Assembly (NCBI GenBank): GCA_025210745.1
Contig: JAOARC010000046.1
Location: 1-64,000 of the forward strand
Direction of reading: 5' to 3'
Length of the DNA stretch: 64,000 bases
Source of the DNA: Bacteriovoracaceae bacterium
GTDB lineage: Bacteria > Bdellovibrionota > Bacteriovoracia > Bacteriovoracales > Bacteriovoracaceae
The notes below the pieces were generated by a model. The model had not been told where the DNA came from. It made no database searches and saw only the letters and a program-made list of their open reading frames with translations. Positions 1 through 64,000 of the stretch are shown in pieces (position 1 is the stretch's first letter; each line of letters begins with the position of its first letter). A program made the translations under genes and the position numbers.

Positions 1-86
1 GTGCGAGAATCATTCTTTCTTTTATAGCTTCCGTCTTTGATAATTTGAAGGGATTTACATGTGGGATTTGGGCAGATTCTTTTCAT
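1..86 (-). CDS. Partial zinc-ribbon protein, possibly a transposase N-terminus
   Basis: An open frame begins at ATG (84-86) on the minus strand and runs off the left edge, giving 28 visible residues. It starts MKRICPNPTCKS and continues with a KDGSYKRKNDSR segment. A CPxxxC knuckle followed by a G-x-(F/Y)-x-R stretch is typical of the N-terminal zinc ribbon of IS1/InsA-like and related transposases. No terminal inverted repeat is visible because the element, if present, lies mostly outside the window. The upstream Shine-Dalgarno match is weak. Family assignment is inference from a very short fragment. Confidence 0.4.
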   Translation of the reverse strand, partial: MKRICPNPTCKSLQIIKDGSYKRKNDSR

Positions 87-191
87 GGGAATCTAGATGC
101 AAAAAAAAAATCTCTTTAGAGTATTTAAGTTACTAAAATTATTAACACCAAGCTGACTTTGATATTCATTTTGTCTTTGACTAATTTAGAT

Positions 192-211
192 CCTAGCACC
201 AGGGTGCTAGG
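192..211 (-). terminator. Candidate terminator hairpin after the photolyase operon
   Basis: CCTAGCACC (192-200) and GGTGCTAGG (203-211) form a perfect 9-bp inverted repeat, realistically an 8-bp stem with a 4-base loop. It starts 4 bases beyond the stop of the flavin reductase gene, where an operon terminator would sit. The following bases in the minus transcript are AU-rich but lack a clean U-run, so termination is plausible rather than certain. Confidence 0.45.
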
Positions 212-215
212 GCAG

Positions 216-833
216 TTAATAATTTTCTTTAGCATATTTAAGCCTTTTTTCTAAAGTTGTACTGTGATAAGAATCTAAAGAAGATATGGCCACACTTTCA
301 ATTTTTTCAATATCAATAGTTCCATTTTCTAAAATAATATCATTGTTTAAATAAACACTTTCTATATTTAAGATGAGCATCTTTGTATTATTAGCTTTAA
401 TATCGATGATTTCATTTAATGAACAGGCAATTTGAAGTCTAGACTCTTTTACAAAAGGAGCGATAAAATCATCTTTAAACTCTTTAGTTAAATTACATTT
501 TTCAAATTCACATTCATCCTGATCAAACCTCGCTGAAGTTAGATGAGATTTATTGATAATATCTTTATTTATATGATTTATCGTTAGATAATTCGTTTGG
601 CATAAGTTTTCAAATGTATCTCTTCTAACAGATGTTGGCCTTTGAATTAGACCTATTAGAGCAGGGTCTGCTCCTAAGTGAAAAGCCGAAGAAAAAAGGC
701 TTAAGTTTGTTTTTCCTTCTTTTGATATCGTTCCAATAAGATTAGCACTTTTAAATCCGCTTAGTGAGTTAATAAAATTAGCGCGATAAAACTTTTGAAA
801 GTTATTAAAGTCTTCCTTTGTAAACTTATTCAT
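216..833 (-). CDS. Flavin reductase-like FMN-binding split-barrel protein
   Basis: The 205-residue cytoplasmic protein resembles the flavin reductase/FMN-binding split-barrel family, which is usually about 200 residues. The N-terminal half has the family pattern: a strand ending in AxLIGTIS, then NLSLFSSAFHLGADPALIG (FMN-phosphate region), then a PTSVRRDTFENL segment. Members transfer electrons between NAD(P)H and flavin or bind FMN for other reactions; the substrate is unknown. It overlaps the photolyase stop by 8 bases and is the last gene of a four-gene minus-strand operon, so translational coupling is likely. Next to a flavoprotein photolyase, supply or reduction of flavin is an attractive but unproven role. 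Confidence 0.75.
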   Translation of the reverse strand: MNKFTKEDFNNFQKFYRANFINSLSGFKSANLIGTISKEGKTNLSLFSSAFHLGADPALIGLIQRPTSVRRDTFENLCQTNYLTINHINKDIINKSHLTSARFDQDECEFEKCNLTKEFKDDFIAPFVKESRLQIACSLNEIIDIKANNTKMLILNIESVYLNNDIILENGTIDIEKIESVAISSLDSYHSTTLEKRLKYAKENY

Positions 834-2130
834 TATTTAATGCCTCTTTATACGTAATAAGAGCTCTTTGATAAGCAAACTTATGTTCAATAATAGCAGA
901 GGTATATTTATCTGTACCAAACTCTGGAACCCATTTTTTTACATATTGTGCTGCTTTATCAAACTTTTTAAACTGAAGCTCAGGATTAAAAATTCTAAAA
1001 TAAGGAGCTGCATCGCAACCACAACCAGCAGCCCATTGCCAATTTCCGTTATTAGCACTTAGATCATAATCCATAAGTTTTTTTGCAAAATACTTTTCTC
1101 CCCACCTCCAATCGATAAGAAGGTGTTTAATAAGAAAGCTTGCACAAAGCATTCTAACTCTATTGTGCATAAAACCTGTGGCATTAAGCTCTCTCATTCC
1201 CGCATCGACTAGGGGATAGCCCGTTTGACCTTGGCACCATTTATTGTATAGAGACTTATCATTAAGCCACTGTATTTTATCGTATTTTGCTTTAAAAGAA
1301 TCTTTAGTCACATGTGGAAAGTGATAGAGAATTTGCATGAAAAACTCTCTCCAGATGATTTCACTTAACCAAGTATCATTAAGGTGCTTTGCTATAAAAG
1401 CGCATCTTCTTGGACTAATAGTACCAAATCTTAAGTGATGACCAAGCTTACTTGTTCCATCAATGGCTGGATAATCTCTTGTTTCATGATAGTTTTCTAT
1501 AATAGATTTTTTTATAGTCGTTTTTATTTTTACAAGCTCATTTCTTGTAAAACCCATTTGCTCTAAAGTAATCATTCTCGATTTGTTACAAGACAGTAGA
1601 TTTTTAAAGTACTTTTTAGGATCAAGCTCTTTAATATTTGTATCTTCAAATTTTTCTAACCACTTATTTTTGTATGGAGTATATACAGTATAGGGCTTAC
1701 CATCTTTTTTTAAGATATCATTTTTTGCAAAGATAACCTGATCTTTAAACATCTCAAAAGAGATATTATTTTTATCGAGAAGTTTTTTTATTTGAAGATC
1801 TCTTTTTATGGCATAAGGTTCATAATCTTCATTGGTATAGACCTTTTGGATAGCATACTTTTTTATAAGCTCTTCGTATGCATCCTTTGGTGTATCATAA
1901 AAAGTTATAAGATCAGATCCAAGCTCATTTAGTTTATGCTTTATTGACTTTAAAAGGTCATAAATAAATGTAACTCTTGCATCATCTTTAGGCAGCTTAT
2001 TTAAGATCGTTTTATCAAAGATAAATATACAAAGTGTTTTTCTTTCCTTTAAGGAATGAAAAAGGGATGTATTGTCTTTAAGACGTAAATCCCTTCTAAA
2101 CCAATGTATATTTATCTTTTCTTTACTCAT
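826..2130 (-). CDS. phrB: Deoxyribodipyrimidine photolyase / cryptochrome family
   Basis: This 434-residue protein has the class I photolyase layout. The N-terminal antenna domain opens with IHWFRRDLRLKDN. The C-terminal FAD domain carries SEIIWREFFMQILYHFP, the conserved HNRVRM stretch, and the NNGNWQWAAGCGCDAAPYFR block that contacts FAD and the lesion. Photolyases use blue light and reduced FAD to split cyclobutane pyrimidine dimers. Length fits the family (about 430-480). A cryptochrome-only role cannot be excluded, but the catalytic blocks look intact. Its start lies 3 bases beyond the lipocalin stop and its end overlaps the flavin reductase gene, placing it third in the operon. Confidence 0.92.
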   Translation of the reverse strand: MSKEKINIHWFRRDLRLKDNTSLFHSLKERKTLCIFIFDKTILNKLPKDDARVTFIYDLLKSIKHKLNELGSDLITFYDTPKDAYEELIKKYAIQKVYTNEDYEPYAIKRDLQIKKLLDKNNISFEMFKDQVIFAKNDILKKDGKPYTVYTPYKNKWLEKFEDTNIKELDPKKYFKNLLSCNKSRMITLEQMGFTRNELVKIKTTIKKSIIENYHETRDYPAIDGTSKLGHHLRFGTISPRRCAFIAKHLNDTWLSEIIWREFFMQILYHFPHVTKDSFKAKYDKIQWLNDKSLYNKWCQGQTGYPLVDAGMRELNATGFMHNRVRMLCASFLIKHLLIDWRWGEKYFAKKLMDYDLSANNGNWQWAAGCGCDAAPYFRIFNPELQFKKFDKAAQYVKKWVPEFGTDKYTSAIIEHKFAYQRALITYKEALNNE

Positions 2131-2133
2131 CTT

Positions 2134-2661
2134 TTACTGAGGTGTCATTTGTAATTTTGTAATATCAAATCCTAGTTCATGCGCTTTAGATGTTAACATA
2201 TTATATGTATCTTCTGGTAATGTTTTTTCTCTAGAAAGAATCCAAAGGTACTTTCTAGAAGGATCACCAATCATAGCATATTCGTAATTGTCTCCTAGGG
2301 CTAGAATCCAGTAGTTTCCTGCAAAAGCATTTATTTTTATAAATCTTAAGAAAAATTGAACTTTAAGCTTTGCATTTGTATTTTTATCTGTAATCCAAGC
2401 TCTTGCTTTGGCTTTCTTTAGTTTTCCGTTAATATTATACTTTCTACATTTATTAAGAACATTTACAGAACCATTTTTTCTTAATGTGTAAGTTGCTGTT
2501 ACCGCAGTACAGTTTTTTTGAAACTTTTGATCAAACCTTGCTATTTCATACCAAGTACCTAAGTATTTATGAATATCAACATTTTCTACTGTTGGTAAGG
2601 GAGCATGCTTTGCACTAAATAGTGAGCACGATACGAGTAATAGAGTTAATAAGTATTTCAT
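2134..2661 (-). CDS. Blc-type bacterial lipocalin, probable lipoprotein
   Basis: The 175-residue exported protein is a bacterial lipocalin. After the signal sequence, residues about 33-40 carry the lipocalin signature LGTWYEIARFD, followed by the beta-barrel strand pattern (CTAVTATYTL, NYWILALGDNYEYAMIGDPS, LWILSRE). The signal peptide contains LVSC, a reasonable lipobox with Cys12 as the anchoring residue, as in outer-membrane Blc; signal peptidase I cleavage after FSA is the alternative. Blc proteins bind fatty acids or lysophospholipids and are stress induced. AAAGGAG precedes the ATG at good spacing, inside the end of the preceding gene, so the two are co-translated. Confidence 0.88.
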   Translation of the reverse strand: MKYLLTLLLVSCSLFSAKHAPLPTVENVDIHKYLGTWYEIARFDQKFQKNCTAVTATYTLRKNGSVNVLNKCRKYNINGKLKKAKARAWITDKNTNAKLKVQFFLRFIKINAFAGNYWILALGDNYEYAMIGDPSRKYLWILSREKTLPEDTYNMLTSKAHELGFDITKLQMTPQ

Positions 2662-3960
2662 TTATTCTCCTTTGAAGTAATTGTTTATAACTTCTTTTCT
2701 ATAATTAAATATTTTTTTTAGATCTTTTTTTACAAAATAAATGCCAAGAAGATCTCCCAGTTTGCCAAAGGGAAGTATGTAATCAACGGTATCTAACATT
2801 AATGTTCCACCGCAAACGGGGTAAAATTCATGGACGTGGTACCACTTTTTATAAGGCCCTTTTAGTTGAGTGTCAGTAAATTTCTTATTCATTTCAAAGT
2901 CCAAGATTTCAGTTGTCCATTTAACACCAATACCATGTATTTTTAGTTTGTAGTCAATAAGTGTTCCACTTTGAATTTTGGCTGTGTTTTTTCCTAGAAC
3001 ATTAAAGTTTAGCTCTTTAGGTGTAATCATCTCTAGGTTTTTTTCATCACAGAAAAATGTGAATGTTTCTTCTAGATTTTTAGGTATAAACTGTGTTCTA
3101 AAGAGTCTTCTTTGTCCTTTAAGATCTTCTTGTAAAAGGTCCTCTAAGACTTCAGTAACGGTTTTAAACTTACTTTCAGTTTCTTTTTTTACACTAGAAC
3201 TATTAAGAACAACTTGTGACATTTGTCCAAGTATTATTTTGATAATTGATCTAGGGGCTTTAAATAAAAGAGGCTTTTTTAAAGTTTTATTAATGAGATG
3301 ACTAAACTCTTTATTGGTTAAACTATGACTAACACCATTAAAGATCTTTTGCTGCGGATTATGACTTGCAATATGAATAATTTGATTAACAAGATCATTT
3401 ATATGAACAATGTTCATCACTTGTTTTCCTGACCCTAAGTATGCTCCAAGTCCAAACTTAAATGCGGGTAGCATCTTATTTAGGGCTCCGCCTTCTTTGG
3501 CTAGTACAATTCCAATTCTAAGGATGTAATAGTTTTTATAAAAAGAGATAACTTCATGTTCCCATTTTTCACAAACATCTTTAATAAAACCTTCTTGATA
3601 GATACCAATAGCACTTGCATTAATAAGTCTAATATTTGGGTTTATTTGATTTAAACTTTTTACAAGTAATCTTGTTGATAAAACTCTTGAGTTTAATATT
3701 TGAGATTTTACTTTTTTATCCCATCTTTTTTTATCTATTGAGTAACCACTTAGATTGATGACAAGATCGATATCTTTTAAGGCAGATACATCAATTATAT
3801 TTTTTGAAGGATTCCAGTAAAAGATATTTGCAGGAAAATCAAAATCGACTGTATTAACTTCCTGAGTTGTTAGAATATTTATTGAATGTCCAAGTTTTAA
3901 AAGCTCAAGGGTTAGTGTTTTTCCAATTAATCCTGTTGCTCCACAAATTAGTATTTTCAT
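2662..3960 (-). CDS. TIGR01777 NAD-dependent epimerase fused to SRPBCC domain
   Basis: This is a 432-residue two-domain protein. Residues 1 to about 285 form an extended short-chain dehydrogenase of the TIGR01777 (YfcH) group, with ICGATGLIGKTL as the dinucleotide loop, VINLSGYSIDKKRW, and NASAIGIY in the catalytic region. Residues about 290-432 resemble an SRPBCC/START-like lipid- or ligand-binding domain (RRLFRTQFIPKNLEETFTFF onward). In many bacteria the two modules are neighbouring genes; here they are fused. The substrate of this epimerase group is not established. It is the first gene of the photolyase operon; the lipocalin begins on the next base after its stop. Ligand-binding parts on two proteins suggest a membrane-lipid or isoprenoid link, as inference. 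Confidence 0.82.
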   Translation of the reverse strand: MKILICGATGLIGKTLTLELLKLGHSINILTTQEVNTVDFDFPANIFYWNPSKNIIDVSALKDIDLVINLSGYSIDKKRWDKKVKSQILNSRVLSTRLLVKSLNQINPNIRLINASAIGIYQEGFIKDVCEKWEHEVISFYKNYYILRIGIVLAKEGGALNKMLPAFKFGLGAYLGSGKQVMNIVHINDLVNQIIHIASHNPQQKIFNGVSHSLTNKEFSHLINKTLKKPLLFKAPRSIIKIILGQMSQVVLNSSSVKKETESKFKTVTEVLEDLLQEDLKGQRRLFRTQFIPKNLEETFTFFCDEKNLEMITPKELNFNVLGKNTAKIQSGTLIDYKLKIHGIGVKWTTEILDFEMNKKFTDTQLKGPYKKWYHVHEFYPVCGGTLMLDTVDYILPFGKLGDLLGIYFVKKDLKKIFNYRKEVINNYFKGE

Positions 3961-3993
3961 AATTTGAAATTACTTGATCCAAATGACAAATAT

Positions 3994-4016
3994 AAGTTAG
4001 ACAAGGTTAGACAAAG
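3994..4016. promoter_or_regulatory. Tandem 10-bp direct repeat in a divergent promoter region
   Basis: GTTAGACAAG (3996-4005) is followed immediately by GTTAGACAAA (4006-4015). The repeat lies in the 110-base gap between the photolyase operon (minus) and the PhnA-like gene (plus). A one-helical-turn period suggests side-by-side binding of a regulator on one DNA face. No protein can be assigned from sequence alone. Confidence 0.4.
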
Positions 4017-4070
4017 ATTTAAATATAGCTTAATCTATCTTTAAGTTATTAATTTTATATGAAGGTTTGT

Positions 4071-4616
4071 ATGGATTTTGTCGAAGATTTAAAACATAGA
4101 TCGGATAACCAATGTGAGTTATGTGGTAGTACTGATGAGCTTAAAAGTTTTTGTATTAAGGCCATTGATACAGATGATATAGCAGATTATGCACTTGCAT
4201 GTAGTACATGTTTAGACTATGAAAGCACTAATGATTTAAATCATTTTAGATCTTTGGCACAGGCCATATGGTCGCAGCATAGTAGTGTTAAGATTCTATG
4301 TTATAAAATATTAAGCACATTATCAGCTGAGTCTTGGGCAAATGATTTATTATCTCAAATCTATTTAACTACTGAGGAACAAGATATCGTTGATAGTACT
4401 GCTGAGGTAAAAATTGTGGACTCTAATGGGACTAAACTTAATGCAGGAGATACAATTACTTTAGTAAAAGACTTAGATGTTAAAGGAGCTGGATTTACAG
4501 CAAAAAGGGGAACAGTAGTAAAGAATATTAGGCTTACAGATGATCCTAAGTATATTGAAGGTAAAATTAATGGCTCTATGATAGTCATTGTTGCTAACTT
4601 TACCAAAAAAGCTTAA
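4071..4616 (+). CDS. PhnA domain protein
   Basis: The 181-residue cytoplasmic protein has an N-terminal zinc-ribbon-like stretch (RSDNQCELCGS, later CSTC) and a C-terminal PhnA domain (VKIVDSNGTKLNAGDTITL, then DLDVKGAGFTAKRGT, then GKINGSMIVI). Despite the name, the domain is not known to act directly in phosphonate breakdown and its role is unsettled. I chose ATG at 4071 over an upstream in-frame ATG at 4059, because AAGG sits 5 bases before 4071 and the resulting N-terminus (MDFVEDLKHRSDNQCELC) matches the usual start of longer PhnA proteins. It stands alone on the plus strand. Confidence 0.82.
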   Translation: MDFVEDLKHRSDNQCELCGSTDELKSFCIKAIDTDDIADYALACSTCLDYESTNDLNHFRSLAQAIWSQHSSVKILCYKILSTLSAESWANDLLSQIYLTTEEQDIVDSTAEVKIVDSNGTKLNAGDTITLVKDLDVKGAGFTAKRGTVVKNIRLTDDPKYIEGKINGSMIVIVANFTKKA

Positions 4617-4696
4617 AAAGTCTTTCATTACTACGTGGTAAATAAATTATGATAAAATGAAGGTAATCTTTAAATTTATATCAGGAGGATATAAGT

Positions 4697-5443
4697 ATGA
4701 AAGTTATTATCGGTATTTTATTATCAAGTACTGTTTTAGCATCATTGCCAGTAAGGTACACACAGTTATTATCATATGTACAAGAAGCACCAGATCAAGG
4801 AGATACAGCGACTTGTTTATATATGGCCACAACAGGTTCGGTAGAGCTTCTTTTAAATCAAAAGTATAATATTAAGTATCCAAATAAAAATGATATTTTT
4901 GATATTTCAGAAAGATATACTTTGTCTCAAAGAGCAAGTGCTAGGGGTTCATGGCACCTAAAGGCTTTAAATCGTTTTAATAAGGGATGGGCAATTAATA
5001 ATAAAGACCTTGAGTATAATGCTTATACTCAAGATGGACAGGTCAATAATACTGTATGGAATAGACCTCGTGATTTTTATGATCTTCCTAGAATTGATAT
5101 TCCTGAAAAATTTAAGGCAAAAAAAATCTTTATTAGAGGAAAAAATAGATATTCTAAATACGTAGTTAAGAAAATAGATATTGAGAATGTTAAAAAAGCA
5201 CTTGTTGAAAATAATGCACCAATTTTAATGAATTATAATCATAATAGATGGTGGCATATGGTTAATATTGTTGGATATGACGATGAGGCCAAAGGAGAGT
5301 GTTTACATACACCAAAAGAACAATGTTCAGGTAAGGGAGCTTTTTATGTAAGAGACTCTCTTGGTAAGGTAACGCACCTTCGTGACTACGACTGGTTTAG
5401 AGTTAATGCCAATGCAGCCTTTGTAGTAACTTTAGACGAGTAA
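4697..5443 (+). CDS. Exported papain-like cysteine peptidase candidate
   Basis: The 248-residue protein has a short Sec signal (MKVIIGILLSSTVLA) and looks like a divergent papain (C1) fold. QGDTATCLYMAT at 34-45 resembles the QGxCGSCWAF active-site block, with Gln34 and Cys40 as oxyanion and nucleophile candidates. WWHMVNIVGYDDE at 185-197 resembles the catalytic-His block (His187). AFYVRDSLG at 215-223 stands where the Asn block (VKNSWG) lies, with Asp220 instead of Asn. The order and spacing fit; overall similarity is low. AGGAGG lies 8 bases before the ATG, a strong ribosome site. Only about 60 bases separate it from the next exported peptidase-like gene, so the two may work together. The peptidase call is inference from motifs. 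Confidence 0.6.
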   Translation: MKVIIGILLSSTVLASLPVRYTQLLSYVQEAPDQGDTATCLYMATTGSVELLLNQKYNIKYPNKNDIFDISERYTLSQRASARGSWHLKALNRFNKGWAINNKDLEYNAYTQDGQVNNTVWNRPRDFYDLPRIDIPEKFKAKKIFIRGKNRYSKYVVKKIDIENVKKALVENNAPILMNYNHNRWWHMVNIVGYDDEAKGECLHTPKEQCSGKGAFYVRDSLGKVTHLRDYDWFRVNANAAFVVTLDE

Positions 5444-5468
5444 ATTGACTAAGAACTTATTAGAGACG

Positions 5469-5502
5469 ATACTATTTCTATAATTTTTTTAGGAAATAGT
5501 AT
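5469..5502 (+). promoter_or_regulatory. Hairpin burying the start site of the next gene
   Basis: ATACTATTTC (5469-5478) pairs perfectly with GAAATAGTAT (5493-5502) across a 14-base U-rich loop. The right arm begins within the Shine-Dalgarno (AGGA, 5491-5494) and ends in the first two bases of the ATG at 5501. If folded, it would hinder ribosome loading on the downstream 911-residue gene. Confidence 0.5.
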
Positions 5503-8236
5503 GCGTCTTTTTTTTATATGTTTAATTGCATTTTCTTCATATGCACAGTTTAACCAAACACTTCCAAACTTAGATTGGAAAGAAATTTCAACAAAACACT
5601 TTCGTATTATTTTTCCAAATGAGCTTAAAAGTAAAGGTGAACTTGTTGCAAATGCAATGGAAAAATATCTTGGGCCTTTAAGTGAATCTTTAGAGTTTGA
5701 AGATCCCCATCATAGAATAGATGTTATTTTAAATAATCAAAGCTCCATTAGTAATGCTTATGTTGCTCTAGCACCATTTTTATCTAAGTGGGAAAGTACT
5801 CCAACTCTTGCAACAGATCTTGGTAGTACGGATTGGTTTATAACTCTTGCAATTCATGAACAAAGACATATTCATCAATTCTTAAAATATAAAAAAGGTT
5901 TTGCTAAATTTCTTTATTATATGTTTGGACAGATGGGACAAGCTGTAAGTGTCTTTTTCTCAACTCCAGCTTGGGTTTTTGAAGGAGATGCGACCTATGA
6001 AGAGACACTGCTTTCAAAGTCTGGAAGAGGAAGAGTTGCTCAGTTTGATATGCATCTAAGAGCATTATTAGATTCTACAGATATGCCGGATTATGATGAA
6101 TTCTTGTATGGATCGTACTATAGAAGAATCCCAAATCATTATGTTCTTGGATATATGATGAATTTTAATTTACGTAATTATTATCCGGCAAGCTCATTAA
6201 ATGCTATATTTAATGAAACTGCTAGAAGTTCTTATTCGGCATTTGCTTTTGAAAACTCTTTAGAAGATCTTTTAGGCGAAGACATAGAAAAGTTCTATAA
6301 AAATGCTCATTTTCGCTATAAGGAGCTAGCTGCTTTTGGTGATGAAGATTATAAAAGGTTGCATAAAAAACAAGAGGTTTATACAAATCAATCTTTTGTC
6401 TTTATTGAAAAACAAAGAATGTACTTTCAAGAAAGTGGTTTTTCAAAAGTTCCAGCGATTGTATCTATGACACTAGATGGTAAAGATAAGAGAGTTGAAG
6501 TTAAGTTATCTAATATTTTAGATCATAGATTTGATGTTTGTGATAAAAAGATACTTTTTTCTGATTTTGAAACTCACCCTCGTTACAAGAATGTGGTTTA
6601 TTCAAATATTTATATGAAGGATGAGGGCATTAAAACAATTAGTCAAAAGCAAAAAGTTTTTAATCCTATTTTTTCTAAGAGTTGTAACTCTATTTACGCT
6701 CTAATATTTGATGATTCTATGAATCAGTTCTTAATAGAACTAGATACTAAAGGTAAGACTCTATTAAAGGTTAAAGTTAAAGATGGGCATTTAGTAAGAA
6801 ATATTTCTTTTGATAGAAAAAGTAATCTTTTGTTTATGAGTATGACTGATAATGATGGGAATTATTATTTTTCTAAATTAATTGGCAAAAAGATAATACC
6901 TATAAATAAAAAAATGAAGGCCAATGTCTCTGATTTATATGCATATGATAATACTCTTTATTTTTCTAATGACTCAAGTGGCGTGGGTAATATATATAAG
7001 TTTCAAGCTAATAAAGTCTTTAGACTAACAGATGCTAAGTACGGAATACGTTATCCATTTTTTCATAATGATGTTCTATATTTTAGTGATTATTCAGTAG
7101 ATGGCTTTTATCTATCTAGGCTTAATAAAGTAGATTCATTAGTAAAAACAGATTTTGACTTTCCAATTGATCAAGTTAATAAAGCTTCGCCAAAGATTGC
7201 AAACGTTGATAAAAAAAGACAGTCTACTGATTATGAAAGAGAGTTTTTTAATATTCATTCATGGAACTATCTTCCTGCTGTTTTAAGTTCTCAGCAAGCA
7301 TCATTCACTATTTCTTCTACTGATATCTTAGGGGAGTTAACATCAAATTTTGGTATTCAAAATGATAATCAAAAGGGAGCAACTAGTGCTTTTGCAACTT
7401 TAGTTTATAGTCGTTATTGGCCAGTACTATTTGCTGGTTTTAGTGCAGGAAAAAGAAGTGTTTTTATTGATTCTGATGAAACCCCTTCTAATGTTGATTA
7501 CTATAAATGGAATGAAAACAGTTTTGATCTTGGAGTATTACTTCCTTATACAGTAACAACTTTAGGAAAAACCTATGGAGTTAGTCTTACTAGTATTGGT
7601 AAATATATAAAAGTTGATGATAAAAACTATCCTTCATATCCTAATTCTGGAGAAGTATTTTTAAAAGGATTTAATTTAGAATTGAAGTATAGTACTAATA
7701 AGGCTTTTTTAAGGCAGTTTGCAGACTTTGAAATTAATACTGATTTTATTTTTCAAGAAGCAATAGCTTTAACTGGAAATGAAACCTATGAGCAGGTCAG
7801 AGGTATAAATTTATACACAGCATTTAAAGGATTTACTAAAACGAGTAACTTCTTATTTAAAGGATCTTACCAAGAAAAAGTTTTAAATACATATGATATT
7901 GGTGATACAGGTTTTTTTGCTAGGGGGTATGAGTTTATAAACTCTAAGCTTTTAAGCTCTTTTAGTGCAAATTATATGTTTGCTAGTTTTTATCCTGAAT
8001 TTGGAATCTTTGATACTCTTTATTTTAAAAGAATGAGAACAAATCTTTTCTATGATCATACTAGGCTTAACAATACCAAAGAATATGCCAGTGCTGGGCT
8101 TGAGAATGTTTTTGATATTACTCCATTTCGCTTTTCAGGAATTGAGCTTGGGCTTGGAGTACGTTCAACTTATAGAAAAATAAGTGATGACTGGGAGCAT
8201 CAAGTGTATCTAGAGTCCTTATTCGAGACATTTTAA
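5501..8236 (+). CDS. Exported HExxH peptidase / beta-propeller / outer-membrane barrel protein
   Basis: This 911-residue protein has three visible parts. After a signal peptide (MRLFFICLIAFSSYA), residues about 20-280 look like a gluzincin-type zinc peptidase: HEQRH at 119-123 supplies two His ligands and the catalytic Glu, and WVFEGDATYEE near 158-168 supplies a likely Glu161 ligand. Residues about 290-560 contain repeated short strands (for example DNTLYFSNDSSGVGNIY and NDVLYFSDYSVDGFYLSRL) like a TolB/WD40-type propeller. From about 600 the aromatic, alternating pattern and a C-terminal Phe fit an outer-membrane beta-barrel. This architecture would anchor a peptidase and protein-binding propeller at the cell surface. 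Specific substrates are unknown. Confidence 0.7.
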   Translation: MRLFFICLIAFSSYAQFNQTLPNLDWKEISTKHFRIIFPNELKSKGELVANAMEKYLGPLSESLEFEDPHHRIDVILNNQSSISNAYVALAPFLSKWESTPTLATDLGSTDWFITLAIHEQRHIHQFLKYKKGFAKFLYYMFGQMGQAVSVFFSTPAWVFEGDATYEETLLSKSGRGRVAQFDMHLRALLDSTDMPDYDEFLYGSYYRRIPNHYVLGYMMNFNLRNYYPASSLNAIFNETARSSYSAFAFENSLEDLLGEDIEKFYKNAHFRYKELAAFGDEDYKRLHKKQEVYTNQSFVFIEKQRMYFQESGFSKVPAIVSMTLDGKDKRVEVKLSNILDHRFDVCDKKILFSDFETHPRYKNVVYSNIYMKDEGIKTISQKQKVFNPIFSKSCNSIYALIFDDSMNQFLIELDTKGKTLLKVKVKDGHLVRNISFDRKSNLLFMSMTDNDGNYYFSKLIGKKIIPINKKMKANVSDLYAYDNTLYFSNDSSGVGNIYKFQANKVFRLTDAKYGIRYPFFHNDVLYFSDYSVDGFYLSRLNKVDSLVKTDFDFPIDQVNKASPKIANVDKKRQSTDYEREFFNIHSWNYLPAVLSSQQASFTISSTDILGELTSNFGIQNDNQKGATSAFATLVYSRYWPVLFAGFSAGKRSVFIDSDETPSNVDYYKWNENSFDLGVLLPYTVTTLGKTYGVSLTSIGKYIKVDDKNYPSYPNSGEVFLKGFNLELKYSTNKAFLRQFADFEINTDFIFQEAIALTGNETYEQVRGINLYTAFKGFTKTSNFLFKGSYQEKVLNTYDIGDTGFFARGYEFINSKLLSSFSANYMFASFYPEFGIFDTLYFKRMRTNLFYDHTRLNNTKEYASAGLENVFDITPFRFSGIELGLGVRSTYRKISDDWEHQVYLESLFETF

Positions 8237-8299
8237 TCTTTGTTATTTCGCCATCTTTCTGGCATTATAAGCCTTTAATTTAACTTAAGAGAGCAATTA

Positions 8300-10225
8300 G
8301 TGACTTTTGACAATTTTGGTCTAAAAGAAGGCCTATTATCCGCATTACAAGACATTGGATTTGAAAAACCAACAGATATTCAAAGCGAAACAATTAAACC
8401 AATTTTAGAGGGTAAAGATATTTTTGCTATGTCTGAAACTGGTTCTGGAAAAACGGGATCCTTTGCTATTCCAATAATTGAAAAAATTCTAAGATCACAA
8501 AATGAGTTTGAAAAATATCTTGTTTTAAGTCCAACTAGAGAGCTTGCTCAGCAAACAGCAAGTGTTATAAATCAATTAGGTGCAACTATGGGAATTAGTA
8601 GTGCATGTCTGATTGGTGGTGAAAAATTTGAAAAGCAACAAAAGCAAGTTGAAACAGCTAAAGTATATGTGGCAACACCTGGAAGGTTTTGTGATTTTGT
8701 TAAGCAAAAGTTTGTTCCAGCTAAAGATATCATATGCGTAGTTTTTGACGAAGCAGATCGTCTATTTGAAATGGGATTTCAAAAAGATATTGAATTTGCT
8801 TTATCGAAGGTTCAAAAAGATAGACAGCTTGTAATGGTTTCAGCAACTTCTAATATGGAAGTTTTAAAAACAGCATATAAGTTTCACTCTGAGCCATTAG
8901 AGATTAAACTGAATCATGATGACTTACTAGTTGATAATATCAATCATGAAGTAGCGATGATTTGTGAAGATGAAAAAATGCCGTACCTTGTAAACTTTCT
9001 TAGAAAAAGAAAAGATGATTGTACGATAATTTTTTGTAATACTCAGTATATGACTCATTTAGTGAGTATGTGGCTTAATAAAATGGACTTTAAGTCTATG
9101 GCCATATCTGGAAAACTAGCACAGAATAGAAGAACAAAGTTAATGGAATCTTTTAGAAATAAAGAGATTACAACTTTAGTATGTACAGATGTTGCGGCAA
9201 GAGGCCTTGATATTGATGATGTAAACCTTGTTGTTAATTATGATCTTCCAAATGAAGCTGCTAACTATGTTCACAGAATTGGAAGAACTGGTAGAGCCGG
9301 AAAAGAGGGTTATGCCATAAGTTTTTGTGGTGAAAATGATGGGGAAAATCTTGATGCCATCTACACACTTATTGAAGATAAAATTAATAAAATCGATATT
9401 GAAGATGAAGATTTTGCAACTGATTTAGTTCCAAGACCAAAAATAGATAGTAAAACTCTTAAGGAATATTCTGATAAAAAACCTAAAAAAGAGTTTAAGA
9501 AAAATAAACCTAAAAAAGAATTCAAAAAAGATCAAAAAAGAGAAAAAGACATGACTGAAAGAAAAAGAAAAGTACAAAATCACACTCCTGAAAAGATTAA
9601 AACTTTTGAAATTGAAACAACTAGTGAAAAAGATGCTAAAAATAAAGCTCTTAGATATTTTAAACTTATGGACGATAGTCTTCTTAAGATGGAAGTTCTA
9701 TCTAAAGGCTCTAAGAAATTTATCTTCTTTGGACCAAGAAAAGTTAAATATTCATTTAGCGTAACTCCAATTTTTAAAAGAATGTTATTACCATTTTTAA
9801 TTAAGCTGATTAAGAAAATGGGATTAAATGTATATGTAAGAGTTTCTTTTAAAGAGCCAGAAGTTAGAATCAATATATCTGGTAAAGATATTAAAGCCTT
9901 TATGGCAAATAAGTTTGCTCTAAAAAGAGCTGTAGAGCAGTTAGCACTTGTTCAACTTAGACAAAAAATTTATTTATCCCCAAGTATTAAGGTTAATGTA
10001 AGATTAGATAAAGAAGATAATAGAATGACTGAAGCTCAGATCATAGAGTTAGTAGAAAAAACAAAAGCACAAATTATCGAAACTAAAGAAGCAAAAACTC
10101 TTAATGCTCTAAACCCAGCTGATAGAAGAATCGTACATCAAGCAATTAATGATGATGCACGATTTGAAAGTAACTCTATAGGGGATGGAAGATTTAAGAA
10201 AATTGAGATTTCTTTAAAAGCTTAA
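8300..10225 (+). CDS. DEAD-box RNA helicase fused to a Jag/KhpB-like RNA-binding module
   Basis: This 641-residue cytoplasmic protein starts at GTG with AAGAGAG upstream. Residues 1 to about 375 form a complete DEAD-box helicase core: Q motif around 21-29, SETGSGKT with Lys51, PTREL, DEAD at 150-153, SAT, and HRIGRTGRAG. A lysine-rich linker (about 395-430) follows. The C-terminal third resembles the Jag/KhpB protein: a Jag-N-like stretch at about 434-485 (ending KFIFFGPRKVKYSF), a KH-like stretch at about 500-550 (VRINISGKDIKAFMANK), and an R3H-like domain at about 565-641 with NPADRRIVH, giving the Arg609-x3-His613 motif. Helicase function is certain; the C-terminal assignment is from pattern and order of domains. 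It probably remodels structured RNA or ribosome precursors. Confidence 0.88.
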   Translation: MTFDNFGLKEGLLSALQDIGFEKPTDIQSETIKPILEGKDIFAMSETGSGKTGSFAIPIIEKILRSQNEFEKYLVLSPTRELAQQTASVINQLGATMGISSACLIGGEKFEKQQKQVETAKVYVATPGRFCDFVKQKFVPAKDIICVVFDEADRLFEMGFQKDIEFALSKVQKDRQLVMVSATSNMEVLKTAYKFHSEPLEIKLNHDDLLVDNINHEVAMICEDEKMPYLVNFLRKRKDDCTIIFCNTQYMTHLVSMWLNKMDFKSMAISGKLAQNRRTKLMESFRNKEITTLVCTDVAARGLDIDDVNLVVNYDLPNEAANYVHRIGRTGRAGKEGYAISFCGENDGENLDAIYTLIEDKINKIDIEDEDFATDLVPRPKIDSKTLKEYSDKKPKKEFKKNKPKKEFKKDQKREKDMTERKRKVQNHTPEKIKTFEIETTSEKDAKNKALRYFKLMDDSLLKMEVLSKGSKKFIFFGPRKVKYSFSVTPIFKRMLLPFLIKLIKKMGLNVYVRVSFKEPEVRINISGKDIKAFMANKFALKRAVEQLALVQLRQKIYLSPSIKVNVRLDKEDNRMTEAQIIELVEKTKAQIIETKEAKTLNALNPADRRIVHQAINDDARFESNSIGDGRFKKIEISLKA

Positions 10226-10783
10226 ATTGTTTAAGCCAAAGTTTTCTGGGTTTTTAGCAATAACGTCTTTATAGTACTCATTAATTAACTCCATATCTTT
10301 GTTATAGGACTGTGGAGTTATAATGACTTTACCTATTTCAGCTTCTTTAGATTTATAGTTGGCTTTTGCTAAAATAATAGGAACGCCAGCTTCTTTTGCA
10401 ATATAATAAAAACCACTTTTCCATTTTTCATTTTTTGATCTTGTTCCTTCTGGAGAAATCAAAAGCAAGAGTTCATCACTGTTTATAAGTAAAGATGTAA
10501 GTTGTTTTGTTATAGACTCTTTATTCTTAAGCTTTTTTCTATCTACTCCAATAGCACCAATTGATTTTAAAATACTACCTAAAGGAAAGCTTAGCCATTC
10601 ATTTTTAATTAAAAACTTTCCTTCTATTTTGCTGGAGTAAAGAATATGCATAACTGTTACAAAATCCCAATTTGAAGTATGTGGAGCTCCAATAATAACG
10701 GCTTTTTTAAGGTTTTTTGGAATATGGTTATTTACCTTCCAACCTTGTGCTTTTGCAATTTTATGACAGATATATTTAATCAT
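10214..10783 (-). CDS. 1-acyl-sn-glycerol-3-phosphate acyltransferase family protein
   Basis: The 189-residue protein is a short PlsC-type acyltransferase. GAPHTSNWDF contains the HxxxxD catalytic motif and SPEGTRSKNEKW the substrate-binding EGTR motif. Family members transfer acyl chains to lysophosphatidate or related acceptors at the inner membrane. It lacks obvious membrane helices, and its length matches the small single-domain branch often annotated generically; the acceptor is not known. Its 3' end overlaps the convergent helicase gene by 12 bases, and it follows the lipoamide-dehydrogenase-like gene with a 4-base gap, so it is probably co-transcribed with that gene. Confidence 0.85.
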   Translation of the reverse strand: MIKYICHKIAKAQGWKVNNHIPKNLKKAVIIGAPHTSNWDFVTVMHILYSSKIEGKFLIKNEWLSFPLGSILKSIGAIGVDRKKLKNKESITKQLTSLLINSDELLLLISPEGTRSKNEKWKSGFYYIAKEAGVPIILAKANYKSKEAEIGKVIITPQSYNKDMELINEYYKDVIAKNPENFGLNNLSF

Positions 10784-10787
10784 ATGT

Positions 10788-12176
10788 TTAATTTATCATT
10801 TTAAGCTCAAGACTTCTACTGTTATTAAGTTTGAAGTATAGGTCTCTAAGCGCTGTTCTTAGGCCTTCTTCAATAACTGGATGATAAAAAGGAAGCTCTA
10901 ACACTCTTTTTACATCAAGCTCTAAATCGATAACCCAAGCTAGTAGGTGAGCAAGATGCTCAGCATCTGGACCAAATATTTCAGCACCAACAATTTTTTG
11001 CGACTCTTTTTCAGCATACACACTTAAAAGACCCATCTCTTTTCTTTTCACGATACTTCTTCCTTGGCCTTCAAAACTAGCGCCTCCTGTTTCAAATGAA
11101 TCTTCTTTTAAATCTTTAAATCTTGTTCCTACAGTTGCTATATTTGGATCACTAAATGTAATTCCTAATCCCGTTTTTTCTTTATAAGATTGTTTTTTCG
11201 ATACAGCATTTATTCCAGCAATTTTTCCTTGATCAGAAGCTTCATGTAAAATAGGTCTATGTCCATTTACATCTCCGGCGATAAAAATATGATCAGCTTC
11301 AAGTAGAGAAAATGTTGTTTTATCAAACTGTGGCATTCCTCTTTCATTTAGTGTTACGCCAGCATTGTCTAGATCTAGTAAGTCAAGATTAGATCTTCTT
11401 CCAAGACTTACTAAAGCTTTATCTACTAAAAACTCTTTACCTTGCGTTTCTAGTATAAGCTTATTATCTTTAATGCCTTTAATATTTGCTCCATTTGTAT
11501 AAATGGGAAATTCTTTACTCATCTTATCGATTACATAATCTTGTAGTTTAGGATCAGTTAGACCTCCAATTTCTTTTCCAAGACCAATTCCTATTACATC
11601 TGTTCCAATTCTACTTAAGGCTTGACCTAGTTCAATACCAATAACACCAAGGCCTAAAACACCAACGCTTTTTGGAAAAGATTCACTTTCAAAAAACTCA
11701 TTTGTATTAATAAGATAATCTTTATACTCAAGCCAAGGAGCAGGTATAATGGGACGAGATCCAGTGGCAATAATGATTCTTTTGGCGTAAATAATCTCAT
11801 CACCTAGATCTAAGTGATGAGCATCAACAAATTTTGCTCTTTTAGCAATAATCTTATCTTTAAATTCATCAATTGAACTATTTACTGATCTAACGAACCT
11901 ATCTCTAAGAGATCTTACATAGTTCATAAGTTTTTTATGATCAAGTTTGATGTGTTTATTGCCACTTACTCCAATTGTTTCTAATGACTTTGTATTATAA
12001 TAATCATTCGCCGCTTGGATTAAAACTTTTGAAGGCATACATCCAACTCTAGCGCAAGTTGTTCCTAATGGGCCATTGTCAATTATGGCATAATTATCTG
12101 TAACTTTTGCTACTTCTTTTCTTGCACTTAACCCTGCTGTTCCAGCACCAATAATAACAACATCAAACTTTTTCAT
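10788..12176 (-). CDS. Dihydrolipoyl dehydrogenase-like disulfide oxidoreductase
   Basis: This 462-residue flavoprotein belongs to the pyridine nucleotide-disulfide oxidoreductase class I family. VVIIGAGTAGLSA at 6-18 binds FAD, and TTCARVGCMPSK holds the redox-active pair Cys41 and Cys46. GVLGLGVIGIELGQ binds NAD(P)H, IFIAGDVNG is the second FAD site, and the C-terminal dimer domain ends with YHPVIEEGLRTALRDL. The GTTCARVGC form differs from the GGTCLNVGC of the true E3 encoded at 44.4 kb, so this is a separate subfamily. AGGAG precedes the ATG. It lies downstream of peroxiredoxin-glutaredoxin on the same strand, which hints at a role in thiol-peroxide reduction rather than a dehydrogenase complex. 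Confidence 0.85.
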   Translation of the reverse strand: MKKFDVVIIGAGTAGLSARKEVAKVTDNYAIIDNGPLGTTCARVGCMPSKVLIQAANDYYNTKSLETIGVSGNKHIKLDHKKLMNYVRSLRDRFVRSVNSSIDEFKDKIIAKRAKFVDAHHLDLGDEIIYAKRIIIATGSRPIIPAPWLEYKDYLINTNEFFESESFPKSVGVLGLGVIGIELGQALSRIGTDVIGIGLGKEIGGLTDPKLQDYVIDKMSKEFPIYTNGANIKGIKDNKLILETQGKEFLVDKALVSLGRRSNLDLLDLDNAGVTLNERGMPQFDKTTFSLLEADHIFIAGDVNGHRPILHEASDQGKIAGINAVSKKQSYKEKTGLGITFSDPNIATVGTRFKDLKEDSFETGGASFEGQGRSIVKRKEMGLLSVYAEKESQKIVGAEIFGPDAEHLAHLLAWVIDLELDVKRVLELPFYHPVIEEGLRTALRDLYFKLNNSRSLELKMIN

Positions 12177-12196
12177 ATTAACTCCTGATATTTCAA

Positions 12197-12298
12197 TTAC
12201 ATAAACTTTTTGTGGCTAGGCGTCCAATGAGACATCACCGTAGCGTACAAATAGTACATGAGGATGATGACGAAGTAGGACAACGACCCCACAAGAGA
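12197..12298 (-). other. Structured, compositionally odd spacer with a possible 31-codon ORF
   Basis: The spacer between the peroxiredoxin and lipoamide-dehydrogenase-like genes is richer in G+C than its surroundings. It contains four nested inverted pairs in order: TTGTGG/CCACAA, GTCC/GGAC, CATCA/TGATG and GTAC/GTAC. On the minus strand a frame from GTG (12290-12292) to TAA (12197-12199) would encode 31 residues, with a hydrophobic stretch (SLSYFVIILMYYLYATVM) and a polar tail. No Shine-Dalgarno precedes that GTG. It may be a structured untranslated RNA, a small membrane protein, or both. Confidence 0.35.
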
Positions 12299-12314
12299 TT
12301 TATGTATTTGAAGC

Positions 12315-13040
12315 TTACTTTAAAATCTTAGATAACTGATCAAACCCACCAATCCTTTGCCCATTAGCAAACACTTGTGGAACCTTTGTATCTCCACTTA
12401 CAGCAACTAATGTCTTAATAGAGAAGTGATCATTTAAACTTAACTCTTCAAATGCAATATTATTTTTCTTTAAAAGCTCTTTAGCTTCATAGCAAAATGG
12501 ACATCCTGGTCTTGTAAATACTGTATAAGATTTAGGAATCTCTATATTAGGGTTTACAAATTTAAGCATTGAATCAGCATCACTATTTGAAAATGGATCC
12601 CCTGGCTCTTCGTTTTCAATAAACATTTTTTCAATAGTTCCATCGTTAACGATCATCGAGTATCTCCATGACCTTTTTCCAAATGTTAGATCATTCTTAT
12701 TTACTAGAAATCCTAGCTTTTCACTTAGTTCTCCATTTCCATCTGGAAGCATTGTAATATTGTCTGCCTTAAGAGATTTTTTCCATTCATTCATCACAAA
12801 AGAATCATTTACTGATAAACAAATCACATCATCAAATCCTTCTTTTTTAAAGGTTTCATATAACTCGTTATATCTTGGAAGGTGAGTTGATGAACAAGTT
12901 GGTGTAAATGCTCCTGGAAGTGCAAAAAGTGCAACTTTTTTTCCTTTGAAAAAATCATCCGTAGATAACTCTTTCCATGAGTGTCCATCTCTAGTGTTAA
13001 ATTTTACTGCTGGAATTTTTGTTCCTGTTAGATCTTTCAT
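12315..13040 (-). CDS. Peroxiredoxin-glutaredoxin hybrid
   Basis: The 241-residue protein joins a Prx5-type peroxiredoxin (residues 1 to about 160; peroxidatic Cys49 in LPGAFTPTCSSTH) to a C-terminal glutaredoxin (FTRPGCPFCYEA, Cys180 and Cys183; TKVPQVFANGQRIGG for the cis-Pro and glutathione site). Such hybrids, known from Haemophilus and Vibrio, reduce hydrogen and alkyl peroxides with glutathione. I start at ATG 13040 rather than the in-frame ATG 7 codons earlier, because AAGGAG lies 6 bases ahead of it. It is followed by a second thiol-redox gene (10788-12176), the two separated by the odd spacer. Confidence 0.93.
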   Translation of the reverse strand: MKDLTGTKIPAVKFNTRDGHSWKELSTDDFFKGKKVALFALPGAFTPTCSSTHLPRYNELYETFKKEGFDDVICLSVNDSFVMNEWKKSLKADNITMLPDGNGELSEKLGFLVNKNDLTFGKRSWRYSMIVNDGTIEKMFIENEEPGDPFSNSDADSMLKFVNPNIEIPKSYTVFTRPGCPFCYEAKELLKKNNIAFEELSLNDHFSIKTLVAVSGDTKVPQVFANGQRIGGFDQLSKILK

Positions 13041-13140
13041 ATGCATCTCCTTGTTTTGCATGTTAAATAACTTGTATTATTTATCGCAAAAAAAGGTGAT
13101 AAGATCTAATTATTAGTTTTTATGGGGTGATAGTTTTTAT

Positions 13141-13617
13141 CTATTTTCTCTCAAAGTCAGCTTCTATGGCATCATCAAAGGCCCTCGTGTGATTAGAACT
13201 AGGTTTAGAAAAAGGGTTCCCTGACCCAGCTGAGTAGAACTTTATGTTTCCAGAAGCAATGCCCTTAGCAAACATCTTTTTAGCTATTTCTATATAAAGA
13301 AGCCTTGTTACTGGAAAAATCATGGAAAATCCTAAGATATCCGTTAAAAAGCCTGGTGTTAGCAGTAATAGACCGCCTCCAAATACTAGAAAGCCACTTA
13401 TGATTTCATTAGTAGGGATCTTATTAGTAGATAGATCTGTTTGAATTTTATTTAAGATAGCAAGCCCTTGGCTTTTAGCTAGAGCAGCTCCAACGATTCC
13501 CGTTGTGATAATGATAAGGATTGTATTAAAAAAACCAAAGAAAGAACCTAGCTTAAATAGAAGATAGATCTCTAGAGCTGGAATTAGTGTGAACATTAGA
13601 ACTAAGATACCAAACAT
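13141..13617 (-). CDS. fxsA: FxsA family inner-membrane protein
   Basis: The 158-residue protein has the FxsA pattern: an N-terminal membrane helix ending in IPALEIYLLFKLG, a second helix, the conserved GAALAKSQGLAILNKIQ cytoplasmic segment, then GFLVFGGGLLLLTPGFLTDILGF. FxsA in E. coli influences phage exclusion when overproduced; its normal role is uncertain. I place the start at ATG 13617, because AGGAGGA lies 3 bases ahead and the N-terminus then matches the family. An upstream in-frame ATG at 13683 would add 22 residues atypical for FxsA. It is transcribed away from the divergent ygiQ. Confidence 0.88.
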   Translation of the reverse strand: MFGILVLMFTLIPALEIYLLFKLGSFFGFFNTILIIITTGIVGAALAKSQGLAILNKIQTDLSTNKIPTNEIISGFLVFGGGLLLLTPGFLTDILGFSMIFPVTRLLYIEIAKKMFAKGIASGNIKFYSAGSGNPFSKPSSNHTRAFDDAIEADFERK

Positions 13618-13712
13618 AAATCCTCCTAAAGTATTGATATTTGGAAAAACCATAATATCTTTTAAATTAATCTGTGTAAACACTACCTAAACTATTGAAA
13701 ATATTCACAAAA

Positions 13713-13728
13713 AGCACTAAAAAGTGCT
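13713..13728 (+). promoter_or_regulatory. Small hairpin abutting the ygiQ start codon
   Basis: AGCACT (13713-13718) and AGTGCT (13723-13728) form a 6-bp stem with an AAAA loop, ending one base before the ATG at 13730. No Shine-Dalgarno is visible at this start, so the hairpin occupies the place of the ribosome site. Confidence 0.3.
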
Positions 13729-13729
13729 C

Positions 13730-15553
13730 ATGAATGAACTACCTTTGTCAGCATGGCTGCCAACAACAAAAAAAGAAGCAAAGCTCAAAGGCTGGGATGA
13801 ACTTGATGTGATTATTATCACAGGAGATGCTTATGTGGATCATCCCGCTTTTGGAAGTGCTGTTATTGGAAGAATTATTGAATCTTACGGATTAAAGGTA
13901 GCAATTATTCCTCAGCCAAATTGGCAAGATGATTTAAGAGATTTTAAAAAATTTGGAAAACCTAGATTATTTTTTGGCGTGACTGCCGGAAATATGGATT
14001 CGATGGTAAATAAGTATACCGCAGCTAAAAGAAAAAGAAGTAATGATGCTTATACAGCTGGGGGAGAGACAAACTTTAGACCTGATTATGCTAGTGTGGA
14101 ATACACAAAAATTTTAAAAGAGCTTTATCCTGATACTCCAGTTGTACTTGGAGGGATTGAAGGATCATTAAGAAGAGTTACTCATTATGATTATTGGAAA
14201 GAAAAGTTAGTTCCAAATATTCTAACTCAATCTGGAGCAGACCTTCTTATTTATGGAATGGGAGAGCAGCCTCTTAGGGACATAGTAAAACTTCTTAAAA
14301 AGGGAGTTCCATTTTCTTCTTTAAAAAATATTAATCAAAGTGCTTTTTTGCAAAATAGAATTGAAGATCTTCCTAAGGTTAAAAAATGGAAAACATTTAA
14401 GCTTGCATCCCATGAAGAATGTCTTAATGATAAGAAAAAGTATGCGAGAAATTTTAGGTACATAGAAACTGAATCTAATAAACAAAATGCTAGAAGACTT
14501 ACTCAAGCGATTGGAGATCAAGTTTTAGTTATAAATCCTCCCTATAAAGTGATGAGTGAAAAAGAAGTTGATGCTTCTTTTGATCTACCTTATACAAGAC
14601 AGCCCCATCCAAAATATAAAAAGCGTGGAGCTATTCCAGCATATGAGATGATAAAGTTTTCAGTTAATATGCATAGGGGATGTTTTGGTGGATGTACTTT
14701 TTGTACTATTTCAGCTCATCAAGGAAAGCTGATTGCAAGTAGATCTAAAAAATCTATCATGAATGAAATCGATATGATGACCAAACAGCCGGACTTTAAA
14801 GGTTATCTATCAGATCTTGGTGGCCCATCAGCTAATATGTATCAAATGAAAGGTATTGATCAAAAGATGTGTGACGAGTGTTCACTACCTTCTTGTGTTT
14901 TTCCAAAGATTTGTACTAACCTTGATACTGACCCATCTAAGATGTTAGAGATCTATAGGGAAGTGAATGCAAACCCTAAAATCAAAAAAGCTTTTGTTGG
15001 AAGCGGACTAAGATATGATCTTATGTTTGATCCAGAGTCTAAACATAAAAAAACAGACGAGCAGTATGTAGAACAACTTATTACTCATCATGTTTCTGGA
15101 AGATTAAAAGTAGCTCCTGAGCACACTGAAGATCATGTTCTTGATATGATGAGAAAGCCATCTTTTAAATACTTTGAAATCTTTAAAGATAAGTTTGATA
15201 AGGTTTGTAAGAAAAATAATTTAAAACAAGAGATTATTCCATATTTTATTTCATCACATCCAGCTTGTAGTGCTGAAGATATGGCCGCTCTTGCTGCTAA
15301 AACAAAAAAACTTGGATATAAGTTAGAACAAGTTCAAGACTTCACGCCAACTCCAATGACTATGGCAACAGTGATTTATTATTCTGGATATAATCCATAT
15401 ACTATGGATAAAGTAAAAACGGCTCTTACTTATGATGAAAAATCTAAGCAAAGAAAGTTTTTCTTTTGGTATAGAGAAGAAAATAAAAACTTAATTAAAA
15501 ATACCTTATCTAAAATTAAAAGATTCGATATCACTAAAGAGCTTTTTGGATAA
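13730..15553 (+). CDS. YgiQ family radical SAM protein
   Basis: This 607-residue cytoplasmic protein is a full-length YgiQ homologue. An N-terminal B12-binding-like region begins with LSAWLPTT and GDAYVDHPAFGSA. The radical SAM core carries MHRGCFGGCTFC, where Cys318, Cys322 and Cys325 would ligate the 4Fe-4S cluster. Further family blocks are VAPEHTEDHVLDMMRKP and QDFTPTPMTMAT. The reaction is not established for the family. I use ATG 13730; an in-frame GTG six bases earlier lies inside a hairpin. The next gene starts one base after its stop, so the two are probably co-transcribed. Confidence 0.92.
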   Translation: MNELPLSAWLPTTKKEAKLKGWDELDVIIITGDAYVDHPAFGSAVIGRIIESYGLKVAIIPQPNWQDDLRDFKKFGKPRLFFGVTAGNMDSMVNKYTAAKRKRSNDAYTAGGETNFRPDYASVEYTKILKELYPDTPVVLGGIEGSLRRVTHYDYWKEKLVPNILTQSGADLLIYGMGEQPLRDIVKLLKKGVPFSSLKNINQSAFLQNRIEDLPKVKKWKTFKLASHEECLNDKKKYARNFRYIETESNKQNARRLTQAIGDQVLVINPPYKVMSEKEVDASFDLPYTRQPHPKYKKRGAIPAYEMIKFSVNMHRGCFGGCTFCTISAHQGKLIASRSKKSIMNEIDMMTKQPDFKGYLSDLGGPSANMYQMKGIDQKMCDECSLPSCVFPKICTNLDTDPSKMLEIYREVNANPKIKKAFVGSGLRYDLMFDPESKHKKTDEQYVEQLITHHVSGRLKVAPEHTEDHVLDMMRKPSFKYFEIFKDKFDKVCKKNNLKQEIIPYFISSHPACSAEDMAALAAKTKKLGYKLEQVQDFTPTPMTMATVIYYSGYNPYTMDKVKTALTYDEKSKQRKFFFWYREENKNLIKNTLSKIKRFDITKELFG

Positions 15554-15554
15554 A

Positions 15555-16718
15555 ATGAAAATCTCTATCGTTGGAGCTGGGGCAAGCTCCTTATTCTGTT
15601 CTTATTTTCTAATTAAAAAGGGTCATAGTGTTGATCTTTATGAAAAAGAATCCACTGCTTTTAAAAAATTTCTTATTGCTGGAAAAAGTGGTTTAAATAT
15701 CACTAATGACGAAGAGCTAGATAGCTTTCATTATAATTATTTTGAAAATAAAGATTTGTTTAAAGGCTTATTAAAAGACTTTTCAAAAGAAGATACTAAA
15801 GCCTGGTTACAAGAGTTAGGGATTGAAAACTTTGTAGGTTCTAGTAAAAAGGTTTTTCCTAAAACGTTTAAGGCGGCTGGTCTAATTAAAAAAATTAAAG
15901 ATTATTTAGAAGAATCAAATAGATTTAATCTTTATTTAAATCATAAGCTTATAGACTTTGATAATGAAAAACTTTATTTTGAAGATTCTAGTGTAAAGTA
16001 CGATAAGGCCATCTTAGCTTTAGGTGGAGCTAGTTGGAAAAAAACTGGAAGTGATGGACAGTTTCTTTCAATATTTACTTCAAAGAATATTAAAGTTAAT
16101 GAGTTTAAGCCTTCTAACTGCGGCTTTATTTCAAATATAAAAAGTGAAAAACGTATTCCCATAAAAAATGCCGTTTTTAGTTTTATGGATAAAAGTATAA
16201 GAGCTGAGGCTTTAATTACTGAATATGGTATTGAGGGGGGAGCCATTTATCCATTAAGCTCTTATATAAGATCTAACTTAGATAAAAGTTTATATATAGA
16301 TTTTTATCCAGATAAGTCGGTTGAAAAGATTATAGATGAATTCAATGCTCTTTCTAATAAACTTTCATACTCAAATAAGCTAAAAAAGGTTTTTCCTTTT
16401 GATAAAGATCTTTTCGAGGTGATAAAGAGGTCTTTAACAAAAGATGAGTACCTTAATTTTAATAAATACTTAATGACGATAAAAAGCTTTAGAGTTGAAA
16501 TTAAAAGACCTGTTGATATTGATCAAGCAATTAGTACCAGTGGCGGAGTTTGCTTTACTCAATTAGAAGATGATTTTAGTTTAAAAGAGTATTCTAATAT
16601 TTATCTAACGGGTGAGATGCTTGATTGGGAAGCACCAACAGGAGGCTTTTTAATTCAAGGTTGTTTTTCTATTTCATATCGAATAATACATGCCCTATCT
16701 TTACTTTATAGTATGTAA
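15555..16718 (+). CDS. HI0933-like NAD(P)/FAD-dependent oxidoreductase (TIGR03862-type)
   Basis: The 387-residue flavoprotein begins with the FAD-binding ISIVGAGASSLFCSYFL and the family block FLIAGKSGLNITND. ALGGASWKKTGSDG marks the middle region, and STSGGVCF with the closing TGEMLDWEAPTGGFLIQGC gives the C-terminal FAD contact. These agree with the TIGR03862 branch of the HI0933/BaiN family, which has no settled substrate. The start is ATG 15555, one base past the ygiQ stop; an in-frame TTG at 15546 is possible because an AGAG lies close to it. A second family member is encoded at 29.8 kb. Confidence 0.85.
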   Translation: MKISIVGAGASSLFCSYFLIKKGHSVDLYEKESTAFKKFLIAGKSGLNITNDEELDSFHYNYFENKDLFKGLLKDFSKEDTKAWLQELGIENFVGSSKKVFPKTFKAAGLIKKIKDYLEESNRFNLYLNHKLIDFDNEKLYFEDSSVKYDKAILALGGASWKKTGSDGQFLSIFTSKNIKVNEFKPSNCGFISNIKSEKRIPIKNAVFSFMDKSIRAEALITEYGIEGGAIYPLSSYIRSNLDKSLYIDFYPDKSVEKIIDEFNALSNKLSYSNKLKKVFPFDKDLFEVIKRSLTKDEYLNFNKYLMTIKSFRVEIKRPVDIDQAISTSGGVCFTQLEDDFSLKEYSNIYLTGEMLDWEAPTGGFLIQGCFSISYRIIHALSLLYSM

Positions 16719-16792
16719 AATTTTCCAAACATGTGGCGCTGTGCATAATTTTTTGTTATAAACTTCTTAATATATAATTTAGGAGAATTATT

Positions 16793-17671
16793 ATGAATAA
16801 GTCGTTAAGTGCTATTTTAGGTGTGTGTTTTTCTATCTCAGGCTTTGCCTATTCTGTTAAAACTATTGATTGTTATGATCAGTTAGAAATGGCAAAGAAA
16901 AAGAAGAAGAGAACTCCAACTATTAGTTTAATATCTGCCAAAATAAATAAAAAGTATAAATATGCTTTAAAATCATCTCTTTTAGAGCTGACAACTTTGA
17001 CAAAGATTGCTGATAAAGAATACGAATCTTCGCTATTAGATAAGGCACTAGTAAGCGTAAAAACGGATGCAAAAGAATTCTATTCTATTCGCTCTTTAGA
17101 TATTCTTATCGATAATAAACAAACAAATAAAGTTTATAAAAATACTTTAAAATGTTTTTCAAATTTTGCTGCTAATAAAATAGGAGCAAAATATCAAAAG
17201 TCTCATAGATATTATTATGGCTTTGAAAATGATGATTTCTATTCACTTCTTTCAGATGTAGAGACATTAAATCTGATGTATAAACAAAAAAAGAGTGAAC
17301 TTAAAAAAGGAAATCGTTTAGGTTTAAAAGATAAGGCTTTTTCTTTAAAGACTGTAAAAGAGTCAAGCCTTGATGAAACTAAAATGGTTGCTTGTAGAGT
17401 TAAGGGATCAAGATTGAGCCGTTCTACAAAAGATGAGGTTGTAAATACTTATGAATGTCTTGTTCCAAGATTTAAGGTCGTAAGTAAAAAGTCAAAAAAG
17501 AGAAAAAAGATAAGAAGGGTAAGAGGATCAAACTCAGGGCCAATTTTACAATGCGAAAGTGGTAAAAAAAGAAAAACCTATAAACCAAAAGCTAAAAAAT
17601 CACAATTTCATAAAAGAAGATATAATCTTGAAAGGGCAAAAAAGCCTAGAAGAACAAATACTAAAGGCTAA
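16793..17671 (+). CDS. Exported protein with strongly basic C-terminal tail
   Basis: I do not recognise this 292-residue protein. It has a Sec signal (MNKSLSAILGVCFSISGFAYS), a Lys-rich body with scattered Cys, and from about residue 225 a tail crowded with Lys and Arg (VVSKKSKKRKKIRRVRGSN, later KSGKKRKTYKPKAKK). TAGGAG precedes the ATG. The tail suggests binding to polyanions such as nucleic acid, lipopolysaccharide or cell-wall polymers after export; this is inference. It is transcribed alone and ends at a strong bidirectional terminator. Confidence 0.75.
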   Translation: MNKSLSAILGVCFSISGFAYSVKTIDCYDQLEMAKKKKKRTPTISLISAKINKKYKYALKSSLLELTTLTKIADKEYESSLLDKALVSVKTDAKEFYSIRSLDILIDNKQTNKVYKNTLKCFSNFAANKIGAKYQKSHRYYYGFENDDFYSLLSDVETLNLMYKQKKSELKKGNRLGLKDKAFSLKTVKESSLDETKMVACRVKGSRLSRSTKDEVVNTYECLVPRFKVVSKKSKKRKKIRRVRGSNSGPILQCESGKKRKTYKPKAKKSQFHKRRYNLERAKKPRRTNTKG

Positions 17672-17676
17672 AATAA

Positions 17677-17709
17677 GAAAACTCCCTTTTATTAGGGAGT
17701 TTTCTCTTT
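17677..17709. terminator. Bidirectional intrinsic terminator
   Basis: GAAAACTCCC (17677-17686) and GGGAGTTTTC (17695-17704) form a perfect 10-bp stem with an 8-base loop, followed by TCTTTTT on the plus strand and preceded by an A-rich run that serves the opposite strand. It separates two convergent genes. Confidence 0.9.
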
Positions 17710-17721
17710 TTAATTATTAAT

Positions 17722-18594
17722 TTACCATATAGATTTTTTTGGTTGGTACCAACATCTCGATCTTAGTCCTTGTGTATCATTATTTTTTCTATTACAAGTT
17801 CCTATATTGGCATCTTTATCTGAAAGCTCTTGCGCTAAAGGTCTATCACATAGAGCCCCAGCAAAATATGTATCTAGTCTACACTGAGCTTTAGGATGTT
17901 TGTGATTTGTTTTAGATACTTCTGATGTATCAGGAGTATCTACTTTAGGCATATCTTGTTTACCTAATGAAGCCAAAAGGTTTGTTGTACTTTGAGCTGC
18001 AACAATTGATCTAATACATAAATTAACTTCAGCCTCACTTTTGTAAATGCTATTACATTTTTGTTCAATCATAGGATGAACGTCTAATTTTGCAACAATT
18101 GATGCATTATCATCATCTAAGTAAACTTTTCTAAAACATTTTAAAGTCGCAAAATAATCAGATTGACCCTCATTAGATGCCCAAGTTGTACTAAAGAATC
18201 TTTTTATCTTTGGAGCTCCTCCTAGGTGATGACCAAGCTCATGGCAAAGTACAATGGCAAATCCGTCTCTTGTTACTAAAGAGTGTCTTGCAAGGCCTCC
18301 ATACATATTGATGATAACATTACTTCCTTGTCTTTGAGCTGAAGCGTTTACAGTTCCATTATCCCATAATTTATTCATAGTTAGTTTATCACCATTTTTT
18401 TCAATAATAGGCTTATAAACTTTTACAACTTCATCGATAACTTTCATAAATTCTTCTTTATCAATGCCGTTGATTGACTTAACTGATGAAGGGATATTTA
18501 AGTCATTTTGAGGAGCAAAACCCGTTTTTCCGTCAATATCACAAGCTATTGCTCCAAAAGTGAGTGATAACACCATCATAGTAATTAATTTCAT
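17722..18594 (-). CDS. Exported zinc metallopeptidase (HELGHH type)
   Basis: The 290-residue protein has a Sec signal (MKLITMMVLSLTFGAIA) and a gluzincin-like active site. FAIVLCHELGHHLGG places His118, Glu119 and His122, and ASNEGQSDYFATLKC about 20 residues later supplies the likely third ligand Glu142 with Asp146. The C-terminal third is Cys-rich (for example LDTYFAGALCDRPLAQ), suggesting disulfides after export. Motif spacing recalls M48-like peptidases, but overall similarity is not obvious. AAGGA precedes the ATG. The substrate is unknown; in a predator it may act on prey or envelope protein. Confidence 0.75.
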   Translation of the reverse strand: MKLITMMVLSLTFGAIACDIDGKTGFAPQNDLNIPSSVKSINGIDKEEFMKVIDEVVKVYKPIIEKNGDKLTMNKLWDNGTVNASAQRQGSNVIINMYGGLARHSLVTRDGFAIVLCHELGHHLGGAPKIKRFFSTTWASNEGQSDYFATLKCFRKVYLDDDNASIVAKLDVHPMIEQKCNSIYKSEAEVNLCIRSIVAAQSTTNLLASLGKQDMPKVDTPDTSEVSKTNHKHPKAQCRLDTYFAGALCDRPLAQELSDKDANIGTCNRKNNDTQGLRSRCWYQPKKSIW

Positions 18595-18745
18595 AAACAG
18601 TCCTTTGTTAATTTGATAAATAAATTAAACCTTAACCAAGTAACTCTGTTAATAGATGTAAGATAAAGTTTGATGATTTTTTGCCCAGATGTATAAAAGG
18701 TTTAAATGGTTATAATTATTAATAGTTAATGGATAAGGAGGGGCT

Positions 18746-18946
18746 ATGGCCAAATGTAAGTTTTGTGGAACTGAGATTATGTGGATGCAAGAAGGTAGAA
18801 AGAAGGTTCCTGTGGAGATGGATGGAGCAAAGCATGAGTGTGAAGAGTATAAGAGAACTGTTAAGTCAGCAAGAAAGATTGAGTTAAATGAAATAGACCC
18901 AGATATCCTTAAGCAATATCAAGATGCAATTAATAAGAAAAAATAG
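18746..18946 (+). CDS. Small cytoplasmic zinc-ribbon protein
   Basis: This 66-residue protein opens with MAKCKFCGTEIMW, a CxxC knuckle, and a later Cys (KHECEEYKR) may complete a metal site. The rest is charged. AAGGAGG immediately precedes the ATG, among the best ribosome sites in the window, which supports a real, well-translated gene. No function is known to me. It lies alone between the divergent metallopeptidase and endonuclease I. Confidence 0.8.
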   Translation: MAKCKFCGTEIMWMQEGRKKVPVEMDGAKHECEEYKRTVKSARKIELNEIDPDILKQYQDAINKKK

Positions 18947-19005
18947 TATTTACAAATAGTATTTTTATATAGTAGTAAACCTAATATAAAATATTAGGGG
19001 GACTT

Positions 19006-19704
19006 ATGAGATTGTGTTTAATTTTATTAATATCAACTTGTGCTTTTGCTGAGATTGTATGGGATGATTACCGAGTTGCGTTAAAGAAGCTAACAACAAA
19101 AAGCCATCAGCCACTAATAGACTATTCAAGATCTAGAAGAATAATAATTCAGAACGTTCATTTAAAAAGTGATAATAGAGGATACTTTGTTAAAGATGTT
19201 TATTGTAATGAGTATGTAAGAAAGGTAAGTCCTACTAAAATGCCTTCACATACTATAATTAATATAGAGCATACTTGGCCGCAAAGTCGTTTTAGTAGAA
19301 AGTTTTCTAAAAGTATGCAAAAGTCAGATCTTCATCACTTATATCCAACTAATAATAAAGCAAACTCAACGAGAGGCAACTATAAGTTTACCAATGTAAG
19401 TTCAAACTCTCAGTTAAGAGGTTGCGATGATTCAAGCTTTGGTTATTCGAGTGTTGGTAATTTTGAAGGTTTTGAACCGCCATCAGAACATAAAGGAAAT
19501 GTTGCAAGGGCAATATTTTATTTTTCAATAAGGTATGATTTAGAAATTTCTTCAGCAGAAGAAAGTGTTCTAAGAATGTGGAATCTAATGGATCCAGTTG
19601 ATTCTGATGAAATGAAAAGAAATGATCTTATAAGTTCAATACAGGGAAATAGGAACCCATTTATTGATAATCCTGAGTATGCTGAATTGATTTCTAATTT
19701 CTAA
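19006..19704 (+). CDS. Exported endonuclease I family DNase
   Basis: The 232-residue protein has a signal peptide (MRLCLILLISTCAFA) and is an EndA/NucM-type nuclease. IEHTWPQSRF (His89) contains the catalytic His and metal-binding region, KSDLHHLYPTNNKANSTRGN (residues 106-125) completes the beta-beta-alpha metal site, and NPFIDNPEYAELI is the family's C-terminal signature. These enzymes degrade DNA non-specifically in the periplasm or outside the cell. Length matches the family (about 230-250). In a predator, digestion of prey DNA is a natural role. The DUF2288 gene follows after 3 bases. Confidence 0.92.
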   Translation: MRLCLILLISTCAFAEIVWDDYRVALKKLTTKSHQPLIDYSRSRRIIIQNVHLKSDNRGYFVKDVYCNEYVRKVSPTKMPSHTIINIEHTWPQSRFSRKFSKSMQKSDLHHLYPTNNKANSTRGNYKFTNVSSNSQLRGCDDSSFGYSSVGNFEGFEPPSEHKGNVARAIFYFSIRYDLEISSAEESVLRMWNLMDPVDSDEMKRNDLISSIQGNRNPFIDNPEYAELISNF

Positions 19705-19707
19705 GTT

Positions 19708-20013
19708 ATGAGTGATAAAAAAACAATAGAAGAATTTAACGGTGAAGTTGAGCAAGCTGATTGGAGCATGCTTAAGGATCATCATAAAAGGGGAGCTTTA
19801 TTTGAAGTTTCCCTTAATTTAAATTTAGCTGAAGTTGCAAATGCTTTTGCAAAGGATTATAGCTCAATTGTAAAGTTATGGCTTGATGATGGTGATTTAG
19901 TTAAGGTTGATGATGATAGAGCTACTAAGTTTGCACAGGATGAGTTCAAAAAAATAGCAAACTTTTTAATCGTTCAGCCTTATGTGCTTATTCAAATGAT
20001 CGAATGTCAATAA
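19708..20013 (+). CDS. DUF2288 family protein
   Basis: The 101-residue cytoplasmic protein matches DUF2288 in length and pattern: ADWSMLKDHHKRGALFEVS, then LNLAEVANAFAKDYSSIVKLW, then the closing FLIVQPYVLIQ. The family is found mainly in Proteobacteria and cyanobacteria and has no known function. It starts 3 bases after endonuclease I and overlaps the convergent dehydrogenase gene by 26 bases, with both reading frames intact. Confidence 0.8.
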   Translation: MSDKKTIEEFNGEVEQADWSMLKDHHKRGALFEVSLNLNLAEVANAFAKDYSSIVKLWLDDGDLVKVDDDRATKFAQDEFKKIANFLIVQPYVLIQMIECQ

Positions 20014-20683
20014 AACCGCCACTAGGTGTTTTCAAAATAGAACTTAGGTTTTGATTAAGCTTTATAGCAAAATCATTAGGGCTTAGCATCGTTCCGTTTT
20101 CTCTTGCTTGCGCAAGTCTTTGTATATTTGGAAACTCTTCTTTATTAACGACATCACATAGATAATCTTGCATTTTAGTATTTACAAGTCCGGGAGCTAA
20201 ATTAATATAAGTCGTATTTTTATCTTCTGCGCTATAAAGCTCTAGCAGTGTTTTAAAAGCAGCTTTACTTAAACTATATCCTGACCAACCTAATCCCCCT
20301 TTTAGGGCAGCTCCGGATGAGATTCCTATAATATATTTAAAATGAGCTTTATTTTTTAAAGTATCAATTAGATTTTTTTGGGCCCATAAATTTGTATTCA
20401 TAATATCTTGAAGTTCTTTTAGGGAAGTTTTAGATATAAAAGCTATTTTTCCTAGGATACCAGAATTTAAAAAGCATAAATCAAAGTCAATTGCTTCTAT
20501 AAAATCAAACTGTGAGTCTGTGTAGTTCGTAATATCGACACATTGATGAAGAATATTATTATGTGAGTAATCAAGCTTGCTTCTACTAATTCCATAAACT
20601 TGATAGTTATTTTGAGCAAAGCTTATGGCCATTGCTTTTCCGATACCGCTACTAATTCCACTAATAAATATGTTTTTACTCAT
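19988..20683 (-). CDS. Short-chain dehydrogenase/reductase
   Basis: The 231-residue protein is a classical SDR. NIFISGISSGIGKAMA binds the nucleotide, FLNSGILG stands for the NNAG motif, and GISSGAA (Ser) followed by YSLSKAAFK gives the Tyr-x3-Lys catalytic pair. The substrate cannot be inferred. I start at ATG 20683, six codons inside the longest frame, because AAAGG precedes it at good spacing. Its end overlaps the convergent DUF2288 gene by 26 bases. Confidence 0.88.
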   Translation of the reverse strand: MSKNIFISGISSGIGKAMAISFAQNNYQVYGISRSKLDYSHNNILHQCVDITNYTDSQFDFIEAIDFDLCFLNSGILGKIAFISKTSLKELQDIMNTNLWAQKNLIDTLKNKAHFKYIIGISSGAALKGGLGWSGYSLSKAAFKTLLELYSAEDKNTTYINLAPGLVNTKMQDYLCDVVNKEEFPNIQRLAQARENGTMLSPNDFAIKLNQNLSSILKTPSGGFIDIRSFE

Positions 20684-20886
20684 AATATACCTTTGAAACA
20701 AAGTGTTTCTAAAAAGTAAGAAAAAATGACTTAAATAAAAAATTATATGTAAGTATTACAACTTAGAATTATCCTTTTGTATAATAAAAACTATAAAAAA
20801 TTGTAAGTTTTAATTTTGATAGTCAAGCGAATCCAATTGATTATCATTGCAAAGGCAATTGCTTTTGCCTCTCTCAATTTGTGGGT

Positions 20887-20907
20887 CACCTAGTATTATA
20901 CTAGGTG
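20887..20907. terminator. Palindromic hairpin downstream of the giant exported protein gene
   Basis: CACCTAGTAT (20887-20896) and ATACTAGGTG (20898-20907) make a near-perfect palindrome 16 bases beyond the giant gene's stop. It is likely a terminator, but no U-run follows in the minus transcript, so an mRNA-stabilising 3' hairpin or protein-binding palindrome is also possible. The rest of the 239-base gap up to the dehydrogenase start shows only AT-rich DNA. Confidence 0.4.
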
Positions 20908-20922
20908 GCCTTACAAGAAATA

Positions 20923-23900
20923 TCAGTAAGTTTCTACGGAAAGGACTTGAGAGCCTTCTGTTCTAACTGGTGCAGGAAAGGCGGTTACTAAGTCTCCAGA
21001 TTCTGATATAACAGCTTTTATTCTTACACCATCAACGACTCCTTCATAGATAAGAACATTAGTACCATCAGAGGTTTTAGATAGTTGTTTGGGAATAGTT
21101 GTATTTTTTATTTCATTTATACTTTTAATTATCTTGTTTGCATCCCAAGAAGAAGGAAATAAGTTCTTTCCTATCGTTTTATAGCCACCTTTAGAAGATT
21201 TTATAAGCTCTCCATTTTTATCAAGTAGTGGAAAGCGAACCTCTCTAACTCCATTAGGATATTGCCTATTAAACTTTGCTTTTATATGTCCCGTTTCATC
21301 TAAAAGGTAGTCAGAATAAGTTTTATTCTTTTTTAAAAGTAAACCAAGAGAATGTTGCGTGTGCATTCCTCCAGTAATTTCAGGTTCACCTTTAGTATTG
21401 ATTTTAATATTACCTTTATTAATATGAGTATAGTTTGGATACATAGATGGATCATTATTTTTAATAGCATGGGATTTAGAAAAGCCACCAGTCCATACAA
21501 TTTCCTTTTCTTTTAATTGTTTTGCCTTTTCAGTAAGTAAAGACTGATCGGTTGTATTTTTTGATATGCCCTTCGTCTTAATTCGCATATCAACAGGTTT
21601 TGTAAGATGAGAGTTTTTTGAGCTAAGTAAGATAAGTTTATCATACTGCTCTTTGGTTACTTGAGATTCATTATTAATATTTTTAGTTATTTTATAAATC
21701 TCATCTAAGTTTTTATTTACTTTAGAAGCGGTTTCTTTTAAGTGTTTAACTTTTTCTTGCATACTTTCTACAAGTTTTATTCCAGCATTTAAATCACCAT
21801 TTTGATAGGCCTTAGCAAGTTCTATATGTTCTTTTGTACTTAATATCATTTCAAAAGTGTAATCACTAGATCCACGCATTTTATATCCCGATTTACCTGC
21901 AACTTTCAAATTAGCAGTAAATACATCTTTTCCATTAACTGTCTTTTTTGCAAAAGTAAGATTACTTTTAAGTAAAGAAGGTGCTTTTTTGTAAAACTGT
22001 GAAGAATCTAAAAAACTATTCGCTCGATATATTGTAGCTTCGTTACTAAATGAACCATATTTGATATTATTTAGAAGTGATTTTAAGTCAACCTTTCCAT
22101 TTAATAAAGATTGCCTTACTCCTTTGGCGTAAGTTTGAACTTCGTCTAAACTAAAATAAGTAGAGTATGGAAGATTCTTCATATCAATACTATATTTTTT
22201 TATAAACTCTTCGGAAGGAATGAAAATATTTTCTCGCGACGAATGTATAGTTAAATTATATTGATCATCAGCTCCATTAATATAATCTTGTGCTCGTTTA
22301 AAGTGAGTTGCTTCATGAAGTGCTGCACTTGATGGTTTTGCCTCTAATATAGATTTATGCCCGATATATAGAGTGGAAGAAGCTTCATCATACATACCGC
22401 CAATATGGCTTCTTTTAAGCATCATTGGATCGTACACAACTGTTATATTATTCTTTTTTAGTGCTTGAGCGTATTTACCAAGCTTAGTGTTATCGCCTGT
22501 TAAAATAAATGCCTCAGCATTTTTTTGATAAGCGATCCCTTGATTTTTTAGATGAGTCCCTATTTCATTATAAATTTTTATATCTTCTGATGCTGTACTT
22601 GCAGTATTTTTAAACCAATTTCTAACGTCATTTCCGAGTTGAGGATCAATATAATCGTTATTAGATTTTAATGGTATATGAGTACTATTTTTAAAATTTT
22701 TGTTAATGGCTTCTTCAATTTGGTCAAAGTGGACTCTATTTGCTTTTAATATGTTTTTATCTGTAGTTATTCTTTCAAGCTTTTGAAAATCAAGTCGTCC
22801 AAAAGTTTTTATCATTGTATTTGGGTTATTTGCAACAATATCTAATATCTTCGCCATTCCTTCTGGAGTTGCGTTACTTAAGAACTCGAGTGTCTTATCC
22901 ATATGCTTAGCTTGTGTATTTCTGAGTAATAAGGATAAGGTCGTCATTTGTTCTGAGTTAAGAGATTTTATATTTTCATTTAATCTTTTTGCAACTTGAG
23001 GCTTAGTTTGATTATAGTCTTTTAGTTTTGAGTTAAGTTTTTTTAATCCTTCTTTTGCTTGTTTTGTTAATTTATTCCAGCTTTTAGAATCATTAATCGT
23101 TTGTGTTGTTCCAAGAGAATTTTTAACAATCTTCAACCTAGAAAGTTTTGCTGCAAGAGCTCCTAGTTCTATAGCGTCAAACCCTAGACCAAAAATAGCT
23201 ATATACATCCCCATCTTATTATCATCATAACGACTCTTTATCTGAGGTAGCATTTTTAGTTGGTTTTCAATATCATCCTCAATTGAAGTTGCAAGATTTC
23301 CTTGAACACAAGATTTTTCTTGATTTGCTATATCCATATTGTGTTTAAGTATTCCTATTTCTGCTGTTGTAAGTACAACAGATGAGCCGAGTAAAGCAGC
23401 GCCTAAAGGACTGCCTACACCTGTGAACATTAGAATAACCCCTGCTATTGCAGCAGCTCCTCCTACTATCTGTGAGGATCTTAGATCAAAGGTATCTTCA
23501 TTATAAATTTGCTCAATAAACTGGCACGCATTTGCAGATAGCTCTTGCGATTTATTCTTACTAAGGAGTTCAGCCATGACAGAAGGTCTTGTTTTTAGTG
23601 TTGCAAATATATTTGCATTTCTCGCATCAAGATCATTTGGATTAAGTGAATTATCAAGTTTTTTTATTTCACTTTGAACAAATGCATCCATTTGATTTCT
23701 AGCCATTTCAAACTGATCTTTCGTTATTTTTTTAAAAGGCATACCTGAGTGGCGGTTAGCGCAGTATTTATCTAGCCAATTAGAAAAGTTTGCTCCGAAT
23801 TTTTGTTTTGAAAACATATTTTCTTGAATTGCATCCATTCCTATAATAGAAGCCGCTTTTGGATTTTTAGAAACAAGTTCATTCCATGCATCTTGAGCTT

Positions 23901-25533
23901 TACTCTGATAGAGGTGTTGTTTTTGCTTTAATGAGTAATCCATTGCTCTTAAAGGTCCTTCTGTATCACAACTTCGATAAGGAGAGTGCTTAGATAGATT
24001 ATGTAGGTGTAATTTTAGGTCTTCTTCCATCATATTTCCATTTTTATCAATGAAAACAGAAGGATCACCACTTTGCCCTGAAATAATAGATCTTGCTAAA
24101 AAATCAGCATCATATTTTCCCATGGAGTTTCTATTGTTTTGTTCTAAGTAGAATGAGGGGTTTTTTCTAACAAGTTGATAAAAATCATTTGCAATAGGGT
24201 CTTTGAATCTTTTTTTAGATCCGTATTGAGTATATTGTCTTAGAGTTTCATTTGGTAGGGAAGAAAAAATTTTTTCGTTTATAAGATATTCTTTCTTTAG
24301 CTCCATACATATATGATTAAATTGATCTAAAGTGTGATTAAGATCTTTTAAATCCTGTTGAATTTCTTTTTGAGTGGGCTTACATGGTTTGTTTAAATCT
24401 TTATCTTCAAAATGATTCCACGCTTGTAGGGCTTTTTTATCAAAAAGTTCCTGCTCAAACTTTCTGTTTTTAAATTGAGACTTTATATGTTTCATAGCTT
24501 CTTCTTTGCTGAACATAGAAGCCTTGTTGCGGCATAACTCATATTTCCACGATGCTATAAACATATCGGGAAGAACCTGGTAGCTTATTTTTTTGTTCAT
24601 TTCATCAAAGTCTTTGTCTGCAAGATGATTCTTTATTTTATCCCAATCATTTTTAAGTACTCCAATTTCATTTTGGGAAAAATAATGATTTGCTCTACAG
24701 GCATTAGCATGATTGGTAATTTGACTTTCTATGTTTCTCCCATAGACATCACCTTGGGCATTTTCTTTACGACAGCGCTCTAAAATACCTTGTACCCTAA
24801 GTTGTGTGGCCATATTTTCTTGATCGATTTCTATAGACTCTATTGCTTTTTCCATTTGTTCTAAGCTTTTTATATTATCTAAGTCAGTAAGTGCTTTTTC
24901 AAAAAAACTTTTTGTATGAGGTAATTTTTGAGAGTCAATTTTATTCCTTCTATGAGGAATATATCCTTGTAGAGTTTTTAATTTTTTATAATGGCCACGA
25001 CATTTTTTAAGAGCTTTTTCTTTTCTTTCTTTAAAAGTAAGGTGGGAATAATTTGAGTTTTCTATGTACCGTTTTTTTACAAGCTTTGAGTTACTGCAAA
25101 AGTTTACATGATCAGCATATTTTTTTATATCTTCATCAAGGGATACTTTTAAAACTTTTGACATGCAATAAGCATTATAAGCTTTACATTCTGTCCACTG
25201 TTTTGCATTTTTACAATCTAGATAAGTGGGTGACTTTCCATCTGTTCTTTCAAACCATTTTCTTGTATTAGGATCTTTGTTTAAAAAATGAACCATTTGG
25301 TCGTATTTAGTTAGTATACTTTGATGGTCATACTCTCTTAAAGAGCGGTCATATTTGTTATGTTTATTATATAAGCAGCGACTTATATCATTTGCACATA
25401 TATCATCTCGAAAATTAATCAGATTATTTTCTTGAATAAAGGATTGGCATTTTAAATCAATAGCAGCTTTATCTTGTCCAAAGGCCAATAAATTCAAAAA
25501 TAGTAAATATAAAATCACTACCCAAAACTTCAT
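20923..25533 (-). CDS. Giant exported protein with HExxH motif and C-terminal EndoU-like RNase domain
   Basis: This 1536-residue protein has a Sec signal (MKFWVVILYLLFLNLLAFG). Residues about 25-660 are helical and Cys-rich, suggesting a disulfide-braced exported region. Hydrophobic segments lie at about 681-725 (VGGAAAIAGVILMFTGVGS) and about 776-795. HEATH at 1073-1077 is an HExxH motif; SLDEVQTYAKG supplies Glu1131 as a possible third zinc ligand. The last about 160 residues resemble bacterial EndoU (PF14436-type) toxin domains: GGMHTQHSLGLL with His1391 and His1394, NGVREVRF, LFPSSWDANKIIKSINEI, and a final VKxVISESGDLVTAFP-like strand. EndoU domains are metal-independent RNases of polymorphic toxins. 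No immunity gene is adjacent. The EndoU call is from motif order; a peptidase role is less certain. Confidence 0.72.
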   Translation of the reverse strand: MKFWVVILYLLFLNLLAFGQDKAAIDLKCQSFIQENNLINFRDDICANDISRCLYNKHNKYDRSLREYDHQSILTKYDQMVHFLNKDPNTRKWFERTDGKSPTYLDCKNAKQWTECKAYNAYCMSKVLKVSLDEDIKKYADHVNFCSNSKLVKKRYIENSNYSHLTFKERKEKALKKCRGHYKKLKTLQGYIPHRRNKIDSQKLPHTKSFFEKALTDLDNIKSLEQMEKAIESIEIDQENMATQLRVQGILERCRKENAQGDVYGRNIESQITNHANACRANHYFSQNEIGVLKNDWDKIKNHLADKDFDEMNKKISYQVLPDMFIASWKYELCRNKASMFSKEEAMKHIKSQFKNRKFEQELFDKKALQAWNHFEDKDLNKPCKPTQKEIQQDLKDLNHTLDQFNHICMELKKEYLINEKIFSSLPNETLRQYTQYGSKKRFKDPIANDFYQLVRKNPSFYLEQNNRNSMGKYDADFLARSIISGQSGDPSVFIDKNGNMMEEDLKLHLHNLSKHSPYRSCDTEGPLRAMDYSLKQKQHLYQSKAQDAWNELVSKNPKAASIIGMDAIQENMFSKQKFGANFSNWLDKYCANRHSGMPFKKITKDQFEMARNQMDAFVQSEIKKLDNSLNPNDLDARNANIFATLKTRPSVMAELLSKNKSQELSANACQFIEQIYNEDTFDLRSSQIVGGAAAIAGVILMFTGVGSPLGAALLGSSVVLTTAEIGILKHNMDIANQEKSCVQGNLATSIEDDIENQLKMLPQIKSRYDDNKMGMYIAIFGLGFDAIELGALAAKLSRLKIVKNSLGTTQTINDSKSWNKLTKQAKEGLKKLNSKLKDYNQTKPQVAKRLNENIKSLNSEQMTTLSLLLRNTQAKHMDKTLEFLSNATPEGMAKILDIVANNPNTMIKTFGRLDFQKLERITTDKNILKANRVHFDQIEEAINKNFKNSTHIPLKSNNDYIDPQLGNDVRNWFKNTASTASEDIKIYNEIGTHLKNQGIAYQKNAEAFILTGDNTKLGKYAQALKKNNITVVYDPMMLKRSHIGGMYDEASSTLYIGHKSILEAKPSSAALHEATHFKRAQDYINGADDQYNLTIHSSRENIFIPSEEFIKKYSIDMKNLPYSTYFSLDEVQTYAKGVRQSLLNGKVDLKSLLNNIKYGSFSNEATIYRANSFLDSSQFYKKAPSLLKSNLTFAKKTVNGKDVFTANLKVAGKSGYKMRGSSDYTFEMILSTKEHIELAKAYQNGDLNAGIKLVESMQEKVKHLKETASKVNKNLDEIYKITKNINNESQVTKEQYDKLILLSSKNSHLTKPVDMRIKTKGISKNTTDQSLLTEKAKQLKEKEIVWTGGFSKSHAIKNNDPSMYPNYTHINKGNIKINTKGEPEITGGMHTQHSLGLLLKKNKTYSDYLLDETGHIKAKFNRQYPNGVREVRFPLLDKNGELIKSSKGGYKTIGKNLFPSSWDANKIIKSINEIKNTTIPKQLSKTSDGTNVLIYEGVVDGVRIKAVISESGDLVTAFPAPVRTEGSQVLSVETY

Positions 25534-25725
25534 ATTTCAATTACTTATCGGCTAAATAATAATATTTATTAGTTTTTTAAGTTAATGATATCAATAGCTT
25601 AGACCCCATTGTTGTATAATAATTATATGATGTAAGCGTAAACATCAATCATTTTGATAGTGATGGCTTGTTGCGTTATTTTTCGGTATTATTTTTGATA
25701 TAAATTAATAAATGGAGACTTACTA

Positions 25726-26136
25726 ATGAAAGGATTGTTGTTGGGTATATTAGCTTTTGCATCATTTGCCAGTAGTGGCTTAGACATAAGATGTGTAACT
25801 GTAAAGAAAGATCAGCTTTCTCTTAATTATAGATATGATGTTATGGTTTTTGATGAGGGGCAAAACTATAAGGGCTCCATGGGGGCTGGCTCAGAGGCAT
25901 GTTTGGATTACTTAGAAGTTAAAAAGTCACAGATTAATAAAGATAAACTAAAAATAGTGTTAAAGGGGCAGGACAACTGTTGGAGCGTAAATAATTCATC
26001 TGTCATTTTGAAACTAAAAGTTATTAAAGATCAGTTTAATAATAAGAGTATTGCAACAGGTTTCTTAAAAGTTAAAGAGCTTTCATGGTTACCTAAATTA
26101 AAATATAAAGTTGAGTGCGAAATAGAAGGAGTATAA
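25726..26136 (+). CDS. Small exported protein, unknown function
   Basis: The 136-residue protein has a signal peptide (MKGLLLGILAFASFASSG) and four later Cys residues that could form two disulfides. It appears beta-rich and resembles no family I know. It begins the plus strand opposite the giant EndoU-like gene, across a 192-base divergent gap in which I see no convincing promoter pair. A second small exported protein starts 3 bases after its stop, so the two form a pair. Confidence 0.7.
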   Translation: MKGLLLGILAFASFASSGLDIRCVTVKKDQLSLNYRYDVMVFDEGQNYKGSMGAGSEACLDYLEVKKSQINKDKLKIVLKGQDNCWSVNNSSVILKLKVIKDQFNNKSIATGFLKVKELSWLPKLKYKVECEIEGV

Positions 26137-26139
26137 TTT

Positions 26140-26589
26140 ATGAAAGTACTATTGATCTTTTTACTATTATCAACATTAACTTATGCTCAAAAATATGAGT
26201 GTTATATTAATTCAGACTCTAATGATATGACATATATTAAAAGAGTAGATATTAACCTTGAAAAGAAAGTTCAAAACCATCATGGAACCGATTACGAACA
26301 TATTTCGTATAGTTTTTATCATGATGAGGAAGATTATCAAAAGGATATCGGTATTTATTTTGAAAAGATATTTGTTGTGGATGAAGGAGTGAAGCAAAGA
26401 CTTGTAACACCACTTGTAACAAAGCTTAATAAAAGAAAACTTGTGTTTAAATGGTTTATTCCATCAATGTATGGACAGGAAGTATATCGCTATACTTTGG
26501 ATCTAAGAGCAAATAAACTAGAGCTGAAAACTTCTTTTATGGGACTTATCGCTTCAGAATATTATTATTTTGATTGTTCAAAAAATTAG
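26140..26589 (+). CDS. Small exported protein, unknown function
   Basis: This 149-residue protein has a clear signal peptide (MKVLLIFLLLSTLTYA) followed by a beta-strand-rich body with few Cys residues, the last near the C-terminus (YYYFDCSKN). I recognise no family. It starts 3 bases after the preceding exported protein and is probably co-translated with it. The gene ends just before a long hairpin shared with the convergent adenosine deaminase gene. Confidence 0.7.
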   Translation: MKVLLIFLLLSTLTYAQKYECYINSDSNDMTYIKRVDINLEKKVQNHHGTDYEHISYSFYHDEEDYQKDIGIYFEKIFVVDEGVKQRLVTPLVTKLNKRKLVFKWFIPSMYGQEVYRYTLDLRANKLELKTSFMGLIASEYYYFDCSKN

Positions 26590-26595
26590 ATGATA

Positions 26596-27822
26596 CTATG
26601 AGTTTGAGCTAAGCTCAAACTCATTTGTTATTTTATCAAAGTAGTTCATGACATCTTTGGCATACTGTCTTTTTTCTACATAAGTTCCTGGATAAAAGCT
26701 TTTCTTAAATCCATAAGCAACAATATCTTTAAGTCTCTTGATTGGAATTTCAAAGTTATTAACGGCCAGTGAAAATTCATTTGTCATTGTTGTGTTAGAG
26801 ACTAATCTATTATCAGTACAAATTGTTGTCGCAATACGATTTTCGATCATATGTTTAAATGGATGATCTTTTATATCTTTTATCTCTGGGTTTGTTTGAA
26901 GGTTACTAGTAAGACAAACTTCTATAGTTACCCTTTTATCCGCTATGTATGAAGAAAGATCATTAATATACTTTTGTTTATCTTCGATTTTTCTATGCAC
27001 AACAAGGTCAGGGTCAAATAGAGAATAACCATGCCCAATTCTATCGGCATAACAAAGAGTTATGGCCTGAAAAATACTTTCAGCTCCATAAGCTTCACCT
27101 GCATGAACAGTTTTTCCTAAAAAGTTTCTGTGAGCATAATCATAAGCTTCTTTAAAATTAATTGCAGGATAGCCTGACTCTTCACCAGCTAGGTCAATGG
27201 CAACAATAGGGTAGCCTTTATCTTTTAATCTAACGGCTCCTCTTGTAAGTTCCATTGCTGCATGGGCCATCATATGAGTTTTTTTCATATGAGGCATGAC
27301 ATTGATAAAGTTATTATAATAAGGAGAAAACTCTGGTCCAAAATTTCTCATAGCACAGCAGATGATACCATAATCAAACTTAGGCAGGTCCCCATCCTTA
27401 ACTTCTTTTTTATTATTGTATTCTTTTTTAGCTCGATCAAGACCTTCATGAACTCTTTTGATAACCATTTCTAAATCAATCCCTTTTATAGGATCCATGA
27501 GAAGTTGAGGAGCATATCTGACTTCAATATAATTAACACCTTCATTTTGATTATCAATGGCAAGTTCATAACTTGCTCTTTCTAGAATTTCTAAATCTCT
27601 AAGAGCTGCACAGGTATATTGAAAGCCAGTTAAGTATTCTCCAAGACTTGTGTATTTATCTTTAAATACCTTTTCTTTAAGACCTTCTTGTTCATAAGAG
27701 GGCATATCAATATTTAGCTTTTTTGCAGCTTCAATTAATGTATCAAGTCTTAAAGATCCATCTAAATGTAGATGAAGATCAGACTTTGGCATCTTCTTTA
27801 AAAACTCATCAGTATATTTCAT
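26596..27822 (-). CDS. add: Adenosine deaminase
   Basis: The 408-residue cytoplasmic enzyme converts adenosine to inosine. SDLHLHLDGSL holds the zinc ligands His17 and His19; VHAGEAYG carries the third His and catalytic Glu; RIGHGYSL supplies the proton-transfer His; ICTDN supplies the last Asp ligand. Length is slightly above typical bacterial enzymes (330-350), through insertions in the middle. The start overlaps the DUF1415 stop by 4 bases. Salvage of nucleosides from digested prey nucleic acid is a sensible use. The last codons lie inside a strong hairpin. Confidence 0.92.
   Translation of the reverse strand: MKYTDEFLKKMPKSDLHLHLDGSLRLDTLIEAAKKLNIDMPSYEQEGLKEKVFKDKYTSLGEYLTGFQYTCAALRDLEILERASYELAIDNQNEGVNYIEVRYAPQLLMDPIKGIDLEMVIKRVHEGLDRAKKEYNNKKEVKDGDLPKFDYGIICCAMRNFGPEFSPYYNNFINVMPHMKKTHMMAHAAMELTRGAVRLKDKGYPIVAIDLAGEESGYPAINFKEAYDYAHRNFLGKTVHAGEAYGAESIFQAITLCYADRIGHGYSLFDPDLVVHRKIEDKQKYINDLSSYIADKRVTIEVCLTSNLQTNPEIKDIKDHPFKHMIENRIATTICTDNRLVSNTTMTNEFSLAVNNFEIPIKRLKDIVAYGFKKSFYPGTYVEKRQYAKDVMNYFDKITNEFELSSNS
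26598..26624. terminator. Hairpin overlapping the 3' end of adenosine deaminase
   Basis: ATGAGTTTGAGCT (26598-26610) and AGCTCAAACTCAT (26612-26624) are perfect inverted arms around one base. On the plus strand TTGTTATTTTAT follows, fitting a terminator for the two small exported proteins. On the minus strand the arms encode the C-terminal residues NEFELSSNS of the deaminase. Confidence 0.65.
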
Positions 27823-28337
27823 AAATTATCCATATAAAAAAAATATTCTTTTAGCTCACCATCACTTAAAGACTTTATTTTCTTTTCATTATCTTCACTA
27901 ATTTTTATTCCAATATCTTGTGTTAAGTTTAAATTATCCATAAGTCTTTTGGGAAGTACATGCAAAAGAGGATATGGAGAAGAATTTATAAGGTTTACCT
28001 TATCGCTTGCCTTTGTTCCTTCAAATCTAAAGTCTTTTGAAAAAGCAACTATCTGATAACCGGAAAATATCAGTTCTAACTCTTTAGACATCTCATAGAG
28101 ATTTTCAAATCCATCTTGATAATTAACTAAAGCAATAATAGAGGTATCAAACTTGTGATTTTCTATATTTTTGATAAGAACTTCAATATCATTTATTAAA
28201 TCTTCAAAACCAGTGTTTTTACTAACAGATATTTCTATTTTTCCAGCATCAAAAGAAGGCTTTGCAAATGGACAAAGGCCAAATTCTACGATGGTCTTTT
28301 TAAGCCAAAGATATAGGTTTTTTTCATGTAAGTTCAC
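27819..28337 (-). CDS. DUF1415 family protein
   Basis: The 172-residue cytoplasmic protein fits DUF1415: WLKKTIVEFGLCPFAKPSF near the N-terminus, a central YQIVAFSKDFRFEGT, and NSSPYPLLHVLPKRL in the last third. Its biochemical role is unknown to me; the conserved Cys in GLCPFA could be functional. It overlaps adenosine deaminase by 4 bases and is the first gene of this two-gene operon. Confidence 0.82.
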   Translation of the reverse strand: MNLHEKNLYLWLKKTIVEFGLCPFAKPSFDAGKIEISVSKNTGFEDLINDIEVLIKNIENHKFDTSIIALVNYQDGFENLYEMSKELELIFSGYQIVAFSKDFRFEGTKASDKVNLINSSPYPLLHVLPKRLMDNLNLTQDIGIKISEDNEKKIKSLSDGELKEYFFYMDNL

Positions 28338-28422
28338 ATACTTAGACTATCATCTGTGTATTTGAGTGTAAAATGTTCAGCAGATCTAAACGGGCAGACT
28401 TATATGTGTTATACACTGCGCT

Positions 28423-29580
28423 ATGAATAAATTAATTTTACTATCATTACTTGTACTTAACTCACTTTTTGCTAACGATATTATTAAGCGTATGGATAAA
28501 GCATTCTTAGATTCATATAAAAATTATGATTTAAAATGTTATTATTTTAGAGCTGATAAAGATGCTCTTGTACAAGCTTATGATAAGACGACTTTAAACT
28601 CAGATAACTTATCAAGAAAGTTTACTCTTAACTTAGAAGGACAAAGCTATCCATTTTCTTTTATGGTTAAAAATAGCGCAGGATCAAATTCATATGCTTT
28701 AGAGTTTGATGAAGGCCTTACTGTTAAAGGAATGATTAATCCGAAAGATTTTTATAGATTATTTGAATTTGGTGATGCTGGTTTTTTTATGAATGAAGCT
28801 AATGTGACAAGAAAATCACAGGTGCTATCAAAAATAAAGTTATCAAAAATTAAATGTAATATTGAGTTTGCTAAATCTAAAGCAATTAATTTAGAAGGAA
28901 CAGTTCATGTAAATGTTCATCCTCATACAAGATATGATTACCAAGGTCTTACGACTGATAAAGTAAAAAAAATGTATAGGGATTATAAGTCATATGTATT
29001 AGTTGATGGAGCAAATAGACAGGGGTTTAGAGTAAATTTAGAAAACTTTTTTTCTACGGGATCTTATAAACTTACTCATGAAATATTTCAAACTTTTATT
29101 GAAGTTCCAAACGAAACACCTCTTGTAATTTCTCCTGCTGGATATAATGATTATACTTTTCCAGAGTCTGGGGAAGTTGAAGTTATCTTAACAGGTGGAA
29201 ATCATAATTACTGTATTTGGAATAATACAAGAAATCTTATGTGGGGATTATTCTATTCTACTTCAACGGCTAAATTAGATATCATTTATAAAAAAGACTC
29301 TACTGTATTACAAAGATCTGGAATTATTCCAGGACTATCTTATAAAAGAAAAGAGATGAGATCTGGAAATCTTTTAGCTACTTTATTTGAAAAGTATCCT
29401 GCTAAAAGAAAAACTTATCATAATGCTTATAATTATTATTTTGAAAAAGACTTTGTTTTAAGATTTAAAGGGCTTTATAAGAGCCTTAAGTATACGTATC
29501 AAGATGGTGATTATAAAGTTGAATCTATTATTAAAGGTAACGGAACAAGAGATTTAGAAATTAATCTTCTTTATAAGTAA
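28423..29580 (+). CDS. Exported protein, unknown function
   Basis: This 385-residue protein has a signal peptide (MNKLILLSLLVLNSLFA) and an otherwise unrecognised sequence, rich in beta-type aromatic stretches. The central and later parts include VNVHPHTRYDYQG and LTGGNHNYCIWNNTRNLMW. No Shine-Dalgarno is visible ahead of the ATG. Its stop codon overlaps the start of the DUF3820 gene by one base, so they are coupled. A cell-envelope or secreted role is likely from the signal peptide alone. Confidence 0.75.
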   Translation: MNKLILLSLLVLNSLFANDIIKRMDKAFLDSYKNYDLKCYYFRADKDALVQAYDKTTLNSDNLSRKFTLNLEGQSYPFSFMVKNSAGSNSYALEFDEGLTVKGMINPKDFYRLFEFGDAGFFMNEANVTRKSQVLSKIKLSKIKCNIEFAKSKAINLEGTVHVNVHPHTRYDYQGLTTDKVKKMYRDYKSYVLVDGANRQGFRVNLENFFSTGSYKLTHEIFQTFIEVPNETPLVISPAGYNDYTFPESGEVEVILTGGNHNYCIWNNTRNLMWGLFYSTSTAKLDIIYKKDSTVLQRSGIIPGLSYKRKEMRSGNLLATLFEKYPAKRKTYHNAYNYYFEKDFVLRFKGLYKSLKYTYQDGDYKVESIIKGNGTRDLEINLLYK

Positions 29581-29798
29581 TGGGACAAAACGAACTCATT
29601 AAGCTTGCCAATAATATCATGCCCTATGGAAAACATAGGGGAAAAAGACTTATAGATCTTCCTGAAAATTATGTTGTCTGGTATTACACAAATGGATTGC
29701 CTAAAGGGGAGATAGGAAGCCTTTTAGCTCTTTTATATGAAATCAAACTAAATGGTCTTGAATACCTAGTACATCCTCTTAAAAGAGACCTTCAATGA
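29580..29798 (+). CDS. DUF3820 family small protein
   Basis: The 72-residue protein matches DUF3820: MPYGKHRGKRLIDLPENYVVWY followed by a GLPKGEIGSLLALLYEIK-like segment. The family has been linked by name to a quorum-sensing-regulated virulence factor, but its function is poorly known and it contains no catalytic motif I can name. It overlaps the genes on both sides by one and four bases, a tight operon. Confidence 0.85.
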   Translation: MGQNELIKLANNIMPYGKHRGKRLIDLPENYVVWYYTNGLPKGEIGSLLALLYEIKLNGLEYLVHPLKRDLQ

Positions 29799-30982
29799 GT
29801 TCTAACGATTATATAGAAAAAGATACAGATATTGTTATTATAGGAGCTGGAGCAGCTGGAATGATGGCAGCCCATTTTTGCAGCCTTGGTGGCAAAGAAG
29901 TTTTTCTTCTTGATCATAATAAAGAAGTTGGAAGAAAAATTTTAATCTCTGGAGGAGGAAAGTGTAACTTTACTAATCTTTATGGATCAGATCCAAAAGA
30001 TTATTATTGTGAAAATCCTCATTTTGTTAAGTCTGCTTTATCAAGATATTCACCTTGGGAATTTATAGATTTAATAATTAAAAATGAAATCCCTTATGAG
30101 CAAAGGTTGCATGGTCAGCTTTTTTGTAAAAGATCAGCTAAAGATATTAATAAAGTTCTTTTATCTCAGCTAAAAAAGCCAAATATAAAATTACTCTTAG
30201 AAAGAAAAGATCTACAAGTTGAAAAAACTGAAGATGGCTTTAAAGTATTTAATGAACTTACAGTTTTAAATACTAAAAAACTTATTATCGCCACAGGTGG
30301 GCTTGTTCTTCCTCAAATAGGGGCATCAGATTTTGGTCATGTTTTAGCAAAAAGGTTTGGCCATAAGATTATTCCAATGGTTCCAGCACTTGTTCCATTT
30401 AAAATAGATGGCTTTAGTACTTTAGCTGGTAATGCTTTTATAGCTGGGATTACTTGTAATGGTCATTATGTAGCTGAAAATGTTTTATTTACTCATAAGG
30501 GCTTAAGTGGACCTGGAATTTTAAAGACATCTTTATTTTGGCATCATGGAGATCCTATTGAAGTTAATTGGCTACCTGGCCAAAATATTGAACAGATTCT
30601 TCTAGATACTCCTGGATCATCTCGGGTGGATAATATTCTTAAAAAGTTTCTTCCTAATAAATTTGTAGATGTGTTTTTTGAAAGAATTTGTGTGGATGGA
30701 AAACTTAATATTGGGAGACTATCAAAAAAAGATAGGACAAAAATTCATAATGAACTTCATCATATGAAAATTATCCCACAAGGAACAGAAGGCTTTAGAA
30801 AAGCAGAAGTTACAAGAGGAGGAGTCTGTACTTCAAAGATATCTTCTAAAACAATGGAAAGTCAGCTTTGTCCTGGACTTCATTTTATAGGAGAAGTTTT
30901 AGATGTCACCGGTCAACTTGGAGGACATAACTTTCAGTGGTGCTGGGCAAGTGCTCATGCGGTGGGGCAGGCTTTAAAATAA
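29795..30982 (+). CDS. HI0933/BaiN family FAD-dependent oxidoreductase
   Basis: The 395-residue flavoprotein has IVIIGAGAAGMMAAHF for FAD binding, the family block VGRKILISGGGKCNFTN, IIATGGLVLPQIGASDFGH, and the C-terminal RGGVCTSKI and GEVLDVTGQLGGHNFQW. These place it in the TIGR00275 branch of the HI0933/BaiN family, distinct from the paralogue at 15.6 kb. The substrate is not settled; some members act on bile-acid intermediates, which is not expected here. It overlaps DUF3820 by 4 bases. Confidence 0.9.
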   Translation: MSSNDYIEKDTDIVIIGAGAAGMMAAHFCSLGGKEVFLLDHNKEVGRKILISGGGKCNFTNLYGSDPKDYYCENPHFVKSALSRYSPWEFIDLIIKNEIPYEQRLHGQLFCKRSAKDINKVLLSQLKKPNIKLLLERKDLQVEKTEDGFKVFNELTVLNTKKLIIATGGLVLPQIGASDFGHVLAKRFGHKIIPMVPALVPFKIDGFSTLAGNAFIAGITCNGHYVAENVLFTHKGLSGPGILKTSLFWHHGDPIEVNWLPGQNIEQILLDTPGSSRVDNILKKFLPNKFVDVFFERICVDGKLNIGRLSKKDRTKIHNELHHMKIIPQGTEGFRKAEVTRGGVCTSKISSKTMESQLCPGLHFIGEVLDVTGQLGGHNFQWCWASAHAVGQALK

Positions 30983-31108
30983 TAAAGCTCATGTTTATAC
31001 GAATTTAACGCCTCGCGAAGATCTGAGTTGTATAAGTTTTACAGCAGTTGTTTACGAGATATTCTTACTTTCATATAAAGCCTTTTTAGAATTTTAATTG
31101 GAGTTTAT

Positions 31109-32158
31109 ATGAAAGGTTTATTACTCATTGCTTTTGCATTTAATGCTTTTGCAACTGATACACAGACACAAAGTACAAAATGGAATTTTCAAAACGATCC
31201 ATATAGAATTGATAAAAACTTTGAAAACAGATTAGATCTGTTGCCAAAATCTGGAGATATTAGTTCTTCTGGACTTGGATGGCCTGGATATTTTTGGGCC
31301 AATAAAAAAGGTGGAATTGCTCAAAGGTGGTCTTCTGAAAAACCACAGCATTTTAAGTACGAATCTCCATCTTTAATACAGTTAAGATCCATGTCGCATC
31401 AAAAAATTTCTGAACTATCGGCAGCGGAAAAATTTGATATAATGATGGGAAGATATGATTATCCGACAGTAAAAAGAGTATGGGGTCAAACAAGTAAAAG
31501 AGCTAAAGCGTGGCATGGTATTTGTCATGGAGTTTCTCCTGCTGGACTTCATCATATAGAACCTAAGGCCAGAACATTAATCAATCCACACGGAATAAAG
31601 GTTACTTTTCACTCTTCTGATTTGAAGGCACTAGTTGCTTATTATTATGCAAAAATATCAGATACGGGAATTATTCAAATAGGAAAAAGATGTTTTGCTG
31701 GAAAAAGAAATCCTTTTAAAGCAAAGGGATGTAAGGACGTAAATGCTGCTTCTATGCATATTATCATGGCAAATAGACTAGGACTTACAAAAACTGGTTA
31801 TATTGCAGATATTGATCCAAATAAAGAAGTTTGGAATCATGTCGCGGTAAAATTTAATTCTAAAATTTTAGGAATTGTTTCTCCAATAGCTTCTTCTGCA
31901 GCTGGAACTTATAAAAGAGCAAAGGTATATACAGAAGTTTATTATACTGGTGGTGTTGATCCAAGTCCCTTTGCTATTTTAGGAACGCAAAATGCAAAGT
32001 GGGATATCAAGAAATATGAATATTACTTAGATCTTGATATTAATAATAAAATTTTAGGAGGGACATGGATTTCTAAGGCCAGACCTGACTTTATTTGGGT
32101 AAAAGATAAAGAGACTTTTGCTCATGATTACTACGGCAAAATTTTAGATTTACTTTAA
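31109..32158 (+). CDS. Exported TGase-elicitor-like (transglutaminase) protein
   Basis: The 349-residue protein has a signal peptide (MKGLLLIAFAFNAFA). It resembles the transglutaminase-elicitor family first described in oomycetes and also present in some bacteria. LGWPGYFWANKKGGIAQRW is near the N-terminus, AKAWHGICHGVSPAGLHHI carries the candidate catalytic Cys139, and EVWNHVAVKF carries the candidate His244. The order and spacing of the Cys and His blocks suit a papain-like transglutaminase. Family assignment is from memory of motifs. If active it could crosslink or modify envelope protein or peptidoglycan-linked protein. GGAG precedes the start at a suitable distance. Confidence 0.6.
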   Translation: MKGLLLIAFAFNAFATDTQTQSTKWNFQNDPYRIDKNFENRLDLLPKSGDISSSGLGWPGYFWANKKGGIAQRWSSEKPQHFKYESPSLIQLRSMSHQKISELSAAEKFDIMMGRYDYPTVKRVWGQTSKRAKAWHGICHGVSPAGLHHIEPKARTLINPHGIKVTFHSSDLKALVAYYYAKISDTGIIQIGKRCFAGKRNPFKAKGCKDVNAASMHIIMANRLGLTKTGYIADIDPNKEVWNHVAVKFNSKILGIVSPIASSAAGTYKRAKVYTEVYYTGGVDPSPFAILGTQNAKWDIKKYEYYLDLDINNKILGGTWISKARPDFIWVKDKETFAHDYYGKILDLL

Positions 32159-32170
32159 AATATATTTTAA

Positions 32171-32199
32171 AGGGCGGCTTATTTAAGTCGCCCTTTTTA
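32171..32199 (+). terminator. Intrinsic terminator
   Basis: AGGGCGGCTT (32171-32180) pairs with AAGTCGCCCT (32185-32194), with one G-U pair, around a 4-base loop, and is followed by TTTTTATT. It closes the preceding exported-protein gene. The pseudouridine synthase ATG starts only 3 bases beyond it, so that gene must use readthrough or a very close promoter. Confidence 0.88.
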
Positions 32200-32201
32200 T
32201 T

Positions 32202-32822
32202 ATGAAAGTTCTACTTGATCACCCTCATTTTCTAGCTATTTATAAGCCTTGCGGTATTAGTTTCCATAGCGAAGTTGAAGAAGGTTTTTTTGCTCAGGTC
32301 CTAAAGCAGAGCAAAAAAAAGCTTTATTCGATACATCGATTAGATAAGGTCACTTCTGGCATTGTTCTTATTGCAAAAGATCAAAATAGTGCTTCTAAAC
32401 TAAGTTATTTATTTGCAAGCAAAGTGATTTTAAAAACCTATATAGCTCTAAGTGATCAGAGGCCCAAAAAGAAGCAAGGAATTATTACTGGTGATATGGT
32501 AAAAAGTCGTAGGATGCAGTATAAGTTACTAAGAAGTAAGAATAATCCTGCTATAACAAGATTTGAGTCTGAACTGATAGAGCCTGGATTAAGGCTATAT
32601 AAGCTTTATCCAAAAACAGGAAAAACTCACCAATTAAGAGTTGCTCTTAAAAGTGTGGGGGCTCCTATTCTAGGGGATACTTTATATAGTGGAACTAGTA
32701 GTGATAGAACTTATCTTCATGCTTATAAGATAGAGTTTAATTATGAAGGAGAGTCTATTTGTATAAAGTGCTTACCTGAATCAGGGCAACTCTTTAAAAA
32801 AATAGATTTTAACTTATTATGA
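32202..32822 (+). CDS. RluA family RNA pseudouridine synthase
   Basis: The 206-residue protein has the pseudouridine synthase core: AIYKPCGISFH at the N-terminus, IHRLDKVTSGIVLIAKD with the catalytic Asp in HRLD, and PKTGKTHQLRVALKSVGAPILGD for RNA binding. There is no S4 domain. Length and pattern suit the short Rlu-like TIGR01621 group, whose target base is not known. It begins right after a terminator without a Shine-Dalgarno and overlaps the phosphoesterase start by 4 bases. Confidence 0.9.
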   Translation: MKVLLDHPHFLAIYKPCGISFHSEVEEGFFAQVLKQSKKKLYSIHRLDKVTSGIVLIAKDQNSASKLSYLFASKVILKTYIALSDQRPKKKQGIITGDMVKSRRMQYKLLRSKNNPAITRFESELIEPGLRLYKLYPKTGKTHQLRVALKSVGAPILGDTLYSGTSSDRTYLHAYKIEFNYEGESICIKCLPESGQLFKKIDFNLL

Positions 32823-33721
32823 AATATACTTTTTTATTATTATTTTCATTACAAGCTTTTGCTTTAAAATTTGTAGTCGTTTCAGACTTTAATGGAAGTT
32901 ATGGCTCAACCAAGTACTCAAGTTTAGTGACAAGTGCTATTGATGATATTATTAAAAAAAAATATCCATTAGTTTTAAGCACAGGTGATATGGTTGCTGG
33001 CCAGAAGGTTGGTTTAAATTATAAGTCTATGTGGAATTCATTTCACATGCATGTTACGAAAAAGCTTATCGATGCAAAAATTCCTTTTGCTGTCACACCT
33101 GGTAATCATGATGCTTCTTTGGGAAGTAAGTTTAAAGTGGAAAGAGACTTATTTAAACAAGAGTTTTCTAAATTCAAACCAAAGCTAAATTATATAAGCG
33201 ATGAAAACTATCCTATGTTTTATGCTTTTGAAGTAGAGGGAAATCTTTTTGTCTCTATGGATATTACAAGTCTTTATATGAGTAAAAAGCAAAAGACTTG
33301 GCTAAAAAGTGTCCTTGCTAGTTCATTTAAAAGAAAAATTGTTTATTCACATATTCCGACTTTTGGATTTGTTCCTAAGAAATCAAAAGAGGTTTTAATG
33401 GATCAAGAACTTGATAATATTTTAGAAGCTCATGGTGTAGATCTATATTTATCTGGTCATCATCATGCATATTATCCTGGTTTTAATGAAAGATCTCATA
33501 TGCATATGGTATCGATGCCATGTCTGGGAAGCGGGTCGAGAGTTCTTCGCTCAATGGATTATAGATCTTCTAAGGGTTATGTGGAAGTGACTTTAGGTGA
33601 TGAAATTATGGTTGAAAACTATGAGTTAAGAGATAAGGTTTTTGTTAAAACGAATAAAGATACATTACCACAGAGACTAGATTTTCAGTATAAAACTTTA
33701 ATAAGGGATGATTTAAAATAA
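32819..33721 (+). CDS. Exported calcineurin-like metallophosphoesterase
   Basis: This 300-residue protein has a signal peptide (MKYTFLLLFSLQAFA) and the metallophosphoesterase motif set: VVSDFNGS (Asp23), STGDMVAG, TPGNHDAS, SHIPTFG and SGHHHAYY, which together bind two metals. The first motif has DxN rather than the usual DxH, a modest departure. It should act outside the cytoplasm on a phosphoester or nucleotide substrate that cannot be named. It overlaps the pseudouridine synthase by 4 bases and ends at a bidirectional terminator. Confidence 0.85.
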   Translation: MKYTFLLLFSLQAFALKFVVVSDFNGSYGSTKYSSLVTSAIDDIIKKKYPLVLSTGDMVAGQKVGLNYKSMWNSFHMHVTKKLIDAKIPFAVTPGNHDASLGSKFKVERDLFKQEFSKFKPKLNYISDENYPMFYAFEVEGNLFVSMDITSLYMSKKQKTWLKSVLASSFKRKIVYSHIPTFGFVPKKSKEVLMDQELDNILEAHGVDLYLSGHHHAYYPGFNERSHMHMVSMPCLGSGSRVLRSMDYRSSKGYVEVTLGDEIMVENYELRDKVFVKTNKDTLPQRLDFQYKTLIRDDLK

Positions 33722-33748
33722 AAAAAGCACCTTTTTGGTGCTTTTTTT
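33721..33748. terminator. Bidirectional intrinsic terminator
   Basis: An 11-base arm AAAAAAGCACC (33721-33731) pairs with GGTGCTTTTTT from 33737 around a TTTTT loop. U-runs serve both directions. It ends the phosphoesterase gene and overlaps the stop codon of the small basic protein on the minus strand. Confidence 0.9.
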
Positions 33749-33842
33749 ATTTTTTAATTAATGCTTTAATTTTAGCTTTTTTCTTAGCTTGTGCTTTTTT
33801 TCTTTTCATTTTAAGCACAGATTTTTTTCTACCTTGTCCCAT
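33747..33842 (-). CDS. 31-residue, highly basic small protein
   Basis: A short frame from ATG (33840-33842) to TAA (33747-33749) encodes 31 residues starting MGQGRKKSVLKMKRKKAQ and continuing almost wholly Lys, Ala and Ile. More than 40% of its residues are Lys or Arg. AAAGGA lies 7 bases before the ATG and a bidirectional terminator overlaps the stop, so the unit has its own translation and termination signals. Composition and size recall very small ribosomal proteins, but I cannot assign a family. A nucleic-acid- or ribosome-binding role is inference. Confidence 0.65.
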   Translation of the reverse strand: MGQGRKKSVLKMKRKKAQAKKKAKIKALIKK

Positions 33843-33869
33843 TTTTAATCCTTTTTAAAAATTCTAGTA

Positions 33870-34508
33870 CTATCTTTTATTAAAATTTATTAAATCTGTA
33901 AAGTTTTGCGTCATTTGAGCACTTAATTGCTCTATATTTATACCATATTCTTCTGAAAATTGTTCGTATATTCCCATTATGTCGAGATCTTGTTGATCAT
34001 CAGTCTCTAATAAGACTTTTGATATTGGTGCTTGATTAAAGGTATGTCTTATCTTTTCATTATTAATATATCTTATACCTGTAGATATATATGTATCCCA
34101 AAGACGGTTAAATTGATTATAGTTATCAATACTTTGGTTAAAGTCGTGAATAAGAAGCTTCCCTTGGTAATGATACTTCTTAAGAACTCTTATAATATCA
34201 TCATTAGCTTTTATATTATGTATTGTAATTAATGAGACTTTATTCTTTACGGCAAAATTTATTTGTTTTTCAAAAAGCTCTAGTTGTAATTGATAATTTG
34301 GTTTTAGTTTATCTAATCCAATCTCACCAATACCTAAAAAGTGTTTTTGAATCGTGGCAAGTTTAAAGTTTTCTTCTATAAACTCTTTTTGAATATCCCA
34401 AGGATGAATTCCATAAAAAAAATATGAGTCATGAGCTGGAGTAGGGCTCATATAAATACTAGTATGCTCACTAATATTATGTGTATGAAAGTCTATAAAC
34501 TTATTCAT
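33870..34508 (-). CDS. TatD family metal-dependent hydrolase
   Basis: The 212-residue protein has the TatD layout: FHTHN with His8 and His10, YGIHPWD, GIGEIGLDK (metal Glu), LITIHN, LLIHDFNQ and LLETDDQQ (terminal Asp). TatD proteins are metal-dependent DNases or D-aminoacyl-tRNA-linked hydrolases. It is shorter than typical members (about 260) and slightly degenerate. Its start overlaps the TcdA gene by 8 bases, so it is the second gene of that operon. Confidence 0.8.
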   Translation of the reverse strand: MNKFIDFHTHNISEHTSIYMSPTPAHDSYFFYGIHPWDIQKEFIEENFKLATIQKHFLGIGEIGLDKLKPNYQLQLELFEKQINFAVKNKVSLITIHNIKANDDIIRVLKKYHYQGKLLIHDFNQSIDNYNQFNRLWDTYISTGIRYINNEKIRHTFNQAPISKVLLETDDQQDLDIMGIYEQFSEEYGINIEQLSAQMTQNFTDLINFNKR

Positions 34509-35253
34509 GTCCTATAAGCTCATGAAGAACGTGATTAGACATCTTTAATGCAAAAGCACTTGTCATGATACCTGAAGATCCTAGAATGCCTCTACAGTTA
34601 ACTTTTCCACCATTATTATTTTCTATCTTATGATACTCCGTTGAAAAAACACACATGGCCTTAAACTCAGGGTTATGATCTTTTAAATCTTTATGGTTTC
34701 TTTTAAGTTCTGTTCTCATTCTTGAGATCATACTATCATTATGTGCACGGTTAAAATTCTTGATAAAAATCTGTTCTAGGTTGTACTTACCACCAGCTCC
34801 GCCAGATAGAATAAGTTTTAAGTTTTTCTTTTTGCACATACTATAAAGTATTGCCTTGTTTTTGATAGAATCACAGGCATCAATTATATAATCATAGTGA
34901 GGAGTTAAAATCTTTTGAGCAGACTCTTTTGTAAAAAAATCATGGATAAGGTTAACTTCACAACTGGAGTTAATTTGTAAAACTCTCTTTTTAAGTTCAT
35001 CAATTTTAAATTTCCCAATATTTGATTCTAGGGCCATAATTTGTCTATTAATATTAGTAGAACAAATGTCATCAATATCAACAAAAGTAAACTTTTGAAC
35101 ACCGGATCTTGCAAGAAACTCTGCACACCAAGAACCGACACCACCTACACCTATGATAAGAATGTGTTTATCTAAAATATTAGTAAAATTATCTCCATAT
35201 AACTTATGGATTCCTTCAAAGTTTGGTTTTATGTTCATGCTTTTTTTTAACAT
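34501..35253 (-). CDS. tcdA: tRNA threonylcarbamoyladenosine dehydratase
   Basis: The 250-residue ThiF/E1-like protein has the nucleotide-binding loop LIIGVGGVGSWCAEFLARSG (about 32-51), DDICSTNINRQ, and IDACDSIKNKAIL. These agree with TcdA (CsdL/YgdL), which cyclises t6A at position 37 of tRNAs with ATP. The residue range after CKKKNLKLILSGGAGGKY also fits. Two in-frame ATGs (35253 and 35238) are possible and neither has a clear Shine-Dalgarno; the longer form is given. Confidence 0.88.
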   Translation of the reverse strand: MLKKSMNIKPNFEGIHKLYGDNFTNILDKHILIIGVGGVGSWCAEFLARSGVQKFTFVDIDDICSTNINRQIMALESNIGKFKIDELKKRVLQINSSCEVNLIHDFFTKESAQKILTPHYDYIIDACDSIKNKAILYSMCKKKNLKLILSGGAGGKYNLEQIFIKNFNRAHNDSMISRMRTELKRNHKDLKDHNPEFKAMCVFSTEYHKIENNNGGKVNCRGILGSSGIMTSAFALKMSNHVLHELIGHE

Positions 35254-35360
35254 AAATTTATGTAATTTGTACTAGTTGGCTTCTATCTTTATAAAAAAAT
35301 TACATTATTATGTATTTTATCTTACCAAGCGCATCCTAAACTGGTAAAACCCATGGCATT

Positions 35361-35738
35361 ATGATGAAACTGATATTAATTATAACGGCTTTTGCTAGTT
35401 CTCTTTATGCTACTTGTAATACGAGATACAAGTTAAGAATTCCAAAAGAGCTAGGCTTTAAAAGGTCTGAAGTTATAAAAATTGTAGAAACACAGCTTAC
35501 TAAAAAAGGTTATGTAATAGAGCCTTCTTATAGAATGATGAGGATAAACTTTCATATTGATCAAAATAATGGTCATGCTAATGCAAAAGTAACAATCAGA
35601 AATTTTTTTGATTATGAGCTTGAAAATTATACTCATGGTTATGGGGTAAAATCTAAAAATACGGCTAAAGCTTTAAAATTAAATAATTATAAGAAAGCTT
35701 TAAAAAATGCTATTTCACATCAACCGGATTGTAAGTGA
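35361..35738 (+). CDS. Small exported protein, unknown function
   Basis: The 125-residue protein has a signal peptide (MMKLILIITAFASSLYA) and a basic mature part with two Cys residues near its ends that could pair. The body LRIPKELGFKRSEVIKIVETQLTKKGY suggests a small alpha-beta fold, but I recognise no family. Its stop codon overlaps the GTG start of the trypsin-like protease by 3 bases within GTGA, so the two are translationally coupled. A chaperone, inhibitor or partner of that protease is possible but unproven. Confidence 0.72.
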   Translation: MMKLILIITAFASSLYATCNTRYKLRIPKELGFKRSEVIKIVETQLTKKGYVIEPSYRMMRINFHIDQNNGHANAKVTIRNFFDYELENYTHGYGVKSKNTAKALKLNNYKKALKNAISHQPDCK

Positions 35739-36496
35739 AGTTTTGTATTCTATCTTTTTTCATTCTTTTAAATAGTTATGCTATTGTTGGTGGAAATGAA
35801 AGTTATGAAACTTCAAAGTATGTAAAACTTCAATTTGTAAAGTTCGGCTATTATCAAGGTGGACCTTGTTCGGGATCTATTATTTCTGATTATGCAATAT
35901 TAACAGCGGGCCATTGTGTTAAAGATTTTTTAGAGCAAAGAGATTTTGGTTTAAAAATAGCTATTAATGATAATAACTATAGTATTTCAGATATTAAAGT
36001 TCCGGCAAATTATAGAAAATATCAAGATATATATGATGCAACATATAGTAAAGGTTTAGATTATACGGATGCAATGATTAATGTTGCAAAAGTCGATATC
36101 GCTATTATCAAAACAAAAAGAAAGCTTAAGCAGTTTAAAAAAACGAAAATATCTTTTATGAATCCTTTTTCACAAGTTAATTTTTGTGGTTATGGATATA
36201 CATTTTTTAATGGAGAGTTATTTTCTTATATTCCTGGAAGTGAAGGAAAGTTATACTGTGGTTCTAATAAACTAGTATCTACTCTTGGAAATCCATTTAA
36301 GGTAAAGGGAAATCTCTACCAAGCTTTTTATGGAAGTTCATTAACAGGAGCAGGTGACTCAGGAGCAGCGCTAATAAATTCTTTTAAGCAGCAAATAGGA
36401 GTACTTTCAGGTATTACTCGTGATAAATATGGAGATGCTTTTTCTTATTTTGTCCCTTTGAAAAATAATAAGCAATTTATTCAGAACAATCTTTAA
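35735..36496 (+). CDS. Exported trypsin-like serine protease (S1 family)
   Basis: The 253-residue protein has the full chymotrypsin-fold triad: His60 in LTAGHC, Asp121 in VDIAII, Ser209 in GDSGAAL, preceded by Asp208, which normally pairs with the new N-terminus. Cys pairs include Cys45-Cys61. The signal peptide MKFCILSFFILLNSYA runs straight into IVGG at 17-20, so signal cleavage alone would create the activating Ile N-terminus. It starts at GTG, overlapping the preceding small exported gene. Acting outside the cytoplasm on prey proteins is the natural guess. Confidence 0.9.
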   Translation: MKFCILSFFILLNSYAIVGGNESYETSKYVKLQFVKFGYYQGGPCSGSIISDYAILTAGHCVKDFLEQRDFGLKIAINDNNYSISDIKVPANYRKYQDIYDATYSKGLDYTDAMINVAKVDIAIIKTKRKLKQFKKTKISFMNPFSQVNFCGYGYTFFNGELFSYIPGSEGKLYCGSNKLVSTLGNPFKVKGNLYQAFYGSSLTGAGDSGAALINSFKQQIGVLSGITRDKYGDAFSYFVPLKNNKQFIQNNL

Positions 36497-36518
36497 AGCA
36501 TAAATAGGAGTTTTATAT

Positions 36519-37547
36519 ATGAAGGCAATTTTATATGGTTTTATCATTTTTATGTCGACAAATACTTTTGCAAATGTGAAGTGCTTTTCCTATGAGAAAT
36601 ATGAACAGGGCATTTCTATTACTAGATATAATGCTAGGTTAAAAGAATGTCGTCAAAAGAAAATCAGTATACCTTCTCATATTAATGGGCTCAAAACGAT
36701 AGCTATTGGTAAATCAGCTTTTGAATATTTTGGATTTTTATCAGTTGAGATTCCTGAGACGGTAAGGGTTATTGGTTCCTGTGCTTTTTGTCGTAATAGA
36801 TTAAGTGAGATACATATTCCCAAGAGTGTTGAAACTATAGGAAATCATGCTTTTTCTCAAAACTTTATTTCAAAGCTAGTTCTTTTTGATAATGTATCAA
36901 AAATAGGTGTCGGAGCATTCAGTGAAAATGTTTTAAAAAGTATTGTATTGCCTAAAGAGTTAAAAAGAATAGAAAAGGATGCCTTTATTTTAAATGAATT
37001 AGAAGAAGTTGCTATTCCTTCTCATGTAAAAGTTATTGCTAAACGAGCATTCCAATATAATAAGTTATCTTTTGTATTTATTCCTGATTCAGTTATTAGT
37101 ATTGAAAAAAAGGCTTTTGCTTCAAATCGCATTAAAAATGTACGTTTTGGAAAAAATATTGACAGCATTGGCCCTAGAGCATTTTTTAATAACGAGCTAT
37201 CTTATATTTATCTTCCTAAAAAATTAAAAAAAATATCAAGTTATAGTTTTTCTGCAAATAGACTTAAGTTTGTTAGTATTGAAGAAAATATAAAAGTTAT
37301 AGAAAAGGGCGCTTTTAGTAAAAATGAGATTGATTCGATTGAAATAGGCTCAAGTGTAGAAAGTATAGGTGCCTTAGCATTTGACTTTAATCCCATTTAC
37401 AATATTAGTATTGGAGAAAAAGTAGAATTTAAATCGTGTCAATATTGTAAAAGAGACGAGCGCTTAGAGTCTTTTGTGCAAATGTATCAGGTTGAGGCAA
37501 AAAGTGGTGACTATTATTTTCAAGATGGAAAATGGATTACAATTTAA
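36519..37547 (+). CDS. Exported BspA-type leucine-rich-repeat protein
   Basis: The 342-residue protein has a signal peptide (MKAILYGFIIFMSTNTFA) and about ten tandem repeats of roughly 23 residues with the BspA/LRR_5 pattern IP..V..IG..AF..N.L, for example IPETVRVIGSCAFCRNRL and LPKELKRIEKDAFILNEL. Such solenoids form curved binding surfaces and occur in adhesins and host- or cell-binding proteins. It follows the protease by 22 bases and may be co-transcribed. Contact with prey cells is an inference. It ends tail-to-tail with the MerC gene. Confidence 0.88.
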   Translation: MKAILYGFIIFMSTNTFANVKCFSYEKYEQGISITRYNARLKECRQKKISIPSHINGLKTIAIGKSAFEYFGFLSVEIPETVRVIGSCAFCRNRLSEIHIPKSVETIGNHAFSQNFISKLVLFDNVSKIGVGAFSENVLKSIVLPKELKRIEKDAFILNELEEVAIPSHVKVIAKRAFQYNKLSFVFIPDSVISIEKKAFASNRIKNVRFGKNIDSIGPRAFFNNELSYIYLPKKLKKISSYSFSANRLKFVSIEENIKVIEKGAFSKNEIDSIEIGSSVESIGALAFDFNPIYNISIGEKVEFKSCQYCKRDERLESFVQMYQVEAKSGDYYFQDGKWITI

Positions 37548-37942
37548 TTAGCCTTTTTAATATGTTTTATATTTAAAAAATGTCCCATAGCAAGAATTAA
37601 TGAACCGCTCAGGGTCATTATTTTATCAAGATAGGGGATGTGTAAATGAATAATTTCGATTAAAACAGAGCAAATTAAGAGAGTTAGCCCAAAAAATCCT
37701 AGTAACAAAGGAAGGTTCTTTTTATGTATTTTTCTTGATCTTGAAAATGCAATAGGAACAAGAATAATGAGGATAAGTAAAAAGGCAATATGTATCCATT
37801 CACTTGCTAAAAAATTTGATATTGTCCCAGAGGTATATGCAATGACAGGAACTATTAGGCAATGAGCGGCACAAGCTCCTGAGCATATCAGACCAGTCCT
37901 ATCTAGTTTGCCTAAAATTGAAACACTTGAATGATTTTGCAT
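37544..37942 (-). CDS. MerC domain membrane protein
   Basis: The 132-residue protein has four membrane helices and a Cys-rich first helix, CSGACAAHCLIVP, which matches MerC-domain proteins. Classical MerC imports mercury ions; many chromosomal members are of unknown metal specificity. No other mer gene is nearby. It is the second gene after a small exported protein, and the pair is divergent from a Fur-family regulator, which suggests metal-responsive control and handling of a metal such as zinc or copper rather than mercury. Confidence 0.82.
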   Translation of the reverse strand: MQNHSSVSILGKLDRTGLICSGACAAHCLIVPVIAYTSGTISNFLASEWIHIAFLLILIILVPIAFSRSRKIHKKNLPLLLGFFGLTLLICSVLIEIIHLHIPYLDKIMTLSGSLILAMGHFLNIKHIKKAN

Positions 37943-37964
37943 AATACCTCTAAATTGATAATAT

Positions 37965-38336
37965 CTACTTTATTTTAAAATTTGATTTATATTTACATCC
38001 AAAGAAGTTACAAGAATCAGTTTTTATCCAAGAAAAAGTGAGTGTCTTTTCATTTTTAGTTATATCCGTTAATACAGATTCGCAAACTTCACTTGAAATA
38101 ACAATAGCTGGAGTTATTCTATTGTAAGCAGCATAGTTCTTATCAGATAATCCAATAAGTCCATAAGAAGCATTACATTCTACAATAAGGGCTTTATCTA
38201 AGTTAGTCGTAAATTTCATTGCACTACCATTAAGGAAGATATCTTCAAGGTTTTCCATGTTTCCTTTTGTTGAGTTCATTTCATTTGCAAATGAAGTAAA
38301 AGTTAATAGTCCAATTAAAAAAAGAATAGTTTTCAT
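37965..38336 (-). CDS. Small exported protein next to MerC
   Basis: The 123-residue protein has a signal peptide (MKTILFLIGLLTFTSFA) and four Cys residues in the mature part (VECNASYG, EVCESVL, DSCNFFGC), enough for two disulfides or a metal site. I recognise no family. AAGGAG precedes the ATG. It is the first gene of the MerC operon and divergent from the Fur-family gene, so it may be part of the same metal response. Confidence 0.7.
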   Translation of the reverse strand: MKTILFLIGLLTFTSFANEMNSTKGNMENLEDIFLNGSAMKFTTNLDKALIVECNASYGLIGLSDKNYAAYNRITPAIVISSEVCESVLTDITKNEKTLTFSWIKTDSCNFFGCKYKSNFKIK

Positions 38337-38418
38337 TTAAGTCTCCTTGTGTTAGTCCTAAGTTTTTATGGCTAAAAATTAGCATATAGTACTATTTTTT
38401 CATTCGTGTATATCTCTT

Positions 38419-38435
38419 TTGCAACTATGTTGCAA
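38419..38435. promoter_or_regulatory. Inverted repeat, candidate Fur-family operator
   Basis: TTGCAAC (38419-38425), TAT, GTTGCAA (38429-38435) is a perfect 7-3-7 palindrome in the 172-base gap between the MerC operon and a Fur-family gene. Position and symmetry suit binding by a dimer of that regulator, controlling both directions. The exact match to a known Fur/Zur box is not established. Confidence 0.5.
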
Positions 38436-38508
38436 GAAAAAAATTGTGATGTAGAAAAACTGTAGTTTATATGGATATTAATGTATTAATTATGGAAAAT
38501 ATAATTTT

Positions 38509-38943
38509 ATGGATTTAACTCAAATAGAAAAGGCTCTAAAAGAGAATTCTCTTAGGGTAACTAAGACAAGATTGAGCGTTGCGGATGTTTTGCTAGAGAA
38601 TAAGAATAAATATCTAAGCTCGCAAGAAATATATAAAATTATTCTTAAGAAAAAAGATAGTAGTTGTGACTATGTATCAGTCTATCGGATTTTAACAAAG
38701 TTTGTAGAAATAGGTATCGTTAGAAAAAGTGAATTCTATAATGAAGCTTCTAGGTATACCTTAAATGAATTACTATCGGGACAGAGTAAGCATGAACATT
38801 ATTTTAAGTGTAATAAGTGTTATACTATAGAGCCATTTTCAGATTGTTTTATTCATCAAAAAGAAAAAGAGTTAACTTCTTTAGGATATAGTCATTTAAA
38901 TCATCATTTAGAAATAACGGGACTGTGTCCTCGTTGTAGTTAG
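38509..38943 (+). CDS. Fur family metal-responsive repressor
   Basis: The 144-residue protein has the Fur fold. An N-terminal winged helix (LRVTKTRLSVADVLL, DYVSVYRILTKFVEIGIV) is followed by the His/Cys metal-binding part (SKHEHYFKCNKC, LNHHLEITGLCPRC). The two CxxC pairs form the structural zinc site. Iron, zinc or peroxide sensing cannot be separated from the sequence; Zur-like is favoured by the neighbouring MerC gene. A 7-3-7 palindrome upstream is its likely operator. Confidence 0.88.
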   Translation: MDLTQIEKALKENSLRVTKTRLSVADVLLENKNKYLSSQEIYKIILKKKDSSCDYVSVYRILTKFVEIGIVRKSEFYNEASRYTLNELLSGQSKHEHYFKCNKCYTIEPFSDCFIHQKEKELTSLGYSHLNHHLEITGLCPRCS

Positions 38944-38960
38944 TCTTGTTGTGATAGACT

Positions 38961-38999
38961 CAGGTCAAAATAGCTTTAATTGACTGTTATTTTGACCTG
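38961..38999. terminator. Long hairpin after the Fur-family gene
   Basis: CAGGTCAAAATA (38961-38972) and TATTTTGACCTG (38988-38999) form a perfect 12-bp stem with a 15-base loop, 18 bases beyond the regulator stop. No strong U-run follows, so it may terminate weakly or protect the mRNA end. It also lies 3' of the minus-strand acidic protein gene. Confidence 0.5.
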
Positions 39000-39034
39000 G
39001 CCATTAGTTTTAGAAGGGTCTATTTCCTTCGGGG

Positions 39035-39238
39035 TTATTCTAGCTCTTCATCTTCTTCGTATATACCGACTTCATCTTCTTGCGAAGTACTAACAGGTTT
39101 TGCTTCTGATTCAATACTTTCAGTGTCAGAGCCTGATATAGCACCTTCTTCACTTTGTGCATTAGCTTTTACACTACTAATAAGTAGCAAGAATATTACT
39201 AGTAAGAACGTCGACGTCATTTTTTTGTGTTTAATCAT
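39035..39238 (-). CDS. Small exported acidic protein
   Basis: The 67-residue protein has a hydrophobic N-terminus (MTSTFLLVIFLLLISSVKANA) that may be a signal peptide, and a mature part of about 40 residues very rich in Glu, Ser and Asp. No domain is visible and it is probably disordered. It overlaps the CBU_0592-like membrane protein by 4 bases, so the two are coupled. Function unknown. Confidence 0.6.
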   Translation of the reverse strand: MIKHKKMTSTFLLVIFLLLISSVKANAQSEEGAISGSDTESIESEAKPVSTSQEDEVGIYEEDEELE

Positions 39239-39504
39239 GATTCCTCCAAATGCTGTCTTTTTGTATTTCTTTTTATATTTTTGTAAAGTGAGGCTATCGC
39301 AATAACAATCCAGATGAGATTGACTGTTGCCGATTCATAAGCAAATCTTTTATAGGTGTAGAGCATCAATAATGATCCTCCCACTAAGTTTAAAGTTTGG
39401 TATGTGCCAAAGCTTATTTTACTATTTTCAAAAGAGTTTAAACTATAAGCAAGCAGTACTAACAATGCTCCACTCCAGCCAATAATTTCTAATAATATTT
39501 CCAT
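39235..39504 (-). CDS. CBU_0592-like small membrane protein
   Basis: The 89-residue protein has three likely membrane helices: GWSGALLVLLAYSLNSF, YQTLNLVGGSLLMLYTY and TVNLIWIVIAIASLY. The pattern GxxGALLVLLAY plus LNLxGGxLL fits the CBU_0592 family, which has no known function. It begins with GGAT upstream and overlaps the small acidic protein, with which it forms a two-gene unit divergent from the LysR-type regulator. Confidence 0.72.
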   Translation of the reverse strand: MEILLEIIGWSGALLVLLAYSLNSFENSKISFGTYQTLNLVGGSLLMLYTYKRFAYESATVNLIWIVIAIASLYKNIKRNTKRQHLEES

Positions 39505-39601
39505 ATGACTTATCCTCGAGTTAATTATAGCACTTGACAGTATCTTGAAAAAATCGTTTTATTTGTAAAAATAGTTAGGAAAAAGCTAATTGAAGGTTGT
39601 T

Positions 39602-40468
39602 GTGGATAGACTGAATTTTAATCATTTATTTTATTTCTATATTGTTGCAAAGGAGGGCTCTATAAAGGATGCCTCCGAAAGGTTACATGTTTCTCAGCCA
39701 ACAATAAGTGATCAAATTAAGCTCTTAGAAGAGTTTTTAGAGTCAAAGCTATTTTTAAGAAAAAACAGATCCTTAGAGCTGACAGATAAAGGAGAGCAGG
39801 CTTTATTATATGCTCAGAAAATTTTTGATCTTTCAAAAGAACTTACCTCTCAACTAAGACATAGTATTAATATGCCTAAAAAATCTTTAGATGTAGGAAT
39901 TTCCTTATTTATGTCTAATTATTTTCTTTACGATACTATTTTGCCATTATTTGGAAATGATAATATTGCTGTTAATGTTAAAGAAAATGAAAGACATTTA
40001 TTGCTTGCAGACCTAGAAGAAGGGAAATTAGATCTTATTTTTAGTGATTCAAAAGATGGAATAAGCTCAAATATGGGGGCGTATAGGGTTGGTATCAATA
40101 AAACTTTTGTTGTTGCTCATAAAAAGTATAAAAAGCATAGAAAAAATTTCCCAGACTGTTTAAATGAGATTCCTTTTTTTAATTATACGAGTGATTCTTT
40201 TTTAAAATACGAAATAGATTTATTTTTTAGAAAGCATGGTTTAGCTCCAAAGGTTATAGGGCAAGGAGATGATACTGAATTATTTGAGACAGTAACAAGA
40301 AGCGAACTTGCATTTACTATTGTTCCTGAGGTTGCAAAAAAAAGAATGTGCTCCAATAAAGATATTATTGTTCTGGGAGAATTAAAAGAGCTTCAAACTA
40401 GTGTTTGGGGAATTATCAATAAGAACTATAAGGGAATAGGTTATAAACTATTAAAGGAACAGTTATGA
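39602..40468 (+). CDS. LysR-type regulator, NhaR-like
   Basis: The 288-residue protein has an N-terminal helix-turn-helix (LNFNHLFYFYIVAKEGS, then SERLHVSQPTISDQIKLLE) very like NhaR, and a C-terminal effector-binding domain. NhaR senses sodium in E. coli, but the ligand here is unknown. I use GTG 39602, because AAGG lies 5 bases ahead and the N-terminus then matches NhaR; an in-frame TTG at 39590 would add four residues. It overlaps the ATP-grasp gene by 4 bases, so the regulator is in the operon it probably controls. Confidence 0.85.
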   Translation: MDRLNFNHLFYFYIVAKEGSIKDASERLHVSQPTISDQIKLLEEFLESKLFLRKNRSLELTDKGEQALLYAQKIFDLSKELTSQLRHSINMPKKSLDVGISLFMSNYFLYDTILPLFGNDNIAVNVKENERHLLLADLEEGKLDLIFSDSKDGISSNMGAYRVGINKTFVVAHKKYKKHRKNFPDCLNEIPFFNYTSDSFLKYEIDLFFRKHGLAPKVIGQGDDTELFETVTRSELAFTIVPEVAKKRMCSNKDIIVLGELKELQTSVWGIINKNYKGIGYKLLKEQL

Positions 40469-41895
40469 AAAAAAGAAGGATTGAAGTGATTAGTCCTGAT
40501 AATTTTGAACAAGAAAATCATTTTTATCCCAAGGCCTTAAATGCACAACTTCATCCAATGGTGAGTCATTTTTTAAATTTAGATCATGAAAGGATTATTA
40601 ATCGATATAAGCACTTAAACCCCAAAATAGATAGTGAGTATCTTCGATCAGCATTAAAATTACCAACAAAACACTTCTTTTGGGGAGGAGCGGATCTTTT
40701 TTACGTAACAACACAGCAGGGAAATAGAAAGATGGTTGTTTTAGAAACAAATTCTTGTCCGTCGGGACAAAAATCTATGCCTCCTAGAAATGATTCTGAT
40801 GAATTTAGAGGTTATAGATATCTAATTGAAAACTCATTCTTGCCTTTGTTAAAGAAAAAGAGACTTCCTAAAGGGGCTTTAGCTATAATTTATGATAAAA
40901 ATTATATGGAAGTTTCAGGTTATGCTGCAACTTTAGCTGAGGTTACTGGAGAAGATGTTTTTTTAGTTCCTCACTTTAATAATGAACAGCAGTTTATAAG
41001 TATTGAAAATGGAATTTTATCTATTGAGTATGATGGTTCTAGTATTCCAATTAGAGCAGCTTTTAGATATGTAACTCAAAAACCGTGGAATAGACTTCCT
41101 GTTAATTTAAAGACTTTTGTGTATAACTCAACTCTCGTGTGCTTATCTGGAGGTAGAAATAAACTATTAGCAAATAAAGCTTATGAATTGTACAATTCTG
41201 AGCTTCATTCTCATGGTTTAAAGATTAATATGCCTGAGACAATAAAGGATGTAAACAAACTCGAAATACCGTTATGGGTTGATAAATTTGGTGGAAAAGC
41301 AGTTATAAAGAATCCATATTCAAATGCAGGACAAGGTGTTTATACTATAACGACTCAAGATGAACTTGAATCTTTTATGAATGAGAAGCATGAGTATGAT
41401 CAATTTATCGTTCAAAGTTTGATTGGACATTATGAATGGAGCTCTATTAGTAATGAAGGAAAATTTTTTCATATTGGAACTGTTCCAAACAAAAAAGGCA
41501 ATATTTATATTGCAGACCTAAGAGTCATGGTTTATTCGTCACCAAAAGGTTTTTTTCCTTGCGCAATTTATGCAAGAAGAGCAATTAAGCCTTTAACGGA
41601 AAATAATCCTAAAGATAGTTGGGAGGTATTGGGAACAAATCTATCTGTTAAAAAAGGAGAAAATACTTGGGATTCAGATACTTCCAGACTTATGTTGATG
41701 GATAATAAAGACTTTAATTCTCTGGGCGTTGGCGTTGATGATTTGATTGAAGCATACATACAAACAGTTTTAAGTATAACGGCTATTGATAAAATGGCCC
41801 AAACTTTATTGAATAAAAAGGGCTTGTTTAGGACAAAGCTGTTTAAATCTCTTGATAATGATCAAAGCTTATTAAGTGAAATTCGTGTAAATTAG
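40465..41895 (+). CDS. ATP-grasp family ligase candidate
   Basis: This 476-residue cytoplasmic protein looks like an ATP-grasp carboxylate-amine ligase. LETNSCPSGQKSMPP lies near residue 95. GGKAVIKNPYSNAGQGVYTI (about 275) has the ATP-binding Lys and flexible Gly loop, and IADLRVMVYSSPKGFFPCAIYARRA (about 355) holds the Arg residues of the active site. The substrates are unknown. It is framed by a regulator and an AstE/AspA-type deacylase, overlapping or near both, which points to forming and cleaving an amide bond. AAGGA precedes the start. Confidence 0.7.
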   Translation: MKKRRIEVISPDNFEQENHFYPKALNAQLHPMVSHFLNLDHERIINRYKHLNPKIDSEYLRSALKLPTKHFFWGGADLFYVTTQQGNRKMVVLETNSCPSGQKSMPPRNDSDEFRGYRYLIENSFLPLLKKKRLPKGALAIIYDKNYMEVSGYAATLAEVTGEDVFLVPHFNNEQQFISIENGILSIEYDGSSIPIRAAFRYVTQKPWNRLPVNLKTFVYNSTLVCLSGGRNKLLANKAYELYNSELHSHGLKINMPETIKDVNKLEIPLWVDKFGGKAVIKNPYSNAGQGVYTITTQDELESFMNEKHEYDQFIVQSLIGHYEWSSISNEGKFFHIGTVPNKKGNIYIADLRVMVYSSPKGFFPCAIYARRAIKPLTENNPKDSWEVLGTNLSVKKGENTWDSDTSRLMLMDNKDFNSLGVGVDDLIEAYIQTVLSITAIDKMAQTLLNKKGLFRTKLFKSLDNDQSLLSEIRVN

Positions 41896-41905
41896 GAAAG
41901 GAAAT

Positions 41906-42922
41906 ATGGCCAATTCTCAAGTAATAAAGGTTAAGCAAGAGCTTAAAATAGCAACTTTAAAAAGAGGTGACATTTATAGATTTCAATTAGAATTGTCAGA
42001 TAATTCTCTGGGCGTGCCTTGGAAAATACCTCTTGTTGTGATTCGAGGTATTAAGAAGGGACCAGTAGTTGGAATAACAGCTGCAATACATGGGGATGAG
42101 TTAAATGGAATTTCAACTATATTTAAACTCATTGATTATCTTGATCCAAAAGAGCTTAAGGGAACGTTAATTTTAGTTCCGATTGGTAATGTGCCTGGTT
42201 ATTTAATGAATCAAAGATTTTTTTCCGATAATGTTGATCTCAATAGAATTATGCCGGGAAAAGTTGGTGGAAATTCAAGTTCTTTATACGCTCATTTATT
42301 TACTTCTAAAATTATCAGCAAATTTGATTATTTATTAGATTTGCATACAGCAAGCCATGGTCGTGTAAATAGTTTATATATTAGGGCTGATTTGGAAAGC
42401 GAGCAGACAAGAACCTTAGCATATCTTCAAAATCCACAGATAATAGTACAAAAATATGATGAAAGCGGAACTTTAAGAGCTTGGGCAAATGAAAAAAATA
42501 TTCCTGCTATAACTATTGAAATTGGTAATCCAAATGCTTTTCAACATAATTTAATTGATGAAACGCTTGACGGAATTGTCAACACATTAAGACATTTGAA
42601 AATGTTATCTGGACAAGTAAAAGATATGGTAACTGACGCATATATTTGTGATCATTCATATTGGATATATTCTAAAAATGGTGGCATTGTAGACGTTAAT
42701 GTAAAGCTTGCTGATAAGGTAAAAAAAGGACAGTGTATAGCAAAAGTATTTAATGTCTTTGGTCAAATTAAAGAAGAGGTCCTTGCTGATAGAGATGGTA
42801 TTGTTATAGGAAAGAATGTTAATCCTAACTGTGAAGCTGGAACTAGAATTGTACATCTAGGAGTTAATCTAATCGATCCTTTACCTGAAGATATTCCTGG
42901 AAGTGACGAGTTTAATAGTTAG
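41906..42922 (+). CDS. Succinylglutamate desuccinylase/aspartoacylase family protein
   Basis: The 338-residue protein is an M14-like AstE/AspA deacylase. AAIHGDELNG supplies His62 and Glu65, LLDLHTASHG supplies His147, and NVDLNRIMPGK is the substrate-carboxylate region. A C-terminal stretch (about 250-330: GGIVDVNVKLADKVKKGQ) is biotinyl/lipoyl-like in pattern, as in some members. It should remove an acyl or amino-acyl group from an amino acid or peptide. GGAAAGGAAAT precedes the start 10 bases after the ligase stop. Tail-to-tail overlap of stops with the next gene is 4 bases. Confidence 0.87.
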   Translation: MANSQVIKVKQELKIATLKRGDIYRFQLELSDNSLGVPWKIPLVVIRGIKKGPVVGITAAIHGDELNGISTIFKLIDYLDPKELKGTLILVPIGNVPGYLMNQRFFSDNVDLNRIMPGKVGGNSSSLYAHLFTSKIISKFDYLLDLHTASHGRVNSLYIRADLESEQTRTLAYLQNPQIIVQKYDESGTLRAWANEKNIPAITIEIGNPNAFQHNLIDETLDGIVNTLRHLKMLSGQVKDMVTDAYICDHSYWIYSKNGGIVDVNVKLADKVKKGQCIAKVFNVFGQIKEEVLADRDGIVIGKNVNPNCEAGTRIVHLGVNLIDPLPEDIPGSDEFNS

Positions 42923-44304
42923 TCTCTAGCAAGATTTCCAAGATTTTTTAAATCTTTCCTTATTTGTGTATATATCTGCTTCGCTTCTTTTGATCTATAA
43001 AAGCTGTGATTTTTAGCTTGTTTTGTTTTTAAGTCCACAAGCTTTTTTTGAAGCATTTGCTGGGTTTCATTTGTTTTATTGAGTAAGATGTTTGTTTTCT
43101 TTTTTAAGCTTACTAGCTCACTTTTAAATTCTTCTAAAATTGCGTTATGATTTTTTGATTGAAGAAAGTCACTAGTTAGATCCTTATACTTTTTTGTCAG
43201 ATACGTGTAGACATGAAGATCATTAGTAATTTGTATGGATAAATAACTAGTATGAATTAAATTTTTAGTACTATTTTGTTTGTTCGTTAATAGGCTTAGA
43301 ATACTATGATCACTTTTTTGAATTTTTTTATCAATGGCCTTTATATAATTATTTAATGTCTCTCTAGAGTGAGTAAGTAACCCTTTTGTATCATAAAGCA
43401 TACTATCTAGGTGATCTATTTTAGCAAAGAGCTTTTCATCTGATATCTTAATAACTTTATCTCTTAGAAAGTCAGATTGCCAGTAAGGATCATTACTAAA
43501 GTTGTGAATCTCTTCAGCTGACATATATCTATTATAGGCACTATCATACTTAGATAGATTACTATTTCCTTTTGATATAAAATTCATATGGTAAAAAGAA
43601 TCTATTCCTTCTTTTCTCATTTTTTCAAACAAAGCATGATATGTTTCATGCTTTATAATTCTTTCTATTTTATTATTAATAAGAATTGAGTTTATCCCAG
43701 ATAAACCAATATCGATACGTTTTTCAAATCGACTATAAAATCCTTGTGAGCCATTGAGAAGATTTGAAAAAGGGTCTACTGTATATACGTTATATTTATC
43801 TTTGGTTTCAAAGCGCATTAAAGTTTTATAAGATGATATTGATGTATTTGGAGATTCAAGGAGTTCAAGATAATACATTCCAGTCTCTTTGTTTTTCACA
43901 AGCTTAGTATTAATATTATTTTGAGATAAAATATCATTAAGTTCAGATATAATTCTATTATTATGAGGTCTAAGTTCACTTATAAGTTCTTTTTCTAATA
44001 TCTCAAAGTCAATAAATGCTCTTGTTTGATCAATATAACCGTCTGAGACTTCATCCCAAAATTCCTCTACGACATCATTATATAGATGATCAATACTATT
44101 AATATATTCAGACATATATTGCATTTTGGTAGATGATTTTTTTGATTGATTAATTTTATTGTAAAACGTATTAAACTCTTTTTTATCAAAAGCTTTTATA
44201 TAAATAGTTTCTTTTGAAAAATCTCTTGTAAAGAACTCATCACATATATTTGAATATGCATTTATCTGAATTATAAATAGGGTGAATAAAAAAAGCCTAA
44301 CCAC
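42919..44304 (-). CDS. Exported HExxH protein with coiled-coil tail
   Basis: The 461-residue protein has a signal peptide (MVRLFLFTLFIIQINAYS) and HETYH at 219-223, an HExxH motif in IIKHETYHALFEKM. SAEEIHNF about 40 residues later supplies a possible third ligand (Glu264 or Glu265). The C-terminal 160 residues are Lys/Gln-rich and likely coiled coil. A similar HExxH then D/E-E-V/I-x-x-Y/F pattern occurs in the giant exported protein at 21-25.5 kb. It starts at GTG inside the sucAB-lpd terminator, without a Shine-Dalgarno. Peptidase activity is inferred from the motif. Confidence 0.6.
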   Translation of the reverse strand: MVRLFLFTLFIIQINAYSNICDEFFTRDFSKETIYIKAFDKKEFNTFYNKINQSKKSSTKMQYMSEYINSIDHLYNDVVEEFWDEVSDGYIDQTRAFIDFEILEKELISELRPHNNRIISELNDILSQNNINTKLVKNKETGMYYLELLESPNTSISSYKTLMRFETKDKYNVYTVDPFSNLLNGSQGFYSRFEKRIDIGLSGINSILINNKIERIIKHETYHALFEKMRKEGIDSFYHMNFISKGNSNLSKYDSAYNRYMSAEEIHNFSNDPYWQSDFLRDKVIKISDEKLFAKIDHLDSMLYDTKGLLTHSRETLNNYIKAIDKKIQKSDHSILSLLTNKQNSTKNLIHTSYLSIQITNDLHVYTYLTKKYKDLTSDFLQSKNHNAILEEFKSELVSLKKKTNILLNKTNETQQMLQKKLVDLKTKQAKNHSFYRSKEAKQIYTQIRKDLKNLGNLARD

Positions 44305-44325
44305 ATTTATTTATCGGTTAGGCTT
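44293..44325 (-). terminator. Terminator of the sucA-sucB-lpd operon
   Basis: In the minus transcript AAGCCTAACC (44316-44325) pairs with GGTTAGGCTT (44293-44302) around a 13-base loop, followed by a T-run. It ends the sucA-sucB-lpd operon. The GTG start of the next minus-strand gene (44302-44304) is at the edge of its loop. Confidence 0.85.
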
Positions 44326-44355
44326 ATAGTACTTGTTAGTTTTTGAGTGTTTCGC

Positions 44356-45765
44356 TTAGGTATGTAGCGCTCTATCTTCAGTAGCAGCAAGGCAAGCCTC
44401 TTTAAAAGCTTCTGTGTAAGTAGGGTGAGCATGACAAGTTCTTGCTATATCTTCAGCAGATGCCTTGTATTCCATAGCTAAAACCGCTTCTGCGATCAAA
44501 TCAGCACATCTAGGACCAATCATATGAACACCTAGAATTTCATCTGTCTCAGTATGAGCTAATACTTTAATAAGACCAGCACTTTCGTTACTTGCTCTTG
44601 CTCTTCCAAGTGCTTTAAATGGAAATGATCCTTTTTTAAAAGGGATACCGCTATCTTTTAATTGTTTTTCAGTTTTTCCAACACTAGCAACTTCTGGCCA
44701 TGTGTAAACAACACCTGGAATAAGATCATAATTCATATGAGGAATTTGTCCTGCCATAAGTTCGGCTACAAAGACACCTTCTTCTTCAGCCTTGTGAGCA
44801 AGCATAGGCCCATCCGTAACATCTCCAATAACATAAATATTATCTACTGCAGTTTTTAGATGAGTATCACTTGGAATTCTTCCTCTTTCATCTAAAGTAA
44901 TTCCTACGTTTTCTAGTCCAAGATTATCAGTATAAGGTCTTCTTCCTACACTAATTAGACAGTAATCACCTTTAAGTTCTACTTCTTTATCTTTTTTCAT
45001 ATCTTTTGCTATAACAACAGCTTCTTTACCTGTGTTTTTAGCACTAAGAACTTGATGAGATGTATAGAATTTGATTCCATCTTTTTTAAGTACTCTGTGA
45101 AGTTGTTTGGATAAATCAGCATCCATCATTGAAATAATATCTGGGGCGTATTCAACCACTGAAACTTCAGCGCCTAATCTTCTGTAGGCCGATCCAAGTT
45201 CAAGACCAATAACACCACCACCAATTACAATTAAGTGTTTTGGCACTTCTTTAAGTTTTAATGCTTCAGTTGAAGTGATAACTCTTTTTTTATCAACTTC
45301 CATTCCAGCAAAAGCTGATGGCTTTGACCCTGTTGCAATAACAACACGCTCTGCTTTTATTCTTGTTTCACCATCATCACCTTTGATAGAGATGGTATTT
45401 TTATCAATGAATGATCCATGTCCATTAAATGAAGTGATTTTATTTTTATCCATTAGAAAGTTAATTCCACCACTTGTTTGGCTTACGACATCTTGGACTC
45501 TTTTCATCATTTTAGAAAAGTCTAGTTTTACATCTTTTACATTGATCCCATGATCAGCGTGAGAGCTAAGCGTTTCATGGTATCTTTCAGACGAATCTAA
45601 AAGAGCTTTAGAAGGAATACAACCAACATTTAGACAAGTTCCACCCATTGTTTTATATCTTTCTATAATTGCTGTTTTAAAACCAAGTTGAGCACATCTG
45701 ATTGCACAAACATATCCACCTGGACCAGAACCAATAACTACAACGTCAAATTTATTATCACTCAT
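44356..45765 (-). CDS. lpdA: Dihydrolipoyl dehydrogenase (E3)
   Basis: The 469-residue flavoprotein is the E3 of 2-oxoacid dehydrogenase complexes. VVVIGSGPGGYVCA binds FAD, GGTCLNVGCIPSK contains the redox pair Cys44 and Cys49, LIVIGGGVIGLELGSA binds NAD, IYVIGDVTDGPMLAHKA is the second FAD site, and HAHPTYTEAFKEA holds the catalytic His-Glu pair. It reoxidises dihydrolipoyl groups on E2 with NAD. It is the third gene of the sucA-sucB-lpd operon, 11 bases after sucB, and ends at a strong terminator. Confidence 0.96.
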   Translation of the reverse strand: MSDNKFDVVVIGSGPGGYVCAIRCAQLGFKTAIIERYKTMGGTCLNVGCIPSKALLDSSERYHETLSSHADHGINVKDVKLDFSKMMKRVQDVVSQTSGGINFLMDKNKITSFNGHGSFIDKNTISIKGDDGETRIKAERVVIATGSKPSAFAGMEVDKKRVITSTEALKLKEVPKHLIVIGGGVIGLELGSAYRRLGAEVSVVEYAPDIISMMDADLSKQLHRVLKKDGIKFYTSHQVLSAKNTGKEAVVIAKDMKKDKEVELKGDYCLISVGRRPYTDNLGLENVGITLDERGRIPSDTHLKTAVDNIYVIGDVTDGPMLAHKAEEEGVFVAELMAGQIPHMNYDLIPGVVYTWPEVASVGKTEKQLKDSGIPFKKGSFPFKALGRARASNESAGLIKVLAHTETDEILGVHMIGPRCADLIAEAVLAMEYKASAEDIARTCHAHPTYTEAFKEACLAATEDRALHT

Positions 45766-45776
45766 TTTTATTTCCT

Positions 45777-46976
45777 TTATAAATCAAGAATCATTCTTTG
45801 TGGATCTTCTAATAACTCTTTTACCGTTTTTAAGAATCCAACAGAGTCTTTACCATCAATAATTCTATGATCATACGATAGGGCAATATACATAATAGGT
45901 CTTACTTCAACTTTACCATCTACGACCCATGGTCTTTGTACAATATTATGCATTCCTAGAATCGCTGATTGAGGCGCATTGATAATTGGTGTTGATAACA
46001 TTGATCCAAAAACACCACCATTGGTAATAGTAAAAGTACCACCACTCATATCATCAATTGTTATTTTTCCATCTCTAGCTTTTGTCGCTAGTCTTTTAAT
46101 TTCTTTTTCAATCTGTGCTAAAGACATACTTTCAGCATTTCTAACAACAGGAACAACTAATCCTTTATCTGAAGATACTGCAATTCCCATATCTACATAA
46201 CTTGGAACTACCATTTCTTCTCCATCAATTTGAGCGTTCACTAGGGGATGCTTTCTCATGGCAATAGTACATGCCTTTGTAAATAAAGACATAAAACCTA
46301 ATTTAATATCATGAGTTTTAACAAAGTTATCTTGATATTTCTTTCTCATATCCATTAATGGTTTCATATCTACTTCATTAAAAGTTGTAAGCATTGCCGT
46401 TTCATTTTTAGCAGCCGTAAGCTTTCTTGCAATAGTCTTTCTAAGTCTAGACATCTTTTGTCTATCAACTTCTCTTGACCCATTTACAAATACTGGCGCT
46501 GCAGGAGCAGGAGCTTCCTTTTTAGTAGCAGGAGCACTTGCACTAAGAGCATCTGCTTTTGTAATTCTTCCATCTTTTCCTGTTCCGCTAACTGATGATG
46601 GGTTTACACCTTTTTCATTTAGTATTTTAGCAGCAGCAGGGGATGGATGATTAATATTTTTTGTACTTGCAGCAGGTGCAGCTGAAGTGGCTGGAGCAGT
46701 TGTTTGAGTATCAGCTTGTGCTGGTTTACTTACAGGTTTTTCACCTGGAACTAAAGTTGCTATGATTGCTCCAACTTTAACATCTTCACCTTCTTCTGCC
46801 ATTATCTTAAGAACACCTTCACCATCAGCAGGTAATTCCATATTTGCTTTATCTGTTTCTAGTTCGCAAATAAGATCACCTTCTTCGATATAATCTCCGT
46901 CTTCTTTTAACCAAGCAGCTAGTGTTGCTTCTGTTACTGATTCTCCGGCCTGTGGTACTTTGATTTCAATTGCCAT
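45777..46976 (-). CDS. sucB: Dihydrolipoyllysine succinyltransferase (E2)
   Basis: The 399-residue E2 has an N-terminal lipoyl domain ([13 protein letters not shown], lipoylated Lys43), an Ala/Pro-rich linker (about 80-105), a peripheral subunit-binding domain ([13 protein letters not shown]), a second linker, and the catalytic domain ending with [15 protein letters not shown], where the HxxxDG motif is the active site. It transfers succinyl from lipoate to CoA. AAGGA precedes the start, 10 bases after sucA. The operon order E1-E2-E3 identifies the substrate as 2-oxoglutarate. Confidence 0.95.
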
Positions 46977-46986
46977 AATTTAATCC

Positions 46987-49707
46987 TTATTTTTTAAAAC
47001 TGTTTTCGATGATATTTTTTTGTTCAATTGCATGAGACGCTGCAAAACCTGTAGCAGGAGTTGCACTCATAGGTCTTGACACTAAAGAAAAGTTTTTAAA
47101 TGTATCAAACTCTCTAGTGATTAAGTGTTCCCAATATCCCATGTTTTTTGGTTCTTCTTGAACAAAGTAAAGCTGCGCTGCTGGATAGCTATTAATGATT
47201 TTATCAAATTGTTTTTTAGCAAATGGATAAATTTGTTCCATTCTAACAATTGCAACATCATCAATTTTATTTTCTTCTCTATGAGCTTCCAGATCATAAT
47301 AGACTTTTCCAGTACATACGATTACTCTTTTCGCTTTTTTCTTATCAACTGTAGTATCATCAATAAATTCTTTAAATGATCCTTTTGTCATTTCTTCTAC
47401 GCTAGATACACACTTTGGATGTCTAAGTAGTGATTTAGGAGTAAAGACAATTAATGGTTTTCTAAATTCCCAAACTTGTTGACGTCTAAGAGCGTGAAAC
47501 ATATTGGCTGGAGTAGAGATATTACAAACGGCCATATTGTTTTGCGCTGTTAATTGAAGGTATCTTTCAGGTCTACAAGAAGAGTGCTCTGGTCCTTGTC
47601 CTGCATATCCGTGAGGAAGTAACATAGTAATACCACTCATTCTATCCCACTTAACTTCACCAGAAGAGATAAATTGATCAACTACAACTTGAGCAGTATT
47701 TGAAAAATCTCCAAACTGAGCTTCCCAGATATTTAAACTTTTTGGACTTGCTTGAGAGTATCCATATTCAAATGCTAAAACAGCATATTCAGATAGGTGA
47801 GAGTTGTAAATTTTAAGATCACCTTGCTTTTCTTTTAAGTTGGCTAAAGCACAGTAAGCTTCATTTGTTTTTTCATCAAATAGTTTTGCATGTCTATGAG
47901 AAAAAGTTCCTCTTATAACATCTTGGCCGGTAAAGCGAACATTATTACCTTCAAGTAGCATTGATCCATAGGCAAGCAGTTCTCCCATGGCCCAATCTAT
48001 TTTATCATCATTAAAATTTTTAGCTCTTGTTTCAATAATTCTTTTTGCTTTTTTAAGAATGTTAAATCCATCAGGTGTAGATGTCAGTTTTTCCATAATA
48101 AGTGTTAAGTCAGACTTTTTAAAACCTGTTATTGGAGACTTTTCAAAATCTTGCGAAGTAGACCATCTCAGATCTAACCACTCTGTATTAGGACCTTTTT
48201 CTTTTTTAGGAGCTTTATTTTCTCTTACCGTAGTAAGTTTTTCAGAAAGCATGCTTGTAAATTCTTTTTGCATCTCTTTAGCTAGGTTTTCATTAATAGA
48301 ACCTCTATTGCACAAAAAATCTCTGTAAAGCTCTCTTGGATTTTTAGCTTTCTTTATTAAGCCATATAGGTGAGGCTGAGTAAACTTAGGCTCATCTCCT
48401 TCATTATGTCCATGCTTTCTATAGCAAACCATATCGATAAAAATATCCGTTTTAAACTTTTGTCTAAATTCCATAGCAAATTCCATTGCGTAGACAACAC
48501 TTTCAGGATCATCTCCATTCACGTGCAAGATTGGTGCATCCATTGTTCTTGCAATTGAAGTACAATAATGTGAAGACCTTGCATCATGCCAGTCCGTAGT
48601 AAAGCCGATTTGGTTATTTATAACAAAGTGGATCGCACCACCACATTCGTAAGCTGGAAGGTTTGTCATTTGTAACGCCTCGTAGACAATCCCTTGACCA
48701 GCAACTGCCGAGTCACCATGAATAATGATTGGTACAACACTATCAAAGTCTTTATTGTATCTTATATCAGCTTGAGCTCTAGCATATCCTAGAGCAACAG
48801 GTCCAACTGTTTCTAAGTGAGAAGGATTATGCATAATTTTTAAATAAGCATCTTTTCCATTTGCTGTTTTTTGGATTGATGAAAAACCTTGATGGTATTT
48901 TACATCACCTCCACCAGTGTGTTGTTCATCATCACCAGGTTCGAATTCTTTGAAAATAAACTCGTATGATTTACCAATAATATTTGCTAAAACATTTAGC
49001 CTTCCTCGATGGGCCATCCCAAATACAAACTCTTTAACACCAAGATCAGCCCCTTTAGTGATTAGGGCATCAAGAGCTGGAATAGTTGATTCACCACCTT
49101 CAAGAGAAAATCTCTTTTGACCAATATATTTTGATTGTAAGAAATCTTCAAAAACTTGCGCTTGATTTAATTTGTGAAGAATTCTTTTTTTCTGTTCTAA
49201 AGGAAGATCAATTGTATGGGCATCTTTTTCAAACTTCTTTCTTGTCCACCTTCTCATTTCGGTATTATTTGAGTGCATATATTCAATACCAATTTTATAA
49301 CAATAAATTCTTCTTAGGTGAGTGATGATATCTTTTAGTTTTGCGCTTTGAAGGCCAATAAATCTTGAGCACTCAAAAGTATCTTCTAAGTCTTTTGCTT
49401 CAAGATCATAGTGCTCAATTTCTAATCTTGCTTCTCTTTCTTTTCTTGGTCTAATTGGATTTGTATCAGCAAGTAGATGACCTCTAGCTCTATAAGATTG
49501 AATCAATCTAAAAACATTAAATTCTTTAAGTAATTTTTCATCATTAACAGAGCCACCAGTTTCATCAAACTTGTATTCGAAACCTCTGAAAAACATCTTC
49601 CACGAATCGTCGATTGCATCGGGGTTTTGTTTAAAATCATGGTACATAGAATCGATGTAAGCGGTATCTGAGCTTGTCAGATGTGTGTTGTCTTTAAAAA
49701 TTGCCAC
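46987..49707 (-). CDS. sucA: 2-oxoglutarate dehydrogenase E1
   Basis: The 906-residue thiamine-diphosphate enzyme decarboxylates 2-oxoglutarate in the TCA cycle. FGMAHRGRLNVLANI and FVINNQIGFTT are family blocks; HVNGDDPESV supports metal-ThDP binding; QFGDFSNTAQVVVDQF and LLPHGYAGQGPEHSS are in the pyrimidine-binding half. Length matches E. coli SucA (about 930). I take GTG 49707 as start because AAGGA lies ahead at good spacing; a TTG at 49722 would add five residues. It leads the sucA-sucB-lpd operon. Confidence 0.95.
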   Translation of the reverse strand: MAIFKDNTHLTSSDTAYIDSMYHDFKQNPDAIDDSWKMFFRGFEYKFDETGGSVNDEKLLKEFNVFRLIQSYRARGHLLADTNPIRPRKEREARLEIEHYDLEAKDLEDTFECSRFIGLQSAKLKDIITHLRRIYCYKIGIEYMHSNNTEMRRWTRKKFEKDAHTIDLPLEQKKRILHKLNQAQVFEDFLQSKYIGQKRFSLEGGESTIPALDALITKGADLGVKEFVFGMAHRGRLNVLANIIGKSYEFIFKEFEPGDDEQHTGGGDVKYHQGFSSIQKTANGKDAYLKIMHNPSHLETVGPVALGYARAQADIRYNKDFDSVVPIIIHGDSAVAGQGIVYEALQMTNLPAYECGGAIHFVINNQIGFTTDWHDARSSHYCTSIARTMDAPILHVNGDDPESVVYAMEFAMEFRQKFKTDIFIDMVCYRKHGHNEGDEPKFTQPHLYGLIKKAKNPRELYRDFLCNRGSINENLAKEMQKEFTSMLSEKLTTVRENKAPKKEKGPNTEWLDLRWSTSQDFEKSPITGFKKSDLTLIMEKLTSTPDGFNILKKAKRIIETRAKNFNDDKIDWAMGELLAYGSMLLEGNNVRFTGQDVIRGTFSHRHAKLFDEKTNEAYCALANLKEKQGDLKIYNSHLSEYAVLAFEYGYSQASPKSLNIWEAQFGDFSNTAQVVVDQFISSGEVKWDRMSGITMLLPHGYAGQGPEHSSCRPERYLQLTAQNNMAVCNISTPANMFHALRRQQVWEFRKPLIVFTPKSLLRHPKCVSSVEEMTKGSFKEFIDDTTVDKKKAKRVIVCTGKVYYDLEAHREENKIDDVAIVRMEQIYPFAKKQFDKIINSYPAAQLYFVQEEPKNMGYWEHLITREFDTFKNFSLVSRPMSATPATGFAASHAIEQKNIIENSFKK

Positions 49708-49955
49708 GGCATAATCCTTCAATTAGATAAATTTTATTTAAAAGTCCTTTTAAGTTACTATAATTATAAGCTTTTTGGTTTTAAAGGACAATTGTTAATT
49801 TATGCCTAGAAGCCTGGGTAAATATTTCAAAAAGAAGCTTTGAGTCAAGCATTTTCATTAACGATATAGGTATCTTTTAATTGCACGTTATTGTTTGTAT
49901 TAAAGTGGTTCTTTTGACATAAGAGAATTATTTATAAAAATAGGAGATCAATAAG

Positions 49956-50435
49956 ATGAAGTATTTTATAACTCTATTGCTTATTTCTAATTTAGCATTT
50001 GCTGTTAATAAGGACTTATTAACAATTACTAATGAAGTTGAAACAGATGTTATGAAATTGGGTGTCATTTTAGATGATAGACATGATATAAAGAGTTTCT
50101 ATATAAAGTCTTTTAATAAGGGAAAGCTTGTGAAGCAAGCCCCATACTCATCAGATATTTCAGGTCATGGAGCTGTTGTTTACAAAAAAAGTGGAAGAGA
50201 CGTTGTGAGGCTAGTGTCGAATGTTCTTTCAAATCATAATGGCGGGTTTATAACTGTAAAATATTTGTATAACGCAATAACAATGAAAACAAGATCTAAA
50301 ACTGTCGATTTACAAAGGCTAGGCGATGATTGGCAAGTAGTTAAAGATGGAAAGGTTCTTAAAAAATTACATTTTCAATCCAATAAAAAGGCAATTATTG
50401 GCGTTATTGGAGTAAAAGATATACAAATGTATTAA
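49956..50435 (+). CDS. Exported protein, unknown function
   Basis: The 159-residue protein has a signal peptide (MKYFITLLLISNLAFA) and a beta-rich mature part without Cys. Stretches such as GHGAVVYKKSGRDVVRLVSN show strand patterns but no known motif. AGGAG lies before the ATG. The 248-base gap to divergent sucA presumably holds both promoters, but I cannot place them with confidence. Its stop overlaps the DUF2489-like gene by one base. Confidence 0.72.
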   Translation: MKYFITLLLISNLAFAVNKDLLTITNEVETDVMKLGVILDDRHDIKSFYIKSFNKGKLVKQAPYSSDISGHGAVVYKKSGRDVVRLVSNVLSNHNGGFITVKYLYNAITMKTRSKTVDLQRLGDDWQVVKDGKVLKKLHFQSNKKAIIGVIGVKDIQMY

Positions 50436-50875
50436 TGAATACAAAATTTATCATAATCTTTATCATTCTTATCCTAGTTGTATTTGGCTTATCCATATAT
50501 CTTGGAGTTCTTTATTCAAAACTTAAGGCTCAAAAAGCTAAAGATAAAGAGCTTCAAAAACAACTTCAAGAAAAAATTGATGATATCAGACATAGTATCG
50601 AAATGATTTCACAAGCCACTTCGCAAGGACAATGCGAACCGGCAGAATCTTGTCTAAGACTTTATAATCTTTTATCAAGACTTGAACTTTTGGATAACTA
50701 TCCAGTAATTAAAGAATTTCATCAAAAGATAAAAGATCTTTCTATTTTAAAACAAAGACAAGAGCTTAGTGCGAAGGCTGCTTTTGCAGAAGATAAAATT
50801 AGAATTGCAGCTGAAGAAGAATTCAAAGATAGATTTGAAGAAGAAATAAAAAAAATCTACACTGATTTTAAGTAA
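50435..50875 (+). CDS. DUF2489-like membrane-anchored coiled-coil protein
   Basis: The 146-residue protein has one N-terminal membrane helix (FIIIFIILILVVFGLSIYLG), a Lys/Gln-rich coiled coil (about 28-55), then DIRHSIEMISQATSQGQCEPAESCLRLYNLLS, which resembles DUF2489. The end is charged helix. The family has no known function. The orientation is probably N-in with the body facing the periplasm or cytoplasm, not decidable here. It overlaps the preceding exported gene by one base. Confidence 0.72.
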   Translation: MNTKFIIIFIILILVVFGLSIYLGVLYSKLKAQKAKDKELQKQLQEKIDDIRHSIEMISQATSQGQCEPAESCLRLYNLLSRLELLDNYPVIKEFHQKIKDLSILKQRQELSAKAAFAEDKIRIAAEEEFKDRFEEEIKKIYTDFK

Positions 50876-50885
50876 TATAGTAAGG

Positions 50886-50925
50886 GGCACTAAAGATTCC
50901 TCGTTTAAAATTATTTCTTTGTGCC
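50886..50925 (+). terminator. Weak candidate hairpin after the DUF2489-like gene
   Basis: GGCAC-T-AAAGA (50886-50896) pairs with TCTTTGTGCC (50916-50925) with one bulged T and a 19-base loop. There is no U-run after it, so termination is uncertain. Confidence 0.3.
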
Positions 50926-51015
50926 GCGTAAACTATTTATTCTTCTTACATTCATAAAATCAATTTGATTTTTTAAGCCTATCTAGATAGAAATACCACC
51001 ATTAGGAGACAATTT

Positions 51016-51942
51016 ATGAATGTACTTAGTTTATTTATATTAGCGCTTGTGTCTACCAGCGTTTTTTCTAACGAGTTGATCACAAATTATGATCTTTTAG
51101 AAAAGCTTGACAAGGAACTTGATTCAAAGCCCATATATAAAAAAAGAAAGATTGGTAAAAGTAGAAGGATCGAGCTGGCCGATCTTGGAAGAGCTAAGTC
51201 GCCATACTTTTATCTTGGATCAACTCCTGTAAAAATTTTTGAAGACTTTTTTAATAACTGCTACTTGCTTAGACATTTGTCGAAGATGATTTTAGCGACG
51301 AAAACTCACTGCTTAAAAAGACAGTATACTGTCACTTTAGGGGATAAGGTCTTTAGAAACATTGATAGGTTTGATAAGTTTAAAAACTCTAGCTTTGAAA
51401 CGAAAAAGAAGGATTATACTTTTTCTATAGAGGCTTTTCATCATAGCTTTAGAGATTTTAATGAAGATCCGAGTGGAGAGTTTCCGTTTTCTAAGATCGA
51501 CATTGGCATTGAAGACTTTAAAAGTATCAATTTTTCTCCAAGGAAGATTACTTTTAAAACTCATGTCATTCTAAAAAGAACAAAGTACTCTTATCTAAGT
51601 GACAAGGTGAAGGACTTTTCATACTCTTTGGCATTTGAGCCTTACAAAGGAGATATCATATTACAAAATGCTGATGAATTTGTTTTATTTAAAAGGTATC
51701 AACCAGGAATTTTTAGGTTTGACACTCTTGCTTTGAGTTCAAGTTTTTTAAGCTATCTTGAAAATATAAATGAGTTTTTATTTGATTATAACGGAAAAAA
51801 AAGATGCTTTAGAGAAGACTGGATTGAAGATAGTAAGTATGACTGCGACTTTCTAATTATGAAAAATAAGCCCGTTATGAAAATTGTTAAGTTTAATTAC
51901 GTATTAATAAACACTAAAGGTATGACAATAAAACTTAAATAG
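51016..51942 (+). CDS. Exported protein, unknown function
   Basis: The 308-residue protein has a signal peptide (MNVLSLFILALVSTSVFS) and a mixed body with four to five Cys residues and many Phe and Lys. Stretches like YFYLGSTPVKIFEDFF and DYTFSIEAFHHSFRDF show no known motif. TAGGAG precedes the start. It stands alone, ending near an imperfect terminator shared with the convergent gene. I cannot suggest a function beyond export. Confidence 0.72.
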   Translation: MNVLSLFILALVSTSVFSNELITNYDLLEKLDKELDSKPIYKKRKIGKSRRIELADLGRAKSPYFYLGSTPVKIFEDFFNNCYLLRHLSKMILATKTHCLKRQYTVTLGDKVFRNIDRFDKFKNSSFETKKKDYTFSIEAFHHSFRDFNEDPSGEFPFSKIDIGIEDFKSINFSPRKITFKTHVILKRTKYSYLSDKVKDFSYSLAFEPYKGDIILQNADEFVLFKRYQPGIFRFDTLALSSSFLSYLENINEFLFDYNGKKRCFREDWIEDSKYDCDFLIMKNKPVMKIVKFNYVLINTKGMTIKLK

Positions 51943-51985
51943 TAAACTTATAACTAGATAAAATAATAAGAAATGATTTTTTAAT

Positions 51986-52014
51986 AGGAGCGACTTTCTA
52001 AGCCGCCCTTTTTA
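51986..52014 (+). terminator. Imperfect intrinsic terminator
   Basis: AGGAGCGACTT (51986-51996) pairs imperfectly with AAGCCGCCCT (52000-52009), then TTTTTAT. It resembles the terminator at 32171-32199 in sequence, with one bulge and one mismatch. It separates convergent exported-protein genes. Confidence 0.7.
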
Positions 52015-52016
52015 TA

Positions 52017-52487
52017 TTAATTCCAATCAAAATCAGTAACAGTTGTACTGACCTTATCTATAAAAGCTGCTTTAACTATTCCCTGGATAGGAACAGCGCC
52101 AAACCAAAAAGTAATCGCTTTTGACTCTCTTAAAGAGTAAGCGAGCTCATAGTCTAGCTCTGGAAGATCCCCAGCTGCTATTTTGCAGGCCTTTATTTTA
52201 TTAACTCTTTCAATTTCGCCACCAGCGGCAACACAACCAGCTAGGATAGCTAGAGCTCTTACTTTAGTAAACATAAGCTCTTTTTTAATTTTATAGTTAA
52301 ATGATGTTGTGATCCCTGCAACCTTGATACTGTCTTTTATGATAAAAACATTTTCAGTCTCATCAAAAGAAGTCACTTCTTGTGTGTTATCAAAAGACTT
52401 TCCTGCAATATCAATTTTGTGAGTTATTTTTTGTCCAACCTTAGCAAATGTACTGATTGAAATTAATGCGATTAAAATGAGTTTCAT
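52017..52487 (-). CDS. Exported protein, unknown function
   Basis: The 156-residue protein has a signal peptide (MKLILIALISISTFA) and a beta-rich mature part with a Cys pair in LAGCVAAGGEIERVNKIKACKIAAG. I recognise no family. It begins 11 bases after the fumarase beta-subunit stop on the same strand, so it may be expressed with the fumarase genes, though a functional link is not obvious. Confidence 0.7.
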   Translation of the reverse strand: MKLILIALISISTFAKVGQKITHKIDIAGKSFDNTQEVTSFDETENVFIIKDSIKVAGITTSFNYKIKKELMFTKVRALAILAGCVAAGGEIERVNKIKACKIAAGDLPELDYELAYSLRESKAITFWFGAVPIQGIVKAAFIDKVSTTVTDFDWN

Positions 52488-52498
52488 AAAATTCCTTC

Positions 52499-53062
52499 TT
52501 ATAATAATTTATCTAAAACTTTCTTAGATGAAGCTTGTACTTTTTCATGCAATGAGTTTCCATGACTATCCATTGTCACAACAACGGGGAAGTCTTCCAC
52601 TGTCATCTCCCAAATAGCTTCTGGTGAACCAAGATCTTTCCAATATACATTATCGATTGATTTTATTTTCTCTGCTAAAACTTGAGCCGCTCCGCCAATA
52701 GCATGAAAGTAAACGCAACCATAGTCCTTACAACCTTTGAGAGTTTTTGGTCCCATTCCGCCTTTTCCAATAACTCCTAAGATTCCATAATCTCTCATTA
52801 CTTCCCACTGATATGGTTCTTCTCTAATACTTGTTGTTGGACCAGCAGCTTTTACTTCATACTTATTACCTTTTTCGATAATAACCGGACCGCAGTGATA
52901 GATGATTTGGTTTTTTAAATCAACTGGTGGTTTTGTACCTGTATGGATTCTGTGATGAACAGCATCTCTTCCTGTAAACATCTTTCCAGAGATTAAAACC
53001 ATATCTCCAACTTTTAATTTTTTGATATCTTCTTTTTTAAAAGGGTAGCTTAGTCTTTTCAT
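52499..53062 (-). CDS. Class I fumarate hydratase beta subunit
   Basis: The 187-residue protein corresponds to the C-terminal domain of class I (iron-sulfur) fumarases. SGKMFTGRDAVHHRI is near residue 25-39, AAGPTTSIREEP and GKGGMGPKTLKGCKDYGCVY follow, and EAIWEMTVEDFPVVVTMDSHG closes. With the alpha subunit it converts fumarate to malate. L(+)-tartrate dehydratase (TtdB) shares the fold; fumarase is favoured because TCA genes are close. It starts 9 bases after the alpha subunit. Confidence 0.9.
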   Translation of the reverse strand: MKRLSYPFKKEDIKKLKVGDMVLISGKMFTGRDAVHHRIHTGTKPPVDLKNQIIYHCGPVIIEKGNKYEVKAAGPTTSIREEPYQWEVMRDYGILGVIGKGGMGPKTLKGCKDYGCVYFHAIGGAAQVLAEKIKSIDNVYWKDLGSPEAIWEMTVEDFPVVVTMDSHGNSLHEKVQASSKKVLDKLL

Positions 53063-53071
53063 TTTGAATCC

Positions 53072-53977
53072 TTAGTATAGCCACTTGCTAATTTTATTAT
53101 CAGTTCTCATATTGATACCTTGTCTTCTGTAGGCCCAACACATATATGAAATTGAAACGTAGTATGATGCTGGCAATCTATTTAAAATACCAATCTTACA
53201 TCCTAAAAGAGTTGTTTTACCACCAAATCCCATAGGGCCAATTCCAAGTTTGTTAGCACTTGTTACAATATCTTTTTCAAGTTTAGCTAAGATTTTATTT
53301 TCATTTTTATCATCAAGAGTTCTTAGAAGTTGTTCTTTAGATTCAATATATCCTGAACCTCTATCTCCTCCAATACAAACTCCAATAACACCTGGGCCAC
53401 ATCCTTTTCCTTGAGCTTTATTAATAGCATCTAAGATTACTTTTCTAACTCCATCAAGATCTCTTCCAGCTTCAAGTGCTGTGTAAGGAAGTGCATATTG
53501 AGCACCAACATTTTCACAACCACCACCTTTAAGCATTAATTTTATTTCAACTGTTTTTTTCTTATGTTCGTGAAAGTGAATTGAAGGATGTCCTGGTCCA
53601 ATATTCATGGTTTCATTTTTACCAGTAATTGGATCCACTGAGTTTTGTCTTAAAAATCCAAGTTTAGTTGCTTTTACTACGGCCTTATGACAAACCTTTG
53701 TAAAATGAGTTTGATTAAATCCTACGGGATGAGATACAAAAAACAAAATAGTTCCAGTATCTTGGCAAAGAGGTTGAATTTTCTTTTTAGCAATCTCAAT
53801 ATTGCTTTTGATGATCTCCATTGCATATTTAGCAGAAGTATTTTTTTGCTCTTTTCTAAGAGTTTTTAAGATTTCTTTTTGAACATCATCTGGAATAACG
53901 GTAGAAGTTTTTTCTATAAGCTTTAATAGTGTCTCATATAGATTGTTATCTAACGTCTTTTGATCGTTTTTCGCCAT
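53072..53977 (-). CDS. Class I fumarate hydratase alpha subunit
   Basis: The 301-residue protein is the N-terminal, iron-sulfur-binding part of class I fumarase. The cluster Cys ligands are expected in PLCQDTG, KGGGCENVGAQ and GVCIGGDRGSG; MGFGGKTTLLGCKIG gives a further conserved block. It works with the beta subunit encoded next to it as a two-subunit enzyme, as in many archaea and low-GC or anaerobic bacteria. AAGGA precedes the start. It is divergent from the U32 peptidase-family gene. Confidence 0.92.
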   Translation of the reverse strand: MAKNDQKTLDNNLYETLLKLIEKTSTVIPDDVQKEILKTLRKEQKNTSAKYAMEIIKSNIEIAKKKIQPLCQDTGTILFFVSHPVGFNQTHFTKVCHKAVVKATKLGFLRQNSVDPITGKNETMNIGPGHPSIHFHEHKKKTVEIKLMLKGGGCENVGAQYALPYTALEAGRDLDGVRKVILDAINKAQGKGCGPGVIGVCIGGDRGSGYIESKEQLLRTLDDKNENKILAKLEKDIVTSANKLGIGPMGFGGKTTLLGCKIGILNRLPASYYVSISYMCWAYRRQGINMRTDNKISKWLY

Positions 53978-54052
53978 TTGTACCCATCCTTAAGTATTGA
54001 TAATTTTTACAAATTTTAACACATATTGACTCGATAATGCTACCAATGCTTA

Positions 54053-56503
54053 ATGAAAAAATCAGAATTGCTGCTCCCTGTCGGGGATATTAACATGTGT
54101 CTTGCCGCTATTCATAATGGGGCAGATGCCATATATCTTGGATCTCCGTTTTTTAATGCTAGAGGAAGATCAAAGGATTTTACTTGGGATGAATTAAAGG
54201 AAATCGTTGATTTATGCCATTTGTACGATGTTGATGTTCATGTGGCATTTAATGTTTTGATTTTTGAAAGTGAATTAGAGGATGCTAAAGAGCATCTCAA
54301 AAAACTTATTTCTTTAGGAGTAGATGCTCTTATTATTCAAGATATTGGGCTTATGAATATGGCAAGATCTATAAGTAAAGAACAGATCTTGCATGGTTCT
54401 ACTCAAATGAGCATTACAAATCATGAAGCCATTGAACTTTTAGATGATCTTGATATTCAAAGATTTGTTTTAGGACGTGAAAATACTATCGTTGATATTA
54501 AAACGATAAAAGAAAAAACGCATAAAGAACTTGAAGTGTTTGTTCATGGGGCTTTATGTGTGGCTTATTCTGGCCAGTGTTTTACTTCAGAATCTCTTGG
54601 TGGAAGATCGGCAAATAGAGGTCAATGTGCTCAGTCATGTAGGTTTGAATATGACCTAATTGTTGATGGAAAAACGTATGATACTAATGGAAAAAAATAT
54701 CTTGTTTCTCCTCAGGATCTTTGTGGAATAGATAATATAAAAGAGCTACAAGACATAGGAGTAGATTCTTTTAAAGTTGAAGGAAGACTTAAGTCTAAAG
54801 AATATGTGGCCACAGCGGCAAGATCATATAGAGATGCTATTGATAAAAATTTAAGCAATTTTGAAAAACAAAAAAATAATATGGCATCAAGCTTTTCTAG
54901 AGGCTTTTATAATGGATGGCTTGAGGGCGTTGCTCATCAAGAGCTTGTAAAAGGAACCTATCAAGATCATAGAGGGTATCTTCTAGGAAAAGCGCTTAGA
55001 GTATCACCAAAAACTTATTTAATCGAAACAGATAAAAAGTTTAAAACAGGAGATGGAATTCTTTTTGTTGATAAGCAAAAACGAGAAGGTTCTGTTATTA
55101 CCAATGTCTTAAACAAAGATCATAAAATACAAATCAAAACACTAGACGATATAAAAATAGAAAGTGCTCTTTGTTATATTAATTCTAGTAGTACAGTTAA
55201 AAATGAAGTTAAGGCTTCGATGACAGATCAAAACAAACAAAAAAAACTTAAAATTAAAGTCAAAGTTAAGGCACGCTTAGGAAAACCGCTTGAAGTCGTT
55301 TTTAGTTATAAGGATAAAATTGTAAAGCAAATTAGCGATAATGATATTGAGCCAAGTAAGAGTATAAAGGTAGATGAGAGGTTTATTAAAGATAATTTAT
55401 CTAAACTTGGAAGAACTGTTTATGAAGTAAAGTCTTTTGATATACAGATGGATGAAGGAATCTTTTTAAATCAAAAAATGTTGAAGAATATAAAAAATAA
55501 TCTCGTTAGTAAGTTAAATAACTTACGAATTGATCGATCTTTAGAGCCTAATGATTATGCTTTTAAAGCTTCAGTAAACAATATAGAAAATAAAAAAGAG
55601 CTTTCTATTCTTGTTCGAAAAAAAGAACAATTAGAATCATTAGTAGAGCTTTTAAATGAAAGAAATGAGTTTAAAAATGTCTTTTCCAAAGTCATATTGG
55701 ATTATGAATTTGGATATGATTTTGCTTCTTCAGTAAAACTTGCTAAAGAAAATAACTTAAATGTTTTTATTGCAACTACTAGGATTTTAAAACCTTCTGA
55801 GTACCATAATTTTAGATTAATAGAGCGAGCTGCTCCTGATGGGATTTTGATTAGAAATCTTGGGGCCTTAAACTATTTTAAAGACAAAGACTTTAAGTTA
55901 GTGGGAGACTTTAGTTTAAATGCATCTAATTCCATAACAGCTAGTTATTTTTTATCTAAGGGGTTAGAAAGTATATGTTTATCCTATGATCTTAATATAA
56001 AGCAAATTAAGGATATGCTGATAAATATGGATGCAAGTAAAGCAGAAGTTACAATTTATCAATACATGCCTGAGTTTCATATGGAGCATTGTGTATTCGC
56101 TGCTTTTATGTCCAAGGGAAATAGTTTTAGAGATTGTGGTAAGCCTTGTGAAAAACATGAAGTCAGCCTTAAAGATATGTTTGGAAATCATCATGAGATA
56201 AAAGCCGATCAAGAGTGTAGAAATACGATGTTTAATTCAGTTGCCCAAGGGGCGATCTCTATTGTTCCTGATCTTGGTAAAATGGGAGTTCATTTCTTTA
56301 GATTTGAAGCTTTGCATGAAAACAAGACTGAGTTTAGGTCTAAGCTATTGATTTTATTTAACTATTTTTGTGGAAATGTATCCTTAAATGATGCTATAAT
56401 ATCTCTTGGTATAAATGAAAAATATGGTCTATCAACAGGCCAGTTGATGAAAGACAGGGTGTATAAGGATCGCAAGAAAAATGATTCGCACAGAAGAATA
56501 TAA
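54053..56503 (+). CDS. U32 peptidase-family protein with DUF3656, RlhA-like
   Basis: The 816-residue protein has an N-terminal U32 TIM-barrel part (LLPVGDINMCLAAIHNGADA; ILHGSTQMSIT; then VHGALCVAYSGQCFTSE with GGRSANRGQCAQSC, the Cys motif) and a middle DUF3656-type region with a later Cys set (MEHCVFAAFM, RDCGKPCEKH). This layout matches RlhA (YdcP), which hydroxylates 23S rRNA C2501 in E. coli, more than the shorter TrhP. The activity is from family knowledge. It overlaps the DUF5522 gene by 23 bases. Confidence 0.88.
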   Translation: MKKSELLLPVGDINMCLAAIHNGADAIYLGSPFFNARGRSKDFTWDELKEIVDLCHLYDVDVHVAFNVLIFESELEDAKEHLKKLISLGVDALIIQDIGLMNMARSISKEQILHGSTQMSITNHEAIELLDDLDIQRFVLGRENTIVDIKTIKEKTHKELEVFVHGALCVAYSGQCFTSESLGGRSANRGQCAQSCRFEYDLIVDGKTYDTNGKKYLVSPQDLCGIDNIKELQDIGVDSFKVEGRLKSKEYVATAARSYRDAIDKNLSNFEKQKNNMASSFSRGFYNGWLEGVAHQELVKGTYQDHRGYLLGKALRVSPKTYLIETDKKFKTGDGILFVDKQKREGSVITNVLNKDHKIQIKTLDDIKIESALCYINSSSTVKNEVKASMTDQNKQKKLKIKVKVKARLGKPLEVVFSYKDKIVKQISDNDIEPSKSIKVDERFIKDNLSKLGRTVYEVKSFDIQMDEGIFLNQKMLKNIKNNLVSKLNNLRIDRSLEPNDYAFKASVNNIENKKELSILVRKKEQLESLVELLNERNEFKNVFSKVILDYEFGYDFASSVKLAKENNLNVFIATTRILKPSEYHNFRLIERAAPDGILIRNLGALNYFKDKDFKLVGDFSLNASNSITASYFLSKGLESICLSYDLNIKQIKDMLINMDASKAEVTIYQYMPEFHMEHCVFAAFMSKGNSFRDCGKPCEKHEVSLKDMFGNHHEIKADQECRNTMFNSVAQGAISIVPDLGKMGVHFFRFEALHENKTEFRSKLLILFNYFCGNVSLNDAIISLGINEKYGLSTGQLMKDRVYKDRKKNDSHRRI

Positions 56504-56837
56504 TCTTATTCCTGATAATATTACAACAAGGCAAAGTCTTTTTGCTAAAGGTACTTGCTGTAAAAGTGCATGCATGAATTGTCCCTATGGTTTTACTGTA
56601 AAAAAACACGGGCTTCTATTTAAGAGCCCATCTTTTGAAGAAATGGATAAAGTAAAGCAGTCTTTAAAAGTAAAACTTATAGGTGATTATAGTCAGTATG
56701 AACTTGTAGTACTTAAAGGGTATTTAATAGGAATTATTAAAGTGGATGAGCTTTTTGTAACGCAAATGTATCTTCACCCTTTAATTGATGAAGCAAATAT
56801 CTCTAAAGAGCTTATAGAAAGTTATTATTTCTATTAA
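56481..56837 (+). CDS. DUF5522 domain protein
   Basis: The 118-residue protein opens with a DUF5522 module: TTRQSLFAKGTCCKSACMNCPYGF, with a CC-x3-C-x2-C arrangement suited to a metal cluster or zinc. The C-terminal two thirds is not part of that domain and shows no known motif. The family is uncharacterised. Its start lies within the U32-family gene (AAGGA ahead) so expression is coupled; both may act in iron-sulfur-dependent RNA modification, an inference. Confidence 0.78.
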   Translation: MIRTEEYNLIPDNITTRQSLFAKGTCCKSACMNCPYGFTVKKHGLLFKSPSFEEMDKVKQSLKVKLIGDYSQYELVVLKGYLIGIIKVDELFVTQMYLHPLIDEANISKELIESYYFY

Positions 56838-58217
56838 TTAATAAGTATAGATAAGGCTTTTAGGGGTATTTGGTTGCTTGTAGAGTTCAGAACAAATATT
56901 GAAGAGTTTGAAGGTATTAAAAAAATAGTCAATAAGTTGTCCTTTTATATGTCCATCTATTTTTTGATCTAAGCTTGTTGCTAGTTTAGCAAATAATTTT
57001 TTTTCATAGTCATTGATCATGCTATTAAACGCAAGTCTTATATTTTTATCCATATAAGGCTTAATGCTTTTGCTGCTTGTTGGGATAATATACCCTCTCC
57101 ATATTCTGTCAAAAACTTTAGGTGGAATATGATCAGGTAAATGGGATAGTTTTCGTACAAAAGAGTCCATTGATCCACTATGGGCAATACTTATGGCCCA
57201 CTTTTTAAAAGCCGGGTAGTCATTAAAGGAATCAACTTCTTTAATATATTTGCCAAATTTTTGTTTCAATTTAATGATTATACTTTCATCAGCAGTAAGT
57301 TCTATTCTGTTTAAAATTCTTATAAACTTTATATGATCAGGTTTTGTTGTCATTTTTACAGCAGGTAGAAAATCTTCTAGAAGAGAGTTTTTTTCAAGAA
57401 AATTGACAAGGCTCGTATAGTTTAGTTTTTTATTCCACCCTTGTTTGGATAAAAAACGAGATAAGAAGTTCTCTTTTTCTATTGTAAAAACATAAGACTT
57501 GTTAGGTAAAGAAAGATCAATAATAGTTCTTTTAGAAAGAATACTTTCATGAAAGAACTTTTTTACTTTTCTAAACTGTTTGTAAAAATCAATGTATTTG
57601 TTAACTCCTCCAAAGCTTTTAGTGATTTGCTTAAATTTGATTGCTTTTTTAGTTGCAATATAACTTGCTGTTGTCACACTTGATACAGGCAGGGTAAGGA
57701 GTGTACCGTAAGCAGGCTGTCCATTTGCAATCATAATGAGAGGAAAAGTATAATCAATTTGCATTGCTGCAAGGTAAACTAATCCTGTGTCCATTCCAAA
57801 TCTTCGAATGACTGATGCAGCACTAGCTTTTTTATTTGTTAATTTTTCCTGTAGAAATGTTTTAAAATCACCTAGGGACTTTTTTAGGTTTTTTTGATTA
57901 ATTCCTTCACTTAAGACTTGTTTGATATCATCAGTAAGATCTATTTGAGTTGCATGAATAGAATTAAGCAGCATTTGTTGAATTTTATTTACTGACTTAT
58001 CTGTCGTTAGATTTTCTAATTTAACACCTGACATTCTTAGATTTTGAACTTCTTCTATTATCATTTTATTAACTTTCAGTTCTTGTTCTAAGTGTTTAAG
58101 TTGTTCGTTAGAAAAGCTTAATTTTGGCGCAATTTCTTCAATTAGTTCGTCAAAAGAATCCTGAGCAAAACACGCAGGATAAAGAATGAATGTGGATATT
58201 AAGATAAGCCATTTCAC
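56838..58217 (-). CDS. Exported protein with central hydrophobic segment, unknown function
   Basis: The 459-residue protein has a signal peptide (MKWLILISTFILYPACFA), a helical N-terminal third with coiled-coil tendency, and a hydrophobic stretch at about 150-190 (GLVYLAAMQIDYTFPLIMIA and PVSSVTTASYIATKKAI) that may enter the membrane. The rest is charged helix. No family is recognised. It lies 25 bases downstream of the RoxA-like gene on the same strand and could be co-transcribed. Confidence 0.72.
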   Translation of the reverse strand: MKWLILISTFILYPACFAQDSFDELIEEIAPKLSFSNEQLKHLEQELKVNKMIIEEVQNLRMSGVKLENLTTDKSVNKIQQMLLNSIHATQIDLTDDIKQVLSEGINQKNLKKSLGDFKTFLQEKLTNKKASAASVIRRFGMDTGLVYLAAMQIDYTFPLIMIANGQPAYGTLLTLPVSSVTTASYIATKKAIKFKQITKSFGGVNKYIDFYKQFRKVKKFFHESILSKRTIIDLSLPNKSYVFTIEKENFLSRFLSKQGWNKKLNYTSLVNFLEKNSLLEDFLPAVKMTTKPDHIKFIRILNRIELTADESIIIKLKQKFGKYIKEVDSFNDYPAFKKWAISIAHSGSMDSFVRKLSHLPDHIPPKVFDRIWRGYIIPTSSKSIKPYMDKNIRLAFNSMINDYEKKLFAKLATSLDQKIDGHIKGQLIDYFFNTFKLFNICSELYKQPNTPKSLIYTY

Positions 58218-58242
58218 TTATAGTGTATCGGCTGATTGTTTT

Positions 58243-59316
58243 TTAGATATTAGGCTCAATAAGTCCGTTTTCTTTTAAAAAAGCAAAAAGTTGGTCACTC
58301 ATTGAGCTTAAAGGATATTTTTTTAAGAGAATATCTTTTAATTCAAAGCAAAATGAACTTGTTTTAGAGTTGAGCTGAATACCATTAATTGAAAGGATAA
58401 GTTCTCGCTCACAAATAAAAAAGTAATTAAATTTTAAATCATAAACAAAATCAAAGTTATTTTTATCCTGATCATCATTAATATCAAATGATGATTGCAT
58501 TCTTGGAAAAGAAAGATACATTGATAGCCAGCTTTTTAAAAGTTGTCTATTATTTATGACCTCTAAAATATTTTGTTGAAAATAATCTACAAGATGATCA
58601 TCTAACTCAAATTTATTATTTTGAATTCCTTGAGTTTTATAAAACTTATCACTTGTAAAGTCTGAGCCAAAATCATAGAGATAGTCTTTTATTATATTTT
58701 CATCTTCTAAAGATTTAAATCCAATTGAATAGGAAACAGACTCTTCAATTGTAACTCCATGGTGTGCACAACCGGGAGGAATGTAAATAAGATCTCCAGG
58801 TTCAAGGATAACAGAGTAATCAGGTGCAAAGTTTTTTAGTATTTTGAGCTCTAAACCTTCTTTGTAAGTAGGATCAGGCTTTTCTTGTATAAACCATTGT
58901 CTTTTGCCATGGCCTTGTAAAATAAAAACTCCGTAGTGATCTATATGAGCTCCAACACTAGCTCCTTTGGTAGAAACTGTTGCCATAATGTCATCAAATT
59001 CCCAGTGGTAAATAAGATCCGTTGCAGCTTGTTCTAGCTCTTTAAAACTTGGATGAAAAAGATTAATCCCGTGACAGGCTATTGTATAATTCCCTATAAG
59101 GTCTCTTTGTTGTAGTGGTCCATCTTTAAGTGTATACGTATTATTTTTTTCGTAGATAATTCTTGATTCATATCCTTCTTGAAAAGCGAAGTCATAAAAA
59201 TCTTGGGCGCAAGCAAACTCACTAATATTTGTGACAGATTTTTTTATAACAAGTGTTTTTTTATTTAAGTATTCTTTATAAAAAACTTCTTTTGAAATGG
59301 AGCCTAGTAAATTCAT
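58243..59316 (-). CDS. JmjC/cupin ribosomal oxygenase, RoxA-like
   Basis: The 357-residue cytoplasmic protein fits the ROX/cupin-4 group. VGAHIDHYGVFILQGHGKRQW gives His124 and Asp126, and GDLIYIPPGCAHHG gives the third iron ligand His185; 2-oxoglutarate-binding residues lie between. E. coli RoxA (YcfD, 373 residues) hydroxylates Arg81 of ribosomal protein L16 using Fe(II) and 2-oxoglutarate. The family match is good; the exact target here is inferred. It is divergent from the actA operon. Confidence 0.87.
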   Translation of the reverse strand: MNLLGSISKEVFYKEYLNKKTLVIKKSVTNISEFACAQDFYDFAFQEGYESRIIYEKNNTYTLKDGPLQQRDLIGNYTIACHGINLFHPSFKELEQAATDLIYHWEFDDIMATVSTKGASVGAHIDHYGVFILQGHGKRQWFIQEKPDPTYKEGLELKILKNFAPDYSVILEPGDLIYIPPGCAHHGVTIEESVSYSIGFKSLEDENIIKDYLYDFGSDFTSDKFYKTQGIQNNKFELDDHLVDYFQQNILEVINNRQLLKSWLSMYLSFPRMQSSFDINDDQDKNNFDFVYDLKFNYFFICERELILSINGIQLNSKTSSFCFELKDILLKKYPLSSMSDQLFAFLKENGLIEPNI

Positions 59317-59411
59317 AGTAGAGACTTTTACTTTAAGATTTTTAAGGGAGCAATAGAAATATTTTCTCCTTTAGGATTTGAGCTGGATCATAGATTTGTT
59401 ATTACTGAAAA

Positions 59412-59435
59412 AAATGTTTGCTGTATCAAACATTT
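59412..59435. promoter_or_regulatory. Inverted repeat upstream of the alternative complex III operon
   Basis: AAATGTTTG (59412-59420) and CAAACATTT (59427-59435) form a perfect 9-bp inverted repeat with a 6-base spacer, in the 281-base gap between the RoxA-like gene and actA. It could be a regulator-binding site or an RNA hairpin. The remainder of this gap is AT-rich, with no promoter that I can place firmly. Confidence 0.35.
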
Positions 59436-59597
59436 CTATCTGTCGATTTATTGGGGGCATAGAAAATGACAAGAGGCAGTATGTCACAGAAGTGTAAAAG
59501 TGCTGGATTTTTTTTGTCGTTTTATGTTGTGATATGGTATCTAAATACCTAAAATATTAAAGATTTAAATAAATTAATCTACATTAAGGGAATGTGT

Positions 59598-60146
59598 ATG
59601 AAAAAATTGATTGGCGCACTTGTAGCCTTCATTGCTGTTGGTGCGATTGCTGGTTTTATTATCACACAAGCTAGGCATATTGGTTTTAACCAAGGTTATG
59701 AGCCAACTCAGCCTATCGCTTTTTCTCACAAAAAGCATGCTGGTGATTTAAAAATGGACTGTAAATACTGTCACTTTGGAGCAGACAAAGGAAGACATGC
59801 TGGTGTGCCACCAACAGAACTTTGTTTAAACTGTCACTCTAAAGTTAAGACAAATTCGCCTGAAATTAAAAAAATTCAAAATGCTGTTGATTCTGGTGAA
59901 AATATTCAATGGGTAAAAGTAAATCATTACCCTGATTTTGCTTATTTTAATCACGCTCAACACGTAAATGTTGCGGGCTTTAAATGTCAAAAATGCCATG
60001 GTCCTGTAGAGGAAATGGAAGTTTATTGGCAACATGAAAAGCTAGCAATGGGTTGGTGTATTGAGTGTCACAGAGAAAATGAAATTGCGCCACCTGAAGA
60101 TCATAAAAGAGCTGCTGGTGGAGACTGTTCTAAGTGTCACTATTAA
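59598..60146 (+). CDS. actA: Alternative complex III pentaheme cytochrome c subunit ActA
   Basis: The 182-residue protein has an N-terminal membrane anchor (LIGALVAFIAVGAIAGFIITQ) and five CxxCH haem-binding motifs: CKYCH, CLNCH, CQKCH, CIECH and CSKCH. That matches ActA, the periplasmic pentaheme subunit of alternative complex III, which accepts electrons from quinol oxidation. I start at ATG 59598, because AAGGG lies 7 bases ahead; an ATG two codons earlier leaves only one base between. It leads the act operon. Confidence 0.93.
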   Translation: MKKLIGALVAFIAVGAIAGFIITQARHIGFNQGYEPTQPIAFSHKKHAGDLKMDCKYCHFGADKGRHAGVPPTELCLNCHSKVKTNSPEIKKIQNAVDSGENIQWVKVNHYPDFAYFNHAQHVNVAGFKCQKCHGPVEEMEVYWQHEKLAMGWCIECHRENEIAPPEDHKRAAGGDCSKCHY

Positions 60147-60172
60147 TCAAGTAAACTGAAAGGTTAAATATA

Positions 60173-63016
60173 ATGAGTAAAGATATTTATAAAGAAGAAT
60201 CAAAACAAGATATGTACTGGCAAGATGTAGAAAATAAAACTTTAGATCCAAAAGTACTTAAGAATGAATTTGCTGAAGATGAGTTTGACTCTTTTTCTAT
60301 TAAGAAAAATAGAAGAAGCTTCCTTAAGATTATGGGATATTCTGTTTCAGCTCTACCTCTAACTGGATGTATTAAAATACCTGTTAGAAAAGCAATTCCT
60401 TACTTAAAGAAGAACGATACTGTTATTCCTGGTGTAGCAAACTGGTATGCAAGCACTTTTGGTGGTTACCCTGTTTTGGTTAAAACAAGAGAGGGAAGAC
60501 CAATAAAAATTGAGGGTAATGCTAAATCTATGGTGACAATGGGAGGAGCGAACGCGCAAATGCAAGCTTCTGTTTTATCACTTTACGATTCGTATAGATT
60601 TACTGGGCCAATGATCGATGGAAGCTCTATAGAGTGGAGTGATTTTGATGCAAAATTAAAAGAAGCATTAGTAAATAATTCAAAGCCATCTTATATTGTT
60701 ATGAGTCCAAACCATTCTCCATCTGAGCAAAAAGTTATTAAAACATTTGCTAAAAAAACAGGAGCTAAGGTTGTTGTTTACGATAGTGTTGCTAATAACG
60801 CACTTTTAGATGCCACAGAGTCAGTATTTGGTAAAAGAATTATGCCACAACTTGATTTAGAGGCTGCTGATGTCATTGTCTCTTTTGGAGCTGACTTTTT
60901 AGGTACGTATGGTAATGAACTTTCTCAAACTAAAGGTTATGTCGCAAGAAGAAAACCTAAGCATTCAAGAGGAATGAATCGACATTATCAAGTTGAATCT
61001 TTAATGAGTATGACTGGTGCTAACGCAGATATCAGGTATACAAGATCGGTTGCAGATCAAAGAAAGATGATTATTGATATTTATAATTTCTTAAGTGGAA
61101 AAACCGTTACTGATTCAGTGACAGCTTCTATAGCAAAAGATTTAAAATCAGCTGGATCACGTGCTCTATTAGTATCTAATGACACTGATAAGAATGTTCA
61201 GATTTTAGTGGCGAAAATTAACTCTATGCTTGGAGCATATGGAAAAACAATTTTTGCATACGATAGTTCATTTAAAATGAACTCAAACAATAATGAGTTT
61301 GATAAACTTGTTAAGAATATGGAAAGCTCAAAAGTAGGGGCTGTGTTCTTTTTAGGTGTAAACCCAGCTTATGATTATAGATTAAATAAAGCATTTACTT
61401 CTGCTTTATCGAAAGTAGATGTAAGAGTTTCTTTTGCAATGGCAAAAGATGAGACAGCTGCTTTATGTAATTATATTGCTCCAACAAACCATACTTATGA
61501 GTCTTGGTCAGACTCGCAGGTATCTCATGATGAATTCTCATTTACGCAACCTGTGATTCAACCGCTATTTGGTACAAGAATGGCAATGGAAACTTTAATG
61601 GCCCATGCTGGAATTAAAGGAAACTTTCATGATTTCGTTAAATCAAACTGGAAATCAAACTTCTTTAATACTAGTGGAGCTGCTGGAGATAATAAATGGA
61701 ATAATGCTCTTCATGAAGGTGTTGTAACTCTTGATGGTTACTCAAAAATGTTATCAGGTTCTTTTGGATCTGTTGAAGGTATTATAACAAGCATTTCAAA
61801 GACAACTTATCCAAATATGTCAGTTGAACTTTATCAAAAAAGTGCAATGACAAATGGACATATGGCAAACAACCCATGGTTACATGAGATGCCAGATCCA
61901 GTTACAAAAGCAACTTGGGATAACTACATTATGGTTTCTCCAAAGTATGCTAAGTCTAATGGTTTAAAATCAGGGGATGTATGCGTTCTTAAATCAAGCA
62001 CACATTCTGTTAAGCTACCGGTAATTGTTCAGCCGGGAACGGATACAGCTACTTTTGGTGTTGCTGTTGGATATGGAAGAAGAGTCGCTGGTAAAGTAGC
62101 TAAGAACTTAGGAGCAAATGCATTTGGTTTTTCTAATCACGAAAGTGTTACTCTTGCTAAGACTGGAGAGTTTAATGGGCTTGCTCAAACACAAACTCAC
62201 CATTCAATGGAAGGAAGAGATATTATTAGAGAGACGACTTTTGCTGAATATGTAAAAGACAATAAGGCTGGTAATCATAAAAAAGCTAGATTAGTTAATA
62301 TTTACCCTGAACATAAAAAAGATGGACATCAGTGGGCAATGGCAATTGATCTTGCTTCATGTACTGGATGCTCGTCTTGTATTATTTCTTGTAATGCTGA
62401 AAATAACGTTCCTGTTGTTGGTAGACAAGAAGTTAAAAATAGAAGAGAAATGCATTGGTTAAGAATAGACAGGTATTACAAAGGTGATGAAAATCAACCA
62501 GAAGTAATGAATATGCCAATGTTGTGTCAGCACTGTGAAAATGCTCCATGTGAAAACGTTTGTCCAGTTATGGCAACACTTCACTCTTCAGATGGTTTAA
62601 ATCAACAAGTTTATAACAGGTGTGTTGGTACAAGATATTGTGCAAACAACTGTCCTTATAAAGTTAGAAGGTTTAACTGGTTTAACTATGATAGAGGGGA
62701 CAAGTTAGAAAGAATGGTTTTAAATCCAGATGTTTCAAATAGAACCAGAGGGATCATGGAAAAATGTTCTATGTGTGTTCAAAGAATTCAGGAAGGAAAA
62801 CTTCAGGCCAAAAAAGAAAGAAGAGCTCTTAAAGATGGTGATATAAAATTAGCATGTCAGCAATCATGTCCAGGTGATGGTATTGTATTTGGTGATATGA
62901 ATGATCCAAAATCTAAGATCTCTAAATTCTTAGGTGATGAGAGAAACTATACTGTTCTTGAAGAGCTTAACGTTAGACCTAGAATTAGTTACTTAACAAA
63001 AATTAGAAATAAATAA
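60173..63016 (+). CDS. actB: Alternative complex III iron-sulfur subunit ActB
   Basis: The 947-residue protein joins a molybdopterin-oxidoreductase-like part (about 70-700, probably cofactor-free in this family) and a C-terminal ferredoxin-type part with clusters at CTGCSSCIISC (from Cys730), CQHCENAPCENVC, CVGTRYCANNC and CSMCVQ. Near the N-terminus NRRSFLKIMG (Arg47-Arg48) is a twin-arginine signal, followed by LPLTGC, a possible lipobox at Cys66. It carries electrons within alternative complex III on the periplasmic side. It starts 26 bases after actA. Confidence 0.94.
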   Translation: MSKDIYKEESKQDMYWQDVENKTLDPKVLKNEFAEDEFDSFSIKKNRRSFLKIMGYSVSALPLTGCIKIPVRKAIPYLKKNDTVIPGVANWYASTFGGYPVLVKTREGRPIKIEGNAKSMVTMGGANAQMQASVLSLYDSYRFTGPMIDGSSIEWSDFDAKLKEALVNNSKPSYIVMSPNHSPSEQKVIKTFAKKTGAKVVVYDSVANNALLDATESVFGKRIMPQLDLEAADVIVSFGADFLGTYGNELSQTKGYVARRKPKHSRGMNRHYQVESLMSMTGANADIRYTRSVADQRKMIIDIYNFLSGKTVTDSVTASIAKDLKSAGSRALLVSNDTDKNVQILVAKINSMLGAYGKTIFAYDSSFKMNSNNNEFDKLVKNMESSKVGAVFFLGVNPAYDYRLNKAFTSALSKVDVRVSFAMAKDETAALCNYIAPTNHTYESWSDSQVSHDEFSFTQPVIQPLFGTRMAMETLMAHAGIKGNFHDFVKSNWKSNFFNTSGAAGDNKWNNALHEGVVTLDGYSKMLSGSFGSVEGIITSISKTTYPNMSVELYQKSAMTNGHMANNPWLHEMPDPVTKATWDNYIMVSPKYAKSNGLKSGDVCVLKSSTHSVKLPVIVQPGTDTATFGVAVGYGRRVAGKVAKNLGANAFGFSNHESVTLAKTGEFNGLAQTQTHHSMEGRDIIRETTFAEYVKDNKAGNHKKARLVNIYPEHKKDGHQWAMAIDLASCTGCSSCIISCNAENNVPVVGRQEVKNRREMHWLRIDRYYKGDENQPEVMNMPMLCQHCENAPCENVCPVMATLHSSDGLNQQVYNRCVGTRYCANNCPYKVRRFNWFNYDRGDKLERMVLNPDVSNRTRGIMEKCSMCVQRIQEGKLQAKKERRALKDGDIKLACQQSCPGDGIVFGDMNDPKSKISKFLGDERNYTVLEELNVRPRISYLTKIRNK

Positions 63017-63027
63017 GGATATAAAGT

Positions 63028-64000
63028 ATGTCAGATGCACATGTTTCAAAATTTAGAGTGCCTTTAGTTACTGAAGATAGAACATACGAGCAGATGTCTG
63101 CCGATGTTTTAGATACACTAGAGCGCCCACCTAGTAAGGGATGGTTAATAGGTTTTTCTATTGCCGCATTATTAATGACAATTGGTTTTTTAGTAATGGG
63201 ATATCAAGTATCAACAGGTATTGGTGTTTGGGGTCTTAATAAAACTGTTGGTTGGTCATGGGATATTACGAACTTCGTATTTTGGGTTGGTATTGGTCAC
63301 GCTGGAACTCTTATTTCTGCTATCCTTTTAATCTTTAGACAAAGATGGAGAACAGCGATTAACAGATCAGCCGAAGCCATGACAATCTTTGCGGTTGCTT
63401 GTGCTGGTTTATATCCGTTAATTCACGCTGGACGTCCTTGGTTATTATACTGGGTTTTCCCTTATCCAAATACAAGAGGATCTTTATGGGTTAACTTTAG
63501 ATCACCGCTTTTATGGGATGTTGTTGCCATTTCTACATATTTAACTGTTTCTTTAGTATTTTGGTATATGGGATTATTACCAGATCTTGCAACTATTAGA
63601 GATAGAACTAAGTCTAAGTTTAGAAAAATGGTTTATGGTATCGCGGCTTTTGGGTGGGATGGATCAAATAAAACTTGGCATCACTTTGAAATTTTATGTT
63701 TAATCTTAGCAGGTCTAGCGACTCCATTAGTTCTTTCAGTTCACACGATCGTATCTATGGACTTTGCAACTTCTGTTATTCCTGGATGGCACACGACAAT
63801 CTTTCCTCCGTACTTTGTTGCTGGGGCAATTTTCTCTGGGTTTGCCATGGTATTAACTCTTCTAATTATTGCTAGAAAAGTTATGAACTGGGAAAACTAT
63901 ATTACAATGGGACATATCGAAGCTATGTGTAAGGTTATTATTCTTACGGGTACAATGGTTGGTCTTGCTTATGGAACAGAGTTCTTCATCGCTTGGTATT
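63028..64000 (+). CDS. actC: Alternative complex III membrane subunit ActC (partial)
   Basis: The frame from ATG 63028 is open to the window end, giving 324 residues of a longer protein. It has repeated hydrophobic helices and the NrfD/PsrC-type pattern: [57 protein letters not shown], and further helices with [20 protein letters not shown]. ActC is the quinol-interacting membrane subunit of alternative complex III. AAGGA precedes the start, 11 bases after actB. The C-terminal part lies outside the window. Confidence 0.93.

Follow-up and report, generated by a model that had tools for sequence, protein, structure and literature searches.

Structure of the fused gene

The window (the whole stretch of DNA analysed, 64,000 nucleotides of contig JAOARC010000046.1 from a Bacteriovoracaceae bacterium, assembly GCA_025210745.1) carries a gene at 8300..10225 on the plus strand, the strand of all features below unless stated otherwise. 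It starts with GTG and encodes, in a single open frame of 641 aa, a DEAD-box helicase followed by a KhpB-like module. The helicase occupies residues 1 to ~360, a linker lies at ~393–431, and Jag_N, KH and R3H domains follow in residues 435–639. The helicase consists of two RecA-like domains: DEAD (8372..8863; Pfam E-value 6.9e-44, residues 25–188), with motif I (TGSGKT), the DEAD box and SAT, and Helicase_C (8975..9301; 3e-32, residues 226–334), with HRIGRTGRAG. The linker (9476..9592) is Lys-rich and predicted to be disordered. Jag_N (9602..9763) is a beta-alpha-beta-beta unit containing a conserved KKFxxFGP stretch. The KH domain (9764..10015) has a type II fold, and the place of its GXXG loop is taken by A-N-K-F (9905..9916), which lies within a long continuous predicted helix (residues 532–556). 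The R3H domain (10040..10210) completes the protein. The last 12 bases of the gene (10214–10225) overlap a convergent acyltransferase gene (10214–10783, minus strand), and a promoter and terminator scan at the gene's own start gave no signal above chance.

A first-pass annotation made from the sequence had proposed domain profile searches for Jag_N, KH and R3H. R3H was recovered above the Pfam cut-off (5.6e-8, residues 581–637), and the motif singled out there, RRIVH, holds the conserved residues R609, R610 and H613. Jag_N fell short (0.0055, residues 442–482, 17.5–20 bits against a cut-off of 25); in one relative (L021) it passed the cut-off with 29.8 bits. The KH part had no Pfam match and no GXXG signature, and its fold was recognised by structure.

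All DEAD-box motifs, namely I, II (DEAD), III (SAT) and VI (HRIGRTGR), are invariant among the relatives, and an active motor would therefore be expected. The best NCBIfam match of the helicase core was CshA, at 344.8 bits far under the CshA equivalog cut-off of 646, and the scores for DbpA and SrmB were almost equal to it. The protein shares a complete helicase core with CshA/RhlE-type DEAD-box helicases, but carries the KhpB module in place of their basic or RG-rich tail or of a DbpA-type RNA-binding domain. A defence-system helicase was considered and rejected, since the matches were to generic helicases only.

The tail is derived from KhpB

The proposal that the helicase is fused to a Jag/KhpB-like module was borne out by profile, phmmer and structure searches, which matched KhpB across the full tail. 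The NCBIfam Jag_EloR profile aligned over its full length and in order with residues 442–637 (E-values 3e-16 to 4e-17); its 60–63 bits lie under the curated equivalog cut-off of 145. A phmmer search of the PDB returned just two proteins, both KhpB/Jag: 3gku (4.8e-13, whole tail) and the Jag-related protein of Thermus, 9lrg (1e-5). The AlphaFold model of the tail had a mean pLDDT of 91.4, and KhpB folds were its best matches. It aligned with 3gku over the whole length and from the first residue of the fold (Z 12.2), which agrees with the domain order read initially, and with apo and RNA-bound Thermus KhpB/EloR at Z 11.9 (9lrg) and 11.4, respectively. The overall rmsd to the KhpB structures was high (8–9 Å), which we infer to result from a different arrangement of the domains. 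The KH part retrieved uS3-like KH-II folds, as expected of such a fold. Both the R3H and Jag_EloR profiles were matched by 28/28 aligned relatives, and profile comparison showed the module to be homologous to free KhpB of sister lineages (probability 99.9, E-value 4e-32).

The tail has the Jag_N-KH-R3H order (with a sub-threshold Jag_N), the fold and the R3H motif of KhpB/Jag/EloR proteins (3gku of C. symbiosum, 9lrg of T. thermophilus and EloR of S. pneumoniae), including their C-terminal R3H with RxxxH. It differs from them in sitting behind a DEAD-box helicase, in having no GXXG, and in being encoded outside the yidC–mnmE slot. Because the GXXG loop is lost and the score is under the Jag_EloR cut-off, the tail is a KhpB-derived module and not plain KhpB.

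The GXXG loop is the RNA-contacting loop of a KH domain, which canonically forms a helix-loop-helix around it. In none of the 45 fused sequences checked were both glycines kept, and the model of the fused protein has a single unbroken helix at this site. Free KhpB proteins of the phylum also have no complete GXXG, the first glycine being usually absent and the second retained in 15/17, indicating that decay of the loop predates the fusion and then advanced in it. The R3H residues are retained in the same fused sequences (R in 45/45, R in 43/45 and H in 45/45), and since the KH loop is lost, it is to R3H, together with the basic linker, that RNA binding by the tail would now fall. The picture of an RNA-binding regulator tethered to a motor is thus upheld in outline, with the KH loop to be struck from it.

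In the free KhpB proteins of sister lineages that were scanned, Jag_N was not detectable, and the start was often a stretch of the MTGxFGKLFG type. The fusion therefore retains the fuller three-domain form. In the full-length model the linker (residues 393–431) has pLDDT <50 and pTM is just 0.40, so that no docking of the tail on the helicase is predicted.

Distribution of the fusion

We surveyed 129 genomes covering the family and class of the source genome. R3H was present in 56 of them, and in 50 of these 56 it was fused to the helicase in one uninterrupted frame of 648–778 aa. The remainder comprised four free-standing forms (G022, G069, G110 and G111, that of G069 being also broken into two frames) and two interrupted ones, split across two contigs in G034 and cut by a contig end in G075. 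Carriers of the fusion include Halobacteriovorax marinus, Bacteriovorax sp. BSW11_IV and several Bacteriovoracaceae assemblies, all of the class Bacteriovoracia. The fusion spans at least 26 genera with varying gene neighbours, and no conserved operon partner was found across the neighbourhoods. An assembly or sequencing artefact or a chance match was rejected on the grounds of the single-frame fusion in 50 genomes with varied neighbourhoods; that the fusion exists and is conserved is virtually certain. Among R3H-bearing members of the class, KhpB survives almost exclusively as a helicase tail. One genome (G123) has two near-identical copies of the fusion (L228 and L229), one of them cut by a contig end, which reflects either duplication or assembly redundancy.

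In the source genome, R3H was found once, in the fused gene. As had been suspected, no separate khpB lies near rnpA-yidC: yidC is followed directly by mnmE, leaving the usual khpB slot empty. A second, free khpB elsewhere was rejected at the level of R3H, in a genome that is 88% complete. The mnmE frame itself (L070, contig 15 of G000) contains internal low-complexity repeats of the form MGAxxxGPMGAKKDGSIGPKNAGPIGAKPSGSIEPKKIGSMGA.

The fused gene is missing from over half of the genomes of the class and is therefore not essential to the lineage. Thirteen class genomes without an intact fusion were tested, and the fused-helicase clade was missing from all 13; nine of these also had no R3H, and four keep a free KhpB. 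Their best core scores were 254–356 bits, compared with 631 for the fused gene here. Where the fusion is lacking in the sampled genomes, both halves have usually been lost jointly, the four with free KhpB excepted. A diverged fusion tail in the R3H-less genomes was rejected, the only matches being weak ones to the post-core stretch of other helicases. A genome of the same genus (G018, 90% complete) has no fused gene, no R3H protein and no member of this helicase clade, so the gene has been lost even among close relatives.

In other families of Bdellovibrionota, the R3H frames listed were mostly of ~150–280 aa, the size of free KhpB, khpB there being a stand-alone gene of ~180–230 aa, and in 5/5 loci read the free khpB lay between yidC and mnmE. 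A pattern scan of genome contigs gave 79 loci, of which the 17 within the class were all fused and the 62 outside it were all free KhpB with no helicase core; the patterns were derived from the fusion's own motifs and favour similar sequences, so that the scan does not represent KhpB at large. As far as searched, the fusion occurs in a single class rather than throughout the phylum. A search for the same fusion in other Bdellovibrionota, suggested in the first-pass annotation, accordingly found it recurring within the class, and KhpB free beyond it. No published account of the fusion was found in a literature search that mostly lacked coverage of subscription papers.

Origin of the fusion

In a tree of the KhpB module, all class sequences formed one clade (support 99/96) with two branches, one entirely fused and the other with free-standing forms nested beside fused ones. 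In the core tree, the fused helicase cores formed one clade (100/99), whose sister (99/93) was an unfused, RG-tailed DEAD-box helicase from Bdellovibrio-type genomes; the other class helicases fell outside this group. The deepest split (L226, L221 and L227 versus the rest) matches in the two trees, interspersed free forms aside. By the core phylogeny, the fused helicase clade arose once. The trees are most simply read as one fusion event basal to the class, after which certain lineages shed the helicase half; several fusions are a less likely alternative. Free-standing forms of two genomes (L006 and L024/L219; G110 and G111) have a basic Arg-rich N-terminal stretch resembling a helicase linker, which fits a shed helicase half.

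The sister helicase (L231–L233, from G132, G173 and G238) has no R3H, but a disordered RG-rich tail with a terminal motif of the FFxxLF type. The best explanation of the relationship is that an ancestral CshA/RhlE-type helicase of the class probably exchanged an RG-rich tail for the Jag_N-KH-R3H module. The end of the RG-tailed protein is conserved and amphipathic-looking (KVKSFFQKIFG / KVAGFFKRLFS); it resembles the MTGxFGKLFG start of free KhpB in related lineages and is possibly a common targeting motif. A separate helicase and a free KhpB in other Bdellovibrionota, set against the fusion here, constitute a Rosetta-stone pattern.

Possible functions of the fused protein

We propose a mechanism, to which we give an even chance, in which R3H and the linker would keep a helicase of the CshA/RhlE type tethered to its RNA. 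The R3H domain and basic linker would hold the helicase on single-stranded parts of target RNAs, and the RecA core would then unwind duplexes close by. The KH domain, deprived of a usable GXXG loop, may serve as a spacer or as a surface for dimerisation, KhpA being a possible partner. The likely setting would be RNA remodelling in general or RNA decay, and RNase E/G is encoded in this genome. Conservation of the fusion, the Rosetta-stone pattern, the joint loss of both halves, the kept basic and His residues of R3H and the invariant helicase motifs count in favour of tethering; the vanished RNA-binding loop of KH and the absence of the gene from more than half of the class count against it. 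Because the linker is long, the two halves could also act independently. A more ambitious version, a one-piece RNA matchmaker-helicase whose KhpB module would choose the small RNAs or untranslated regions that the attached motor then remodels, thereby revealing a partnership of proteins that are separate elsewhere, is conceivable but rather doubtful.

Other readings give the tail a different task. It might be mainly a protein-interaction arm whose KH domain pairs with KhpA, which has an intact KH, and so recruits the helicase to KhpA-bound RNAs. In S. pneumoniae, KhpA docks on the KH-II domain of EloR/KhpB independently of its own GXXG loop, even when that loop is mutated (PMC6403258). KhpA is encoded in this genome and in 116/129 class genomes, but genomes that lack KhpB altogether have it just as often. 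Co-variation of KhpA with the fusion was not seen and, as KhpA is kept with or without the fusion, gives no support for a partnership; we consider this arm unlikely. A role in ribosome assembly, with the tail directing the helicase to rRNA in the way that DbpA uses its C-terminal RNA-binding domain, would suit the near-equal DbpA and SrmB scores of the core and the likeness of the KH fold to ribosomal protein uS3. That likeness is common to any KH-II domain, and the best match of the core is CshA, a decay helicase, which leaves this role a little less probable still.

Regulation of the motor in cis, the tail inhibiting or gating the ATPase, might be imagined by analogy with HP1451, which acts in trans on the ATPase HP0525. 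The tail model does match the KH-R3H-like HP1451 in its complex with HP0525 (2pt7, Z 9.2), titled in the PDB as an inhibitory protein. HP0525 belongs to a different ATPase class, and with the long disordered linker and low pTM no docking of the tail on the core is predicted, so that we regard such gating as improbable. The two domains could finally share nothing but a promoter after a historical fusion, as the four class genomes with KhpB but no helicase half might suggest; given that one frame has been maintained in at least 26 genera while neighbours changed, and that upon loss both halves are usually absent, this is very improbable.

Implications for KhpB

Among bacterial proteins, KhpB is emerging as a global RNA-binding protein, without an agreed molecular function. 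That it partners with helicases more widely is a tentative suggestion: none of the 62 non-class loci, retrieved with a bias, has a fusion, and a parallel comes from mycobacteria. There, KhpB and the DEAD-box helicase RhlE1 are both reported in RNA degradosomes (PMC10641625, citing Plocinski 2019), the same kind of assembly, but as separate proteins that co-occur. In eukaryotes, R3H is joined to an RNA helicase in YTHDC2 (PMC5832417), which is of the DEAH family, has its R3H at the N-terminus and contains no Jag_N or KH; we infer that this joining arose independently.

The fused protein is built of known parts, and its evolution offers a useful clue to what KhpB does. The lost GXXG loop separates KH-dependent from R3H-dependent roles, and an interaction between KhpB and a helicase elsewhere, for example in mycobacteria, becomes directly testable. 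As judged from the genomes searched, the fusion is old, well conserved and class-specific, which suggests that the two jobs belong together; that a class retains KhpB almost solely as part of an RNA helicase hints strongly, on evolutionary grounds, at KhpB acting together with RNA unwinding.

Follow-up and report, generated by a model that had tools for sequence, protein, structure and literature searches.

A carrier core of Bdellovibrionota, joined in one exported protein to a predicted EndoU ribonuclease and a probable zincin-like domain

The window analysed here is the whole stretch of 64,000 nucleotides, from a genome that is 88% complete. On its minus strand lies a large gene with a G+C content of 31.3%, compared with 31.5% for the window. 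An earlier note on this DNA had read the gene as encoding a Sec-exported protein of 1536 residues, and this is borne out: the minus-strand open reading frame (ORF) is real, and a Sec-type signal lies at the N-terminus of its product. The features of the gene are as follows.

20923..25533, minus strand: complete gene for a 1536-aa exported protein with carrier, zincin-like and EndoU parts; ATG at 25533, stop at 20923
25477..25533, minus strand: Sec-type signal peptide, residues 1-19, MKFWVVILYLLFLNLLAFG, from sequence and hydrophobicity
23713..25476, minus strand: cysteine-bearing N-terminal part, residues 20-607, with 15 of the protein's 17 Cys
23134..23712, minus strand: conserved carrier core, residues 608-800, with the conserved Cys670, from alignment A1 and a leave-one-out HMM
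23344..23472, minus strand: Gly-rich hydrophobic hairpin, residues 688-730, VGGAAAIAGVILMFTGVGSPLGAALLGSSVVLTT..., from hydrophobicity and the near-invariant A1 columns T97, G98 and G104
21835..22647, minus strand: zincin-like domain, residues 963-1233, whose H, E, H and Glu are the same in all five family members aligned
22303-22317, minus strand: HEATH motif, residues 1073-1077, within the zincin-like domain
22141-22143, minus strand: Glu1131 of the zincin-like domain, invariant in five family members
20974..21429, minus strand: EndoU RNase domain, residues 1369-1520, with His1370, His1391, Lys1456 and Thr1517, from Pfam PF14436 and invariant columns of alignment A4
20702..20922, minus strand: gap downstream of the EndoU gene, the expected position of an immunity gene, with no ORF longer than 39 aa starting inside

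Windows of 19 residues with a mean Kyte-Doolittle value above 1.6 occur only at residues 1-21 and 686-717. The sole Pfam match of the protein is to EndoU_bacteria, and no significant match was found in NCBIfam or PADLOC. Searches with the whole protein in phages and with the EndoU domain in plasmids gave no match. Named genomes yielded no relative of the whole protein at first, and a second scan added an uncultured Halobacteriovorax alone.

The C-terminal EndoU domain claimed in the earlier note is upheld by a profile match and by an intact triad. PF14436 covers residues 1369-1520 with E=5.9e-11 and 43.3 bits, above the gathering cut-off of 25.3. Across five EndoU domains of the phylum (alignment A4), H1370, H1391 and K1456 are invariant, whereas position 1394 varies. 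His1391 and His1394 had been put forward as the conserved pair; the second catalytic His is here reassigned to His1370, since 1370 and 1391 are invariant and 1394 is not. Downstream of the triad, A4 has Ser or Thr ahead of [FY]P; in the window protein this is T1517 in VTAFP. In the EndoU toxin CdiA-CT STECO31 the published His-His-Lys triad is H187, H204 and K261, together with T262 (PMC9086364). As read from the alignment, the predicted triad of the window domain, His1370-His1391-Lys1456, matches it. Both His are lost in the relative from genome G002.

Structural modelling added little. For both regions singled out for structure prediction and fold search the models are poor, with no significant match; for the EndoU region, whose expected fold consists of two BECR subdomains and whose alignment had 4-5 sequences, mean pLDDT was 47 and the fold search returned no significant PDB match. 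An EndoU profile run against PDB sequences recovered no EndoU, and because the same failure was seen with an exported EndoU protein of the phylum (L130), that search is uninformative for EndoU domains of this clade. The domain is thus assigned from sequence and is a predicted RNase. EndoU is rare, in 3 of 129 genomes of the family and 9 of 369 of the phylum, and the window protein is the only EndoU in its 88% complete genome. This is the sole genome in which an EndoU fused to the carrier was seen; the majority of EndoU proteins identified in the phylum are carrier-less.

An internal HEATH motif with a later candidate Glu ligand had also been reported, and motif and Glu were both confirmed as conserved. 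In a protein of this composition HExxH is expected by chance about 0.05 times, and HEATH lies at residue 1073. When the window protein is aligned with the distant relatives L026, L066, L104 and L114 (alignment A3), HExxH and Glu1131 are invariant, and L026, L066 and the window protein share S-[LF]-x-E-[VL]-x-T-[YF] around E1131. Because the motif and Glu1131 recur in four distant relatives, the region is probably a real zincin-like domain. Its AlphaFold model, also from 4-5 sequences, has a mean pLDDT of 48 and places HEATH within a helix. The top Foldseek matches of this low-confidence model include selecase/jannalysin, IrrE/PprI, Wss1 and BlaR1, several of the top matches being metallopeptidases, all with E>0.3. 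The domain of the window protein matches no Pfam peptidase family; relative L109 has a weak match to Peptidase_Mx1 (2e-4). Autoprocessing had been suggested earlier as one role; since L026 and L066 carry a zincin-like domain as their only recognisable cargo, the domain may instead serve as a second effector and have no part in processing. Elsewhere in the window (17722-18594, minus strand) an exported 290-aa protein bears a HELGHH motif and falls under every Pfam metallopeptidase cut-off.

The main point of the locus, missed in the earlier note, is the shared carrier core. When relatives were searched with the whole protein, similarity appeared at residues 588-880 and not at EndoU. An alignment of ten carrier cores (A1), too divergent for a pattern scan, contains an invariant Pro, a near-invariant Cys and the Gly-rich hydrophobic hairpin. 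Its matches, in ORFs of about 520 to 2400 aa, come from 49 of the 129 family genomes and from 77 of the 291 phylum genomes. With the window protein removed, the leave-one-out HMM recovers it with E=2.9e-23, and has zero matches in 200 shuffles or in the other ORFs of the window. That the similarity might reflect a generic hydrophobic stretch was considered and rejected, as the leave-one-out search with just the soluble part still recovers the window protein at E=1.4e-7. A signal-like N-terminus is present in 63/66 members and an internal hydrophobic segment in 68/68. The core is unrelated to any Pfam family. Among the members are an uncultured Halobacteriovorax and a genome in a single contig of 3,782,950 bases (L099), the length of Bdellovibrio bacteriovorus HD100 and called HD100 below. 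No paper describing the family was found in a literature search that covered few subscription journals, and these carriers with interchangeable enzyme cargoes are apparently an undescribed family.

The hairpin also marks a change in composition. In 35 long members the frequency of Cys falls from 1.62 per 100 residues ahead of the hairpin to 0.19 beyond it, about nine-fold lower (294 of 18187 residues vs 37 of 19953, p=8e-57 if residues are taken as independent). All 17 Cys of the window protein precede its last 794 residues; the other ORFs of the window have a mean of 1.38 Cys per 100 residues.

The long members are unlike one another in what follows the core. The cargo set found on carriers comprises EndoU, Fic (L110, Pfam 2.7e-7), a papain-like peptidase (Peptidase_C1_2 in L105, 5.7e-6), Ppx/GppA (L115, 2.2e-23), a PARP-like domain slightly under the cut-off (L116, 1e-5), a kinase-like domain with a weak Pfam match to PI3/PI4 kinase, and the zincin. 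Tails resembling RelA/SpoT in L012 and L115 were recognised by a motif seen by eye, with no Pfam call and a PDB match to GTP pyrophosphokinase at E=0.26. The L115 protein (2367-9581 of its contig), an exported carrier of 2404 aa, has Ppx/GppA followed by the RelA/SpoT-like motif region, and may possibly attack (p)ppGpp signalling in prey. A repeated module, AH..G ... YT ..QL..K.RIL ... G..G, lies between carrier and cargo in L012, L067, L059, L060, L065 and L116, and has no Pfam match. Cargo varies strongly between related genomes.

Carriers also occur in a two-gene form. Short carriers are of 520-815 aa, and their 3′ end often overlaps the start of an exported gene; in most pairs this overlap takes in the carrier stop codon and is 4-44 bases long. 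The same kinds of domain are found in both arrangements. EndoU is fused in the window protein, and the separate partner gene in L017 encodes an EndoU-like protein similar to it (E=2.3e-6) that falls below the Pfam threshold by itself. The kinase-like domain is fused in L061 and separate in L078, whose partner protein matches the L061 tail (E=9.7e-23). A DnaJ-domain partner gene is present at 6 of 6 Bdellovibrio loci and in L016 (in HD100, Pfam 1.1e-17), and a J-domain-like tail is fused to the carrier in L058 and L063 (HPDK) and in L062 (HGDK), a weak link at E=0.006. In HD100 (L099 4329-6661, at about 626.3-628.7 kb) the short carrier overlaps an exported DnaJ-domain gene by 10 bases; for a J-domain, no periplasmic partner is known. 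The occurrence of the same domains both fused and adjacent argues, at the level of gene arrangement, that carrier and cargo work together.

How the two products might be held to each other is suggested by their cysteines. The short carriers mostly have exactly six mature Cys, or four in Bdellovibrio. A terminal Cys ends 26 of 29 short carriers and 3 of 34 long ones, counts taken from related sequences that are not independent. Several partner proteins have one mature Cys, close to one terminus. Because most short carriers end in Cys and several partners have a single terminal Cys, a disulfide tether between the two, opened by reduction in the prey cytoplasm, is possible; parity is inconsistent, the sum of carrier and cargo Cys being even in L089 and L090 (7+1) and odd in L017, L078 and HD100.

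The Bdellovibrio pairs bear on a different explanation, in which the carrier is an envelope protein acting on the producer and its cargo serves regulation or folding in the producer's own periplasm. A short carrier with an exported DnaJ-domain gene stands at every Bdellovibrio neighbourhood examined, as this would predict. That a short carrier with no enzyme fused to it is conserved there also counts against the effector reading favoured below, since the carrier might have had an ancestral role other than that of an effector. No periplasmic substrate is known for EndoU, Fic or kinase-like domains, however, and the strong variation of cargo among related genomes speaks against a producer-envelope role, which we regard as very unlikely.

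The absence of an immunity gene beside the EndoU gene, noted earlier, has been confirmed. The gap holds no ORF of normal size, the neighbouring genes match no immunity family, and no MafI homologue was found in the source genome by a search that did find its positive control (G233). A distant immunity gene could still lie elsewhere in a genome that is 88% complete. In a genome of the same genus (G001) the adenosine deaminase neighbour is present and the flanks are different. Two other exported proteins of the window are encoded on the plus strand, an Endonuclease I at 19006-19704 (Pfam 1.7e-35), 1.2 kb from the EndoU gene, and a protein at 31109-32158 matching Transglutaminase elicitor (Pfam 3.5e-27).

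EndoU is a standard warhead of polymorphic toxins, with diverse immunities (PMC3482391). The protein could be such a toxin, directed at close kin, and its immunity gene could be unlinked or belong to a family not yet known. Two EndoU genes in the phylum have suggestive neighbours: the carrier-less G233 (L132 4886-7445) is followed 4 bases downstream by a MafI gene (NF033691, 1.5e-11), and 10 bases past an exported EndoU gene in G086 (L021 7882-8448) is an ORF of 188 aa without an evident signal, a candidate immunity protein of an uncharacterised family. No homologue of that 188-aa neighbour was found, the gap, the neighbouring genes and the genome search gave no immunity gene as described above, and the overlapping partners beside carrier homologues are mostly exported, unlike cytosolic immunity proteins. 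A classical polymorphic toxin is thus an unlikely reading here. We consider it less likely still that the protein is a secreted digestive RNase scavenging prey RNA after the membrane is breached, with the carrier as a surface anchor only. Carrier-less exported EndoU proteins elsewhere in the phylum and the nearby Endonuclease I gene would suit such a role; Fic, kinase-like, PARP-like and Ppx/GppA domains on the same carrier are non-digestive and need cytoplasmic substrates.

Predators feed on other cells, and Bdellovibrionota has predatory members. Several kinds of cargo depend on NTPs, NAD, RNA or Hsp70, which are cytoplasmic, and carriers and partners bear export signals. Given the cytoplasmic substrates of several cargoes, the failure to find an immunity gene and the predators' habit of feeding on other cells, we favour, with moderate confidence, a carrier-plus-cargo effector that probably acts in the prey cytoplasm, its export, delivery and use in predation being presumed from sequence. 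The protein would leave the producer cytoplasm through Sec, and the hairpin would insert into a membrane. The carrier would then bring the Cys-free C-terminal half to and across the membrane of another cell, which for a predator that invades the periplasm would be the prey inner membrane. In the target cytoplasm the EndoU domain would cut RNA, plausibly tRNA, and the zincin-like domain would free the RNase or attack a second target. No immunity gene would be kept, as the protein would be exported from the producer and used on prey rather than kin. In relatives the carrier bears different cargoes, either fused to it or encoded by an exported gene that overlaps its own. The earlier idea of an RNA weapon used on prey without an immunity partner fits a phylum-wide carrier family with cytoplasm-type cargo; its delivery into prey we infer.

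More tentatively, these carriers may form a dedicated system of Bdellovibrionota, different in kind from the polymorphic toxins known so far, for introducing interchangeable enzymes that work in the cytoplasm (RNase, Fic, kinase, ADP-ribosyltransferase, J-domain) into prey; the cargo would be fused or held non-genetically. A J-domain brought into prey in this way could enlist the Hsp70 of the prey cell itself. Most characterised effectors of invasive predators act on the cell wall, and the disabling of prey from within is poorly known. The family supplies a list of candidate proteins that would act inside the prey cytoplasm, including in a model species, where the carrier and exported DnaJ-domain gene pair of HD100 brings the question directly within reach of ordinary gene knock-outs and protein tagging. 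Whether immunity is dispensable for toxins that are used on prey alone can likewise be asked with this family.

The window protein resembles bacterial EndoU toxins (PF14436; CdiA-CT STECO31, MafB EndoU) in its family match above the cut-off, its His-His-Lys residues and the C-terminal position of the domain on a very large exported protein. It differs from them in having no Pfam match to filamentous haemagglutinin repeats, VENN, HINT or PT linker, in a carrier core outside Pfam families and in that no immunity gene was found; as for contact-dependent inhibition, there is no CdiB-like gene among the ORFs at 14-33 kb. AB-type toxins combine a membrane-active carrier with an enzymatic part, in one chain or two gene products. 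The carriers described here share this division between one or two gene products, and differ in having no homology, a presumed bacterial target and an assembly of carrier and cargo that is so far only predicted. Like polymorphic toxin systems (Zhang et al. 2012, PMC3482391), they have a conserved N-terminal trafficking part, variable enzymatic C-termini, a sporadic distribution and the toxin classes EndoU, Fic/DOC, papain-like, metallopeptidase and ART. Unlike those systems, there is no linked immunity at the window locus, the cargo is sometimes a separate, overlapping exported gene, and the carrier proteins have Cys-bearing N-terminal and Cys-poor C-terminal halves. CapCone-2 is Lipocone-based, with no evident relation to the carrier core; the two are alike as predicted secreted two-gene effectors of Bdellovibrionota, those of CapCone-2 having been proposed to act on prey (PMC12419801).
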